This document shows positions 1 through 53,460 of a DNA stretch of 53,460 bases, piece after piece (positions within the stretch are counted from its first letter, which is position 1; the number at the start of each line of letters is the position of its first letter). Source of the DNA: Ruficoccus amylovorans. GTDB lineage: Bacteria > Verrucomicrobiota > Verrucomicrobiia > Opitutales > Cerasicoccaceae. The translations under genes were made by a program, and so were the position numbers. The stretch lies in the NCBI RefSeq assembly GCF_014230085.1, contig NZ_JACHVB010000044.1:1-53460 (forward strand), given 5' to 3'. Under the pieces are notes generated by a model, which was given only the letters and a program-made list of their open reading frames with translations, searched no databases and was not told where the DNA came from.

Positions 1-40
1 GCGAGAGGGTGCTTAAGCATGGCGGTTTGCGAGAACCAAC

Positions 41-997
41 ATGTCAACAAGAAGCTACCGTCGCCTCCGCGTGGAGGATCGTCCCATTATTTATCGCATG
101 CGTAAAGCCGGAAAGAGTCAGCGCGAGATCGCCCATTTTCTGGGGTTTTCTCAATCGAGCATCAGCAAGGAGCTGAGTCGTAATCGGGGGCTGCGCGGGT
201 ATCGTCCTGGACAAGCGCATGCCAAGGCGCTTGGGCGTCAGCAGTGCAAGCGTCGTCGTCACCGCGTGATCGAGGGAGAGTTGGAGGCCCTCGTGCGGGA
301 GCGGATTGAGTGCAAGCACAGCCCCGAGCAGATCAGCGGAGCTCTGCGGCGGCAGGGGCGTCCGGCGCCTTCGCGTACGAGCATCTACACGTTTATCCAG
401 GCTGACCGTGATCGCGGGGGCACGCTTTACCGGCACCTGCGCATCAACGGCAAACGCCGCTACCGGCACAAGAACAAAGCCAGCCGCCACAAGCTCCCGG
501 CCCGCGTGGACATTGAGCTGCGGCCTGCGATCGTGCAGCGGCGCGAGCGTTACGGCGACTGGGAGGCGGACCTCATCGCCGGTTGCCGGGGTGGAGGCTA
601 CCTGCTGAGTCTTTACGAGCGCAAGAGCCGCTATGGGCGGCTGGCGCTGCTGCAAAGCAAAGATGCCAACGAGACCGCTGAGGCCATTATCGGCGTCCTG
701 CAAGGCTACCGCGTGCACACCATCACCTATGACAACGGGCTGGAGTTCGCCGGACACCGGCGCGTCAGTGAGGCCCTCGGCGCAGCCGGATTCTTTTGCA
801 AGCCCTACCACTCATGGGAAAAAGGCGGCGTCGAGAACTTCAACGGACTCGTCCGACAATACTTCCCCAAGGGCACAAACTTCCTCGATGTGGGCGAGCC
901 TAGGCTCGCCCACATCGAAGCCCAACTCAACCAACGCCCACGCAAAACCCTACACTTCCTTTCTCCCAACAACCTCAAACTACACTTCGCCGCTTGA
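41..997 (+). CDS. IS30-family transposase, apparently intact
   Basis: 318 residues, the usual IS30 transposase length. The N-terminal part (about residues 9-48) is the IS30 helix-turn-helix, with GKSQREIAHFLGFSQSSISK. The catalytic DDE triad is visible as D177 in YGDWEADLIAG, D231 in ITYDNGLEF and E265 in GGVENFNGLVRQYFPKGTNF, so the enzyme should be active. It would cut and join the ends of its own element. The left end of the element probably lies before the window. A possible right end is the stretch near 1020-1046 (gattccttagaagttggaat), but I could not match it to a left partner. The element sits just past the 3' end of the convergent purA-like gene. Confidence 0.93.
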   Translation: MSTRSYRRLRVEDRPIIYRMRKAGKSQREIAHFLGFSQSSISKELSRNRGLRGYRPGQAHAKALGRQQCKRRRHRVIEGELEALVRERIECKHSPEQISGALRRQGRPAPSRTSIYTFIQADRDRGGTLYRHLRINGKRRYRHKNKASRHKLPARVDIELRPAIVQRRERYGDWEADLIAGCRGGGYLLSLYERKSRYGRLALLQSKDANETAEAIIGVLQGYRVHTITYDNGLEFAGHRRVSEALGAAGFFCKPYHSWEKGGVENFNGLVRQYFPKGTNFLDVGEPRLAHIEAQLNQRPRKTLHFLSPNNLKLHFAA

Positions 998-1076
998 CCA
1001 CCTCAACCCAGCACAAAAATGATTCCTTAGAAGTTGGAATCCGCGAATCTTCAAAACGACTTGGAACCGGTATTAT

Positions 1077-1093
1077 TGTCCTGTGCGGTCACG
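1077..1093 (-). repeat. Dispersed 17-base repeat, copy 1
   Basis: The plus strand reads TGTCCTGTGCGGTCACG. The same word with a different sixth base occurs at 16638-16654 (plus) and 38534-38550 (minus). This copy abuts the stop codon of the purA-like gene. Its hairpin is degenerate because the final CAC arm is lost. Confidence 0.6.
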
Positions 1094-1095
1094 AC

Positions 1096-2640
1096 CTAGG
1101 CGAGCTTGAGCAGCTCGCTGGTGGTGGGGACGTCGCGGATGATTTGCGAGGTATCCGGGCCGACGCCGATGTAGCGCAGGTTGGGTTTCTCGATCCGGTG
1201 GCCGTTGCGTTCGGCGACGGCGAGCAGGCTTTTTACGCAGAAGGCCACGTAGCGCTGGGCGTTGGCGGGCAGGCCCGCGAAGGAGCGCACGCCGGAGATG
1301 TCTTCCTTCCACGCGGGCAGCTCGGCATAGACCGGTTGCAGGGCGCGGCGGACGCGGTCGTCGCGGGGCACTTCGCAGTAGGACTTGCCGTCCTGGTCGC
1401 GGTAGTGGGTGCAGACGAGCAGCTTGCCGTCTTCGCCGGGGGCGGAGGTGAGGGCGTCGAGCTTGTTGAGCACGATGTCCTCGTAGCCGCCGAAGCGCAG
1501 GGCGTCGCCCTTTTCCACCGCGTCGAACCAGCCGACCATGCGCTGACGGCCCGTGCTGGTGCCGAATTCGAGCAGCTTGAGCCGTTCGCCCAGCGGGTGC
1601 TTGTCGGGAAATTGGGTGAGGAAAATGTGGGTGCCGACCTTGGTGTCGTAGGCCTTGCAGCAGCCGACGGTGTGGACCGGCTGGACCGGGAACCCGGCGG
1701 ACTGGAAGAACTCGGGCGAGTAGGTGTGCGAGGCGGTGACGTTGGGGGCGAAGCCGTGGCGCTTGTCGAGCCAGTAGGACTGGCCGAACTCACCGATAAT
1801 GCTGCGCCCGTCGCGCAGCTCGGCCAGGAGACGTTCGCGCAGGTCCATCACGCGGTCGGCCAGGAGGCTGCCGGCTTCCCAGTAGGCGTCGGTCAGGGCG
1901 TCGAGGTTGAGCGTGAAGGGCTTTTCGCCCCGGAAGCGGGTGAAGTCGAATTCGCTGGCCGGGAAGATCCCCTCGTCGATAGAGGCCTGATTGGCGCGGG
2001 TTTCGGCGGTGGTCAGGGTTTCAAAAAACTGGTGCCACTCCTGCGGGCTGACCTGGCAGACGTGCTGGATGGTGCGCACGGCACGGTCGGCGCGGGCGGC
2101 CAGGCGGCGGGCGTAGCTCTCGCGGCTGCCGCGGAACTCGGCGTAACCGATCTGCATCTGGCCGACCTCGTCGAGGTAGGCGGGGGTGATGCCGCGCCCG
2201 GTCGAGCCGCGGGGGGCTTCGCCGAGGATGTTGGAGCGGTAGCTCTCCCAGGCCAGGTCGAGCAGGCGGTGGCACAGATCGCTGACCTGGGTGCGCTCGT
2301 CGATGGCGAGGCGCGAAACCACGTCGTAACCGGCGGCTTCGAGCGGCTTGGCTTCCCACCAGAACTTGCGCGGGTCGGCCACCACGCCCATGCCGATGGC
2401 GAGCAGGTCGATATCCGGATCGATCACCCCGGCCGGGAGCAGGTTGAGCTTGAGGCCCCCGGCGGTATGGCCGCTGTTGGCTCCGCCGTTGACCTTGAGC
2501 ACGGCGGCAACGGGTTTTGCGAGCTTGGAGGATTCCTTGAGCTCGGCGATAAGTTCGTAAACGACGCGGCCTTTGCCTTCGTCGCCCATGCTGATGCCGA
2601 CGTCGGCCAGCAGTTGACTTTTAAACGGAGTCAGCGCCAT
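1096..2640 (-). CDS. purA: Adenylosuccinate synthase, long divergent form
   Basis: It should ligate IMP and aspartate using GTP to make adenylosuccinate, the first step from IMP to AMP. Family motifs are present but variant: MGDEGKGR (D20, K23) for [20 protein letters not shown] (H58) for the NNAGHT loop, [11 protein letters not shown] for [25 protein letters not shown], and NKLDAL for the nucleotide-binding TKLD. The catalytic Asp and His are kept, which argues for AMP synthesis and against the phage PurZ type that lacks the Asp. At 514 residues it is clearly longer than typical PurA (about 420-455). The usual QW before GDEGKG is replaced by SM. It is transcribed away from the chitinase; guaB, the other IMP branch enzyme, lies 5 kb away. 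Confidence 0.85.
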
Positions 2641-3113
2641 GAGTAAATCGATGCGTGATGGGTGAAGAGCTCGGATATGAGCACAAACCTGGCAGCTTGT
2701 CCGCTCCCCGGGGGAAATGCAACCCCAAGCCGCGCGGGCGGCGTTTTTCCCGTTTTTTGCGGTTTTTGCATCCTGTAGGAATAAGGCGCAGGGCTAGGGC
2801 TCTCACCTGAAAGAAATTGAGGCCTAATCGCCTGACGGAAAGGAGCATCGCTGGCAGGATTTTCCAATAAAATACCCCAACCCTCATCGCGGCGGCGTGT
2901 GAAAACGCCGCTTCTACCCCTGGGGCGGTGACGGACGGCCCGGCCCTGCCGCGGCACTGAGTGACAGCTCGGCAGAGGGACCGTCCGGCTTCCGCCCTTC
3001 TTTTTTTCTCCCAAAACTGATGTTTCCGGGCACGGGGTGCTGTGTCTCTGCCCGGGACGTGACCGACTCGACGAGCGCGCCGGTCACGGTGCAACCTCCC
3101 AAAACAAAGCACT
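2641..3113. promoter_or_regulatory. 473-bp divergent spacer with stacked hairpins (chitinase leader)
   Basis: The region lies between the divergent purA-like gene and chitinase and must hold both promoters. I see no gene in it. Strong inverted repeats on the plus strand are: GCGGCGT/ACGCCGC near 2891-2911; a long stem of GGACGG (2933-2938) with CCGTCC (2981-2986) enclosing CCCTGCCG (2944-2951) with CGGCAGAGGG (2970-2979), then a T-rich tract about 14 nt later; CCGGGCA/TGCCCGG (3026-3055); and a perfect 8-bp CGTGACCG/CGGTCACG (3058-3088) ending 25 nt before the start codon. No Shine-Dalgarno precedes the ATG. I could not match it to a known riboswitch class. Confidence 0.55.
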
Positions 3114-6100
3114 ATGTTAAAACTGTTCCGACTACGACCTCTGGCGGCGGCTACGGCTATCAATGCCCTCCTGGCATGGACCTTGGCTGCCGGTGCGGAT
3201 ACCGAACTAAAAATCTCGGTCTCCGATGACTGGGGCGGCGGCTTTACCGCGAACGCCTCCTTCACCAACACCACCGGGACCGCCCTCAGCGGCTGGTCCC
3301 TGGCCTTCGATGCGCCTTTTACCGTTGGCAGCATCTGGAACGCGCAAGTCCTCAGCACGGAAGGGAGCAAGGTCGTGGTCGGCAATGCCTCCTGGAACGG
3401 CTCCGTCGCCGCCGGGGCGACGGTCGAGTTCGGGTTCAGCGGGACGGGCTCCGCGCCCGCCAGCCTGAGCGCCGTGCTCTCCGGTGAGGCCGGAACCGGC
3501 GACACCGGTGGCGGCGATTCCTCCGGCGGAAGCTCCGGCGCCGGCAGTTCGATTGTTTTCCCGCTGGTCGATGCGGGCGGGACGGCGTTGCAGGTGACGG
3601 TTGCGCAGGGGGCGAACAGCCTCGCATTGGAAACCGCAGGCAACTACGCCGTGGCCACGAACAACGCCGATGTGCTGGAGCCGGGAATCTCCGGGCAGGC
3701 CGTCACGCTGCGGGGCTTGTCGGCGGGGAGGGCGTCGATGCGTATTGAAAATCTGGATACAGGCGATGTGCGATACCTCGGCGTGCGTGTGCTCAACGCG
3801 GACGGATCGGTGCCGGGACTGCCGGGCTACCTGGCCATCGGCTCGGTGAGTGAGGATTCGAGCGCGGACCTGGGTTTTTGGCAGGACTTTGAAGACCCGG
3901 CCCAAAACAAGCGCGTGGACATTCGCTACATTTACCTTAACGGCGGGGTCTCCAACAGCATCGGCGACGGTTGGAACTGGCGCGCGCTCAACGACGGCGA
4001 GCGGGCCACCCGCTACGTCGAGGAGAGCGTCAAGCTCGGCATGATCCCGTTTTTTGTCTGGTACAACATCCCCGACGGCGGCGAGAGCTACTACACCGAC
4101 AAGCAGCACATCGAGTCGGCCTCCTACCTGGAAGGCTACTTCGCCGACCTGAAGCACGCGCTGGAGATCACCAGGGCCGTGGCCGGTGACGAGGTTATCG
4201 GCTGGGTGCTGGAGCCGGACTTCCTCGGCTACTTCGCGCAAAACAACGCCGCCAGCCCGGACGAAATCTACGCTGCCACCAGCGCCGCCTACTCGGCGGG
4301 CGTTCTCGACGCGGGCGACCCGGTTTTCCCCGACACCCTGCGCGGGCTGGTCGAGGCGATCAACTACACCTTTCACAAGTACCAGCCGCAGGCGTATTTC
4401 GGCTGGCAGTTCAATCTCTGGGCCTCGCCCGCCGGTGGCTGGACAACGCCGGTCGGTGCCAAGGGCGTGATCCGGCTGACCGACACGCTCGGGCTGGCTG
4501 ATGGTCGTCAGGCGATCTATGACGAAGCCTCCGCCATCGCCGACTACTACGCGGCGGCGGGCGTGCTCACGCACGGGGCGAGCTTTGTCAGCATCGACAA
4601 ATACGGCCTCGACGCCGCCTATGACGGCAACGCGGCCAACCCTGCCGCCAGCACCTGGTTCTGGAACGCTGCGCACTGGACGAACTACCTCGTCTTTGTC
4701 AACGCCATGCACGACTCAACCGGCTTGCCCGTTGTCCTGTGGCAGCTTCCCGTCGGCCATATCAACTCGACGCAGGCGGCGAACCCTTACGCCTCGGGCG
4801 GTTCGTTCGCCGACCTGGCCAACACGGTCCAGCACTACGAGGACTCCAGCGGCACGTACTTCCTGGGGGACAGCTTTGTGCCCGGCACGGAGACGCGGCT
4901 GGCCTATTTTGGCACCACCGATGGCGGCACTTCCGAGGTCGCGGTCAGCGGCGGCACCGTCACCTGGGGCTCGCATCTGCCGCTGGCCAAGGAAGCGGGC
5001 GTGGTGGTCGCGCTCTTCGGCGCGGGCGTCGGAGCCAGTACCGACGGCGTGGGCTCGCCCCCGACGGACGACTACTGGTTTATTTCCAGGGTGCAGGACT
5101 ACTACGAAAGTCCGGTCGTCCTCGATGGCCAGGTTGGCGGCATTGACCTGCCGGACGGCTCCGGTGGCGACGGCGACAATGGCAATGATAATGGTAGTGG
5201 AGATTCCGATACAGGCAACGGCGACGGCGGTGACACCGGAACGGGTGACACCGGCGGCGGTGATGACAACACCGGCACCGGCAGCGCGGACATCGCGGTG
5301 GCCTACGTGATCGGGAGCGACTGGGGCGACGGCTTTACCGCCACGGTCAGCCTGACCAACAACGGCACCGCCGCGCTCAACGGCTGGACGATCAGCTTTG
5401 ATCTTCCCGTGAGTATCTCCGGTTACTGGAGCGCGAAGGACGGCACCGCCTCGGGCGACCGATACACCTTCAGCAATGAGAGCTGGAACGGCGGCATCGC
5501 CGCCGGGCAGACGGTGAGCTTCGGCTTTCAGGCTACGGGGAACTCCTCCGCTGAGATGACGGACATCGTGGTCAATGGCGAAAACCTATCGGACGGCTCC
5601 GGCGACGAAGGTAGTGGAAATTCCGATACGGATGATGGCACCGGAAACGGTGAAGATAACGGCAATGGTGAGGATAATAACAACGGCGACAGTGGTGATG
5701 GCGGTAGTGAAAATCCGGATACATCGGCGGCACTCGTCGTCACTGTGTCGAGTGACTGGGGCAGCGGCTTCACCGCCACGGCCACGTTGACGAACACCAC
5801 CGGGGAGAATCTCGACGCGTGGACGGTCTCCTTTGACTGGCCCTACGGGATCACCAGCCTGTGGGACGCCAAGCTCGTCTCCCATGAGGGCGACCGCTAC
5901 ACCGTTTCCGGTTTGAACTGGAACGCCGCGCTGGCCGCCGGGGCGAGCGTGAGCTTCGGTTTCAACGGCGCTCCGGGCGGCGTTGCCAGCCAGCCGACCC
6001 ATGTCACGCTCAACGGTGTCAGCGTTTCCGATGGCTCCGGTTCCGGTGAGGACAACGGTTCCGGCGATAACGGTAGTGGAAATTCCGATACAGACTCTGG

Positions 6101-7415
6101 CAGCGGTGGCGACAACGGCTCGGGCTCCGATAATGGATCGGATAATGGTAACGGGTCGGATGACGGCTCGGGCGAGGACAACGGCGAGGGAGACTCCTCG
6201 GGTAACGGCGGCGATACCGGCAACGGCAACTCCGGTGGTGACTCGTCCACGCTCGCGGGCCGTGTTGTTGGCTACTTCCCCAGTTGGGGCATCTACGCCC
6301 GCGGCTACGAGGTGGCCGACATCCCGGCGGAAAACCTGACCCACATCGTCCACGCCTTCGCCCGCATCAGCACGAGCGGACAGATCGAGGTGATCGACAC
6401 CTGGGCCGATCTGGAGAAGACCTTCGGCGACGATACCTGGGACCAGCCCTTGCGGGGTAACTTCAACCAGTATCAGGAACTGAAGGCGCTCTATCCGCAC
6501 TTGCGGGTCATGATCGCCGTCGGCGGCTGGTATGACTCGGGCCGCTTCTCCGAGGTGGCGGCTTCGGCCTCGGCGCGGGAGAAGTTCGCGCAGTCGGTGG
6601 TGGATTTCGTGGTCAAGTATGACTTCGACGGGATCGACCTGGACTGGGAATATCCCGTGGTCGCGACCGATGTGAACTCCAACGTCCGTCCCGTCGACGC
6701 CACCAACTACGCCCTGCTGGCCAAGGCGCTGCGGGAGGCGCTCGACGCGCAGGGAGCGGTTGACGGCAAAACCTACGAAATCAGCGCCGCCGTGCCCGCC
6801 GGTTATGACAAGTACGAGCAGATCGACCTGGCCGCGTTGGCGCAGCAGCTCGATTGGTTCAACCTGATGACCTACGACTTCCACGGTCGCTGGGACAAGA
6901 CCCGCACCGGGCACAACGCCCCGCTCACCGCCAATCCGGCGGACCCGATGCCCCGCTACAACGCGGCTTCCGCCGTGCAGGGCTATCTCGACGCGGGTGT
7001 CCCGGCCTCGAAGATCAACCTCGGCATCCCGCTCTACGGCTACACCTGGACGGGCGTTCCGGCCACGGCCAACGGCCTCTTCCAGAGCGCGACCGGGCTG
7101 GGCGCGGGCACGGTCGAGACCGGGATCATCGACTACCGCACGATTGTGGAGAACATGCAGGCCGATCCGGCCAACAACATCGAGTACTGGGACGCGGACG
7201 CACAGGTTTCCTACCTGTACAACGCCGCTACCGGCAACTTCATCAGCTACGACAGCCCGGCAGCGGTTGAGCGCAAGCTCGACTACGTGGCCGAGCAGGG
7301 GCTGGGCGGGGTCATGTTCTGGGAGCTCTCCAACGACGTGCGCGACAGCTCCACTCAGGCGTCGATCCTCCGCCTCGTCGGCGAGCGCTACATGCAGGCC
7401 GCCGAGGCCAATTAG
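3114..7415 (+). CDS. Secreted multidomain chitinase: CBM2, unassigned barrel, CBM2, CBM2, GH18
   Basis: 1433 residues. Order: signal peptide (about 1-28, cut after the Ala-rich LAWTLAAGA); CBM2-like module (31-125); Gly/Ser linker; small beta module (148-230); a roughly 430-residue region (239-669) I cannot assign; acidic Asp/Gly/Asn/Ser linker; CBM2 (726-824); linker; CBM2 (869-970); long acidic linker (972-1042); GH18 catalytic domain (1046-1430). The GH18 signature DGIDLDWEYP is complete, with D1172, D1175, D1177 and acid/base E1179, so it should hydrolyse beta-1,4-GlcNAc polymers outside the cell. The middle region has FFVWYNIPDGGESYYTD and LEPDFLGY (E367, D369), which look like sugar-binding or catalytic loops. 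The three CBM2 copies share the pattern DWG.GFTA..LTN, W.NA/W.AK and SFGF. No transport or regulator genes adjoin it. Confidence 0.9.
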   Translation: MLKLFRLRPLAAATAINALLAWTLAAGADTELKISVSDDWGGGFTANASFTNTTGTALSGWSLAFDAPFTVGSIWNAQVLSTEGSKVVVGNASWNGSVAAGATVEFGFSGTGSAPASLSAVLSGEAGTGDTGGGDSSGGSSGAGSSIVFPLVDAGGTALQVTVAQGANSLALETAGNYAVATNNADVLEPGISGQAVTLRGLSAGRASMRIENLDTGDVRYLGVRVLNADGSVPGLPGYLAIGSVSEDSSADLGFWQDFEDPAQNKRVDIRYIYLNGGVSNSIGDGWNWRALNDGERATRYVEESVKLGMIPFFVWYNIPDGGESYYTDKQHIESASYLEGYFADLKHALEITRAVAGDEVIGWVLEPDFLGYFAQNNAASPDEIYAATSAAYSAGVLDAGDPVFPDTLRGLVEAINYTFHKYQPQAYFGWQFNLWASPAGGWTTPVGAKGVIRLTDTLGLADGRQAIYDEASAIADYYAAAGVLTHGASFVSIDKYGLDAAYDGNAANPAASTWFWNAAHWTNYLVFVNAMHDSTGLPVVLWQLPVGHINSTQAANPYASGGSFADLANTVQHYEDSSGTYFLGDSFVPGTETRLAYFGTTDGGTSEVAVSGGTVTWGSHLPLAKEAGVVVALFGAGVGASTDGVGSPPTDDYWFISRVQDYYESPVVLDGQVGGIDLPDGSGGDGDNGNDNGSGDSDTGNGDGGDTGTGDTGGGDDNTGTGSADIAVAYVIGSDWGDGFTATVSLTNNGTAALNGWTISFDLPVSISGYWSAKDGTASGDRYTFSNESWNGGIAAGQTVSFGFQATGNSSAEMTDIVVNGENLSDGSGDEGSGNSDTDDGTGNGEDNGNGEDNNNGDSGDGGSENPDTSAALVVTVSSDWGSGFTATATLTNTTGENLDAWTVSFDWPYGITSLWDAKLVSHEGDRYTVSGLNWNAALAAGASVSFGFNGAPGGVASQPTHVTLNGVSVSDGSGSGEDNGSGDNGSGNSDTDSGSGGDNGSGSDNGSDNGNGSDDGSGEDNGEGDSSGNGGDTGNGNSGGDSSTLAGRVVGYFPSWGIYARGYEVADIPAENLTHIVHAFARISTSGQIEVIDTWADLEKTFGDDTWDQPLRGNFNQYQELKALYPHLRVMIAVGGWYDSGRFSEVAASASAREKFAQSVVDFVVKYDFDGIDLDWEYPVVATDVNSNVRPVDATNYALLAKALREALDAQGAVDGKTYEISAAVPAGYDKYEQIDLAALAQQLDWFNLMTYDFHGRWDKTRTGHNAPLTANPADPMPRYNAASAVQGYLDAGVPASKINLGIPLYGYTWTGVPATANGLFQSATGLGAGTVETGIIDYRTIVENMQADPANNIEYWDADAQVSYLYNAATGNFISYDSPAAVERKLDYVAEQGLGGVMFWELSNDVRDSSTQASILRLVGERYMQAAEAN
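5193..6091 (+). repeat. In-frame direct repeats in chitinase linkers
   Basis: GGTAGTGGAAATTCCGATAC occurs exactly at 5610-5629 and 6072-6091, and with one change at 5193-5212. A fourth, degenerate copy is at 5703-5722. Spacings of 417 and 462 bp are multiples of three, and each interval holds one CBM2 module, so recombination between copies would delete or duplicate a CBM2 without a frameshift. Confidence 0.85.
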
Positions 7416-7570
7416 AGCGGTTTAAATAAAGTCGTAGCCGTCACAAAAGGGCCGAATGGCTAAATGGTTAAATGGCTAAATGTTATTTTCTACGTTCCGC
7501 ATCCAACAATTAACAATTGACCATTTAACCATTCAATTATTGTGGCTACACTATTTTTTAAAACGCTCTA
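7413..7570. repeat. Palindromic MITE-like element, TAGAGCG...CGCTCTA
   Basis: The 158-bp element begins TAGAGCGGTTTAAATAAA and ends in its imperfect reverse complement; 20 of the 26 bases from AGAGCG inward match. The inside is also self-complementary: GAATGGCTAAATGGTTAAAT on the left faces ATTTAACCATTC on the right. It starts at the chitinase stop codon. It has no coding capacity. A related copy lies at about 7731-7836. Confidence 0.7.
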
Positions 7571-7629
7571 GTCCCTTAAGCAAATAGGGTCTCTGCCGAT
7601 ACTGAATCAGGTCTTAAGCAAACCCTGCA

Positions 7630-7651
7630 CAGGCGCATCCCATGCGCCCTG
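7630..7651 (+). terminator. Hairpin CAGGCGCAT/CATGCGCCCTG, possible terminator
   Basis: A strong stem with a two-base loop is followed by tttct. It lies between the two repeat copies downstream of the chitinase. It could contribute to termination, but the T tract is weak. Confidence 0.35.
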
Positions 7652-7666
7652 TTTCTCCCCAACAGC

Positions 7667-7715
7667 AGGCCGGGGGCGGTTTATATCCGGTTACCGCCCC
7701 CGGTTCTTGTTTTTT
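7667..7715 (+). terminator. Rho-independent terminator downstream of chitinase
   Basis: GGCCGGGGGCGGT (7668-7680) pairs with ACCGCCCCCGGTT after a 12-base loop, followed by cttgtttttt. This is the best canonical terminator in the 429-bp gap between the convergent chitinase and guaB. Confidence 0.8.
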
Positions 7716-7730
7716 AAGGGATTAAAAGAA

Positions 7731-7836
7731 GGCCGTAGCCTCCGTTGGAAGGGCGAATGGCTGAATGGTTAAATGGCTAATTGTTGTTTTCCGGGTTTAC
7801 GTCCAACGATTAACGATCAGCCATTTGACCCATTAG
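7731..7836. repeat. Second copy of the 7.4-kb palindromic repeat
   Basis: It has the same orientation and order as the first copy: GTAGCC, then GGGCGAATGGCTGAATGG, TTAAATGGCTAA, TGTT.TTTTC, (T)ACGTCCAAC, and the complementary arm ATCAGCCATTTGACC. The right terminal arm is lost into the 3' end of guaB (stop at 7845). Together with copy 1 and two hairpins it fills the whole gap between chitinase and guaB. Confidence 0.65.
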
Positions 7837-7844
7837 AACAGTCT

Positions 7845-9407
7845 TTAGCTGTGCTCCTGCGTGGTCTTGACCTCGATCACGTCGTGAGGGGCGGATTCGC
7901 GTTGCCCGGCGGGGCTGACCCGGATGTAGCGGGCGCGTTCGCGCAGCTCGGGCAGGTTGCGGGCACCGAGGTAGCCCATGCCGCTTTGGATGCCGCCGAT
8001 GAACTGCGCCAGCACCTGATCGACCGAGTCGGAGACTTCCTTGACCGCCTCGACTCCTTCGGCTGCGACCTTGGCGTTGCGGATGTTGTTGGAGTGGCCG
8101 TAGCGGGCGGCGCTGCCGGCCTTCATCGCCTCCAGGCTGCCCATGCCGCGGTACTGTTTGTAAAGCTTGCCGTTGATCTCCATGATCTTGCCGGGGGCCT
8201 CGGGGCAACCGGCGAGCAGGCCGCCGCACATGACGGCGTCGGCCAGCGTGAGGGCCTTGACCATGTCACCGCTCTTGGTGATGCCGCCGTCGGCGATGAT
8301 CTTGACCCCGGCCTTGGCGGCTTCGCGGCTGGCCACGTAGAGCGCCGTCAACTGCGGGATGCCGACCCCGGCCACGATGCGCGTGGTGCAGATCGAGCCC
8401 GGCCCCTGGCCGACCTTGATCGCGTTGGCCCCGGCCTCGGCCAGGAAGCGCACGCCCTCGCCGCTGGTGACGTTACCCGCGATGAGGGTGAGGCCCGGAA
8501 ACTCCCCGCGCAGCAGTCGGACGGCTTCGCCCACCCCGGCGGTGTGCCCGTGGGCGGTGGAGACGGCGATGGCGTCCACGCCCTCCTCGACCAGCGCGGT
8601 GACGTGCCCGAGGAGCTTGTCACGGTCGATGATGCCCTCGGGAGTGCGGGGGGCGGAGACGGCGGCCCCGCAGAGCAGGCGGAACTGCGAGTCGCGGGCG
8701 GGCTTTACGTTGTCGCGGCTCTCGCCGGTGATGCGCTCGATGTCGCTGAGGGTGAAAAGTCCGGCCAGGTGGTCCCCGTCATCGACGACGAGGAGCTTGT
8801 GGATGCCCAGGTGATCGTTGAAAAAGCGGTCGGCGGCGGCGATGGGGTCGCCTTCGAGCTGCGACTGGCGCAGGGTAAAGACCTGCTCGCGCGGCTGCAT
8901 GGCCTCCAGCACCGTGCGGTCGCGGTAGCGCTGCTTGACGGCGCGTCCGGGGAGCAGCCCGAGGAGCTTGCCGCTCTCGTCCACCACCGGGAAGGTGCTG
9001 AACTTGAAGCCCTTGGCGTCCATCATGTCGAGCACCTCGGCGATGTGCATGCCGGGCTTGACGCTGATCGGGTCCTGGATGAGCCCGTGGATGTTGTTTT
9101 TGACGCGGGCGACCTGCTTGACCTGCTCGCGCTCGGACATGTTGTAGTGGATCAGGCCGATGCCGCCGTTGTTGGCCATGGCGATGGCCATGCGGGACTC
9201 GGTCACGGTGTCCATGTCGGCCGAGACGATCGGCACGGAGAGTTGGAGCGACTCGGAGAGCGAGGTCTCCGGGTTGGTCATGCGCGGGAGCACCTCCGAG
9301 TAGCGGGTGGCGAGCGTAATGTCGTCGTAGGTCAGGGCGACCTGTGCGTTATCCCGGAAAAAAGCATCCGCGGGCTTATAAAAGACTGAATCGGTATCTT
9401 CGCTCAT
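7845..9407 (-). CDS. guaB: IMP dehydrogenase
   Basis: It oxidises IMP to XMP with NAD+, the committed step to GMP. 520 residues, normal length. The N-terminal barrel has [18 protein letters not shown] and [15 protein letters not shown] two-CBS Bateman insert follows (about residues 105-230). The catalytic loop is GPGSICTTR with C340, and the flap is [18 protein letters not shown]. The start is the ATG at 9405-9407. It has no Shine-Dalgarno; instead a perfect 6-bp hairpin touches the start codon. It is convergent with the chitinase and divergent from menC. Confidence 0.95.
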
Positions 9408-9423
9408 GGCAACGGTTGTTGCC
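9408..9423 (-). promoter_or_regulatory. Hairpin abutting the guaB start codon
   Basis: GGCAAC-GGTT-GTTGCC is a perfect 6-bp inverted repeat directly next to the guaB ATG, in the 150-bp divergent guaB/menC spacer. In the guaB mRNA it would fold exactly where a ribosome-binding site should be. As DNA it could be an operator. The role is inferred. Confidence 0.4.
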
Positions 9424-9557
9424 GTTGGGAATTATGGGCGCGGGGGCCGGGGCGACAATGAAAAAACACGGGGATCGACACTTTGCCCGGCAGTTGCCAA
9501 GCTGCCCTCCAGACGGTCGCCCGCTCCCGGCGGGCGAACCGGTCCCATCCGCCGCCC

Positions 9558-10535
9558 ATGGAACGCCTCGCCTGGAAACCCTACTGCCGTCCCTTTCGGA
9601 CCCCGTTGCAGACCGCGCACGGGGACTGGCCGCTGCGTGAGGGGCTGATCGTGCGCCTGGAGCGGGAGGGGCGCGTCGGCTACGGCGAGATCGCCCCGCT
9701 GGAGGACTTCGGGACGGAGACGCTGGTGCAGGCGGTGGAATTTCTCGACGCCCGCGCCGAAGACGACTCGCTGGAGCCGCCGCCGGAGCTGGTTTGCACG
9801 CGTTTCGCGCTGGATTGTGCCGCCGGGGCGCTGGAGACGGCCCCCGCCCGCCCGCTGCATGTGGCCGGGCTGCTGCCTGCCGGGATCACGGCCTATGCGG
9901 CGCTTCAGGTGCTTCTGGACAAGGGGTTTACGACTTTTAAATGGAAAATCGGGGTCGAGCCGATAGAGGTCGAGCGCGCGCTGTGCGCGGAGCTTTTCAA
10001 GCTGCTGCACGGGCACGGTATTCTGCGGCTCGACGCCAACGCCGGGCTGAGCCGGGAGGAAACGGAGGCTTGGATGGCCTTTTTGGAGGACTACCCGGTG
10101 GAGTACCTGGAGCAGCCGTTGCCGCCGGGGGAGGAGGCGTTTATGGCGGCGCTGGCCGGGCGCTACTCGGTGCCGGTGGCGCTGGACGAGTCGCTCTGCG
10201 GGCCTGGGGCGCTGGAGCGCTGGAGCGGGCTTTTCCCGCAGGGGCCTTTTATTGTGAAGCCCGCGCTCATCGGGCGGGTGGAGGATTACCGGGCCTGGCG
10301 GGCGTTCCACCCCGGCGTGCGCGTGATCTACTCCTCGGTTTTTGAAACGGCTATCGGGATCGAAAACGCCCTCCGTCTGGCCGCGCTGGACGAGCACTGC
10401 GCCGAGGCGGCGGGATTCGGGACGCTGGAGTCTTTCCCCCACGAGGACCAACTCGGCTGGCACACCTACGGCCCGTCGCTGACCGCCGGGACGCTTGACG
10501 CCGCCGCCTGCGAGGAGCTATGGAAGCGTCTGTAA
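9558..10535 (+). CDS. menC: o-Succinylbenzoate synthase
   Basis: It dehydrates SHCHC to o-succinylbenzoate in menaquinone synthesis. 325 residues from the ATG at 9558 (MERLAWKPYCRPF); a longer in-frame start at 9483 adds a low-complexity leader with no family similarity. It belongs to the enolase superfamily. Visible residues are the lysine pair FKWKIG (K128, K130), the metal ligands in LRLDANAGL, EYLEQP and VALDESL, and the second lysine in IVKPALIG. It is translationally coupled to menE, which overlaps it by 16 bp. The other menaquinone genes are not in the window. Confidence 0.9.
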   Translation: MERLAWKPYCRPFRTPLQTAHGDWPLREGLIVRLEREGRVGYGEIAPLEDFGTETLVQAVEFLDARAEDDSLEPPPELVCTRFALDCAAGALETAPARPLHVAGLLPAGITAYAALQVLLDKGFTTFKWKIGVEPIEVERALCAELFKLLHGHGILRLDANAGLSREETEAWMAFLEDYPVEYLEQPLPPGEEAFMAALAGRYSVPVALDESLCGPGALERWSGLFPQGPFIVKPALIGRVEDYRAWRAFHPGVRVIYSSVFETAIGIENALRLAALDEHCAEAAGFGTLESFPHEDQLGWHTYGPSLTAGTLDAAACEELWKRL

Positions 10536-11860
10536 CGGCCATTCGCGCCCGGTTGGAGCAGCCTTGGCTGCCCGCGCCCCTACAGGAGCGGGTGGTGGCG
10601 TGTTTTGAAAAACGTCTGGCCGAGTTGAACGCCCGGCAGGCGGAAGTCCCCGCCGCCTCCGTCCTGCTGGCCGAGAGTGACCCCGCCGCCTTGCTCGGGG
10701 GGCTGCTGGCGGCGGTGGCGGCGCACGCGCCGGTTTTTCTGGCCAACCCCGACTGGCGCGAAAACGAATGGGCTCAAGTCGCCGCCCAGCTCGAACCGAC
10801 CCTGACCTGGGGCCGGGTTTCGTGGCCGGAGCGGATGGGGGTGACCTTGCCGCCGATGGAGCCTTTTCGCGGGCACCTGATGATCCCGACCGGCGGGACC
10901 GGCGGGCGGGTGCGCTTCGCCGCCCACACCTGGGAAACGCTCGGGGCCGCCGTGGCGGGGTACGGGGAGTTTTTCCAGGCGGAGCCGGTCAATGCCTGGT
11001 GCGTGCTGCCGCTGTGGCATGTCAGCGGGCTGATGCAGGCGCTGCGGACCTTGATGAGCGGGGGGCGGCTGGTGCTGGGCGATTACCGGGACCTGGCCGA
11101 ACCGGAAACAGGCGCGTCGTTGCCGGGGCGGGGGGATTTCCACCTCTCGCTCGTGCCGACTCAGCTCGGGCGCATCCTCGCGCTGCCGGGTGGGGCGGAC
11201 TGGCTGCGCGGCTTCGGGCTGCTCCTGATCGGCGGGGCCGGAATGCCGCCGGATTTGCGGGAAAAAGCGATCCGGGCCGGGCTCGGGCTGGCGTGCAGCT
11301 ACGGGATGACGGAAACCGCCGCCGTGGTCGCCGCTCAGCGACCCGGGGCGTTTCTCGCGGGTGAAGCCTTGGCGGGCGAAGTTTTTCCCCATGTACGTGT
11401 CACCGTCGAGGCCGGGGAGATCGCCATCCGGGCGAAGTCGCTTTTCCGGGGCTACTACCCGGAGCCACCGGCGGCGCGGGAGGAGTTTCGTCCGGGCGAC
11501 GAGGGGGCGCTGGACGAGAAGGGCCGTCTGCGGGTCATCGGCAGGCGTGATCGGCTGATTATCACCGGGGGCGAAAAAGTCGATCCGCGTGAAGTCGAGG
11601 CGGCGATCCGGGCCGTGTCCCCGTCGGCGGAGGCACTGGTGGTGGGCGAGCCGGACCCGGACTGGGGGCAGCGGGTGACGGCGCTCGTTGCGGGAATCCC
11701 GGATGGGGAGCTAGCGGCGCTGCAAGTGGCGCTCCGGGAGCGACTTCAGGCCGCCAGTGTACCCAAGCGCTGGTTGGCGGTGGCGGAGCTTCCGCTCAAG
11801 CCCAATGGAAAGCCGGACCACGGACGGCTGGCTCAGGCCTTGGGCATGGGCGGCAAGTAA
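10520..11860 (+). CDS. menE: o-Succinylbenzoate--CoA ligase
   Basis: It activates o-succinylbenzoate to its CoA thioester through an acyl-adenylate. 446 residues, ANL superfamily. Motifs are the P-loop-like MIPTGGTGGRVRF (A3), SYGMTETAAVV (A5), GDEGALDEKGRLRVIGRRDRLIITGGEKVDPREVE (A7-A8 region, positions about 325-360) and the C-terminal lysine motif LPLKPNGKPDHGRL (A10). It lies in an operon with menC, with overlapping ends. Its 3' end overlaps the convergent 85-residue gene by 28 bp. Confidence 0.92.
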   Translation: MEASVTAIRARLEQPWLPAPLQERVVACFEKRLAELNARQAEVPAASVLLAESDPAALLGGLLAAVAAHAPVFLANPDWRENEWAQVAAQLEPTLTWGRVSWPERMGVTLPPMEPFRGHLMIPTGGTGGRVRFAAHTWETLGAAVAGYGEFFQAEPVNAWCVLPLWHVSGLMQALRTLMSGGRLVLGDYRDLAEPETGASLPGRGDFHLSLVPTQLGRILALPGGADWLRGFGLLLIGGAGMPPDLREKAIRAGLGLACSYGMTETAAVVAAQRPGAFLAGEALAGEVFPHVRVTVEAGEIAIRAKSLFRGYYPEPPAAREEFRPGDEGALDEKGRLRVIGRRDRLIITGGEKVDPREVEAAIRAVSPSAEALVVGEPDPDWGQRVTALVAGIPDGELAALQVALRERLQAASVPKRWLAVAELPLKPNGKPDHGRLAQALGMGGK

Positions 11861-12090
11861 ATGAAGAACTTCCAGATCAGGAAGAGACCGAGCAGGGTCA
11901 TGATCGTGCCCATGACCTTGAGGAAGACGACGTTACCGGTCGTGATTTCCAGATCGCGCACATTGAACAGGTTGCTGGCGATGGCGGTGCATTTTTCGCG
12001 GGAGAGCGCCAGCATATAGATGCCACCTACGAGCAGTAGCGTGACACATCCTGTTTTCAGGATGAATTTGATCAATGTAATGTTAAGCAT
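11833..12090 (-). CDS. Small two-helix membrane protein, unknown function
   Basis: 85 residues with two hydrophobic segments, about 5-28 (IKFILKTGCVTLLLVGGIYMLAL) and 50-79 (VVFLKVMGTIMTLLGLFLIWKFFIYL), joined by a short polar loop. I do not recognise the family. It is convergent with menE and divergent from the acetyltransferase gene. The coding potential is supported by the well-formed membrane segments rather than by similarity. Confidence 0.55.
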   Translation of the reverse strand: MLNITLIKFILKTGCVTLLLVGGIYMLALSREKCTAIASNLFNVRDLEITTGNVVFLKVMGTIMTLLGLFLIWKFFIYLPPMPKA

Positions 12091-12204
12091 GGCGATAGAT
12101 ACAGGGGAGATACCTCAGGTCAGAACGTCCTTAAGGCCGGAGGAGTCAAGGAAAAACAAAGTTGGCATAAGTTCCCTGTGCCTTCATTTATGTGAGAAAT
12201 AAAC

Positions 12205-12774
12205 ATGCGTTTGCCCCCAAAACCGGTCACTTATTCATTCCCGCACAAGGCGGGGCGGATTGTGTGGGCCGTGGTCTGGTCATTGTTTTATCGACCGACT
12301 CCGAGGAATCTTTACCCCTGGCGGCGACTGCTGCTGCGGTGTTTCGGGGCAAACATCGCTCCCGGTGCCAAGCCCGCCTCCGGTGCCCGTATCTGGGCTC
12401 CCTGGGCACTGACGATGGAGGAAGGCAGCACGCTGGGCGACTACGTGGACTGCTACACGCAGGCTCCGATTGTCCTGCGGGCGCATTGCACGGTCAGCCA
12501 ATACTGCTTCCTGTGCGCGGGCACGCACGACACCCGGCGGCTCGACCTGCCGCACCTGGCCGCCCCCATCGAGATCGGGGCGTACGCCTGGGTGACGGCG
12601 GACGCCTTTATCGGGCCGGGCGTTACGGTCGGCGAGGGGGCCGTGGTCGGCGTGCGTTCGACCGTCCTTGACGATGTTGAGCCGTGGACGGTGGTCGCTG
12701 GCACCCCGGCTAAATTCATGAAAAAGCGCGAACTGGACGACACCGCAGCATCCGCCTCCCCGCCGGGGGCCTGA
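12205..12774 (+). CDS. WcaF-like colanic-acid-type acetyltransferase
   Basis: 189 residues with left-handed beta-helix hexapeptide repeats. The N-terminal region (SLFYRPTPRNLYPWRRLLLRCFGANI) and DYVDCYTQAPIVLRAHCTVSQYCFLCAGTHD are typical of the WcaF/NodL-like group. Histidines in CAGTHD and the AYAWVTADAFIGPGVTVGEGAVVGV coil match the acetyl-CoA site of this fold. It probably O-acetylates a sugar of the surface polysaccharide. It stands alone, ahead of kdsB. No strong ribosome-binding site precedes it. Confidence 0.82.
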   Translation: MRLPPKPVTYSFPHKAGRIVWAVVWSLFYRPTPRNLYPWRRLLLRCFGANIAPGAKPASGARIWAPWALTMEEGSTLGDYVDCYTQAPIVLRAHCTVSQYCFLCAGTHDTRRLDLPHLAAPIEIGAYAWVTADAFIGPGVTVGEGAVVGVRSTVLDDVEPWTVVAGTPAKFMKKRELDDTAASASPPGA

Positions 12775-13030
12775 GCGCGTGCCGGACCGGCTTGAGCCGA
12801 GGGGGCCTTGCCGACGGCGGTTGGATCGTCGCGGGTTAGCCGTGATCGGTTGGCTGTCGCTGATTGGCCGACGCGGGCTGGCGGTCGCAGGTTTTGGGTA
12901 AAAAATTCGCTCGCCCGTCCGCCTGGTCCGCAAGAGAGTGGGGAGCGTGTAAACAAACCCCGGCCCACGCGGTTCGTCGCCAAGGCGGCTCGCACCGGCA
13001 CTTTCCCGCCCCGAACAGTTATTTTTTCCC
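12775..13030. other. 256-bp GC-rich spacer with short hairpins
   Basis: No gene is seen. It holds several small inverted repeats (for example GCCGGACCGGC and CGGCTTGAGCCG near 12781-12800) and repeated gcgggt/ctggcggtcgc words. The kdsB promoter should lie at its right end. Confidence 0.4.
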
Positions 13031-13774
13031 ATGAGCGTATCCGTTATCATTCCCGCCCGCCTGGGCTCGACCCGTCTGCCCCGCAAGGCCCTGATCGACA
13101 TCGGCGGCAAGCCGATGCTCCAGCACGTCTGGGAGCAGGCCTCAAAAATGCGCAAAGCCGACCGGGTGGCCATCGCCACCGACTCGGAGGAGATCCTTGA
13201 GCGGGCCGAGGCCTGGGGCGCGACGGTTTTCATGACCAGCCCCGATTGCCAGAGCGGCACCGAGCGGTTGGCCTCGCTCCTGTCCAAGCTCGACAGCGAG
13301 TTTTTTCTCAACGTGCAGGGAGACGAACCCTTTATCCAGCCCGACCTGCTCGACAGCCTGGTGCAGGTCTGGGAAAACACCCGCTGCGACCTGGTGACGG
13401 CGGTTTACCGCATCCGCACGCACCGCGAAGTCCTCGACCCGAACCTGGTCAAGGTCGTCCGCCGCAACGACGGGGAGGCCATGTACTTCTCCCGCAGCCC
13501 GGTGCCGCATGTGCGCGGGGTGGCACAGGAGCAGTGGCCCACGGAGCACACCTTCTGGGCGCACATCGGCGTCTATGGCTACACCCGTGAGACGCTCGCC
13601 CGCTATACGGAACTCGCCCCCGGCCAGCTCGAACAGTGCGAAAAGCTGGAGCAACTCCGCTTCCTGGAGCACGGCATGAGCATCCAGGCCGTCGAAACCG
13701 CCTACGAACCGCTTGGTATCGACACCCCCGAAGACCTCGAACTGGCCCGCAGCCAGCTCCACCGGCTGGAGTGA
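13031..13774 (+). CDS. kdsB: 3-Deoxy-manno-octulosonate cytidylyltransferase
   Basis: It transfers CMP from CTP to Kdo, making CMP-Kdo for the inner core of LPS. 247 residues, standard length. The nucleotide-binding signature IIPARLGSTRLPRKAL is at residues 6-21. LVQGDEPF-type residues appear as LNVQGDEPFIQ, and the C-terminal LGIDTPEDLELA is characteristic. kdsA and kdsD lie 28-30 kb away in this window. It is convergent with the SLBB protein gene, 17 bp apart. Confidence 0.95.
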   Translation: MSVSVIIPARLGSTRLPRKALIDIGGKPMLQHVWEQASKMRKADRVAIATDSEEILERAEAWGATVFMTSPDCQSGTERLASLLSKLDSEFFLNVQGDEPFIQPDLLDSLVQVWENTRCDLVTAVYRIRTHREVLDPNLVKVVRRNDGEAMYFSRSPVPHVRGVAQEQWPTEHTFWAHIGVYGYTRETLARYTELAPGQLEQCEKLEQLRFLEHGMSIQAVETAYEPLGIDTPEDLELARSQLHRLE

Positions 13775-13791
13775 TGGTGGAGGGGCAGGAT

Positions 13792-14277
13792 TTATTTTGA
13801 CTCGTCTTTGTCCGTCTGCCGAGGGACTTCCCTGATTACCCGGAAATTTGGATAATGCTCCTCCACATAGACTTGAACCAGAGGGTTGATTTTTTCCGGT
13901 GTATCGCTGGAGAAGTCGGCCCACGGAAAAATGACGTGACAGTGGTCCTGGAGGATTACGTCGTCGTCTTTTCCGCTGAGGATTGCCTCGAAAGTATAAC
14001 TATATAGGTAGGTTTTTCCCTCTTTTACCTCTCGTATTTTCAAGGTCGTTGGTTGGGTTATCCCTCCGGCATAATACATCAGTTGGAGCAGCGTCGTGCC
14101 TTTTTGAACCTGATAGGTGCCGGGAGCTTTTACATTCCCATGGCAGTATACGGTGATCATGTCCTGGGGGATTCCTGTGGATCTGGCCTGACTGTTTGCG
14201 ACAGTCAAGAGAAGCCCGGACAGGATTAACAGGGACGAAATGATGGGACGAAACGGCATGAGCTTTGCGACAGTCAT
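13792..14277 (-). CDS. Secreted single-SLBB-domain protein
   Basis: 161 residues with a signal peptide (about 1-32; hydrophobic PIISSLLILSGLLLTVANSQA). The mature protein has one SLBB-like beta-grasp domain: VYCHGNVKAPGTYQVQKGTTLLQLMYYAGGIT (about residues 42-75). SLBB domains are typical of Wza-type export proteins, but here there is no export (Poly_export) domain and no lipobox, so the role is unknown; a periplasmic glycan-binding or export accessory is plausible. An internal start at 14259 (MPFRP) is equally possible. It lies downstream of fcl on the same strand. Confidence 0.65.
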   Translation of the reverse strand: MTVAKLMPFRPIISSLLILSGLLLTVANSQARSTGIPQDMITVYCHGNVKAPGTYQVQKGTTLLQLMYYAGGITQPTTLKIREVKEGKTYLYSYTFEAILSGKDDDVILQDHCHVIFPWADFSSDTPEKINPLVQVYVEEHYPNFRVIREVPRQTDKDESK

Positions 14278-14404
14278 CGCAATCGGTGGTTCCGGGTATC
14301 GATATTACCCCCCAAACAATCACAGGGAGCTCGACGAAATTTCCCAAATAGATGTCCAGTTTGGCCACGCACCGCGGGTCCGGGCTGCGCAAGCCCGGAA
14401 AAGC

Positions 14405-15352
14405 CTACCCGCGCAGGGTGCCCTTGGCCAACTCGTCCTTGAAGCTGGCGTAGGTCTGGGCGATGCCCTCGCGCAGGGAGATTTTCGGCTCCCAGCCGGT
14501 GGCGCGGATGGTGGAGCTGTCCATGAGCTTGCGCGGGGTGCCGTCGGGGCGGGTGGTGTCCCACTTGAGTTCGCCCTGGAAGCCGGTCACGTCCTTGATG
14601 ATTTCGGCCACCTCCTTGATGCTGACATCGGAGCCGTAGCCGATGTTGACCCAGTCCGGCGGGTTGTCGAGGCCGAGCAGGTGGAGGGTGCCGGCGGCCA
14701 GGTCGTCCACGTGCAGGAACTCCCGCAGCGGGCTGCCCGTGCCCCAGAGGGTGACGGCGGGCGCGCCGCTCTCGGTCGCCTCGTGGAAGCGCCGCAGCAG
14801 GGCGGGCAGGACGTGGGAATTTTCCGGGTGGTAATTGTCGCCGGGGCCGTAGAGGTTGGTCGGCATGCCGGAGTGAAAAAGGACGCCGTACTGCTTGCGG
14901 TAGTATTGGCAGAGCTTGAGCCCGGCGATTTTGGCGATGGCGTAGGGCTCGTTGGTCGGCTCCAGGGGGCCGGTCAGGAGGGACTCCTCGGTCAGCGGCT
15001 GGGCCGCGTCGCGCGGGTAAATGCACGAGCTGCCCAGAAAGAGCAGGCGCTTGACCCCGTTTTTCCAAGCCGAGTGGATGAGGTTGTGGGCGCTGGCCAG
15101 GTTCTCGTGGATGAACTCGGCCGGGTAGGTGTTGTTGGCGTGGATGCCGCCGACACGGGCCGCCGCCACGATGAGCACCTCGGGCTTTTCAGAGGCCAGG
15201 GTCGCCTCGACCGCCGCGGCGTCGCAAAGGTCAAGTTCGGCGTGTGTGCGCAGGACGAAGTTCTCGTGCCCCTGCGCCAGCAGGGCCCGGTGAATCGCGC
15301 TGCCAACCATCCCGCGATGGCCGGAGAGAAAGATCTTGGTCGAGGAGTTCAT
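14405..15352 (-). CDS. fcl: GDP-L-fucose synthase
   Basis: It epimerises and reduces GDP-4-keto-6-deoxymannose to GDP-L-fucose with NADPH, using the product of gmd. 315 residues from the ATG at 15350-15352 ([19 protein letters not shown]); a TTG start six codons upstream is less likely and would overlap an inverted repeat. It is a short-chain dehydrogenase fold with GHRGMVG for the cofactor, the family signature [17 protein letters not shown], catalytic SSCIYP, and [15 protein letters not shown] carrying the Y-x-x-x-K pair. It is divergent from gmd. Confidence 0.93.
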
Positions 15353-15363
15353 GGGAGTCTGAG

Positions 15364-15418
15364 CCGGCAACGTTGTTGGAGAATTCTCGATTAGGCAACC
15401 TCAAGTGAACGTTGCCGG
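15364..15418. promoter_or_regulatory. Paired 11-bp inverted repeat between fcl and gmd
   Basis: CCGGCAACGTT (15364-15374) and AACGTTGCCGG (15408-15418) are perfect inverted copies 33 bp apart, in the 163-bp spacer between divergent fcl and gmd. Each contains the palindrome AACGTT. Placement suggests a shared operator or a looping site. This is inference. Confidence 0.45.
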
Positions 15419-15515
15419 GGCTGCTGGTGGCCGTTCCGGGGCTGGCTGCCTTTTGGTTTGCAGAAATGCCTCCGGTATGCGATGCCTTGCGCTTTACTGC
15501 CTAAATCTATTTTCC

Positions 15516-16562
15516 ATGAAGAAAGCTCTCATCACGGGTATTACCGGCCAGGATGGTTCCTATCTGGCGGAACTGCTGTTGCAAAAAGGGTACGAGGTAC
15601 ACGGCATCATTCGCCGGGGCTCGACCTTTAACACGAGCCGGATCGACCACCTGTACAAGGATCCGCACGTCAATGACGTGAACCTGTTCCTGCACTATGG
15701 CGACCTGGCCGACTCGGTCCAGATGGTGAAGCTGCTCTACGAGTTGAAGCCGGACGAGATTTATAACCTCGGGGCCCAGAGCCACGTGCGCGTGTCCTTC
15801 GACATCCCCGAGTACACCGGCGACGTCGTCGGTCTCGCTGCCGTGCGTATGCTGGAGGCCATCCGCGAGGCGAATCTCGTGGGCAAGGTCCGCTACTATC
15901 AGGCTTCCTCCTCGGAAATGTTCGGCAAGGTGCACGAAGTGCCCCAGACCGAGACCACGCCTTTCCACCCGCGCTCGCCCTACGCCTGCGCCAAGGTCTT
16001 CGCTTACTGGCTGACCGTCAACTACCGCGAAAGCTACGGCCTGCACGCCAGCAACGGCATCCTCTTCAACCACGAGAGCCCGCGCCGGGGTGAGACCTTC
16101 GTCACGCGCAAGATCACCCGCGCCGCCACCCGGATCAAGCTCGGCCTGCAGGACGCGCTCTACCTGGGCAACCTCGACGCGCGCCGCGACTGGGGCTACG
16201 CCAAGGAGTACGTCGAGGTCATGTGGAAGATGCTCCAGCAGGACAACCCGGACGACTACGTGTGCGCCACGAACGAGACCCACACGATCCGCGAGTTTTG
16301 CCAGGAAGCCTTTGGCCTGCTCGATCTGGACTGGGAGAAGTACGTCAAGTACGACGCCCGCTACGAGCGCCCCGCCGAGGTCGAACTGCTCATCGGCGAT
16401 CCGGCCAAGCTCAAGAAAAACATCGGCTGGGAGCCCAAGGTGAAGTTCAAGGAGCTGGTCAAGATCATGGTCGATGCCGACCTGGCCCTGGCCAAGCGTG
16501 AGCAGGCCACCGCCGCCGTTTTTGCCGAGCAGAATCTCGACAACGACGGCGTCGTGGCGTAA
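15516..16562 (+). CDS. gmd: GDP-mannose 4,6-dehydratase (copy 1)
   Basis: It converts GDP-D-mannose to GDP-4-keto-6-deoxymannose using bound NADP+. 348 residues from ATG 15516 ([20 protein letters not shown]); upstream in-frame starts add an unrelated leader. [10 protein letters not shown] is the cofactor loop, [15 protein letters not shown] the family motif, SSSEMFG the Thr/Ser-Glu site, and RSPYACAK the Y-x-x-x-K pair. Its substrate partner fcl is divergent next door. A nearly identical paralogue lies at 25961-27004. Confidence 0.95.
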
Positions 16563-16637
16563 CTGCCCTGCCTTGGCCCAGTCTCCGGGGTAGCAACCGG
16601 CAAGGGGTGCTTGCTGGTCCAGCCGGACCCCCCTCAA

Positions 16638-16654
16638 TGTCCAGTGCGGTCACG
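16638..16654 (+). repeat. Dispersed 17-base repeat, copy 2
   Basis: TGTCCAGTGCGGTCACG, followed by CACC to form the hairpin GTGCG-gtca-CGCAC. With flanks it matches 38529-38557 in reverse at about 26 of 29 bases. It lies upstream of the chosen polX start, which supports that start. Confidence 0.7.
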
Positions 16655-16699
16655 CACCGGGTGCTTGCTTCCGGGCGGAAGCTGGCAGATAGTCGCGTC

Positions 16700-18457
16700 A
16701 TGGATAAAGCCGACATCGTTGAGGTGCTCGAAGCCATTGCCGAGCTGCTGGAACTCAAGGGCGAGAACGCCTTCAAGGTGCGCGCGTACCAGAACGGCGC
16801 GCGCGCCCTGGAAACGCTCGATGAGGAGCTGGGGACGGTCATCGCGGAGGAGCGCCTGGGCGAGGTCAAGGGCATCGGCAAGGCGCTGGTGGAGAAAATC
16901 ACCACCCTGCACGAGACGGGCGAGCTCGAATATTACGACAAGTTGAAGGCGTCCGTGCCCGCGACCATGCTTCAGATGCTGGAAATCCCCGGTCTGGGGC
17001 CGAAGAAGATCAAAAAGATGCACGACGCCCTCGGGGTCGAGAGCATCGACCAGCTCGCTGCCGCCTGCCGCGAGGGCAAGGTGGCGGAGCTGGACGGCTT
17101 TGGCGAAAAGACGCAGGAGAAAATCCTCGCCGGGATCGCCAACCGCGAAGCCTACGCCGCCCGTCACCGTTGGGCCGACGCCGAGGCCGTGGCCGCGCCG
17201 ATTCTGGCGGGGCTGCGCGAGTTGAAAGCAGTCGAGCAGGCCGAAGCCGCCGGAAGCCTTCGGCGCAAGCGCGAGACGGTGGGGGATTTGGATTTTCTGG
17301 TGGCCGCGACCGAGCCCGGCCCGATCATGGAGTGGTTCACGACGCAGGACGGCGTGGCCGAAGTCACCGCCAAGGGCGAGACCAAGTCCTCCGTCCGCCT
17401 GGAGGGCGGCATGCAGGCGGATTTGCGGGTCGTGCCCCCGGCGCAGTTCTTTTACGCGCTGCACCACTTCACCGGGAGCAAGGAGCACAATGTGCGCATG
17501 CGCCAGCGGGCGCTTGAGCGCGGGCTGAGCCTGTCCGAGTGGGGCCTGTTCCCTGAGGACACGCGCGGAGCGAAGGAAAACGCCCCCAAGCCGAGCGAGC
17601 GCCAGCCCGAGCCGATCGAGGGCGAACAGGAACTCTTTAAAAAACTCGATCTGGCCTATATCCCGCCGGAACTGCGCGAGGACCGGGGCGAAATCGAGGC
17701 CGCCGCCAAGGATGCGCTGCCCGTGCTGGTCGAGCCGGAGGACATTCGCGGGGTCTTTCACAACCACACCACCGCCTCCGATGGCCGCGCCTCGCTGGAA
17801 GAGATGGTGCAGGCGGCGCAGGATCTGGGGTTCGAGTACCTCGGCATCGCCGACCACTCGAAGTCGAGCTTCCAGGCCAACGGGCTGGACGAGGACCGGC
17901 TGGCCGCGCAGGTCGAGGCCATCGGGAAGCTCAACGCCTCGGGCAAATTCAAGACCTGGGTCTTCACCGGCTCGGAGGTGGACATCCTCACCGACGGGCG
18001 GCTGGACTTTTCCGACGAGGTGCTCAAGACGCTCGACTGCGTAGTGGCCTCCATCCACGCCGGAATGACCAACGACGAGGCCGCGATGACGAAGCGACTG
18101 GTCAAGGCGCTCGAAAACGAGCACGTCACCATGCTCGGGCACATGACGGGCCGCCTGCTGCTGCGGCGCGAGGGCTACCCGGTGGACACGGCCAAGGTCA
18201 TCGACGCCGCATTGGCGAACGGCAAGATCATCGAGCTGAACGCCAACCCGTGGCGGCTCGATATGGACTGGCGGCTCTGGCACAAGGGGGCCGAGCGCGG
18301 CCTGTTGTGCTCGATCAACCCTGACGCCCACGCCCCCGACCAGCTCGGCTTCTATCGCAACGGCGTTTACGCCGCCCGCAAGGGCTGGCTGGAGCCGAAG
18401 CACATTCTCAACACCCGCCCGCTGGCCGAGGTGAAGGCCTACCTTGGCGTGAAGTGA
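16700..18457 (+). CDS. polX: DNA polymerase X family with PHP domain
   Basis: Bacterial PolX fills gaps during base-excision repair and carries 3'-5' exonuclease/phosphatase activity in its PHP domain. 585 residues from ATG 16700 ([19 protein letters not shown]). The open frame reaches back to 16607, but that leader covers a dispersed repeat and lacks family similarity. Helix-hairpin-helix repeats fall at about 90-140 ([19 protein letters not shown]). The nucleotidyltransferase metal site is [17 protein letters not shown] (D196, D198). The PHP domain runs from about 350 with [10 protein letters not shown] (H354, H356) through [20 protein letters not shown] and NPDAHA. It appears to be a single-gene unit. 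Confidence 0.92.
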
Positions 18458-18476
18458 AGTGGTTGGTTTTACGACC

Positions 18477-18749
18477 TAGAGCATGTTCGTTTTAATCTGT
18501 CGCCTGAGGCTGAGCTGCTTTTGAGCCCCGGCGGCGTTCCTTTCATGGGGGCGGGGCTTCTAGCCCAACCCCCATGAAAGAGCCTTGCCGGAACTCAAAA
18601 GCAGCCAGTCCTTCGGATGGGGCCTGTCTTGGAGCTCGCGGCGTTGGCAGCGGGCTTACGGGCTTCCAGCCCGCTACACCCGCTGTCGCCTGGCGAGGCT
18701 TCAAGACATTTCCCCACCTCATGCGACAGATTAAAGCGAACATGCTCTA
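18477..18749. repeat. 273-bp MITE-like element with 33-bp terminal inverted repeats
   Basis: The left end (18477-18509) and right end (18717-18749) are inverted copies matching at 31 of 33 bases; they start TAGAGCATGTTCG and contain TTTAATCTGTCGC. Nested inside are CTGCTTTTGAG/CTCAAAAGCAG and a perfect CTTTCATGGGGG/CCCCCATGAAAG stem, so the left half forms a long hairpin. The right half holds AGCGGGCT/AGCCCGCT. There is no coding capacity. It lies between polX and the protease gene and fills most of that 386-bp gap. Target-site duplication could be the outer TA. Confidence 0.82.
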
Positions 18750-18843
18750 TCGTCCTGAAATAGCGACAGGCCATGTCGATCCTCCTGCCAAAACCGCAAC
18801 GAAGGGTTTACCTGCGGGCGATTCTACGGTATATCCATGCGTA

Positions 18844-19725
18844 ATGTTTAGACGTAGCCTGATTCTTACTCTCTCGCTGGTGCTGACTCCGCTGTTTTGT
18901 CCGGCTCTGGTCAATAGCGGAAATCCGGGCGGAAACCGGACTGCACCGACTGGCCAGGATGGGCAGCCAACCGACCCCGGCTTTGCCAATATGCTGGTTA
19001 TCAGAGGTGGGGCGGGTGTCTATCTGGGCAATGGCTGGGTGCTGACGGCTCGCCATATCACGCCGGGAATGATTATCCTGAATGGAGAGAAGCGGATGCG
19101 GGAGGAAATTATCGGGAAAATGTACAAATTCAAAAATGCGGAGTTAATGTTGATCCGCCTAAAGGAAACGCCGGATCTCCCCACGGTTAAAATCGCATCA
19201 TCCACACCTGCCGTGGGCACGGAGGTGGTGATGATCGGGGCCGGTCGCCGATCGCAGGACCACTTGACTTTCTGGCAGGTGAGCCAGGCGAGCAACCCCT
19301 GGACGTGGACAGAGGTTACTGATCCGCAGCAGGCGAACATGGCTGGTGTCGTGACTGATCCCGGTGGCCTTATGAGTTGGGGGACAAACCGTATTTCCGC
19401 GGTGAACCCCGCTTCCGCCATGGGCGAATTGCTGGTGACGGATTTTTCCGCCAATCCGGCGGAACGAACAGCCTTTGAGGCGCAGGCTGTGTCTCAGGAT
19501 TCGGGTGGAGCGCTTTTTGCCCAGGATGAAAAGGGCGAATGGGTGCTGACCGGGATCATGGCAACCGTCGGGAGGCTTTATCCGGGCCAGCCGGGAGTCG
19601 GCAAACCGGAGGGGAGCAGTTCGTTCATCATCGGATCCGGGGTGTTTGGCAATCTGACCCTCTCGGTGAACCTGGCCCCATACCGCGAGGAGATTCTCCG
19701 CGTGACCGGACTGTCGGGCGAGTAG
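18844..19725 (+). CDS. Secreted trypsin-like serine protease, paralogue 1 (Glu in place of Asp)
   Basis: 293 residues from ATG 18844, giving a clear signal peptide (about 1-20, LILTLSLVLTPLFCPA). The open frame extends upstream into the MITE, which is not a credible coding start. The mature N-terminus ALVNSGNPGGNRTAPTGQDG is shared with the paralogue at 24977. Chymotrypsin-fold catalytic sites: H71 in LTARHI and S220 in AVSQDSGGALF. The position of the catalytic Asp holds E100 (KNAELMLIRL), whereas the paralogue has D100. The family has QDSGG instead of GDSGG. It may be a weak or inactive protease. Substrate unknown. Confidence 0.78.
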   Translation: MFRRSLILTLSLVLTPLFCPALVNSGNPGGNRTAPTGQDGQPTDPGFANMLVIRGGAGVYLGNGWVLTARHITPGMIILNGEKRMREEIIGKMYKFKNAELMLIRLKETPDLPTVKIASSTPAVGTEVVMIGAGRRSQDHLTFWQVSQASNPWTWTEVTDPQQANMAGVVTDPGGLMSWGTNRISAVNPASAMGELLVTDFSANPAERTAFEAQAVSQDSGGALFAQDEKGEWVLTGIMATVGRLYPGQPGVGKPEGSSSFIIGSGVFGNLTLSVNLAPYREEILRVTGLSGE

Positions 19726-19735
19726 AGCCTGTTCG
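19723..19735 (+). repeat. Half-site resembling the MITE end
   Basis: TAGAGCCTGTTCG matches 12 of 13 bases of the 18477 element end and begins at the stop codon of the protease gene. No matching right arm was seen nearby. A looser relative (TAGGGCCTGTTC on the minus strand) lies at 46285-46296. Confidence 0.4.
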
Positions 19736-19797
19736 GTTCGTGTCTGTGTTGATCGGGCGTTTGTGGGCGTATCCTGCGGATAGCCTTAATTTACAAC

Positions 19798-19830
19798 AAA
19801 AGCCCGTCCTCTTTCGCAAGGACGGGCTTT
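19798..19830. terminator. Bidirectional terminator between protease and isomerase genes
   Basis: AAAGCCCGTCC and GGACGGGCTTT form a perfect 11-bp stem with a tctttcgcaa loop. On the minus strand it is followed by TTTTGTTG, so it best terminates the Gfo/Idh-isomerase operon. It can also stop the protease transcript. Confidence 0.78.
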
Positions 19831-19866
19831 GGGGTTGTAGAAAGCGGGCAATTGCCGGAGTGCTGG

Positions 19867-20613
19867 TTAAAGCACCTTCTTCATCTGTTCGACGCAGTTC
19901 TTGAGAGCGGGGACCGGGTTCTGCGGGTCGGCCTCGTACTCGATCACGGCCATGCCGCCGAAGCCGGAGTCGGTCACGGTCTTGGCATAGGCGGGCAGGT
20001 CGAGGTTGCCCTGGCCGACCACGGTGTCCTTCCACTGGCCGTTTTTCTCGAAGACGAAGTCCTTGAAGTGGATGCCCGTCAGGTGTCCGGCGTAGCGCTT
20101 GAGCCACTCGATCGGCTGCCCGAGCTTCGGGCCGATCTGCATGCACCAGGCGGTGTCCATGCACAGGCCGATCTCAGGCGCGCCGAGCCCGATCAGGTGG
20201 TCGAGCACATCCGGTTGTCCGCCGAACATGTACCCGCCGTGGCAGTGGATGCCGACCTTGACCCCGTACTCGCGGGCCAGTTGGCGGGTCTGGGCGATGG
20301 CGCGGACGTAGCTCTCGACTTTGAAGTGGACGGAGATGTGCTTGGCTCCGGCCAGCTTGACGCACTCGAACAGGTCGCGCTCGGCGGGATCGCCGTGGAG
20401 CGTTTCCACGCCGATGGAGACGATCTTCACCCCGGCGTCCTCATAGGTTTTGACGACGTTCTTCCAGCCTTCGAGGTCGTGGAAGTTCGCGTGTATGGCG
20501 CAGACTTCCACCCGGTCGAGACCGATTTCTTTCACCTTGGAGGCGACGTCGGCGTTGTCTTTGAAGTTGCGGAAGCAGTAGCTCTGCACCCCCAGTTGAA
20601 TGGCTTGGCTCAT
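19867..20613 (-). CDS. Sugar phosphate isomerase/epimerase family TIM-barrel protein
   Basis: 248 residues starting at MSQAIQLGVQSYCFRNF; the longer open frame upstream is antisense to the neighbouring oxidoreductase. It is an AP-endonuclease-2/xylose-isomerase-like barrel. Metal-ligand positions appear as VEVCAIHAN, GVKVGIHCHGGYMFGG, GLCMDTAWCMQIG, GIHFKDFV and VIEYEAD. Members isomerise, epimerise or dehydrate sugars and inositols. It is immediately downstream of a Gfo/Idh/MocA oxidoreductase (35 bp), a pairing common in inositol and modified-sugar catabolism. The exact substrate cannot be read from sequence. Confidence 0.82.
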   Translation of the reverse strand: MSQAIQLGVQSYCFRNFKDNADVASKVKEIGLDRVEVCAIHANFHDLEGWKNVVKTYEDAGVKIVSIGVETLHGDPAERDLFECVKLAGAKHISVHFKVESYVRAIAQTRQLAREYGVKVGIHCHGGYMFGGQPDVLDHLIGLGAPEIGLCMDTAWCMQIGPKLGQPIEWLKRYAGHLTGIHFKDFVFEKNGQWKDTVVGQGNLDLPAYAKTVTDSGFGGMAVIEYEADPQNPVPALKNCVEQMKKVL

Positions 20614-20648
20614 GGGATAATGCTGTTGGGTTGGTGTGGTTGAAATGC

Positions 20649-21716
20649 TCAGGCCAGGACGACTTCGCGGCCGGTGCGGCTGGACTCGGCGATGCCGTCG
20701 AGCACCTTCTGGACGGCGAGGGCCTGCTCCAGCGTGCAGCACAGCGCGGAGCCGTCGTGCAGGTGGTTGATGAAGTTGGTGAAGCGGTTGGCCATGCCGG
20801 GGGCCTCGGGGTCCTTGAGGTTTTCGAGGATCTCGTAAGCGGCGCAGTCGTGTTTGGAGAAGCGGAACAGCTTGGCCGGGAAGACGCTGGCTCCGGCCTC
20901 GGTGCCGAAGAGTTCGACATTGTGGCTGTCGGCGGCCAGGGTGTGGCAGGCCCAGACGGCTTCGAGGTTGACGGTCGCGCCGTTGGCCAGGCGGATGAAG
21001 GCGCTGGCGAAGTCGTCCACGTCGAAGGCGATGTCGCTCTTGTCGGACATGCCCCATTTGCCTTCACCCAGCCCGCGGGGACCGAACTTGCTGTAAGTCG
21101 CGCCGCTGACCGCGACGGGCTCGAAGTTGTCCATGCAGTGCAGGCACAGGTCGAGCATGTGCACACCGATGTCGTAAAGCGCGCCGCCGCCGGCCATCTC
21201 GTGGCTGACGAACCACGTGCCCAGCTTGGGGATGCCGGTGCGCCGCCGCCAGTAGGCCTTGGCGTGGTAGATCTCGCCCAGTTCGCCGGCCTCGACGGCG
21301 GCCTTGATCTTGAGCGCGTCGGGGGTGAAGCGCTGGTTCATGCCCACGCTCAGGGTCAGCCCGGTCTCGCGGGCCAGCTCGACGGCGGCCTGCGCCTCGG
21401 CCAGGCTCATGGCGAAGGGCTTTTCGAGGATGACGTGCTTGCCCGCCTTGAGGGCCTGCATGGCGCTGGGGGCATGGAATTTATTCGGGGTGGCGACGTA
21501 GAGGGCGTCCACCTTGTCGTCGGCCAGGAGGGCTTCGAGGCTGGTGCAGGGGGTGGTGACCTTGTGCTTGTCGCAGAAGTTCTTCACGCGCACTTCGCTC
21601 GGGTCGAAGGCGGCGACGACTTCGCCGTGGGGGTGGGCGTTGATCTGGTCGGCGGCGGAATTGGTGATCATTCCGGTGCCGACGAAACCGAATCGGATTT
21701 TATCGGAGTTTTTCAT
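20649..21716 (-). CDS. Gfo/Idh/MocA family NAD(P)-dependent oxidoreductase
   Basis: 355 residues. The N-terminal Rossmann fold begins RFGFVGTGMITNSAADQI. The family motif VILEKPFAMSLAEAQAAVE has the catalytic lysine of EKP. The substrate domain has GMNQRFTPDALKIK and GGGALYDIGVHMLDLCLHCM, with the His-containing DIGVH typical of the active site. It oxidises or reduces a cyclic sugar or inositol. It is first in a two-gene minus-strand operon with the TIM-barrel isomerase, and divergent from the AraC regulator gene, which probably controls it. Confidence 0.87.
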   Translation of the reverse strand: MKNSDKIRFGFVGTGMITNSAADQINAHPHGEVVAAFDPSEVRVKNFCDKHKVTTPCTSLEALLADDKVDALYVATPNKFHAPSAMQALKAGKHVILEKPFAMSLAEAQAAVELARETGLTLSVGMNQRFTPDALKIKAAVEAGELGEIYHAKAYWRRRTGIPKLGTWFVSHEMAGGGALYDIGVHMLDLCLHCMDNFEPVAVSGATYSKFGPRGLGEGKWGMSDKSDIAFDVDDFASAFIRLANGATVNLEAVWACHTLAADSHNVELFGTEAGASVFPAKLFRFSKHDCAAYEILENLKDPEAPGMANRFTNFINHLHDGSALCCTLEQALAVQKVLDGIAESSRTGREVVLA

Positions 21717-21756
21717 GGGTATTTGAAAGTTAGCTTCGAGGTTTATGCTTTCCTTG

Positions 21757-21784
21757 TTGGATCAGACATTCAATGCTCTATGAT
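21757..21784 (+). promoter_or_regulatory. Candidate sigma70-type promoter of the AraC regulator
   Basis: TTGGAT (21757-21762), 16-bp spacer, TATGAT (21779-21784), 46 bp ahead of the start codon, within the 114-bp divergent regulator/oxidoreductase spacer. Found by eye from consensus only. Confidence 0.45.
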
Positions 21785-21830
21785 GTTTAAAAGCTATGAT
21801 TAGTTGTGTAAAAATCGGCAGGAGAAAACG

Positions 21831-22601
21831 ATGAGATTGGGCGAATTGATCCGGGTCGGGCATTACCATAATCCGGCAGGGCGCCATCCGATCCCCAAAC
21901 CAATCGCTCGGCGTACCTATTGCCTGGAACTGATGACCGGCGGACGCGGCTGGGTGCAGATGGAGGGGCAATGGGTGGAGGTGCTGCCGGGGGCTCTCCT
22001 GTGGCATCAGGCGGGGGACTATACGATTGGCCGTAGCGACTTCGAGGACCCGTATCGCTGTCTGTCCCTGCGGGTAAAGGTGCTCGATGACGCTCCGCGC
22101 CCGGTGCCGCATCTGACCTGGTGGCAAAATCTCGACGCCGTGTGCCGCTTCGCGGACGAGTCAGTTTCGCTCTATGCCTCGGACCGCCTCGACCACGCGG
22201 TGCTGCGGGACTACATCCTTTCGCGCCTCCGGCTCCAGGCGGAACTGTACCTGCGCGAAGCCCCGCGCCAAGCGCTCGCCCCGGAGCTCCAGCGCGTGCT
22301 CGCGTATGTGGAAAAGTACTACGCCGCGCCTTTGCGTCTGGAGGCGCTGGCCGACATCGCTCAGTGGTCGGTGCCGCATCTGCATGCGCGCTTCCGCGAG
22401 GCGTTGGGTTGCAGTCCGCACCAGCACCTGATCGAGCGCCGGATAGAGGCCGCCCGCGTCCAGCTCGCCGGGACGAACGACCCGATCAAGAAAGTCGCCG
22501 CCGATTGTGGTTTTTCCAACGCTTCGGCGTTGTGCGTGATGTTCCGCCGCCATACCCATCTCAGTCCCGCGGCTTACCGGCGGCGTCAGGTGGTGGCGTA
22601 G
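21831..22601 (+). CDS. AraC-family transcriptional regulator
   Basis: 256 residues from ATG 21831, chosen because AGGAG lies 6 bp before it; an in-frame ATG at 21804 has no such site. The N-terminal sensor is a cupin-like part (about 1-110: RRTYCLELMTGGRGWVQMEGQWVEVLPGALLWHQAGD). The C-terminal double helix-turn-helix (about 155-253) has LADIAQWSVPHLHARFREALGCSPHQHLIERRIEAA and IKKVAADCGFSNASALCVMFRRHTHLSPAAYR. It is divergent from the Gfo/Idh-isomerase operon, so it is probably its sugar-responsive activator. Confidence 0.88.
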   Translation: MRLGELIRVGHYHNPAGRHPIPKPIARRTYCLELMTGGRGWVQMEGQWVEVLPGALLWHQAGDYTIGRSDFEDPYRCLSLRVKVLDDAPRPVPHLTWWQNLDAVCRFADESVSLYASDRLDHAVLRDYILSRLRLQAELYLREAPRQALAPELQRVLAYVEKYYAAPLRLEALADIAQWSVPHLHARFREALGCSPHQHLIERRIEAARVQLAGTNDPIKKVAADCGFSNASALCVMFRRHTHLSPAAYRRRQVVA

Positions 22602-22604
22602 CGC

Positions 22605-22629
22605 GCCGACAGGGCCGGTCGGCTTTATT
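22605..22629 (+). terminator. Terminator of the AraC regulator gene
   Basis: GCCGAC and GTCGGC stem with a 7-base loop, then TTTATT. It lies in the 23-bp gap to the convergent glycosyltransferase and runs into that gene's end. Confidence 0.55.
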
Positions 22630-23755
22630 GCAGTTCCTTGACCTTGCGATAAATGTCATCAAAAGCGCGGTCCCTGATTGCCAGAAGGTCTGAACTGAGT
22701 TTGCGGGCGGCTTGTTGTTTTTCCCGAAGGCTGCCTGGGCTAAGTTTTTCGAAAAAGGCTTTCATCGCTGAAGTAGGCTTCTCCTCTGGTGGTAATCGCC
22801 AGCCCGCATCGTGCAGCAGTTTCCAGTTATCGTTTTCACGGCTGCCATGAAAGAGGATGCTGCCGCCCTCGCAAACTGCGCTGACGGCTTTCGAGGGCAC
22901 ACAAATGTGATCCCAGTGCGGCAGCAACGTGACCAGATGGATGTCGATGAAGCGCAAGTGCTCACGCGGTACGCTGTCCAGGGTGATGACTGCTGGCATG
23001 TCTTTGGCCAACTCACGAAGGCGGGCAGACTTCGCTCCGGAAGCGGCCAGGATGAAGCGGTGGCGTTTCGGATCAAGACAACTAAGGGCAGCCTCGACAA
23101 AAGTGTCGCTGTGGGCTTCGCCGAGGTTACCGACATAGCCGAGGATGATCTTGCCTTCCGCCCGCGCCCATTCCGGCGCAGCAGCGGGGTCTGGTGTGCG
23201 GGCGATACCGCAGGGCAGGATGGAGGCACCCGGCGAGGGGGTGTATTGCTGCCGGATATGCGCGGCCTGTTGCGGTCCGAGAGCGAGCAGGTGGCTGGGG
23301 GCGTTGCCTTCGACTGTCTTTTGCAAATACCGGTAAAAGGGGCTGGAGCGGCGCACGAGCCCGGCAGCAGCGAAGGCCTCCGGGTAGAGATCGAGCGACC
23401 AGTAGATCCACGGGATTTGGCGGCGGCGTGTCTCCCTGGCCATCCAGAAGTTGAGCAAGGGCGGGTCGGTCATGCAGATAATTGGGCCGTGGTCCAGCTT
23501 AAGGGCATGGCGAATGAGGCGGCGACCTTCAAGCAGGCTGGCGAGCAGGCGCCGGATCTTGTGTTTGCCGCTGTAATGGCGGGGGAGCAGGTGCAGATTT
23601 CTTTCGGCAGGCGCGTCGGGTTGGCCGGGCTCACGCAGCGCGACACGGGTAACGGTGATCCCGCGCCGGGCGAGGTAATCAGCCAGCTCGGTGGCGTGGT
23701 GCCACTCGGTGTTGGAATCGGCATGGATGACGCGGTTGACGATCGTGCAGCGCAT
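22625..23755 (-). CDS. Glycosyltransferase, GT4-like
   Basis: 376 residues from MRCTIVNRVIHADSNTEWHH at 23755; the longer frame overlaps the upstream epimerase and adds a leader with no family features. It is GT-B-like: the N-terminal domain has ELADYLARRGITVTRV and IICMTDPPLLNFWMA, a pattern common in WcaI-type transferases, and the C-terminal domain begins GYVGNLGEAHSDTF. It would add a sugar to the glycan repeat on the cytosolic membrane face. It is last of a two-gene minus-strand pair with the epimerase (17 bp). Donor and acceptor unknown. Confidence 0.72.
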   Translation of the reverse strand: MRCTIVNRVIHADSNTEWHHATELADYLARRGITVTRVALREPGQPDAPAERNLHLLPRHYSGKHKIRRLLASLLEGRRLIRHALKLDHGPIICMTDPPLLNFWMARETRRRQIPWIYWSLDLYPEAFAAAGLVRRSSPFYRYLQKTVEGNAPSHLLALGPQQAAHIRQQYTPSPGASILPCGIARTPDPAAAPEWARAEGKIILGYVGNLGEAHSDTFVEAALSCLDPKRHRFILAASGAKSARLRELAKDMPAVITLDSVPREHLRFIDIHLVTLLPHWDHICVPSKAVSAVCEGGSILFHGSRENDNWKLLHDAGWRLPPEEKPTSAMKAFFEKLSPGSLREKQQAARKLSSDLLAIRDRAFDDIYRKVKELQ

Positions 23756-23772
23756 GGCGGTTGTGAAATGAC

Positions 23773-24825
23773 TTAGCTCTGGCGCGCCTGCCAACTGGCG
23801 AGGATTTCCTTGAAAATGTCGTCCAGACTTTTGGTGAGATCCCAATCGGGATAGTGGTGGCGCATTTTTCGCAGATCGCTGTAGTAGCAGATGTGGTCGC
23901 CCTCACGGTTCTGTTCCACATAACGGGACTTCATTGGCTGGCCGCTAAGGGCCTCGATGCGAGCGAAGGCTTCGAGGATGGAGCAACTGTTCGATTTACC
24001 TCCGCCGAGATTGTAAACCTCGCCGATGCGCGGGCTTTGGTAAAACGCCCACATGAAGCGGGCGACATCGAGCGAATGGATGTTGTCGCGAACCTGTTTG
24101 CCCTTGTAGCCGAAGACGGTGTACTCACGCCCTTCGAGATTACACTTGATGAGGTAGCTGAGAAAGCCGTGCAGTTCGACGCCGGAGTGGTTGGGGCCGG
24201 TCAGGCAGCCGCCGCGCAGACAACAGGTAGGCAGGCCGAAGTAGCGCCCGTACTCCTGCACCATGACATCGGCTGCGACTTTGGAAGCCCCGAAGAGCGA
24301 GTGTTTGGACTGATCGATGGTGAAGTCCTCGGCGATGCCGTGGGCGAAGGCCGGGTTGTCATACTCCCAGCGCGTGTCTTCCTCGCGCAGGGCGATGCGG
24401 TTGGGCGCGTCGCCGTACACTTTGTTGGTGGACATGTGGATGAAGGGACTTTCCGGACAGTGCTGGCGGGCGGCTTCGAGCAGGTTGAGCGTGCCCCCGG
24501 CGTTGATGTCGAAGTCGTCGAAGGGAATCTGTGCCGCCTTGTCGTGTGAGGGCTGGGCCGCGGCGTGTACCATCACGTCCGGACGCAGGGATTTGACCAG
24601 CTCGCGCACAGCGGCGCGGTCGCGGATGTCCAACTCGTGGTGCTCGAAGTGGGCGAGCGTTTGTTGCAGGCGCTGTTGGTTCCAGCGCGTGTCACCGGAC
24701 TGCCCGAAAAATTCGGCCCGCTGGTTATTGTCCAGTCCGTGGACGGCGAAGCCCTGATCGGAGAAAAACGTGCAGACTTCCGAGCCGATGAGTCCGGAGG
24801 AGCCGGTGACGAGAATATTTTTCAT
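23773..24825 (-). CDS. NAD-dependent sugar epimerase, CDP-paratose 2-epimerase-like
   Basis: 350 residues of extended short-chain dehydrogenase. [12 protein letters not shown] binds NAD. The catalytic region has [13 protein letters not shown] and [26 protein letters not shown]. The insert [26 protein letters not shown] resembles CDP-tyvelose/paratose 2-epimerases (RfbE/TyvE), although here the residue before the x-x-x-K is F-G-A-S-K, without the usual Tyr. That missing tyrosine (HSLFGASK) is also seen in some of this subgroup, so activity is likely but the substrate is open. It is paired with a glycosyltransferase gene and divergent from the second protease. Confidence 0.75.
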
Positions 24826-24976
24826 GGTGGTGCAGGAGAGAGGCGGGCGTTTGATGATCGGGAGGGGCCATTCTACCTAAGCCGATGATAGCCCTACGAT
24901 CTCCTTGCAGCATGGTCGAAGGTGAATGGGAAATCAATTGTTTACGATCTTGGGGGGACTGTGTAATCTCCGTATC

Positions 24977-25837
24977 ATGCCATTTTTTAGAACTATTGTT
25001 GCTGCGCTTTGTCTGTGCAGTCCGCTTAGCTCACACGCTCTTGTTAATGCGGGCAACCCGGGGGGGAACACCACCGCCCCGACTGGGCTGGATGGTCAGC
25101 CGGAGGATCCGGGCTTTGCCAACATGTTTGTCGTTGATGGCGGGACGGCGGTTTATCTGGGAGAGGGATGGCTTTTGACCGCAAATCACGTTTCGGCGAA
25201 ATGGATAGAATTGGACGGTGTGCGTGTGCCGAGCGAGCAAGTGGTGGATAAAGTGAAGAGAGTGAAAGGAGCGGACCTAAAGCTCATTCATCTAAAGGAG
25301 GCATTGGATTTGCCCGCGGTTAAGATCGCCGCGCAGCCGCCAGAGGTGGGTGCCGAGGTGATCATGATTGGCGCAGGGCGTATCTCCGAAGACAAATTGA
25401 CATTCTGGCAGGTCGATCAATCAACCAAGCCTTGGGCATGGACAGAGTTGCCCGATGCGAAGGGGGCGAATATGGCGGGGGTGCTCAGCAAGGGGGGGTA
25501 TCAGATGGCCTGGGGCACAAACCGTATCTCCGCCGTCCAGGGCAAGTGGCTGGTGACGGACTTTTCTCCGCCATCCTCGCAAGCAACGCCCTTTGAAGCT
25601 CAGGCGATTTCGCAGGATTCCGGCGGTGCAATGTTTGCTTATACAGATGAGGGGTGGAAGTTGATAGGCACAATGGTGACCGTGGGGCGGTTGCTTCCCG
25701 ACCAGCCGGGGGTTGTTAAGCCCGAGAAATCCAATACCCTCGTCGTCGGGTCCGGCGTGTTTGGCAACCTGACCATGTCCCTACTGTTGCCACCTGTGCG
25801 CCAGGAGATCATAGAGATCACGGGGTTGGGTCTGTGA
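24977..25837 (+). CDS. Secreted trypsin-like serine protease, paralogue 2 (complete triad)
   Basis: 286 residues from ATG 24977 (MPFFRTIVAALCLCSPLSSHA signal; a start at 24926 lies 17 codons upstream). The mature region ALVNAGNPGGNTTAPTGLDGQ is collinear with paralogue 1 for about 186 residues. Catalytic residues: H71 (LTANHV), D100 (KGADLKLIHL) and S215 (ISQDSGGAMF). The end GSGVFGNLTMSLLLPP is also shared. It is secreted; target unknown. It sits on the plus strand inside the minus-strand polysaccharide locus, 123 bp ahead of the second gmd. Confidence 0.8.
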   Translation: MPFFRTIVAALCLCSPLSSHALVNAGNPGGNTTAPTGLDGQPEDPGFANMFVVDGGTAVYLGEGWLLTANHVSAKWIELDGVRVPSEQVVDKVKRVKGADLKLIHLKEALDLPAVKIAAQPPEVGAEVIMIGAGRISEDKLTFWQVDQSTKPWAWTELPDAKGANMAGVLSKGGYQMAWGTNRISAVQGKWLVTDFSPPSSQATPFEAQAISQDSGGAMFAYTDEGWKLIGTMVTVGRLLPDQPGVVKPEKSNTLVVGSGVFGNLTMSLLLPPVRQEIIEITGLGL

Positions 25838-25960
25838 CTCGGTGTTGTGGGATGAGATTCAGATGCTGCCTGGAGTTCTGCTGGCTTTAGTGTTGCCAGT
25901 GGGGACGGATTTTGATGATGGTTTCGGCTTCTCTCTGTTCGACACGACTCTGCATCATCT

Positions 25961-27004
25961 ATGAAACGCGCACTCATCACGGGTATCACTGGTCAGGACG
26001 GCTCTTATTTGGCCGAGCTGCTGTTAAATAAAGGCTACGAGGTTCACGGCATCATTCGCCGGAGTTCCACCTTTAACACGAGCCGCATCGACCATCTGTA
26101 TAAGGATCCGCACGTCAACGACGTGAAGCTGTTCCTGCACTATGGTGACCTGGCCGACTCCGTGCATCTGGTGAAGCTGCTTTATGAGTTGAAGCCGGAT
26201 GAGATATATAACCTCGGTGCGCAAAGCCACGTGCGTGTGTCCTTTGACATCCCGGAGTACACGGGCGATGTCGTGGGCCTGGCTGCCGTGCGTATGTTGG
26301 AAGCGATTCGCGAGGCCAACCTCGTGGGGAATGTCCGCTACTATCAGGCTTCGTCCTCGGAGATGTTTGGCAAGGTGCATGAGGTCCCGCAAAAGGAGAC
26401 CACGCCGTTCCACCCGCGTTCGCCCTACGGCTGCGCAAAAGTGTTCGCCTACTGGCTGACGGTGAACTACCGCGAGAGCTACGGCCTGCACGCCAGCAAC
26501 GGTATCCTCTTTAACCACGAGAGCCCGCGCCGCGGCGAGACCTTTGTCACGCGCAAGATCACGCGCGCGGCCACCCGCATCAAGCTTGGCCTGCAAGACG
26601 CGCTCTACCTGGGCAACCTTGACGCGCAGCGCGACTGGGGCTACGCCAAGGAGTACGTGGAGGTCATGTGGAAAATGCTTCAGCAGGACAAGCCGGACGA
26701 CTACGTGTGTGCCACCGGTGAGACGCACACGATCCGTGAGTTTTGCGAGGAAACCTTCGGCCTGCTCGATCTGGACTGGGAAAAGTACGTCAAGTATGAC
26801 GCCCGCTACGAACGCCCCTCGGAGGTGGACCTGTTAATCGGCGATCCGGCCAAGCTCAAAAAGAACATCGGCTGGGAGCCGCAGGTGAAGTTCAAGGATC
26901 TGGTGAAAATTATGGTCGATGCCGACCTCGCCCTGGCCAAAAAGGAAATGGCCTGCAACGAGGCTATCGCCAACCAGAACCTCGACTCCGGCGTCGTCGC
27001 ATAG
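25961..27004 (+). CDS. gmd: GDP-mannose 4,6-dehydratase (copy 2)
   Basis: 347 residues, same activity as copy 1. Differences are scattered (for example [46 protein letters not shown]), while all catalytic motifs are kept: [22 protein letters not shown]. By eye the proteins are well over 90% identical, with many silent DNA differences, so this is not a recent exact duplication. There is no fcl beside this copy. It may serve the surrounding polysaccharide locus. Confidence 0.95.
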
Positions 27005-27008
27005 CCCG

Positions 27009-27024
27009 GCGGCACGCTTGCCGC
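27009..27024 (+). terminator. Hairpin after gmd copy 2
   Basis: GCGGCA-cgct-TGCCGC perfect 6-bp stem five bases past the gmd stop. No T tract follows, so termination is uncertain. Confidence 0.3.
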
Positions 27025-27086
27025 TATGAAGGCAGAGCTGACCCGGTCAAACTGCGCATACTCGGGCTTGACCGCGTATCGTCACG

Positions 27087-27251
27087 TTGCTGTGTGCAGA
27101 GTGTTGGGAGTGCCGGCTAAAACGCGTGCTCTTTGTCAGTTTGCCCGCGATACTGGCCACGGCCACAAGCATCTTCTATGTTTCGGCAGCCGTGGTACTG
27201 CTTTTACGATCGTGGCGCCAGCAGGTGATTCATACCATTGAGTTGGACTGA
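27087..27251 (+). CDS. Possible small or relict membrane ORF
   Basis: An open frame (stop at 27249-27251) encodes a strongly hydrophobic stretch, VLFVSLPAILATATSIFYV, then SAAVVLLLRSWRQQVIHTIELD. Start choices are only TTG 27087 or GTG 27126, neither with a ribosome-binding site. It could be the broken C-terminal end of a membrane protein. It lies in the 261-bp gap between convergent gmd copy 2 and a glycosyltransferase. Confidence 0.2.
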   Translation: MLCAECWECRLKRVLFVSLPAILATATSIFYVSAAVVLLLRSWRQQVIHTIELD

Positions 27252-27265
27252 AACATAAGCTAAAG

Positions 27266-28402
27266 CTACGCCAGGCTTTGCTGATAAAGTGACCGTAGCT
27301 TTTCTTGAAAACGCTCGACACTTAACGTATCCAGTGCCCATTGCCTGGCTGCTTCACCCTTCTTATGGATTTTTTCGATCGGAGATTTGTCCAGCATACG
27401 AAGACTTTCGATAATGGTTTCCTGACTGTCGCTTGGGAGATTCCACCCGAAATCATTGCCCTGCGGGAAGGAGTACTGGAGGTCGTTGCCGGGTGAGAGG
27501 ATGAGGGCGAGTCCGGCGGTCATAGATTCGGCAGCGGTATGGTTGAAGTTCTCCCTAATCGAAAGCGAAATGTAAACATCGGAGCCAAAGAGCAGGCGAA
27601 GTTTCTGCTCTTCGTAAACTGGGCCTAAAATATGAGCATTGCGAATTTGTTGACTCTCCTTGTGGTTCAGAAGCTGTTGCTGGCTGACATCGTAGTCGAT
27701 TCCTGCCATAACCAGATGCGTGTTTTCCGAGAGTCGTGCTTGTGCAAAGGCATGGAGAGTCTCCATCGGTCGCTTCATGGAGTGATAGCGCCCAAAGTAT
27801 AGTAATACCCGTGATTCAGGAGGGATGCCGAGCTGTTGTCTAAAATTCTGGCGGTGCGCTTCCCGGTTGGTGATGTCAAGCGGTTCGACGGGCCAGTACA
27901 CTACCCTCATGTTATCGCCGTTATAGCGTTGGCTCATTTTCTCGCGTTCGCGTTCGGTGGCCAGAATGATGAAACGTGCTTCTTTGAAGTAGTTTTTGCC
28001 GAAAATATTGTACCAAAGCTGCTTTTGTAGGCGTCCGTAGGTAAATACCCATGGGTCCATGCTGCCATGGGGAACTGCCCAGTAGGGGATTTTATGCCGG
28101 CGGGCAATATCGCGACAAACGATGTTGTGCCCCCTGAATATCTGGTGACAGGAGACCAGAGATGCCTGTGACAGCAGATGCTCGAGGTTACGCTTCGTTT
28201 CTCCGTGCAGCCAGTGTTGTTGGGAGGTGTAGATGTACTTGGTGTTGCACTGATCCGCTGTCTGCATTGTTTCCTCCCTATCCGAGGTCGGAGAGACAAC
28301 GGTGCCCCCGAGTGCCTTTTGGAAAAGACGTACGGATTTATACGGTCCACCGAGCTTGGGGAACGATTCCGGGTTAAGAAAGCAGGGGGATGGCTGGCTC
28401 AT
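27266..28402 (-). CDS. Glycosyltransferase family 4
   Basis: 378 residues. GT-B fold: the N-terminal half has the loop NPESFPKLGGPYKSVRLFQKAL. The C-terminal half begins LLYFGRYHSMKRPMETLHAFAQAR and ends in the donor-binding signature SDVYISLSIRENFNHTAAESMTAGLALI, carrying the E-x7-E-like motif. It transfers a hexose or deoxyhexose to a lipid-linked intermediate. It is last in the minus-strand run that starts with the regulator at 35.9 kb, 54 bp after the next GT4. Base composition is more A/T-rich than the flanks. Confidence 0.85.
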   Translation of the reverse strand: MSQPSPCFLNPESFPKLGGPYKSVRLFQKALGGTVVSPTSDREETMQTADQCNTKYIYTSQQHWLHGETKRNLEHLLSQASLVSCHQIFRGHNIVCRDIARRHKIPYWAVPHGSMDPWVFTYGRLQKQLWYNIFGKNYFKEARFIILATEREREKMSQRYNGDNMRVVYWPVEPLDITNREAHRQNFRQQLGIPPESRVLLYFGRYHSMKRPMETLHAFAQARLSENTHLVMAGIDYDVSQQQLLNHKESQQIRNAHILGPVYEEQKLRLLFGSDVYISLSIRENFNHTAAESMTAGLALILSPGNDLQYSFPQGNDFGWNLPSDSQETIIESLRMLDKSPIEKIHKKGEAARQWALDTLSVERFQEKLRSLYQQSLA

Positions 28403-28456
28403 ACGAGGTGTGGCATTAATTGTGTTGGTGACGTGTCGGGGCGAGGTTCCCGGGAG

Positions 28457-29578
28457 CTACTTCCTGCTCTTTTTTTGAAAACAACTCTCTATCCATTGAA
28501 GAAAGTCTTTGGTGCGACTTGTATAGGTATGGTCCTCGGGATTGGGGGTTGAGAACTGGCAGGGATCATCGAGTACGCGCGCGAGTGTTTCGGCGAGGGA
28601 GCCAGTGTCGTTTGGATTGTAATAGCATCCAGACTCGCCGAATAATTCAGCGGCTTCACCGATGGCGCACGTAACAACGGGACGGCGGAAGGGCAAATAC
28701 ATGAATAGCTTGCTTGGGCAGCGGGCCCAGTCCTGAATGATGTCGCGTAGCGGGCAGAGAAACGCATGCGCGATGGAAAAGTATGACGGCAGGTCTTCTT
28801 CTGCTATGTAACCCTCAATGTGTATGACCGAGCCGAGTTGCTCCTGACGGACCCAATCAATCGCGGCTTGCTTTTCTGCACCGCGACCAATCATCACGGC
28901 AACAAAATCATCACGTGTTTGTGCGAGGCGCTTGAAGGCGGTGGGCATATCCCAAAAGCCGTAGCCTTGCATAAAGCTGCCCATGTAGAGGATGATTTTC
29001 TTGTCCCCGAAGCGCTCATGCAGGGCATTGTCCTCCGCTTTTGGGGGAAAGATTACCGCGTCGTTGTTGGCATAGGGGGAGTAGTGGACAGTGTTTCTCT
29101 TGCCGAAGCGCTTTAGGCGTTTGGCATAGAATGTCTCCAGGTAACGGCTGGCACAGATGTGACCATCAAAATATAAACTGTAAAGCCACTCAAGACCCCA
29201 GTAAAACAGCCGTCGCAGGCGACCGGTAGAAATGACAGAATAAAGCTCAGAATGGTCTCCGAGAATGATGCATGTTTTGGTGGGACGAAAGACCCAGTTG
29301 CGCAGACCCACTCCGCAAATCCAGACGACGTCGGGCTGCCATTGTGACAGAGCTTTTTGTTTGGCGCGCTGCTCTTTCCAACCCGCCTTTTGTCTCTGGT
29401 GCCAGAACATCTTTGCTCGCGGGCATTCCAGGGTCACTTTTTCCTGATTGTCAGGGCAGTCCTCCATGAAAATAGCAACCTCGTGGCCGGCATCTATGAG
29501 CGGCTCGGCCATGCCGGTCGCGCGTTTGAGGGTGGCATGCTTCTTAAAGTTACCGTGTGTGATGAATGCTATTTTCAT
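28457..29578 (-). CDS. Glycosyltransferase family 4
   Basis: 373 residues from ATG 29578 (MKIAFITHGNFKKHATLKRATGMAEPL); the frame reaches 72 codons further but overlaps the upstream gene with no family features. The C-terminal GT4 domain has ILYMGSFMQGYGFWDMPTAFKRLA, VMIGRG, IEGYIAEEDLPSYFSIAHAFLCPL and SKLFMYLPFRRPVVT. The acidic residue pattern is weaker than in canonical GT4 (P-S-K-L rather than E-x7-E). It acts in assembling the repeat unit. Neighbours are the polymerase and another GT4. Confidence 0.8.
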   Translation of the reverse strand: MKIAFITHGNFKKHATLKRATGMAEPLIDAGHEVAIFMEDCPDNQEKVTLECPRAKMFWHQRQKAGWKEQRAKQKALSQWQPDVVWICGVGLRNWVFRPTKTCIILGDHSELYSVISTGRLRRLFYWGLEWLYSLYFDGHICASRYLETFYAKRLKRFGKRNTVHYSPYANNDAVIFPPKAEDNALHERFGDKKIILYMGSFMQGYGFWDMPTAFKRLAQTRDDFVAVMIGRGAEKQAAIDWVRQEQLGSVIHIEGYIAEEDLPSYFSIAHAFLCPLRDIIQDWARCPSKLFMYLPFRRPVVTCAIGEAAELFGESGCYYNPNDTGSLAETLARVLDDPCQFSTPNPEDHTYTSRTKDFLQWIESCFQKKSRK

Positions 29579-29628
29579 GCTGCGTTCTTCGTTCGCAGAG
29601 AGTGTCTCGGAAAAGAGTCTGACGGAGT

Positions 29629-30957
29629 CTACCGTGGTGCTCTGGGGAGTTGGTTTCTCAGGAGTCGGGGAAGCCAGGCAAAGCTGAAGGGGAACAGGGG
29701 GCTGCGGGGTGCGTAGAGGAGCAAGTACAAGGCTAGAACTAAACCGGTTCCGATACGTAGTGAGATGTTGAGGGGAGAGAACATCAGGTTCCAATAGAAG
29801 TAGAGTAGTGCGGAGATAATATAGGGAGCGAAGACATTGTCATAGCGGATAATGTTGAATAGGACTTTCACAGAACAGTAGACGGTTATTGCCCAGAAGA
29901 TCATTGCGCCGATACCGGCTTCCGCCCATTCCCCTAAGAAGGTGGCGTGGTGAGAATAGTAGCTGCCATAAAAACCCCCCATCGCATTTGAGCTTACGTT
30001 TGCCCCGCCCAGTCTTAAGGCATCTACCAGATAGGGAGCCCAGCCAAAGGAATTCCATGAGCCCATGCCGATGATGGGATGGTCACGAACAGCCATCGTG
30101 GCGGCGACAAATTCAGTGCGCCCTGACAAGACCAAGCCCCACGGGGTGACTCCCCATTCCGTAGAGGTTTGGGCGTAAAACTTTTCTTGCTGGTAATGGC
30201 CGAGTATTCCTGCAGGGGCGGCGTAAATATACATGAAGTAAATCATCAGTAGGCCCATGCAGCCAAGGCATCCAAAGAAAACCAAACGTCCCGGCGTCAG
30301 CTTTTGAAACGAGCGTAAGTGTCCGCTGTGGGAGATGGCCAAGTAGGTGAGGATTAAAGCCGTTGCGAATCCAATCAATGTTTCTGAGCGGGGGACAAAG
30401 GGGCTGAGGACTGTGGTACTCACTAAAATAATGACGATGGCCACAGTCCGGCTGAAGTTATATGCGAAGCAGGAAACAAAGATGACAACACTGAGGGTGA
30501 TCTTGGAGTAAATAGAGGCCCAGAGCCCGTAACCCTCGCTATTGGCTGATTCTTCGAGCCAGGCTCCGGGGCGCAGCATGATGATGGGGCTACCCAACGC
30601 TGCCCCCAGGATGACGGCCCAAAGGGCTTTGGGGTTGGTTTGCAGCAACCAAATGAAAAAGATCATATAGCCGCCCATGAAAAATACCCGGAGAAAACCA
30701 CGCAGGGACAGGAAAAACGGGTTATGCGTCAGCCAGTTGGTAATGAGCAGTGAAGCAAGGTAGCAGGCTAGCGCGAACAGTATGAGAGCCCCTTTTTTGG
30801 AAAAAATGATATGGCGGGTCTGATAGAGATAGATGGGCATGGGGATCCATACAACGAAGTCTGCCAGGGTGATGCGACCAACGAGATTAATATCCACCAT
30901 TTGGCCGACTCCAAAGAGAAAGCCTAAGATGTAGGTAACGATACTTAGGGTTGTCAT
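29629..30957 (-). CDS. O-antigen polymerase/ligase-like membrane protein (Wzy/WaaL type)
   Basis: 442 residues with about ten hydrophobic segments and a long periplasmic loop (about residues 255-345, with LSGRTEFVAATMAVRDHPIIGMGSWNSFG). The motif GRTEFVAATMAVRDHPIIGMG followed by a His-rich stretch (YYSHHATFLGEWAEAGI) is the O-antigen ligase/polymerase signature. Next to wzx and glycosyltransferases it is most likely the polymerase joining repeat units in the periplasm. It overlaps the upstream GT4 by ATGA (30954-30957). Confidence 0.83.
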   Translation of the reverse strand: MTTLSIVTYILGFLFGVGQMVDINLVGRITLADFVVWIPMPIYLYQTRHIIFSKKGALILFALACYLASLLITNWLTHNPFFLSLRGFLRVFFMGGYMIFFIWLLQTNPKALWAVILGAALGSPIIMLRPGAWLEESANSEGYGLWASIYSKITLSVVIFVSCFAYNFSRTVAIVIILVSTTVLSPFVPRSETLIGFATALILTYLAISHSGHLRSFQKLTPGRLVFFGCLGCMGLLMIYFMYIYAAPAGILGHYQQEKFYAQTSTEWGVTPWGLVLSGRTEFVAATMAVRDHPIIGMGSWNSFGWAPYLVDALRLGGANVSSNAMGGFYGSYYSHHATFLGEWAEAGIGAMIFWAITVYCSVKVLFNIIRYDNVFAPYIISALLYFYWNLMFSPLNISLRIGTGLVLALYLLLYAPRSPLFPFSFAWLPRLLRNQLPRAPR

Positions 30958-32180
30958 GATTTTAGCAGTTGCTCATAAAACGCTTTGAGTTGGAGCGCAA
31001 AGTTTTCTTCGGTGTATCGCTCGGCGACTTCTGTGGCGGCCTGTTGCCCCCATTGCCTGGCCTCCTGCCAATGGTTGTAGGCATAGAGGATGCCTTCAAC
31101 AAGAGAGTCGATGGAACCGGTTTCCAGCAGGTAACCATTTTTAAGGTGTTCAATAGGGGCTCCGGAGTCCTCTGTTGTCAAGACGGGTAACCCTGCGGCC
31201 ATGGCTTCCATGACGGAGCGGGCGCAACCTTCAGAGAGTGTGGGGAATGCAAACAGATCTGCTTCGGCCAGTGCTTGTTGTAAAATGTCATGGCTGACGT
31301 GGCCATGCATATGAATGTTTGCGGCCTCACACTGACTGAGCCAATCGGGTGGCAGAGAGACGGTGCCGTAAACGTCGAGCGAGATACCCGGATACTGCTC
31401 ATGTAACTGCTGCATGGCGCGTAAGAGTAGCCGGGCCCCCTTGCGCATATCAAAACTACCCGTGAAAATGAGCCGAAGCCGATTGGGTGTGTGGCTGCGT
31501 TCGTGTGTTACGGCGAATTTTCTGGAGACGGGGCCGTGGATGACGTGGATGGGCTTGTCTTGCAGGCCGTACTGCTGGAGGCTTTTTTTGACGTATTCGG
31601 AATTAACCAGAATGGCGTCTGCTCGTTTGCAGTCGTCTTCCACCAACTGCCAGAACGCTGTGTGGTAGGATGCCTTTGAGTCGGGCCAATGCTGTGCTTC
31701 CTGAGCCAGATTGTCCCGGATGTGGGTGGGGTGGGCGATGCTGTGGGCGACAACGACTTTGATGCCTCTTTGTTGGACCTTTTCGATGACACCCGCCCCG
31801 CCTGCGCCGCTACGCAAGTGGAGGATGTCTGCGTCATGGATGTACTTGAGGGATTGGCGGGCAAATGCCTTCCAGGTAAAGGTGTCCGACCATATGGGCA
31901 AGTGGAGTTGCTGGCACATTTGTCTGATCCCCTCAAGGATTTCAGCCCCGGTGCAGCAGTCGATCTGGTCCCTGGCGAGTCCGGCCGGGCAGCGCAGCAT
32001 CAGGCGTCGATGCAGGTCCGGTTTTTTGAGCAGACGGCCAATGCCGTTGAGAAGGAAGGCGGGGGTATGTCTGGGGACATACCCAGTGATCAGACGAACG
32101 TCGAAACCGGCTTTGACAAGCGCCAATGCGAATTCTGGAAAACGTAGTCGTCCCTGGCCTGACGATAGAAGTATTTTCAT
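30954..32180 (-). CDS. Glycosyltransferase family 4
   Basis: 408 residues. The N-terminal domain starts MKILLSSGQGRLRFPEFALALVKAGFDVRLITGYV. The C-terminal domain has LIFTGSFDMRKGARLLLRAM and the donor site FPTLSEGCARSVMEAMAAGLPVLTTEDSG, a clear E-x7-E GT4 motif. It is translationally coupled to the polymerase downstream (4-bp overlap) and follows the sulfotransferase by 33 bp, so it belongs to the same operon. Sugar specificity cannot be read. Confidence 0.88.
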   Translation of the reverse strand: MKILLSSGQGRLRFPEFALALVKAGFDVRLITGYVPRHTPAFLLNGIGRLLKKPDLHRRLMLRCPAGLARDQIDCCTGAEILEGIRQMCQQLHLPIWSDTFTWKAFARQSLKYIHDADILHLRSGAGGAGVIEKVQQRGIKVVVAHSIAHPTHIRDNLAQEAQHWPDSKASYHTAFWQLVEDDCKRADAILVNSEYVKKSLQQYGLQDKPIHVIHGPVSRKFAVTHERSHTPNRLRLIFTGSFDMRKGARLLLRAMQQLHEQYPGISLDVYGTVSLPPDWLSQCEAANIHMHGHVSHDILQQALAEADLFAFPTLSEGCARSVMEAMAAGLPVLTTEDSGAPIEHLKNGYLLETGSIDSLVEGILYAYNHWQEARQWGQQAATEVAERYTEENFALQLKAFYEQLLKS

Positions 32181-32213
32181 GGTGTAAGTGACGTGGGAGC
32201 AAAGCGTTTGGCT

Positions 32214-32903
32214 TCAGCAGAAGGGAGCGGGAAGATCGGCTTGATATCCGAATTGCTCAAAGTCTTCCGCGAATAGGGTCTTAATTAACGCTTGCGCTTC
32301 TGTGTCGTAAAAATCCTGAAGGTTGATTTTGCCGCCAGCGCCGATGTGCTTGAGGGCTTTGCCCTGGAGTTGGTGCTTTTCGCGAAATTGTGTGTAGTCT
32401 TGCTCCAATGATTCAAAGCGCAGGATTTCTTCGATGGCGAGATGTCCGTTGATGTCGATGAGAAAGCGTTTCTGCGTGCGGAGGTGGGCAAGGATATTGT
32501 GGTCTTGGCCTGCGTATGCTGAGGCCTCGGCCCAAAAGCGCTTAAATCCGTCCAGGTCTGTGTTTTGCTTGAAATGGCGATAGGTTGAGAGGGCGCGCGA
32601 GTAAGGGTTGCGGACGACGGCGAATTTTATCGCCCGGGCGCGTTGGGCGGGCGGGATGATGTTTAGCAGTTCGATCTCCGAGTAGGTTAGATGCTGTCCG
32701 GACAGTGTGTAGTCGTAGGGCCCAAAGACACGTTTACGCAGGGTCTGGTTTTGTGTTTTGTTCAGCAGGAATTTGGCGACGCGATTGGGGAAGCTGCGTT
32801 TACCGGGGATGCCGTCGATGAGGTCCAGCGATGACTCGATGGACTTGCCCGCATTTTTCGGTATGTGGATGAATAGCAGCTGTTTTTCTTGATGGTAGGC
32901 CAT
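32214..32903 (-). CDS. Sulfotransferase family 2 protein
   Basis: 229 residues. The PAPS-binding 5'-phosphosulfate loop is at residues 11-24 (FIHIPKNAGKSIES), and the 3'-phosphate site is FAVVRNPYSRALSTYRHF (R98, S102). The gene lies between wzx and a GT4 in the same direction with short gaps (27 and 33 bp). It should transfer sulfate from PAPS to a hydroxyl of the glycan, in the cytosol before export. It suggests a sulfated surface polysaccharide, as known in marine bacteria. Confidence 0.88.
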   Translation of the reverse strand: MAYHQEKQLLFIHIPKNAGKSIESSLDLIDGIPGKRSFPNRVAKFLLNKTQNQTLRKRVFGPYDYTLSGQHLTYSEIELLNIIPPAQRARAIKFAVVRNPYSRALSTYRHFKQNTDLDGFKRFWAEASAYAGQDHNILAHLRTQKRFLIDINGHLAIEEILRFESLEQDYTQFREKHQLQGKALKHIGAGGKINLQDFYDTEAQALIKTLFAEDFEQFGYQADLPAPFC

Positions 32904-32930
32904 GATTTATTTCTGATCTTTAGGCATTTT

Positions 32931-34481
32931 TCAGGGAGCCGTCGGCATAACTTTGGGCGTACGAGTTTTATTTTTAATCAGCGAGAGAAGAGCCTTATGA
33001 TAAATGCCGAGAAGGGCGAGGCCGACAATGGCAGTGTAGCCGGTTGCCGAAAGGCCGAAGCTCAACCAGGTGCCGGGCACCCAAAGCAGGGGAGCCAGGC
33101 CGGAGAGGAAAAGTAATGTCATTGCACCGAGGGCCCGGGGCGCGAGAAACCTCAGCTTGGGGATTTGCTCGCGGATATCCAAGGTGAAGAAATGGAAATT
33201 AAGCCCGATCATGCCGAGTGTGGCGATCAGTGCGGCTAGGGGGAGGCTGAGAAGACCGAGGGGCGTGAACTTTAACAGCACGACTGCCAGGAGGACTTGG
33301 ACCACGGTACCGGTTGTCTTGATCAGCATGGAGGCATTGATGGCCCCGAAGCTGAGGTAGAGGGTGAAGATATAGCTGCCGATAGAGAGGGTCAGCAGCC
33401 AGATCGCCGCCAGCAGGGTAACGGATTGACCGGCAAACGGGGCGTCTTGCAACCACAGGTACACGAACGATTGATTGAAAGCTGCGTAGCCTCCGAGTCC
33501 AAGTGTGGAAATGGCGAGTATCCCCAGGTAGCAGTTCTTGAGCAGGGTACGGACACGTTCGCTGCGTTCGCTGCCGAGCAAGTGCGAGAAGGACGGAAAG
33601 GCGGCCAGGCTGAGGCGGGCTGTGGTCGTGCTGATGAGCATGCCGACCCGCAGGGTGGCATCGTAAGCGGCCGCCGCCTCCGCACTGAGAAACAGGGTGA
33701 TGAGCGTCGGCTGGATTTTCTGGCCGACCCCTGTGCTGAGGACATTGAGCATGACCGCCGGTCCGGTCTTGCAGTAGTCTTTGAAGACATGGCGGGAGAC
33801 CACTAGCCGGGGCACCAGAAGAAAAGCCAGGAAGCAGGAGTAGGCAACGCCTTGGGCTCCGATGATCAGGTTTCTGGCCAAAAGGCCGGTCGGGATTGCC
33901 AGTAGGCCCCACCCATGGTACAGGCCGTAGAAGATGGTCACGATCTGGGCGGTCGCTGCGATGGGGCGAGCAACCGCAATGGCGACCGGACGCTGGATCG
34001 CGTTCAGGAAGGAGTTGGAGCAGGAGCAGAAATACTGGATGGCGACGGCGAGCACACCGATCTGAAAGGCGCGTGTGAGCTCCTGCGACAAGGATTCCGG
34101 AGCGGAGAGCCAGTTGGGGATTTCTCCGCCCATCAGATAGCCCGCGTAGATGACGGGCAACAGGATCAACAGGTTGAACGCCAGCCCTGTCCACAGGTAG
34201 CTGACGCAGGTTGTTAGGTCTTTTTTGCCGTAGGCGTTTGAGGCCCGCTGGCCGGTGATCGCGGTCATGTCCAGCATGCCGATCCAGACGAGGATACCGC
34301 CACTGGCGAGCCAGTAGCCGTACTTTTCGGCACCCAGGATTTTGAAATACAAGGGGAGCAGGAGCAGGCCGATGACGATGAGCGTGCCTTGATCCGTCCA
34401 GCTTGTAATGACACGCCACAGGGTTGCTTTGCGGCGGCTTGGGGCCTTGTGGTGCAGGCTGTGCTTGAGCTCACGGATCAT
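32931..34481 (-). CDS. Polysaccharide flippase (Wzx-like)
   Basis: 516 residues from ATG 34481 (MIRELKHSLHHKAPSRRK); ATGA overlaps the stop of the epimerase upstream. The MATE/MOP fold has about 12-14 hydrophobic segments, beginning VITSWTDQGTLIVIGLLLLPLYFKILG and ending ALLGIYHKALLSLIKNK. It would flip the undecaprenyl-linked repeat unit across the inner membrane. Its neighbours (epimerase, sulfotransferase, glycosyltransferases, polymerase) make a Wzx/Wzy-type pathway the natural reading. Confidence 0.87.
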   Translation of the reverse strand: MIRELKHSLHHKAPSRRKATLWRVITSWTDQGTLIVIGLLLLPLYFKILGAEKYGYWLASGGILVWIGMLDMTAITGQRASNAYGKKDLTTCVSYLWTGLAFNLLILLPVIYAGYLMGGEIPNWLSAPESLSQELTRAFQIGVLAVAIQYFCSCSNSFLNAIQRPVAIAVARPIAATAQIVTIFYGLYHGWGLLAIPTGLLARNLIIGAQGVAYSCFLAFLLVPRLVVSRHVFKDYCKTGPAVMLNVLSTGVGQKIQPTLITLFLSAEAAAAYDATLRVGMLISTTTARLSLAAFPSFSHLLGSERSERVRTLLKNCYLGILAISTLGLGGYAAFNQSFVYLWLQDAPFAGQSVTLLAAIWLLTLSIGSYIFTLYLSFGAINASMLIKTTGTVVQVLLAVVLLKFTPLGLLSLPLAALIATLGMIGLNFHFFTLDIREQIPKLRFLAPRALGAMTLLFLSGLAPLLWVPGTWLSFGLSATGYTAIVGLALLGIYHKALLSLIKNKTRTPKVMPTAP

Positions 34482-35458
34482 AGAGCGATCTCTTTGATCC
34501 AGTCGCGGTTGGCCACATGCCACTGGACGCTGCGCTTGAAGCCCTCGAAGGGGTCGATTTGCGGCTCCCAGCCCAAGAGCGACTTGGCCTTGTCGATGTT
34601 GGCCCAGGTTTCCTTCATGTCGGCTTTGTGGAAGGGCTTATGGTTGATGGTGGCCTTTTTGCCCAGGTGTTGCTCAAAGCATTCGATCATGGCGTTGATC
34701 GAGACGGGGTTGTTACCGCCCCCGAGGTTAATGATCTCGTAGCCCAGCGGTTTGAGTCCGGCAATGGTGCCGCGGGCGATGTCGTCCACATAGGTGAAAT
34801 CGCGACTCTGGGAGCCGTCGCCGAAGAGCTCGATCGGGGTGCCCTCGTCGATCCACTTGATAAAGCGCAGGATGGACATGTCGGGGCGACCGGCGGGGCC
34901 GAAGACCGTAAAATAGCGGAGCACGGTCACGTCGATCCCGTAGAGGTGGTGGTAGGTGTAGGCCATGACCTCGGCGGCCTTTTTCGAGGCGGCGTAGGGA
35001 GAGATCGGGGTGTTGACCGGGAGGGTCTCGACGAAGGGCATGGGCTGGCCCGCGTAGAGCGAGGAGGTCGAGGCCAGCACGAACTTTTTCACCCCGTGGT
35101 CCTTCATGCACTCCAGCAGGTTGAGTGTGCCGTGGGCGTTCGTCGTCATATAGACGTGCGGGTTCTCCATGCTGTACCGGACTCCGGCACGGGCGGCCAG
35201 GTTGATGACGGCCCCGAAGGCGTGCTTGCCAAAAAGCTTTTTCACTGCGGGCAGGTCCTCGATGTCGATCGGCGCGAAGGTGAAGCCCGCGCGGCCCTGG
35301 AGCTGGTCGAGGCGGTACTGCTTGACGCGCACATCGTAGTAGTCGTTCAGATTGTCGATGCCGACGACTTCGTGCCCGGCGTCGAGCAGGAGTTCGGCGG
35401 TCTTGCTACCAATGAAGCCGGCGGCGCCGGTGACGAGAATGGGCTGTGACTTGTCCAT
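34478..35458 (-). CDS. UDP-glucuronate 4-epimerase
   Basis: 326 residues from ATG 35458 (MDKSQPILVTGAAGFIGSKTAELLL); the frame extends over the regulator gene but only in its shadow. It is an extended SDR with the catalytic Ser in ASTSSLYAG and Y-x-x-x-K in SPYAASKKAAEVMAY. LNDYYDVRVKQYRLDQL and RAGVRYSMENPHVYMTTN are typical of GlcA 4-epimerases. It makes UDP-galacturonate from UDP-glucuronate, which ugd (37043) supplies. It lies 23 bp after the regulator and overlaps wzx by 4 bp. Confidence 0.9.
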   Translation of the reverse strand: MDKSQPILVTGAAGFIGSKTAELLLDAGHEVVGIDNLNDYYDVRVKQYRLDQLQGRAGFTFAPIDIEDLPAVKKLFGKHAFGAVINLAARAGVRYSMENPHVYMTTNAHGTLNLLECMKDHGVKKFVLASTSSLYAGQPMPFVETLPVNTPISPYAASKKAAEVMAYTYHHLYGIDVTVLRYFTVFGPAGRPDMSILRFIKWIDEGTPIELFGDGSQSRDFTYVDDIARGTIAGLKPLGYEIINLGGGNNPVSINAMIECFEQHLGKKATINHKPFHKADMKETWANIDKAKSLLGWEPQIDPFEGFKRSVQWHVANRDWIKEIAL

Positions 35459-35481
35459 GGGAAAAAACGGGTCTGGTAAAG

Positions 35482-35958
35482 TTAAGTGAGAAACTTGGAA
35501 ATGACGGGCAGGAGTTTGCTCGCCTTGTTTTGCCACTGGAGCAACGACTCCAGGCGTTTCCGGGCCAGCATGTTGTCGGCCGGGAGCCGGTCGCGGAGGG
35601 ATTCGAGGCGTTCCTTGCCGGTGCGCATGCGGGGCCGCATCTTGGCGTCGAGGAAATAGCCCAGCAGCCGCCGCATGGAGCGTTCCGGCGTGAACTGGTT
35701 GCCGCGCTGGCCGGGAATGGACTGGCGGTGGGCCGCCCCCATGTCCACCAGCAGTCGCAGGCCCTGTGAGGCGGACCCGGCGCTGATCTGGAGCTTTTGC
35801 CCGATCTCCTCCTGGGTTAGCGGGCCGTCCGCGCAAAAAAGCACGCCATAGATCTGAGCGACGGACTTGGGCACGCCGAAGGAGTCGAACAGCCCGACAA
35901 AGATGTTCAGCAGTTCGATCTCCCAGTCCTGAAGGGTAGCGGTCGCTTCTTTTTGCAT
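35482..35958 (-). CDS. GbsR/MarR-family transcriptional regulator
   Basis: 158 residues. The winged helix is at about 22-85: FDSFGVPKSVAQIYGVLFCADGPLTQEEIGQKLQISAGSASQGLRLLVDMGAAHR, a GbsR-type pattern. A C-terminal helical stretch (about 110-158) probably dimerises. As the first gene of the minus-strand polysaccharide run, 23 bp ahead of the UDP-glucuronate epimerase, it probably regulates the operon and itself. An AT-rich inverted repeat lies 19-38 bp upstream. Confidence 0.83.
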   Translation of the reverse strand: MQKEATATLQDWEIELLNIFVGLFDSFGVPKSVAQIYGVLFCADGPLTQEEIGQKLQISAGSASQGLRLLVDMGAAHRQSIPGQRGNQFTPERSMRRLLGYFLDAKMRPRMRTGKERLESLRDRLPADNMLARKRLESLLQWQNKASKLLPVISKFLT

Positions 35959-35976
35959 GTTTCTGATGTTTCTATA

Positions 35977-35996
35977 AATTCATTTTTTTATGAAAT
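35977..35996 (-). promoter_or_regulatory. AT-rich inverted repeat, possible operator of the GbsR-like gene
   Basis: AATTCAT and ATGAAAT arms around a run of six T, between the regulator start (35958) and the terminator of the upstream glycosyltransferase. The location suits autoregulation. Inference only. Confidence 0.35.
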
Positions 35997-36000
35997 AAAG

Positions 36001-36026
36001 AAAAAACGACGCTCCCGGTTGGGACG
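36001..36026 (-). terminator. Terminator of the WaaE-like gene
   Basis: On the minus strand CGTCCC-aacc-GGGAGCG forms a stem with one bulge, followed by tcgTTTTTTC. It ends about 30 bp past the stop of the GT2 gene and separates it from the regulator-led operon. Confidence 0.5.
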
Positions 36027-36056
36027 ACTGGCGACCAATGAAGGGTTCGGGATGGC

Positions 36057-36878
36057 TTATCCGTGTCGCAGTTGCCGCATCTCCAGTTGGATCAGGCGCT
36101 CGTACCAGGCGAGGCGGCGGCAGTATTCCCAGGCCTCGCGGCCTTCGAGGAAGCCGCCCCGCAGCACATAGGTATAAAAGAAGCGCAAAGACGGCCAGCC
36201 GGGCAGGCGGCTGACGAGGCGCTTGATGGCGGGATTACGCCGGGAGGCGTGGCGGGAGAAAATCTGCCTCAGCGGCACGTCGGAGCGGAGGCGGGCGGCG
36301 GCTTCCTGCTTGGCGTATTTGCGGTGGCGGCGTTCCCAGACTTCCCAGCCACCGCCGAAGGCGTAGTGCAGGTAGGGCTCTTTAATGTAGCCGATCTCGC
36401 CCTCCACCTGATCCTCCTTCTGGCCGTGCCCGAAGTCCGTGAAGCGCGCCCGCCCGCGTCGCAGGAGCCGGAATTGCCACTTGGGGAAGTTGTCCGAGCG
36501 CTTCAGCCAGCGTTCGCCCAGCATGAGCGCCCAGCACAGATAGTAACCGGCGAGCCCGTCCGGGGCGTGGGCGGTCTTGTCGGTCAGCTCGGCCAGCAGG
36601 GCAGGGGTGATGCGTTCGTCGGCGTCGAGAAAGAGCACCCAGCTGTGCTTGAGCGGGCAGTGGTCGAGCGCCCAGTTGCGCTGCTGGCCGAAGGACTGGA
36701 ACGGGTTGACGGAGACGGTGGCCCCGGCGGCGGTGGCCAGCTCCGCTGTGCGGTCGGTGCTGCCCGAGTCCACCACGTGAATGTCGTCGCACCAGGTGAG
36801 GGAGTCGAGGCAGCCGGGCAGGTCGCGCTCCTCGTTGAGCGTGAGGATGATGACCGAGATGTCGGGTGCGGGGGGCAT
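36057..36878 (-). CDS. Glycosyltransferase family 2, WaaE-like
   Basis: 273 residues. GT-A fold: DISVIILTLNEERDLPGCLDSL, the nucleotide-binding DSGSTDRTAEL, and the metal site LFLDADERITP. The body (FGQQRNWALDHCP, GYYLCWALMLGERWLK, RHRKYAKQEAAARL) matches the WaaE/KdtX group, which adds beta-glucose or a similar sugar to the LPS core. It is monocistronic on the minus strand, divergent from ugd, with a terminator behind it. It probably acts on core rather than repeat unit. Confidence 0.85.
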   Translation of the reverse strand: MPPAPDISVIILTLNEERDLPGCLDSLTWCDDIHVVDSGSTDRTAELATAAGATVSVNPFQSFGQQRNWALDHCPLKHSWVLFLDADERITPALLAELTDKTAHAPDGLAGYYLCWALMLGERWLKRSDNFPKWQFRLLRRGRARFTDFGHGQKEDQVEGEIGYIKEPYLHYAFGGGWEVWERRHRKYAKQEAAARLRSDVPLRQIFSRHASRRNPAIKRLVSRLPGWPSLRFFYTYVLRGGFLEGREAWEYCRRLAWYERLIQLEMRQLRHG

Positions 36879-37042
36879 CAGGCGGTTATCTCAAGTCCGC
36901 TCGTTCACGCTGGCAATCCCGAAACAGGAGTAGGGCCTTTCCCGGGCGGGTTGAGACGGGCCGGATTTAAAGGGTTGTCAATTTTGTCGATATGGGGTCC
37001 ATTGCGAGTTTTCCCTAATCCCGAAAGAAAAACCCTGCTGCT

Positions 37043-38410
37043 ATGAAGATTTGCTGTATCGGTGCCGGTTATGTGGGTGGACCCACCATGGCCATGATTG
37101 CCAAGCAGTGCCCGGACATCCCGGTCACCGTCGTTGACATCAACCAGGCGCGTATCGACGCCTGGAACTCGGACAAGCTGCCGGTCTTTGAGCCCGGCCT
37201 GGACGAGGTGGTGAAGGAAGCCCGGGGTCGCAACCTCTTCTTCAGCACCGAGGTGGATGAGGCGATCCGCGAGGCGGACATGATTTTTATGTCGGTCAAC
37301 ACCCCGACGAAGACCTACGGGGTGGGTGCGGGCCGTGCCGCCGATCTCAAGTACGTCGAGCTGTGCGCCCGGCGCATCGCCGAGGTGGCCGAGTCGGACA
37401 AGATCGTGGTGGAAAAGTCCACCCTGCCGGTCCGCACCGCCGAGTCGATTCGTCGCATTCTGGCTGGTTCGGGCAAGAACCTGAACTTCCAGGTCATCTC
37501 CAATCCGGAGTTTCTGGCCGAGGGGACGGCGGTCGAGGACTTGACCGCGCCGGACCGCGTGCTCATCGGGGGCGAGGAGTCCGCCGAGGGCGACAAGGCC
37601 GTGCAGGCCCTCGTCGATGTCTATGCCCACTGGGTGCCGCGCGAGCGGATTTTGACCACCAATGTCTGGTCGTCCGAGCTGTCCAAGCTCACCGCCAACG
37701 CCTTCCTCGCCCAGCGCATTTCCTCCATCAACGCCATTTCCGCCCTCTGCGAAGTCACCGGGGCGAACGTGGACGAGGTCGCCCACGCCATCGGGCGGGA
37801 TTCGCGCATCGGCCCAAAATTCCTGCGCAGTTCGGTCGGCTTCGGCGGCTCGTGTTTCCAAAAGGACATCCTCAACCTCGTGTACCTGTGCGAGCACTTC
37901 GGTCTGCCCGAAGTGGCCAAGTACTGGGAGCAGGTGGTGGCCATGAACGAGCACCAGAAGCGCCGCTTCGTGGACCGCATGGTGAGCACGCTCTTTAACA
38001 CCGTCTCGGGAAAGAAAATCGCCATCCTTGGCTTCGCCTTCAAAAAGGACACCAACGATACCCGCGAATCGCCCGCCATCAGCGTCTGCCGCGACTTGCT
38101 GGAGGAGCAGGCCAACCTTGCCGTTTACGATCCCAAGGTCGAGCCCGCCACCATCCGTCATGACCTCGCGCTGGCCGAGGGCGACGAGCGCGTGGACATT
38201 TGCACCGACCCCTATGTGGCCATCCGCGGCGCGCACGCCGTGGCCATTCTGACCGAATGGGACAGCTTCAAGGCCCTCGACTGGGAGCGCATTTATAGGG
38301 AAATGCTCAAGCCCGCCTTCGTCTTCGACGGTCGCAACATCCTGAACCTCTCGGATTTGCGCAAAATCGGCTTCGAGGCCTACGGCATCGGCAAAGGCGG
38401 CGAACGCTAG
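37043..38410 (+). CDS. ugd: UDP-glucose 6-dehydrogenase, animal-type
   Basis: It oxidises UDP-glucose to UDP-glucuronate with two NAD+. 455 residues. NAD motif [19 protein letters not shown], then [33 protein letters not shown] and the catalytic-Cys loop [23 protein letters not shown] (C271), and the UDP-binding region [16 protein letters not shown]. The MAMIAKQCP and GAGRAADL details are those of the animal UGDH branch rather than the shorter bacterial Ugd. It feeds the UDP-GlcA 4-epimerase in the minus-strand operon. Confidence 0.95.
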
Positions 38411-38427
38411 CAAACGCTCGGCGTTTG
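38411..38427 (+). terminator. Hairpin directly after ugd
   Basis: CAAACGC-tcg-GCGTTTG is a perfect 7-bp stem starting at the base after the stop codon. There is no T tract, so it may protect the 3' end rather than terminate. Confidence 0.4.
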
Positions 38428-38835
38428 ATCCGATTGAGGGGGCTTGGCCCCCTACGGAGCCAGAAAGGCTCCTACCCCCCTCCCGGTGCGTTGCCGCGCC
38501 GGAGCCTGAGGGGCTGGGCTTCCAGCGCGGTGCGTGACCGCACGGGACATAGAGTGGCTGTGCCCTACCCGTCCAGAAAGGCCGCTACCCGCTCCTCCTT
38601 CCTTCCGGGAAAGTGCCAGCATGGATGAGCCGACACCCGTTCCCTACCGGGGCGGTCAGTACGCTTACGGGGCAGGAGCCTTTCTGGCTCCGATGGGGCA
38701 GCGCCCCATCACGGTGCGAAGCACCGAGGGTGCAGGGCACGCCCTGCTCTAAAAACTTGAACCCGTCCGTTCCTTGCCCATGCTGATGCCCTTACGCTGC
38801 CGGGCGGTTGTGGCCGGTCGGAGGCGGTATTCGCT
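38428..38835. repeat. REP-like hairpin array between ugd and hldA
   Basis: A gene-free stretch full of inverted repeats: AGGGGGC/GCCCCCT (38437-38453); CGGAGCCAGAAAGGCTCC at 38455-38472 with its inverted copy at 38676-38693 (with flanks about 23 of 24 bases match, 38455-38478 against 38670-38693); the dispersed repeat copy 3 at 38534-38550; GATGGGGC/GCCCCATC; CGGTGC/GCACCG; and AGGGC/GCCCT. It resembles a bacterial interspersed mosaic element. The hldA promoter should lie at its right end. Confidence 0.65.
38534..38550 (-). repeat. Dispersed 17-base repeat, copy 3
   Basis: The minus strand reads TGTCCCGTGCGGTCACG and continues CACC, forming GTGCG/CGCAC. See copies at 1077 and 16638. Confidence 0.7.
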
Positions 38836-39813
38836 ATGACCAGCCAGGAGCTTTTAGATCATTTCAAGGAAACCCCGGTGCTCGTGGTGGGCGACCTCAT
38901 GCTCGACCACTACCTGTGGGGCGACGCCACGCGGATCTCGCCCGAGGCCCCGGTGCCCGTTGTGGCGCAGGTGCGCGACACCTATACGGCGGGCGGGGCG
39001 GCCAATGTCGCCATGAACCTGGCCGCGCTCGGCGCGCCGGTGGAGCTTTTCGGCTGGACGGGCCGGGACCGGGCCGGGGACATCCTGCTCGATGTGCTGG
39101 AGCGCAACGGGATTGTTTACTCGTCGCAGTGGCGCTCGGAGCGCATCCCGACGATTGAGAAGACCCGCGTCATGGTCCGCCAGCAGCAGCTTTGCCGGAT
39201 CGACCGGGAGGACCACCGCGACGCCTACGCCTTCGACAGCGACGCCTGTTTAAAGGTGCTGGAAAAGAAAATCGCCGCCGCCAAGGCCGTTATCGTTTCG
39301 GACTACGCCAAGGGCGTGGTCACGGAAAAACTCCTTTCGCGCCTGCTGGAGTTCCGCGAGGCCGGGGGCTGCCTGATCGCGGTCGATCCCAAGCCCAAGC
39401 GCAAGCTCAACGTCAAAGGCATGGACCTGATCACCCCCAACCGGGACGAGTCCCTGCAAATGGCCGGGATCAGCATCGACCCGCACGACCCCTTTCCCGA
39501 GACCGAAGTCACCCAGGGTATCTGGGAGCACTACGCCCCGCGCCACCTGGTGGTCACGCTGGGGGCGGACGGCATGCTCGTCTGCGACGAGGGCAAGGTC
39601 GCCCACCGCATCCCGACCGTGGCCCGCGAGGTCTTCGACGTGTCGGGCGCGGGCGATACCGTGATCGCCACTCTCACCCTCGCGCTGGCGGCGGGTGCCG
39701 CCATCGAGGAGGCCGCTCATCTGGCCAACCGCGCGGCGGGCATCGCCATCGGCAAGCTCGGCACCGCTACCGTCACCCCCAAGGAAATTCTCGACTATGA
39801 AATTCAGCATTGA
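38836..39813 (+). CDS. hldA: D-glycero-beta-D-manno-heptose 7-phosphate kinase (single-domain)
   Basis: It phosphorylates D,D-heptose 7-phosphate at C1 for ADP-heptose synthesis. 325 residues, PfkB/ribokinase fold. The signature VLVVGDLMLDHYLWGDATRISPEAPVPVV, GGAANVAMNLAALG, and the catalytic DVSGAGDTVIATLTLAL near the C-terminus are complete. The cytidylyltransferase half of HldE is absent, so this is the HldA type and needs a separate HldC not in the window. GGAGG lies 11 bp ahead of the ATG. It overlaps gmhA by 17 bp. Confidence 0.9.
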   Translation: MTSQELLDHFKETPVLVVGDLMLDHYLWGDATRISPEAPVPVVAQVRDTYTAGGAANVAMNLAALGAPVELFGWTGRDRAGDILLDVLERNGIVYSSQWRSERIPTIEKTRVMVRQQQLCRIDREDHRDAYAFDSDACLKVLEKKIAAAKAVIVSDYAKGVVTEKLLSRLLEFREAGGCLIAVDPKPKRKLNVKGMDLITPNRDESLQMAGISIDPHDPFPETEVTQGIWEHYAPRHLVVTLGADGMLVCDEGKVAHRIPTVAREVFDVSGAGDTVIATLTLALAAGAAIEEAAHLANRAAGIAIGKLGTATVTPKEILDYEIQH

Positions 39814-40363
39814 AGCGGCCCGCAACGAACTGGCCGAAGTCCTTTCCGCCTTCACGGGGCAACTGCCCGCCGTCGAGCGTAGCGGACGCGCCATCATCGA
39901 GTGCCTCCATCAGGGGGGCAAGATACTCTCCGCCGGTAACGGCGGCAGCGCGGCGGACGCGCTGCACCTGGCCGAGGAGTTCACGGGCCGCTACAAGGGC
40001 GACCGGCCTTCGCTGGCCGGGCTGTGCCTGAGCGTGGACGCCACCGTCCTGACCTGCATCGCCAACGACTACGGTTTCGACGCGGTGTTTTCACGTCAGA
40101 TCGAGGGGCTGGGGCGTCCGGGGGATGTGTTTGTCGGCTTCACCACGAGCGGCAACTCCTCCAACCTGCTGGCCGCCTTCGAGGTCTGCCGTGAGCGCGG
40201 AGTGACGAGCATCCTCGTCTCCGGCGGCGACGGCGGGAAGGCCCACGGCCTGACCGACTACGAGATCCTTGTGCCCTCGCGCACGACGGCCCGCATTCAG
40301 GAGATCCACACTTTTATCCTCCACCAGTGGCTCGAAATGGTCGAGCAGGAGGAGTGGCACTGA
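39797..40363 (+). CDS. gmhA: Sedoheptulose 7-phosphate isomerase
   Basis: It isomerises sedoheptulose 7-phosphate to D-glycero-D-manno-heptose 7-phosphate, the first step to LPS heptose. 188 residues from ATG 39797 (MKFSIEAARNELAEVL), overlapping the hldA end. The SIS domain has ILSAGNGGSAADALHLAEEFTGRY and VFVGFTTSGNSSNLLAAFEV, and the conserved end IHTFILHQWLEMVE supplies the metal-binding His. Its product is the substrate of HldA. Confidence 0.94.
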   Translation: MKFSIEAARNELAEVLSAFTGQLPAVERSGRAIIECLHQGGKILSAGNGGSAADALHLAEEFTGRYKGDRPSLAGLCLSVDATVLTCIANDYGFDAVFSRQIEGLGRPGDVFVGFTTSGNSSNLLAAFEVCRERGVTSILVSGGDGGKAHGLTDYEILVPSRTTARIQEIHTFILHQWLEMVEQEEWH

Positions 40364-40429
40364 TCGGCACACGGCAGTGACTGAACTTGGCGCGACCACT
40401 TTGGCCCTCAACAACGTATTTACATCTCT

Positions 40430-42001
40430 ATGGGTTCTTCCAGAAGCACGGCTCACGACCCGGTAGCAGCTTTCCGGCAGCGCTCCGAGCGTTCCCGCTC
40501 GCGTGAGCCGATCCCGGGACGCGAATGGCGCACGATCATCGGACTGGCGTTGCTGGTCATGCTTGGGCCGTGGATGCTGGGAAGCATGCGGATGTGGCCG
40601 CAGGTGATCCTGTTCGGGATCAGTGTTTTGACTTTTGCGCAATTGTTCATTCCGGCTCACCGCCGGGATGAGGTGCCGAAGCAGTATCTGAGGCGCTTGC
40701 TGCGTTTTCCGGTTTTCTGGGCCGGTCTGTTACTGCTGGTATTCATCCTGATCCAGGCGTTCAACCCCTCCATGCGCGTCGGGCACAAGGACATTGAAGG
40801 CTGGACGCACTTTAGCTCGGCCTGGTGGCTGGCTCCGGTCAAGCACATCGACTGGTTGCCGACGAGCGTCGATGCGCCTTTCTCGGTTGGCAATGCTTGG
40901 CGCTCGCTGATGAACTGGGCGACGCCGCTGTTGGGGATGTGTACGGCTTGGGTCGGGTTGAGTCGTCGTCGGTCAGTCATTGTTCTATTTTGGTTGATTT
41001 GCCTGAATGGTGTGGTTTTGGGTGGCGTGGGGTTGGCTCAACAGTTGACGGGTGCGGATATGATTTTGTGGAGTTATAGTAGTTCTAATGGTGAGTTCTT
41101 CGGCACTTATCCGTATAGAAATCATGCCGGTGCATATTTTTATCCGATTCTTGCATTGTCGTCAGGGATGTATTTTTACTACATGCGACGTGCGCACAGG
41201 CGGATGCAGAAGTCTCATCCCGGCATTGTGTTTCTTGTGATTGGTGTGTCCCTCGCACTAACTCTGGCGGCGTGCCTTTCCCGTGGCGGGATCCTGATGG
41301 GGGCGGTTGTTTTGTTGGCTTTTGTTCTGCTCTACTTCGTGAGCATAATAATGCACAAAAGTTTTCGGACCTTGATTGGCGGTATCGTTGTTTTGCTGGT
41401 ATTACTGGTTGGTACGTCTTACGTGCTTGTCGGGATTGTGGGTGTCGAAGGGATCGAGGCCCGCTTTAGGAGCACAATAAAGGAAAAAGATGGCAATCTA
41501 GAGTTAGACCGTTCGTCTCAAATGCGTCTTCTGATGTCCAGGGCTACTTCGGAGATGTTTCTGGACCGGTCAGCATATGGATGGGGAGCTGGCTCTTACC
41601 GCTGGATTTTTCGCAACTACCAAATGAAGCCAGAATATGACGCTTTATGGCGTGTGCATTACAAGAGAAAGGGGCAATGGAGGTTTTACCGCCTTGGCAT
41701 CCAGTACGCTCACTGTGACATCCTGCAATTCGCGTCTGAAACGGGGGCCGTGGGGGTGGGCCTGATAACGGCACTGGGGTTATCCTGGCTGGGGCTTATC
41801 CTGTATTACATTCGTGCGGTTTCCTTCGAGCATGTGATGATTCTCTTGGGCTGCCTGCTGGCGCTGGTGCATGCGTCCTTTGAGTTTAACCTCAGTAACC
41901 CTTCTGTCCTCGTGCTGGTCAGCCTGCTGGTGGCCCTGACTGTAACCTGGCTGCGGCTCAATCCCCGCTTCGCCAATAAAGGTGAAACCGACTCTTTATG
42001 A
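40430..42001 (+). CDS. O-antigen ligase family membrane protein
   Basis: 523 residues. A basic cytosolic head (1-35) is followed by about ten hydrophobic segments, starting [16 protein letters not shown]. The ligase-type signature lies in the C-terminal half, with [38 protein letters not shown] and a His in [17 protein letters not shown]. It is a second Wzy/WaaL-like protein in the window. Here it sits inside an LPS-core operon (ATGA overlap with kdsA), so ligation of O-glycan to core-lipid A is the better guess. Confidence 0.8.
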
Positions 42002-42801
42002 AACTTTACGATCCCAACCGCCTGCTCCTGATCGCCGGTCCCTGCTCGCTGGAAACCGAGGACGTGACCTTCTCTGTGGCTGACAAGCTGGCCGAACTGG
42101 CCGCCGCGCACCCGGAGTTGAACGTCGTCTTCAAGGGCTCCTTCGACAAGGCCAACCGCACCTCGCTCGGCAGTGAGCGCGGTCCCGGCATGGAGGAGGG
42201 CCTGGCCCGTCTCCGGCAGGTGAAGGAAAAGACCGGCCTGCCGGTGACGACGGACTTCCACCTGCCCGAGCAGGCCGCGCCCGTAGGCGAGGTCTGCGAC
42301 GTGCTTCAGGTGCCCGCCTTCCTCTGCCGCCAGACTGACCTGCTGGTGGCCGCCGCCCAAACCGGGCGCGTGGTCAACGTGAAAAAGGGCCAGTTCCTCT
42401 CGCCCGCCGAGATGCGCTTCGTAGTGGACAAGCTGGAGGGGGCCAAGGCCGCCGAGATCTGGCAGACCGAGCGCGGCTCGACCTTCGGGTACCAGAACCT
42501 CGTGGTCGATATGCGCTCCTTCTCGATCATGAAAGGCTACGGGCACCCGACCGTTTTCGACGCCACCCACAGCGTGCAGCTTCCCGGCGCGGGTGGGGGC
42601 AAGACCACCGGCCAGCGCGAGTTCGTGCCCGCCTTGGCCCGCGCGGCGCTCGGCGCGGGGGCCGACGGCCTGTTTTTTGAAACCCACCCGGACCCGTCCA
42701 AGGCCATTTCTGACGGCCCGAACCAGATTCCGCTGGAGCAGTTCGCCGCGCTGGTCGAGTCCTGCCTGCGCGTCTGGTCCGCCGTCCGCATCCAAGCCTG
42801 A
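41998..42801 (+). CDS. kdsA: 3-Deoxy-8-phosphooctulonate synthase
   Basis: It condenses arabinose 5-phosphate and PEP into Kdo 8-phosphate. 267 residues. Key motifs: [51 protein letters not shown], and the metal-binding His in [11 protein letters not shown]. It is coupled on both sides: a 4-bp overlap with the ligase gene and a 1-bp overlap with kdsD. Together with kdsD and kdsB it covers Kdo synthesis except the phosphatase KdsC, which is not seen here. Confidence 0.96.
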
Positions 42802-43763
42802 TGAATACCGAAAAACGCACCCATTTCTCCTCCGCGCTCGATGTGTTCGAGCGCGGCAGGACTGCGCTGGATGAGACCCTGGAGCGCATGCGGCCCAACT
42901 TCGACGCCTTCGTCGAGGCGCTGCTAGCGGTTGAGGGGAAGATCGTGCTGACCGGCATCGGCAAGTCCGGCATCATCGCGCACAAGCTCGCGGCCACCTT
43001 TGCCAGTACGGGCACGCCCGCCGTCTATATCAACGCTGCGGAGGCCCTTCACGGCGACCTCGGCGTGGTGGGAAAGGGGGACGTGGTCCTGATGGTTTCC
43101 AACAGCGCCGAGACGGTCGAGATGATCAAGATGCTGCCTTCGATCAAGCACATCGGGGCCAAGGCGCTGGGGATTTTTGGCAAAACCAACACCCCGCTGG
43201 CCGCCCGTTGCGACCTGGTGCTCGACGCCTCCATCGAGCGCGAAGCCTGCCCGCTCAACCTCGCCCCGATGACCAGCGCGATGATCGCCCTCGTCATCGG
43301 CGACGCCCTGGCCGTGGCCATGATGAACGCCCGGCATTTCCGTCCGGAGCAGTTCGCGCTTTTCCACCCCGGCGGGACGCTGGGCCGCCGCCTGCTGCTG
43401 ACGGCGGCGGACGTCATGCTGACCGGCGACCAGATGCCCGTGGTCCCGGCGCAGGCCAGTTTCGAGCAATTGATCGGCGAAATGAGTCGCCCGAACCTCG
43501 GGGCCGTGCTCGTGGTGGACGGGGAAAACCGCCTGTTGGGGATCATCACCGACGGGGATATCCGCCGCGCCATGCTGCCCGGCGGGGGCGGCCCCTGCGA
43601 GGCCAGCAAGCTCATGACCGCCCACCCGAAATCCGTCCACCCCGAGACTCTGGCCGGAGAGATCATGGACCTGATGGAACAGTACCAGATTTACGTGGTC
43701 CCGGTGGTGGATGCCAAAGGTTGCCTCGCGGGCATCCTGCGCATGCACGACATTCTCGGCTGA
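42801..43763 (+). CDS. kdsD: Arabinose 5-phosphate isomerase
   Basis: It makes arabinose 5-phosphate from ribulose 5-phosphate for KdsA. 320 residues. SIS domain (about 30-180): VLTGIGKSGIIAHKLAATFASTGTPAVY, AEALHGDLGVV and VSNSAETVEMIKML. Two CBS domains follow (about 205-320; GIITDGDIRRAML and YVVPVVDAKGCLAGILRMHDILG). Its ATG shares its A with the kdsA TGA stop. Last gene of the hldA-gmhA-ligase-kdsA-kdsD operon. Confidence 0.95.
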   Translation: MNTEKRTHFSSALDVFERGRTALDETLERMRPNFDAFVEALLAVEGKIVLTGIGKSGIIAHKLAATFASTGTPAVYINAAEALHGDLGVVGKGDVVLMVSNSAETVEMIKMLPSIKHIGAKALGIFGKTNTPLAARCDLVLDASIEREACPLNLAPMTSAMIALVIGDALAVAMMNARHFRPEQFALFHPGGTLGRRLLLTAADVMLTGDQMPVVPAQASFEQLIGEMSRPNLGAVLVVDGENRLLGIITDGDIRRAMLPGGGGPCEASKLMTAHPKSVHPETLAGEIMDLMEQYQIYVVPVVDAKGCLAGILRMHDILG

Positions 43764-43828
43764 TCGTTGGCGGGCGGCGTCCGTTGCCTTGAGCCAATTT
43801 TCTAACCCCCCTCTCAAAAACGAACGCT

Positions 43829-46252
43829 ATGCCCGTACGTATCTTTTTTCGTCTATGCCTGTTCGCGGTGGCCGGGGGCCTGCTGTTGTCGGAAGCGGGA
43901 GCCGGCGGGGCGGAGCCGGAGAAATTATCGATCGTGGCTCCCGCCGATCCGGCCAAAGAGGAAGCTCAGGCCGTTGACCTGCTGACGGAGACGCTGGGGA
44001 AGATTTATCCGGAGCGGGTCGAGGTGGTGACGGGGGGAGAGGTCCCACTAACCGGCCCGGCGATTTTTGTCGGTGGGGACTATCCCGGCTATCCGGCGGA
44101 CGGGGAAACGGCTCGCTGTGCCTCGGCGGATGCGCTGGACGAGGATGGTTTTACATTAATCCGGCACCGTCCCTGGCGTCCCAAAGTGGGGCCCCGGCGG
44201 GTGGGGTACCGGCCTCTGCGGCTCCGCCCCGCCGGGGCGGAGGATTGGTTGGCGATTGTCGGGGCGACCCCGAGGGGGACGTATTACGGAGCGGCCTGGC
44301 TCCTGCGCGAGCACTATGGGGTGCAGTGGCTTTTCCCGGGGGAGGACGGCCTGAGCCTGCCGGAAACAGCCCCCGCGCTCTTGCCTCGCTCGGGCCGGGC
44401 GGTCGAGCCGTCCTTTGAAGAGCGTCGGCTGGGGCACAGTCTCAGCCCGGAGCAGAAGGACTGGTCGCTGCGCAACGGCTTGGGCAGCCGTTTTTATTAT
44501 AATCACAACCTGCACCGCCTGACCGACCAGCAGCTTTTCAAGGACAACCCCGACTGGCAGTCCGAGGCCTGGGGACGGCGGACGAATCGGGTCACGGGGA
44601 AGGGGCCACAGCCCGACCTGCTCTCGCCCGGCTATCAGGCGCATATCGGGCAGCAGGCGGCGAAGTCCCTCGATGAGCACCCCGGCGAGCAGAGCGTGTC
44701 GCTCGGAATCACCGACAGCGTGACCTTCGACCGCAGCGAACGCACCCGCTCGGTGGTCGAGCCGTTTCGTTATTTTCGGGGGAGGCCGGATTACTCGGAT
44801 GTCATTTTCGGATTCACCAACGCCGTGGCGCTCCAGCTCTTTGAGGACGGCGAGGGGGGCAACAAGTACGCCGACCGGGTCTTGACCCAGCTCGCCTACT
44901 ACTACGCCGAGGAGGTGCCGCAGATCGAGCTTCAGCCGCAGATCATGCCCTGGCTGACCTCCGACCGGGCGCAGTGGTTCGACCCGGAGGTGCGCGCCGG
45001 GGACGAGGCGCTCATCCGCCGCTGGGAAAAAACCGGCGTGAACAAGCTCGGCTCCTGGGACTACTACGAGGGCATCCCGTTTTTCATCCCGCGCCACTAC
45101 CCGACGGTCATTGGCGAGTCGCTGCCCTATCTGCACACGCACGGCGTGCGTTCGTTTTTCGCCGAGGGGCTGCGCAACCCCGGACTGGACGACCCGAAAT
45201 ACTGGTTGGCCGCGCAGTTGCTCTGGGACGTGGACAAAGCCCCCGCCGTGCTGATGGACGAGTATTTTGAGCGTTGCTATGGCGAAGCCGCCGTGCCCAT
45301 GCGGCGGTTCTTCGACCTGTGCGAACAGGCGTGGATGGACCAGCCTCCGCCGGGGCGATGGATCAAGTATTTCACCGCGCCCTCGCAGGCGGAGCTGTTT
45401 CCGCCGGAACTGTGCCGGGAACTGCGGGCCTGCCTCGATGACGCGCAGGCACTGGCCGAAAGCGACCTGATCCGTCGGCGCATCGCCCGGGTCTCGGACA
45501 GCTTCGCCCTGACGGAGCTGGCTGTGAACCGCTACCAGACCTGGCGACGGCTGGCTTCACAGGCGCGGGTGACCTCCGCCGACGCGGCCGAGTGGCTGGC
45601 CACGGAGTCCGCTCTAAACCGGGCCATGACCGGGCAGTGGCGGCGCAGCCTGCCGCTGTTTTTCCTCCTGCGCAGCAACCCGACTTTTCGCGGGACCGAG
45701 CCGCCGGAAGGGGCCGAGCCGGTTCTGGTCGAGTCCTTTGGCGAGCTGCTGATCCCCGAGCCGGTCGTGACGGCCAGGGACTACCCGGGGCTGGTCGTCA
45801 ACAAGGCGGGCGAAGGCGAGTGGGAGCTGACCCTGCGCAACTGCGAGGCCCTGCGTCTGGCGCAATCCTCCCAAGCCGCCCGCGAAGCGGACGGCGGCGA
45901 GGGTGAGGGTGGCCTGCGGGTCGAGGGGGTCGAGTACTTCCGGCTGGAGCGCAGCCTTTCCTGCGCCGGGATCGGGCAGCTCTACCTGCGGGCGTGGGCG
46001 CGGGGCAAGCTCAGCGGGGACGCTCAGGTGTTTGCCTCGGTGCGCTTTCAGGACGCCAAGGGCAAGGCCATGGGCACCTGGAACATGGACGCGCTGCCTT
46101 TCGGGGAACACGGCTGGCTGCCCCTGACCGTGCTGGCGGACTCGCCCGCCGGAGCCGCCACCGCCAGCATCACGCTCGTGGTCCAGAATCAGGGGCCGGG
46201 GGACTGGATTGACTGGGATGACATCGCCCTGTATAAAGTTCCCGTTCGCTGA
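43829..46252 (+). CDS. Secreted DUF4838-type protein, probable glycoside hydrolase-like
   Basis: 807 residues with a signal peptide (about 1-28, FFRLCLFAVAGGLLLSEAGA). Residues about 30-175 resemble the alpha-glucuronidase-type N-terminal domain (LLTETLGKIYP, GATPRGTYYGAAWLLREHYGVQWLFPGEDG). The middle part (about 195-520: RRLGHSLSPEQKDW, YNHNLHRLTDQQLFKDNPDW, KLGSWDYYEGIPFFIPRHYPTVIGESLPYL, HGVRSFFAEG) is the DUF4838 region; the C-terminal 150 residues look like a carbohydrate-binding beta domain. Function is not established. It follows the Kdo operon by 65 bp but is unlikely to belong to it. Confidence 0.75.
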   Translation: MPVRIFFRLCLFAVAGGLLLSEAGAGGAEPEKLSIVAPADPAKEEAQAVDLLTETLGKIYPERVEVVTGGEVPLTGPAIFVGGDYPGYPADGETARCASADALDEDGFTLIRHRPWRPKVGPRRVGYRPLRLRPAGAEDWLAIVGATPRGTYYGAAWLLREHYGVQWLFPGEDGLSLPETAPALLPRSGRAVEPSFEERRLGHSLSPEQKDWSLRNGLGSRFYYNHNLHRLTDQQLFKDNPDWQSEAWGRRTNRVTGKGPQPDLLSPGYQAHIGQQAAKSLDEHPGEQSVSLGITDSVTFDRSERTRSVVEPFRYFRGRPDYSDVIFGFTNAVALQLFEDGEGGNKYADRVLTQLAYYYAEEVPQIELQPQIMPWLTSDRAQWFDPEVRAGDEALIRRWEKTGVNKLGSWDYYEGIPFFIPRHYPTVIGESLPYLHTHGVRSFFAEGLRNPGLDDPKYWLAAQLLWDVDKAPAVLMDEYFERCYGEAAVPMRRFFDLCEQAWMDQPPPGRWIKYFTAPSQAELFPPELCRELRACLDDAQALAESDLIRRRIARVSDSFALTELAVNRYQTWRRLASQARVTSADAAEWLATESALNRAMTGQWRRSLPLFFLLRSNPTFRGTEPPEGAEPVLVESFGELLIPEPVVTARDYPGLVVNKAGEGEWELTLRNCEALRLAQSSQAAREADGGEGEGGLRVEGVEYFRLERSLSCAGIGQLYLRAWARGKLSGDAQVFASVRFQDAKGKAMGTWNMDALPFGEHGWLPLTVLADSPAGAATASITLVVQNQGPGDWIDWDDIALYKVPVR

Positions 46253-46294
46253 TTTCCCCATTTTTCCATCTTTTCCGTTTACCTGAACAGGCCC

Positions 46295-46367
46295 TAACAG
46301 GAAGGCCGGGAAGTGAGGAAGGACATGCTTCCGTTCTTGCTTATCGTTCTTTCCGCTCTTCCTGTTA
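46295..46367. repeat. Inverted repeat in the spacer before rfbB
   Basis: TAACAGGAAG (46295-46304) and CTTCCTGTTA (46358-46367) are perfect 10-bp arms around a smaller GGAAG/CTTCC hairpin. It lies in the 137-bp gap between the DUF4838 gene and rfbB. It could terminate the former or regulate the latter. Confidence 0.5.
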
Positions 46368-46389
46368 AATCTCTTTATTTTCCCTGAGC

Positions 46390-47499
46390 ATGACCATCCT
46401 CGTCACAGGCGGCAGCGGCTTTATCGGCACGCATCTGGTGCGTTACCTCCTGCGGGAGACCGGGCACGGGGTGGTCAATGTGGACAAGCTGACCTACGCC
46501 GCCAACCCATCCCCTGTGCCCGCCGCGACGGACGCGGCCCGCTATCGGCTGGTGGTGGCGGACATCGCCGACAGCCGGACGCTGGCCGATGTTTTCGCCG
46601 GGGAAAAGCCCGGCGCGGTCATCCATCTGGCGGCGGAGTCGCATGTGGACCGTTCCATCACCGGGCCGGAGGCGTTCATCCAGAGCAATATCGTCGGCAC
46701 CTTCCGCCTATTGGAGCAGGCTCGGACGTATTTTGAGGGGCTGTCTGGCCCGGCGCGGGAGAGCTTCCGCTTCCTGCATGTTTCGACGGACGAGGTTTAC
46801 GGTTCGCTCGGGCCGGAAGGGGCGGCGTTTACGGAAAGCTCGCCCTACGAGCCGCATTCGCCCTATTCGGCCAGCAAGGCCGCCGCCGACCACCTCGCGC
46901 GGGCCTGGCACACGACCTACGGCTTGCCGGTTATTGTGACTAATTGCTCGAACAACTACGGCCCCTGGCAGTTCCCCGAAAAGCTGATCCCGGTCACGAT
47001 TATCAAGGCCCTGCGCGGCGAGCCGATCCCGGTCTATGGCCGGGGCGAGAACGTCCGCGACTGGCTCCACGCCGCCGACCACGCCGAGGCGCTTTACGCC
47101 GCGTTGGAGTGTGGCCGGGTGGGGCGGACCTATAACATCGGGGCCGACAATGAGCGCCGCAACATCGACCTCGTGCAGTCTCTCTGCGCCCTGCTGGACG
47201 AGTTGGCCCCCTCGCCGCAAGGCTCGCACGGGCGGCTGATCTCCTTTGTCGGGGACCGCCCCGGCCATGACCGCCGCTACGCCATCGACGCGAGCCGGGC
47301 GCGGGAGGAGCTGGGTTGGCGGCCCCGGACGGATTTTCTGCGCGGGTTGCGCGAGACGGTGCTCTGGTACCTGGAAAACCGCGACTGGTGGGAGGCGGCG
47401 CTGGCGCGAATGGATGTGCCGGGTACGCCGGGCGCTTGGGGTGTGACTGCGGCAAGGGGCCGCGCCGCAAGCTTGCCTGCGGACGGGCCGGGCGACTAA
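46390..47499 (+). CDS. rfbB: dTDP-glucose 4,6-dehydratase
   Basis: It converts dTDP-glucose to dTDP-4-keto-6-deoxyglucose with bound NAD+. 369 residues. NAD site ILVTGGSGFIGTHLVRYLL, LAAESHVDRSITGPEAFI, active-site HVSTDEVYGSLG (TDE), and the SPYSASKAAADHLARAWHTTYG Y-x-x-x-K. A C-terminal tail of about 25 residues beyond the fold (VPGTPGAWGVTAARGRA...) is unlike the family. It is in an operon with rfbA 34 bp downstream. Confidence 0.94.
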   Translation: MTILVTGGSGFIGTHLVRYLLRETGHGVVNVDKLTYAANPSPVPAATDAARYRLVVADIADSRTLADVFAGEKPGAVIHLAAESHVDRSITGPEAFIQSNIVGTFRLLEQARTYFEGLSGPARESFRFLHVSTDEVYGSLGPEGAAFTESSPYEPHSPYSASKAAADHLARAWHTTYGLPVIVTNCSNNYGPWQFPEKLIPVTIIKALRGEPIPVYGRGENVRDWLHAADHAEALYAALECGRVGRTYNIGADNERRNIDLVQSLCALLDELAPSPQGSHGRLISFVGDRPGHDRRYAIDASRAREELGWRPRTDFLRGLRETVLWYLENRDWWEAALARMDVPGTPGAWGVTAARGRAASLPADGPGD

Positions 47500-47533
47500 G
47501 CTGTTGCCTGATTTTCCATCAAAAACTCCGTCC

Positions 47534-48403
47534 ATGAAAACGCGCAAAGGCATCGTACTGGCGGCGGGCACCGGCAGCCGCCTCTACCCGCTGACGCTGG
47601 CCGTGAGCAAGCAGCTCCAGCCCGTCCACGACAAGCCGATGATCTATTACCCGCTCTCGGTGCTCATGTTTGCGGGCATTCGGGCGATCCTCATCGTGAC
47701 CACGCCGCAGGACCGGCCCTTGTTCGAGCGGCTGCTCGGGGACGGTTCCCAGTTCGGGCTGAGCTTCACCTACACCGGCCAGCAGGAGCCGGGCGGGCTG
47801 GCGCAGGCGTTTTTGTTGGGGGCGGATTTCCTGGCGGACGGACCCTCCGCGCTGGTGTTGGGGGACAATCTCTTTTACGGGCACGACCTCATCCGCACCG
47901 TTCGGCAGGCGGCGGCCCGCGAGACGGGAGCGACGATTTTCGCCACACGGGTGGCCGATCCGCGCGCCTACGGGGTGGTGGAACTGGATGCCGGAGGCCA
48001 GGTGCTCTCGCTGGAAGAAAAACCGGAGCGCCCGCGCTCGAATCTGGCCGTACCGGGCCTGTACTTCTACGACGGGCAGGCGGTCGCTCTGGCGCGGACC
48101 TTGCGGCCCTCGGCCCGGGGCGAACGGGAGATCACCGACCTGAACCGCCTCTATCTGGAGGCCGGGCAACTGCGTGTCGAACAGCTTGGCCGGGGGACAG
48201 CCTGGCTGGACTCGGGCACGCACGCGGACTTGCTGGCGGCGGGGACTTTTGTCGAGACGATTGAGAAGCGCCAGGGCCTCAAAATCGCCTGCCTGGAGGA
48301 AATCGCTTTCCGCCAGGGCTGGATCGACTCCGATACGCTCCGGCGGCAAATCGACCGCATGGGGAAATCCTCCTACGGGGCGTATCTGCGGACACTGCTA
48401 TAG
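47534..48403 (+). CDS. rfbA: Glucose-1-phosphate thymidylyltransferase
   Basis: It makes dTDP-glucose from dTTP and glucose 1-phosphate. 289 residues from ATG 47534 (MKTRKGIVLAAGTGSRLYPLT); an in-frame start at 47504 is weaker. Signature GTGSRLYPLTLAVSKQL, KPMIYYPLSVLMFAGI, VLGDNLFYGHDL, and the RmlA end GTAWLDSGTHADLLAA. rfbC and rfbD do not follow; the next gene is on the other strand, so the rest of dTDP-rhamnose synthesis must be elsewhere or another dTDP-sugar is made. Confidence 0.95.
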   Translation: MKTRKGIVLAAGTGSRLYPLTLAVSKQLQPVHDKPMIYYPLSVLMFAGIRAILIVTTPQDRPLFERLLGDGSQFGLSFTYTGQQEPGGLAQAFLLGADFLADGPSALVLGDNLFYGHDLIRTVRQAAARETGATIFATRVADPRAYGVVELDAGGQVLSLEEKPERPRSNLAVPGLYFYDGQAVALARTLRPSARGEREITDLNRLYLEAGQLRVEQLGRGTAWLDSGTHADLLAAGTFVETIEKRQGLKIACLEEIAFRQGWIDSDTLRRQIDRMGKSSYGAYLRTLL

Positions 48404-48431
48404 CGCCGGAGTTTAAAAGTCGGGCTGGGTC

Positions 48432-49424
48432 CTACTCGCTGACGAAGACGATGTCGTCCTTGTGTCCGTCAGCAAACTCGTATTGGAGCGTGCGGTTGAG
48501 TCCTTCGGCCAGCGTGTAGGGGGCCTGGAAACCGCAGCTATGGGCCCGGGTAGCGTCGAACTGGGTGGTGGCGCAGAATTTTTTGACGCGCACTGCGCTG
48601 ACCGGAAATTTCTTGCCGCTGAGCTTACTCAGTACATCGAAGGAGAGCCCCCCGAGCATCCCCAGGCAATAGGGAATGCGGACGGAAGGAACCTGCGTGT
48701 TGAGGCTTTTTTCCACCTGGGCGACGAGGCCGTTCATGCTGAGGTCGGGCTTGTCGATGTAGTTGAAAACCTGATACCCCGGCTGTTGGTTATTCAGGTG
48801 GTGCCGGATGAAGGCGACGATGTTGCCCACGTATGCCATCGACTTGTAATTCTCGCCCTTGCCGACCATGAGGAATTTATGCGAAGCGATTTGTCGCAGC
48901 AGGTTATAAACGTTACCGCGGTTGCGCTCGCCGAAAATGACCGTGGGGCGGATGATGGTCAGGGAACGTTCCTCCGGCCGGGCCTGGTGCCAGGCGCGCA
49001 AGACCTCTTCCGCCTGCCATTTGCTTTTACCGTAGTGGTTGAAGGGATCGGCGGGATGGTCCTCGGCGGGGTTTTCCTTATTGAGTCCGTAAACGGCGAC
49101 GGAACTGGTGAAGATGATGTTGCGGACGCCGTTCTTGTCCATGGCGGCGAGCACGTTTCTGGTGCCCTGGACATTGACATCGTAGTAGAGCGAGGTGGGG
49201 CTGACATCGTCCCGGTGCTCGGCGGCCAGCAGCACGACCGAGTCCTGCCCGGCCAGCGCCCGGTCGAGCTCCTCCTGGTGCCGGACATCGCCACTCACCG
49301 TGATCTCCGGGTAAAAGACGCTCTCGCGTTTGTCGAAGTTGCTCAGTTGGCAGTCGTCCTTGATCAGTTCGATCAGGCGGCTGCCGACAAAGCCGGATGC
49401 ACCGATGAGGCAAATATTTTTCAT
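48432..49424 (-). CDS. NAD-dependent sugar epimerase/dehydratase
   Basis: 330 residues, extended SDR. ICLIGASGFVGSRLIELI binds the cofactor; the catalytic residues are in FTSSVAVYGLNKENPAEDHPADPFNHYGKSKWQAEEVLRAW (Ser, Tyr, Lys all present). The C-terminal half has IIRPTVIFGERNRGNVYNLLRQI. It resembles the epimerases beside WcaA-type glycosyltransferases in O-antigen clusters; substrate unknown. It overlaps the upstream GT2 by ATGA (49421-49424), so it is co-translated with it. Confidence 0.8.
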   Translation of the reverse strand: MKNICLIGASGFVGSRLIELIKDDCQLSNFDKRESVFYPEITVSGDVRHQEELDRALAGQDSVVLLAAEHRDDVSPTSLYYDVNVQGTRNVLAAMDKNGVRNIIFTSSVAVYGLNKENPAEDHPADPFNHYGKSKWQAEEVLRAWHQARPEERSLTIIRPTVIFGERNRGNVYNLLRQIASHKFLMVGKGENYKSMAYVGNIVAFIRHHLNNQQPGYQVFNYIDKPDLSMNGLVAQVEKSLNTQVPSVRIPYCLGMLGGLSFDVLSKLSGKKFPVSAVRVKKFCATTQFDATRAHSCGFQAPYTLAEGLNRTLQYEFADGHKDDIVFVSE

Positions 49425-50257
49425 GACTGCCGGGTGATAAACTGTTTGAGCTTCGGCAGAAGCCGTACGGCGGGGTAGAGTGGGGAGACGGAAATACCGT
49501 TATTGCGAAAGGCGCGCATGATCTGTCTGTTGCCGCGGATGATCTCCCGGATGGACCCGGTGCTGTGCCCGCCGTAGCGCATCTTGACCATGGTCTGATC
49601 GAGGTAACTCGATTGGGCATGGTGCTTCTCCATAAAGCGGAGCATCAGTTCGAAGTCCGCCGATACGCTCATGGAAATGTCGAAAAGGCCGTGGCGTTCG
49701 TACAGTTCGCGGCGCACGAAGAAAGTCGGATGGGGCGGATGCCAGCCGCTTTTGAAGCTGCCGGGGCGGTAGGGGGAGGATTTCCAGTGGCGCAGGACAC
49801 GCGAGGTGTCATTCGGGCTGACGAAGTCGAGATTGCCGAACACGACGTCGCATCCGGTCTGGCAAAAGGTGTCCGCGACTTTTTCCAGAACGCTCTCGTC
49901 GGCGTAGAAATCGTCGGAGTTGAGGATTCCTACTATGTCTCCGCTGGAGGCGGAAATGCCCTTGTTCATAGCGTCGTATATGCCCTTGTCCGGTTCGGAT
50001 ATTATCTGGGATATACGGTTCGGTACGGTATTGATTATTTCCAGGGTATTATCACTGGAGGCACCGTCTATGATGATATGCTCTATCTGTGCGAATGTCT
50101 GGGCATGGACGGAGGCGACACAATCCTTGACGAAAGCGCTGCTATTATAGGTGGCAGTTACGATAGACAGAGTTAAGCTATTGGAGGTACGTTTGTTAAC
50201 GGAACCCGGCGTGCCTGACGCCGGCACCCGCTCCAAGGGACTCTGAGTATCTTTCAT
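49421..50257 (-). CDS. Glycosyltransferase family 2
   Basis: 278 residues from ATG 50257 (MKDTQSPLERV); an in-frame start 14 codons upstream is possible. GT-A domain: LTLSIVTATYNSSAFVKDCVASVHAQTFAQIEHIIIDGASSDNTLEII, then DKGIYDAMNKGISASSGDIVGILNSDDFY with the SDD metal site. This is the WcaA/PglI-like subgroup. Operon with the SDR epimerase. A perfect TATAAT -10 lies about 120 bp upstream. Confidence 0.87.
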   Translation of the reverse strand: MKDTQSPLERVPASGTPGSVNKRTSNSLTLSIVTATYNSSAFVKDCVASVHAQTFAQIEHIIIDGASSDNTLEIINTVPNRISQIISEPDKGIYDAMNKGISASSGDIVGILNSDDFYADESVLEKVADTFCQTGCDVVFGNLDFVSPNDTSRVLRHWKSSPYRPGSFKSGWHPPHPTFFVRRELYERHGLFDISMSVSADFELMLRFMEKHHAQSSYLDQTMVKMRYGGHSTGSIREIIRGNRQIMRAFRNNGISVSPLYPAVRLLPKLKQFITRQS

Positions 50258-50340
50258 GGTCGGATCTGCTTCTGGAAAAGCGAAAGGAACTACCGGCATG
50301 CCTGATTACAGGCAACAAGAAAAACCTCGTCAAATCAGGC

Positions 50341-50381
50341 AGAGGGCAACGAATCGACCACGCTCTTGCCCTCTCATTATA
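50341..50381 (-). promoter_or_regulatory. Candidate promoter and leader hairpin of the GT2 gene
   Basis: The minus strand has TATAAT (plus 50376-50381) with no good -35. Right after it, AGAGGGCAA (50341-50349) and TTGCCCTCT (50366-50374) form a perfect 9-bp inverted repeat. A second pair, CCTGATT/AATCAGG, lies nearer the gene. The 278-bp gap holds no gene. Confidence 0.4.
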
Positions 50382-50535
50382 TTCGGTCGCAGCAACTTGT
50401 TTGTTACGTTATTTTTACAACAAAGGATTCCGGTCAGTCTTCCTTGTTCGTTATTAGAACACTGCGAATAACCTGTCACGAGCGAGACGAGAGCAATTTG
50501 GATATTGGGCAAGGCGACTTCGGGCGCAGCTTGGG

Positions 50536-51447
50536 TCAGTCCAACTGGCCGACCCACTCGATGAAGCGCTCTTTCCAGACCGAGGACTCGGGAGTTCGCC
50601 CCAAGCTGAAGCCGTGGCCCCCGCTTGAGACGGGCATCCAGACCGTGGGCACGCCGTGCTCTTTGAGGGCGGTGGCCAGGCGTTCGCTGTTCTCGATGAC
50701 AACGACCTTGTCGTCTGTGGCATGGACGAGAAAGAACGGCGGCCAGTCGCCGGTGACGCGCCGGTCGAGGGAGAAATCAATCAGGCGCTGCTCGGAGGGG
50801 GCGCTGCCGAGCAGGTTATCGCGGGAGCCGCGGTGAGCGATGTCGTCGCTCATGGATACGACCGGGTAAACCAGAGCGACGAAGTCGGGGCGGGTTCCCT
50901 CCTCCCTCGTGCCAAAGACGGCGGTGGAACCGGCGAGGTGGCCTCCGGCGGAAAAGCCCATGATCCCGATCCGGTCAGGGTTAATGTCGAGATCGGCGCT
51001 GTGGTCCCGCAGGTAGCGAATGGCCGCGAGGGCGTCCTGTTGGCTCCGGGGCAGGCCGTCGCCGGTTGCGTCCGGGGCGGGCAGGCGGTACTTCAAGACG
51101 GCAGCCGCCACGCCTTGCGAGGAGAGGTAGCGGGCGATGGCCAGTCCTTCGCGATCATAAACCACGGCAGCATAGCCGCCGCCGGGACAGATGACGACGG
51201 CAGGATGGCCTGGCAGGGGATGCTCGGGCAGGAAGAGGTTCAGGGTGGGCTGGGAAATGTCGCGAATGGTCCGGTTTAGGCCGCGGTCATCGAGATGTTT
51301 CTGCCGATACGTTACCAGTTCGGGGGGCGGAGTGGCTTCGCCGGCCGTCGTTATTGGGAGAACGATCTCCCCGGAGCGTGGCGTGGCGGCCAGGCTCAGC
51401 GTCATGGCAAGCGCGAGGGTAAGGGCTGCGCAGAGGTGTGTTTTCAT
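50536..51447 (-). CDS. Secreted alpha/beta-hydrolase esterase (acetyl-xylan/BD-FAE type)
   Basis: 303 residues from ATG 51447 (MKTHLCAALTLALAMTLSLAATP, a clear signal peptide). A longer frame would read through a homopolymeric tract. Oxyanion region PAVVICPGGGYAAVVYDREG; nucleophile Ser in IGIMGFSAGGHLAGS; acid Asp in FFLVHATDDKVV; His in VSSGGHGFSLG. The family removes acetyl or feruloyl groups from plant-type polysaccharides. It stands alone. A G7-A-G10 tract just before the start may cause phase variation. Confidence 0.87.
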   Translation of the reverse strand: MKTHLCAALTLALAMTLSLAATPRSGEIVLPITTAGEATPPPELVTYRQKHLDDRGLNRTIRDISQPTLNLFLPEHPLPGHPAVVICPGGGYAAVVYDREGLAIARYLSSQGVAAAVLKYRLPAPDATGDGLPRSQQDALAAIRYLRDHSADLDINPDRIGIMGFSAGGHLAGSTAVFGTREEGTRPDFVALVYPVVSMSDDIAHRGSRDNLLGSAPSEQRLIDFSLDRRVTGDWPPFFLVHATDDKVVVIENSERLATALKEHGVPTVWMPVSSGGHGFSLGRTPESSVWKERFIEWVGQLD

Positions 51448-51458
51448 GCTTATTTTTT

Positions 51459-51476
51459 GGGGGGGAGGGGGGGGGG
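51459..51476 (-). promoter_or_regulatory. Homopolymeric tract G7-A-G10 upstream of the esterase
   Basis: Seven G, one A, then ten G on the plus strand, next to a run of six T (51453-51458), 12-29 bp upstream of the esterase ATG. Such tracts slip during replication. Confidence 0.6.
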
Positions 51477-51597
51477 CAGTGGCTTGGGGCAAACATGCCG
51501 AGGTCGTAAATCAGCATACAGCTTTCAGATAGTCAGAAAAAAGCTTTTTATTGAGCTTCTCAATTTCGGCGAAGGAGAGAGATTTACAGGAGCACTT

Positions 51598-51825
51598 ATG
51601 GATGATGTGGGTGCCTTCTGGTATTACAGGTCAGTTGGGCAATCCGGTCAGAGCTTGCGACGAATTTTGTATGGTCCCGTCGAAGCGGCATCTACCGCCG
51701 CCCCTCCACCGGCAACTTGCCCCATTTCTGCGTTATATACTTTTGATAGCGGAAGGTTCCGTTATCTGAGACCCGGGGCGGATCGACCGCCGCCCGGGTC
51801 TTATTGTATCTGGACCGGTCGATGA
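51598..51825 (+). CDS. Doubtful 75-residue ORF
   Basis: ATG 51598 has a good AGGAG five bases ahead (51588-51592). The start MDDVGAFWYYRSVGQSGQSL is faintly like a GYF_2 domain opening (WYY..GQ.GP). However, the C-terminal third is encoded by two strong hairpins and is Pro/Gly-rich, so it may be a decayed gene at an element boundary. The rest of the 397-bp gap holds only the poly-G tract and hairpins. Confidence 0.2.
   Translation: MDDVGAFWYYRSVGQSGQSLRRILYGPVEAASTAAPPPATCPISALYTFDSGRFRYLRPGADRPPPGSYCIWTGR
51769..51801 (+). terminator. Strong hairpin before the right-end module
   Basis: AGACCCGGGGCGG pairs with CCGCCGCCCGGGTCT (one bulge), followed by TATTGT. A smaller GATAgCGGAAggTTCCGttATC palindrome lies at 51744-51766. 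It could be a terminator or part of an element end. Confidence 0.5.
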
Positions 51826-51833
51826 ACCAGGAA

Positions 51834-51839
51834 AGGAGG
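51834..51839 (+). promoter_or_regulatory. Strong Shine-Dalgarno AGGAGG
   Basis: Perfect AGGAGG, five bases before the ATG at 51845. Most chromosomal starts in this window lack such a site. Confidence 0.75.
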
Positions 51840-51844
51840 CCCTC

Positions 51845-52357
51845 ATGGCAATCGTACTGGAGGCCAACTATTGCAAGAAGCTCGGACTGCCGGGGTACTC
51901 GTCGCACCAGTACGGGGTGACGATCCGGGCGGAGCTGGGCGACATCAACCAGGTCCCAGAGGAGTCGGAGCGGGTGTACCGCCTGCTCCAAACCTCCGTG
52001 GACCGCGAACTCCAACAGACCGGCTGGCTGCCGCAAGGCAGGCAGCCGGGCTCAACCACCACCCCGTCGCAGGCGGACCCGTCCTCGCCACCGCCCACCG
52101 GCGAGGACACCTGGACCTGCTCACCCAAACAGCGTGAGCTGATCCTCAGGCTCGTAGAAGAACACGCCCTCGACAAGCAGGCCATCAACGAACTGGCCCG
52201 TCAACGCTTCGGCAAGGGCGTGCGCTCCCTCAACAAACTCGAAGCCTCCGGGCTGATCGACGAGTTACTGGAACGCCACGGGGGCAAGGGCCAGGCCGCT
52301 CGCTCCCCACGCCGGGGCAGCACCCGTCGCACGGCCCCAACCGGGAGGGCGCCATGA
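51845..52357 (+). CDS. Hypothetical protein with a recombination-associated-type C-terminal domain
   Basis: 170 residues, family not recognised. N-terminal part (1-60: MAIVLEANYCKKLGLPGYSS, then HQYGVTIRAELGDINQV and helices to LQQTGWLP) is followed by a Pro/Ser/Thr linker (62-88). The C-terminal 50 residues (CSPKQRELILRLVEEHALD, NELARQRFGKGVRSLNKLEA, SGLIDELLERH) resemble the small helical KQ..LI...EAS.LID.L domain found at the ends of phage and plasmid DNA-annealing and replication proteins. The tail is basic. It overlaps the nuclease gene by ATGA, so the two are made together. Confidence 0.6.
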   Translation: MAIVLEANYCKKLGLPGYSSHQYGVTIRAELGDINQVPEESERVYRLLQTSVDRELQQTGWLPQGRQPGSTTTPSQADPSSPPPTGEDTWTCSPKQRELILRLVEEHALDKQAINELARQRFGKGVRSLNKLEASGLIDELLERHGGKGQAARSPRRGSTRRTAPTGRAP

Positions 52358-53214
52358 TCCGGCCCGCCGATCCCGACCACCGCCCCCCGGCGGATGTCGT
52401 GGCCTTCCCGCTGCGCTCCAGCGACGGGGCGCTGGCCCACGTCAGCCCCTCGTCCATCCGCGACTACCTGCAATGCTCCCTGCGCTTCTATTTCAAGCGC
52501 GTGCTGGGCCTGCCGGAGCCGGGCAGCGTGAGCTTGCACCTGGGCAAGGCCGTCCACGCGGGCATCCAGGCCTACTGGATCGCCCGCTGGCGCGGCGGGG
52601 ATGCCTCGACCGAGGCGGTCCTCGCCAGCTACCAGACGGCCTTCGCCGCCCACGAGCAGGAGGCCTCCGTCTCCTTCGCCGAGGAGGAACGGGAAACCAC
52701 CCTGGCCAAGGGCGAGTCCCTCCTGCGGGCCTACTGCGAGAGCGAACACGCCCAGACCGAAGCCAAGCCCATCGGGGTCGAGGTCAAGCTCCAGGACGAC
52801 TTCCCGGAGCTGCCCTCGCCCCTGCTGGGCTACGTGGACCTGGTTCTGTCCGCTGCGGACGGCCCGGTGGTGTGCGACTTCAAGACGGTCGCCGCCACCC
52901 CCAACGTCGAGCTGGAGGCCTTCCTGCACGAGGGGCAACTGTGCGCCTACCAGTTGCTCATCGAGGAGGCCACCGGACAACCCGTCTCGGCCCGCGAACT
53001 GGTCTTCCTCGTCAAGACGAAGACGCCCAAGGTCATCGTCCACCGACTCCCGCCTGCCGACGAGGCTGCCCGGGAGCGCTTCTGGAGCATGGCCCAGGCC
53101 ATGGTGGACGGGGTCTATCACGAGCGCTGGCATCCGCAGCCGGGCATGCACTGCGGCTGGTGTCCGTACCGCGGACCCTGCGCCCGCTGGAGGGGAGGCA
53201 ACGATGTGGCCTAA
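52354..53214 (+). CDS. RecB/Cas4-like PD-(D/E)XK nuclease with Fe-S cysteines
   Basis: 286 residues. Nuclease motifs in order: HVSPSSIRDYLQCSLRFYF, GKAVHAGIQAYW (His), LLGYVDLVLSAADGPVVCDFKTVA (Asp, then D-x-K), and QLCAYQLLIEEATG (Q/Y). Four cysteines, C41 and C267, C270, C276 (MHCGWCPYRGPC), match the Fe-S cluster staple of Cas4, AddB and phage RecB-like exonucleases. It is an active-looking 5'-3' or end-processing nuclease. It is coupled to the 170-residue protein upstream and overlaps the next gene; no cas genes or CRISPR are near. Confidence 0.85.
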   Translation: MIRPADPDHRPPADVVAFPLRSSDGALAHVSPSSIRDYLQCSLRFYFKRVLGLPEPGSVSLHLGKAVHAGIQAYWIARWRGGDASTEAVLASYQTAFAAHEQEASVSFAEEERETTLAKGESLLRAYCESEHAQTEAKPIGVEVKLQDDFPELPSPLLGYVDLVLSAADGPVVCDFKTVAATPNVELEAFLHEGQLCAYQLLIEEATGQPVSARELVFLVKTKTPKVIVHRLPPADEAARERFWSMAQAMVDGVYHERWHPQPGMHCGWCPYRGPCARWRGGNDVA

Positions 53215-53460
53215 CCTCATCCTCGTCCTGCTCACCGTGGGGGTGGCGGTCGCCTGCCAGTGCGGACCGCCACCCGCCTCGCCGCCCCCGGTGGACTTCG
53301 GGCCCCTCGCCGGGGCGCTCCGGGTCCTCGGAGGCTCGTCGGTGCTCTGCTCCCTGATCTGGGGAGCGAGCCTCATCACCCAGGCCAAACTCAAGCAAAA
53401 GGACAACCGTGAACCTGATCCTGCGACTGCTGCTCGTCGGACTGAGCTGCTACACCCTCG
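53204..53460 (+). CDS. Small membrane or lipoprotein-like gene, cut by the window end
   Basis: It starts at ATG 53204 within the nuclease end, with GGGGAGGC ahead. About 85 residues are visible: MWPNLILVLLTVGVAVACQCG, then PPPASPPPVDFGPLAGALRV, a second hydrophobic piece SSVLCSLIWGASLITQ and KLKQKDN. No stop before the edge. GTG 53409 (VNLILRLLLVGLSCYTL) could start yet another overlapping membrane gene. Family not recognised; tight overlaps suggest a mobile-element operon. Confidence 0.5.
   Translation, partial: MWPNLILVLLTVGVAVACQCGPPPASPPPVDFGPLAGALRVLGGSSVLCSLIWGASLITQAKLKQKDNREPDPATAARRTELLHP

Follow-up and report, generated by a model that had tools for sequence, protein, structure and literature searches.

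An unclassified, putative catalytic barrel distantly related to GH6 in a GH18 chitinase polypeptide of Ruficoccus amylovorans

Bacterial breakdown of chitin is described mainly via GH18 and GH19 enzymes and lytic monooxygenases. The catalytic domain of GH18 chitinases (PF00704) is a beta/alpha barrel. Barrels are also found in clan GH-A, whose enzymes have an NEP motif at strand 4 and a nucleophile Glu at the end of strand 7. The fold of GH6 (PF01341), a cellulase family of endoglucanases and cellobiohydrolases whose catalytic base is debated, is a seven-stranded distorted barrel.

We analyzed a window of 53,460 nucleotides from Ruficoccus amylovorans, a bacterium with a 4.5-Mb genome (completeness 97.8%), which holds a gene for a multimodular protein. 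Our initial annotation had singled out about 430 residues of this protein, 239-669 (positions 3828-5120 of the + strand, between CBM2 modules), as belonging to no family it could name, and had proposed that they form a second, new enzyme active on chitin or cellulose. We now read residues 235-670 as a putative catalytic barrel from a so far unclassified family of glycoside hydrolases, distantly related to GH6 and probably cutting chitin beside GH18, a reading to which we assign a probability of roughly 0.6. The features of the gene are as follows.

3114..7415, + strand: whole gene, multimodular protein of 1433 aa (CBM2, Ig-like, GH6-related barrel, CBM2, CBM2, GH18)
3114..3197, + strand: putative signal peptide, residues 1-28 (translation, by eye)
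3198..3491, + strand: first CBM2, residues 29-126 (Pfam PF00553; positions from a local HMM)
3552..3815, + strand: Ig-like domain, residues 147-234, directly N-terminal to the barrel (strands throughout in the AlphaFold2 model)
3816..5123, + strand: unclassified GH6-related beta/alpha barrel, about residues 235-670 (the main finding)
5289..5585, + strand: second CBM2, residues 726-824 (Pfam; local HMM)
5724..6023, + strand: third CBM2, residues 871-970 (Pfam; local HMM)
6261..7343, + strand: GH18 domain, residues 1050-1410 (PF00704; DGIDLDWE motif by eye)

A Pfam scan of the whole protein bore out the earlier description of its partners, finding three CBM2 stretches (PF00553) and a GH18 match that spans the entire model (1-317 of 317, E 1.3e-97). 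The stretch between the first two CBM2 modules was likewise confirmed as unassigned, with no Pfam model at E <= 1 for residues 147-682 or 239-669 and no NCBIfam family for residues 147-682. The boundaries first drawn held for the unclassified stretch as such, but a separate Ig-like domain (147-234) precedes it and the barrel itself runs from about 235 to 670. Across the 30 aligned rows described below, Pfam gave the Ig-like domain weak matches to Big_2 (3 rows) and T2SS-T3SS_pil_N (11 rows). In relatives, the domain corresponding to 3552-3815 carries a conserved GRASxRI...LGVRV motif, with the barrel next. The linkers between modules (5145-5285, 5590-5720, and 6030-6250) are long and, by eye, rich in Gly, Asp, Asn, and Ser.

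Scanning one genome per species, we recovered relatives of the barrel at 29 loci with identities of 46-84%. Their records are labeled Verrucomicrobia, Spartobacteria, Victivallis, Planctomycetes, cyanobacteria, Acidobacteria, Chthonomonas, Clostridia, Caproiciproducens, and Deltaproteobacteria, and since titles identify 23 of these 29 records as metagenome assemblies, the labels are taken as given. The barrel is a deeply conserved family across several phyla, and its distribution within the host's class is patchy (9 of 384 genomes, host included). The window barrel and the 29 relatives make up our 30-row alignment, to which four remote relatives were added for a 34-row alignment. Loci taken as repeats of others (L001, L031-L033, L036, L038, L115, L116, and L118), the fragment L040, and L119 were left uncounted; L117 was used in the tree only, the truncated L019 and L023 were omitted from the tree, and the upstream scan omitted L009, which was too short. 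A single-sequence phmmer search against the PDB matched nothing besides an endolysin (E 0.082), which we dismissed as chance, and a PHROGs search gave no match.

More distant members of the group emerged from a tblastn search against plasmids, which returned seven records at 24-27% identity, three of them from Salmonella. Five remote loci, from Salmonella, Vibrio, a Serratia plasmid, Streptomyces, and a frame-shifted Cupriavidus copy, scored 116, 104, 74, 58, and 49 bits against the family HMM, and hhalign tied the remote groups firmly to the barrel family (99.9% and 99.5-99.7%). When the search was reversed with the Vibrio barrel, the window was found at 31% identity, with matches in 5 of 194 genomes. 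Neither Pfam nor NCBIfam named a family for the barrels of these relatives; a DUF3291 match in the Salmonella copy (E 0.061) was dismissed as chance. Outside the barrel, Pfam found a PKD domain and a sub-threshold CBM5/12 match C-terminal to it in the Vibrio protein and a ricin-type lectin in the Streptomyces protein, and the Serratia plasmid gene is annotated as a chitinase, a label only. The Streptomyces locus L072:1109-3301 and L120 from Variovorax share an EPDFWG motif and seem to form an additional subgroup within the superfamily.

The Salmonella copy is the counterpart of STM0019, which has STM0018, a GH18 protein, as its annotated neighbor. In Salmonella Infantis (L114:3312-6308, with a locus tag note of STM0019), it is a hypothetical protein directly 3' of chiA (STM0018). 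In two papers, STM0018 is known as ChiA (PMC9049507, PMC10109510), the chitinase operon is given as stm0014-stm0018 (PMC10109510), and two annotated chitinases, STM0018 and STM0233, are named (PMC9049507); a term search found STM0019 in neither, and the term was also absent from the Salmonella chitinase papers among the literature matches listed. No description of the barrel or of the function of STM0019 appeared among the open-access matches listed, and one may exist in print elsewhere or as a CAZy entry. STM0019 resembles the barrel as a remote superfamily member, with about 25% identity by tblastn (for plasmid-contig copies); its copy L070 scores 116 bits with the family HMM and retains the positions of D369, D495, and D500. 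It differs in having NPD for EPD, in its N-terminal domains, and in that its chitinase is the adjoining gene rather than a fused module.

The initial annotation had named a TIM barrel with paired acids as the fold that would support an enzyme, and structure prediction returned such a barrel, with conserved carboxylates (D369 and D495) after strands 4 and 6. AlphaFold2, supplied with the 30-row alignment, gave confident models of residues 147-682 (pLDDT 87.2, pTM 0.91) and of the barrel alone (pLDDT 86.9, pTM 0.90), in which an all-strand Ig-like domain leads into a barrel whose eight strands alternate with helices; in the model of the barrel alone, pLDDT drops below 50 in two loops, 44-48 and 403-407. 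Y317 is located just past strand 3, D369 and D495 directly after strands 4 and 6, and Q544 close to where strand 7 ends. Among the best 50 of 64 Foldseek entries with E <= 0.001 for the barrel alone, a galactanase came first (E 4.4e-7) and GH6 entries occupied ranks 3, 6-11, and 14 (best E 1.0e-6). When the Ig-like domain was included, a GH10 xylanase with an Ig domain of its own came first, and GH6 appeared with a best E of 1.6e-5. VIA-align placed GH5, GH164, and GH53-type barrels highest (Z 15-17), and no GH6 entry was among the 50 matches it listed, which excludes nothing. Both AlphaFold2 models contain eight barrel strands as against the seven of GH6, a difference that belongs to prediction only. 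We read the domain as a complete eight-strand barrel sharing ancestry with GH6, whose seven strands would, in this model, correspond to strands 2-8.

Kinship with GH6 first showed itself faintly. Searched against PDB sequences, the family profile matched a single chain, the GH6 structure 6fao (E 0.085). Pfam listed GH6 for 9 of the 30 rows, below its cut-off (best E 0.0017), and no other glycosidase family was among the 13 listed; scanned alone against PF01341, 2 of 10 barrels matched, with a top score of 18.8 bits against a cut-off of 27. The window scored 8.0 bits against a GH6 HMM, and its best relative scored 21.1. Given the weakness of these matches, we built an hhalign profile comparison, using a GH6 profile of 10 plasmid-borne sequences (5 annotated as GH6, the others found by similarity) and profiles for GH5 (n=15), GH10 (n=14), and GH18 (n=11). 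The 30-row profile matched GH6 at 89.9% (E 1.7e-6, score 53.2) versus 0.3%, 0.2%, and 0.3% for GH5, GH10, and GH18. One hundred column-shuffled GH6 profiles had a mean score of 16.3 (sd 2.9), a maximum of 28.7, and a lowest E of 0.0056, and the reversed profile scored 15.3. The GH18 score, 18.7, was near this shuffled background, and the barrel thus has no profile relation to the GH18 domain with which it shares a polypeptide. We likewise set aside the idea of an ordinary GH5- or GH10-type enzyme, as both matches (0.2-0.3%) were at the level of the shuffled background.

Confident alignment to GH6 is limited to 82 columns surrounding strands 3 and 4, which begin past strand 2 and end at the EPD motif; the remainder of the barrel is not confidently aligned, and a global alignment reached 17.7%. 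Profiles of the remote relatives alone gave 10.3% (for the profile that included the frame-shifted L073), 7.6%, and 19.7% against GH6, and a widened profile without L073 gave 86.9% for GH6 and 3.2% for GH18. The closest known relatives, GH6 enzymes such as T. fusca Cel6A and 6fao, share with the barrel a strand-3 YNIP motif with its Tyr and a strand-4 EPD with its acid Asp. They differ in that the barrel lacks the RDC loop and, by eye, the DTSRNG motif, has one extra predicted strand, and is repeatedly partnered by chitin-linked modules. The RDC signature (V-x-Y-x2-P-x-R-D-C) was found in none of the 30 family rows and none of the 5 remote ones; as only 6 of 10 GH6 controls carried it, the pattern is strict even for GH6. 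A strict PROSITE-type EPD pattern, a weak test that also found 6 of 10 GH6 controls, matched 3 of 30 family rows, the window not among them. Together, Foldseek and the profile comparison indicate that the barrel and GH6 are distantly related; as the barrel lacks the RDC loop and scores below the Pfam cut-off, we do not regard it as a GH6 member. The earlier statement that the stretch has no nameable family therefore stands as far as Pfam and NCBIfam go, and gives way to distant GH6 kin by profile and Foldseek.

We next asked which modules accompany the barrel. Of 34 polypeptides scanned with local HMMs, GH18 was present in 15 (12 of one type and 3 near-identical copies of another, L003, L004, and L035), CBM2 in 31, and GH5 in 1. 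Pfam confirmation, which covered 10 segments and sought GH8 in those alone, found GH5 in L084 (on a contig shared with L037), GH8 in L012, a dockerin in L024, and GH18 in L003. ChitinaseA_N matched at E <= 0.01 in 14 of the 29 segments upstream of the barrel, and phmmer with one ChitinaseA_N-type domain found it in 19 of 34 polypeptides, the window protein not among them. No GH18, GH5, or GH8 was detected in 17 of 34, several of them truncated; because truncated polypeptides were retained in these counts, GH18 is perhaps undercounted. On a 36-row tree, the GH18 label changes at least 9 times, 5 of them forced by well-supported branches, a count inflated by the scoring of truncated polypeptides as GH18-less, and as 37 of 500 shuffles were equally low, the label is weakly clustered. 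In a Pirellulales relative (L026:10126-11778), 551 residues lie between GH18 and the last CBM2 with no Pfam match at E <= 0.001.

Since GH18 accompanies the barrel in 15 of 34 polypeptides, ChitinaseA_N lies upstream in 14 of 29 segments, and STM0019 adjoins chiA, chitin seems the likelier substrate, judging from these module partners. Alternatively, the same GH6-related barrel could act on cellulose or another beta-glucan, with GH18 as its partner because natural walls mix chitin and glucans. The cellulase character of GH6 would agree with this, as would the presence of CBM2, which binds cellulose as well as chitin, in nearly every polypeptide, and the single relatives with GH5, GH8, and a dockerin suggest that the substrate may be cellulose or may vary. 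However, GH18 is the commonest catalytic partner found, and the ChitinaseA_N-type domains and the chiA-adjoining remote relative also speak against cellulose, so that we consider this alternative unlikely, if worth keeping in view. Because it accompanies chitin-degrading modules in diverse bacteria, the barrel may be an undescribed type of enzyme that cuts chitin or cellulose. The proposal of a second such enzyme thus retains its basis in predicted fold and conserved acids, but is amended by the kinship with GH6 and by the choice of acid.

We then examined the residues around the predicted active site. The motifs pointed out earlier (FFVWYNIPDGGE, LEPDFLGY with E367 and D369, and VVLWQLPVGH) are all present as written, and the impression of conserved loops proved sound, with Y317, E367, D369, D495, D500, W543, and Q544 identical in 30 of 30 rows, far from chance. 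P368, K496, P546, and G548 are also identical in all 30, and P312, Y317, P368, D369, G372, D495, D500, W543, Q544, P546, and others are identical in all 34 rows, remote relatives included. The key positions are as follows.

4062..4064, + strand: Y317, just past strand 3 (30/30, 34/34; aligned to the GH6 YxxPxRDC stretch)
4083..4085, + strand: E324, strand-3 loop acid, near the GH6 RDC Asp position (E 28/30, D 2/30)
4218..4220, + strand: D369, proposed catalytic acid, in the EPD motif shortly past strand 4 (30/30, 34/34; aligned to GH6 EPD)
4596..4598, + strand: D495, directly past strand 6 (30/30, 34/34)
4611..4613, + strand: D500, strand-6 loop (30/30, 34/34)
4743..4745, + strand: Q544, near the end of strand 7 (30/30, 34/34)
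5067..5069, + strand: D652, past strand 8, candidate base (D 26/30, E 2/30, gap 2/30)

The two acids first highlighted differ in constancy: D369 is invariant across all 34 rows, while E367 is replaced by Asn in three remote relatives (L069, L070, and L071), in which the acid at the position of E324 is also absent by eye. D369, rather than E367, is thus the likely acid on alignment evidence. We take its position to be that of the GH6 catalytic acid, the Asp of the EPD motif, and that of Y317 to be the GH6 active-site Tyr. The base is harder to place. In GH6, the Asp of WVKPPGESDG is the proposed base, and by strand order we infer that D652 occupies the position of this ESD Asp in the predicted model, in which the loop immediately before D652 has a pLDDT below 50 (barrel alone). 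A low-confidence hhalign pairing instead sets WVKPPGESDG against LWQLPVGHIN, with the Asp opposite N551, and this pairing of the H-I-N after strand 7 with E-S-D clashes with strand counting, which favors D652.

Fold, conservation, and GH6 kinship were computed, whereas we infer activity, inversion, substrate, and base. Next to the GH18 domain with which it shares a chain, the barrel would cleave a polysaccharide with beta-1,4 linkages (probably chitin), and the three CBM2 modules would hold the enzyme on its insoluble substrate. The reaction would be inverting and GH6-like: D369 would protonate the glycosidic oxygen, Y317 would shape the -1 subsite, and water would be activated by a second carboxylate, either D652 past strand 8 or D495/D500 past strand 6.

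It could also be supposed that the barrel is a pseudo-enzyme, binding or guiding polysaccharide for a partner enzyme. In keeping with this, strand 7 ends in Gln (30/30) rather than in the acid of many barrel glycosidases, and the GH6 RDC signature is missing. Yet D369, D495, and D500 are unchanged in all 34 rows, even at sequence identities of about 24%, which fits catalysis (by eye, the later relative L120 has Gln at the D495 position), and since half of the polypeptides, several truncated, show no GH18, GH5, or GH8, the barrel often seems to work without any of these partners, which leaves a non-catalytic role improbable. A retaining glycosidase of clan GH-A type, with E367 in the strand-4 EP motif (likened to NEP) as acid/base, is more doubtful still: its overall geometry (Z 15-17), the leading galactanase row in Foldseek, and an E367 constant in the close family (30/30) are set against the change of E367 to Asn in three remote relatives while D369 stays, a Gln in 34 of 34 rows where the strand-7 nucleophile Glu should be, and hhalign matches to GH5 and GH10 at background.

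Returning to the GH6-related, probably chitin-cutting barrel, we propose tentatively, at somewhat less than even odds, that it represents a new glycoside hydrolase family, distant from GH6 and acting on chitin, that spans several phyla and reaches Salmonella as the chiA neighbor STM0019. If this is true, a catalytic type that travels with chitinases has been missed by annotation based on Pfam and NCBIfam, and a chitinase type would stand beside GH18 and GH19. Because the family lacks the RDC loop and retains the Tyr and the acid, the debated base of GH6 could also be examined in it.

Within the host genome, the barrel, GH18, and all three CBM2 matches are confined to this gene, which therefore encodes the only GH18 chitinase detected there; three GH20 matches were found at other loci. 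A PF01341 search of the host genome gave no match, and across 387 genomes of the phylum none exceeded the cut-off, with sub-cut-off matches at E <= 1 in 26 genomes; as 14 control genomes also gave zero, this survey does not show absence. By eye, the flanking genes, 1096-2640 and 7845-9407 (both on the - strand), look like those for adenylosuccinate synthetase and IMP dehydrogenase, and the chitinase gene thus seemingly lies outside any chitin operon.
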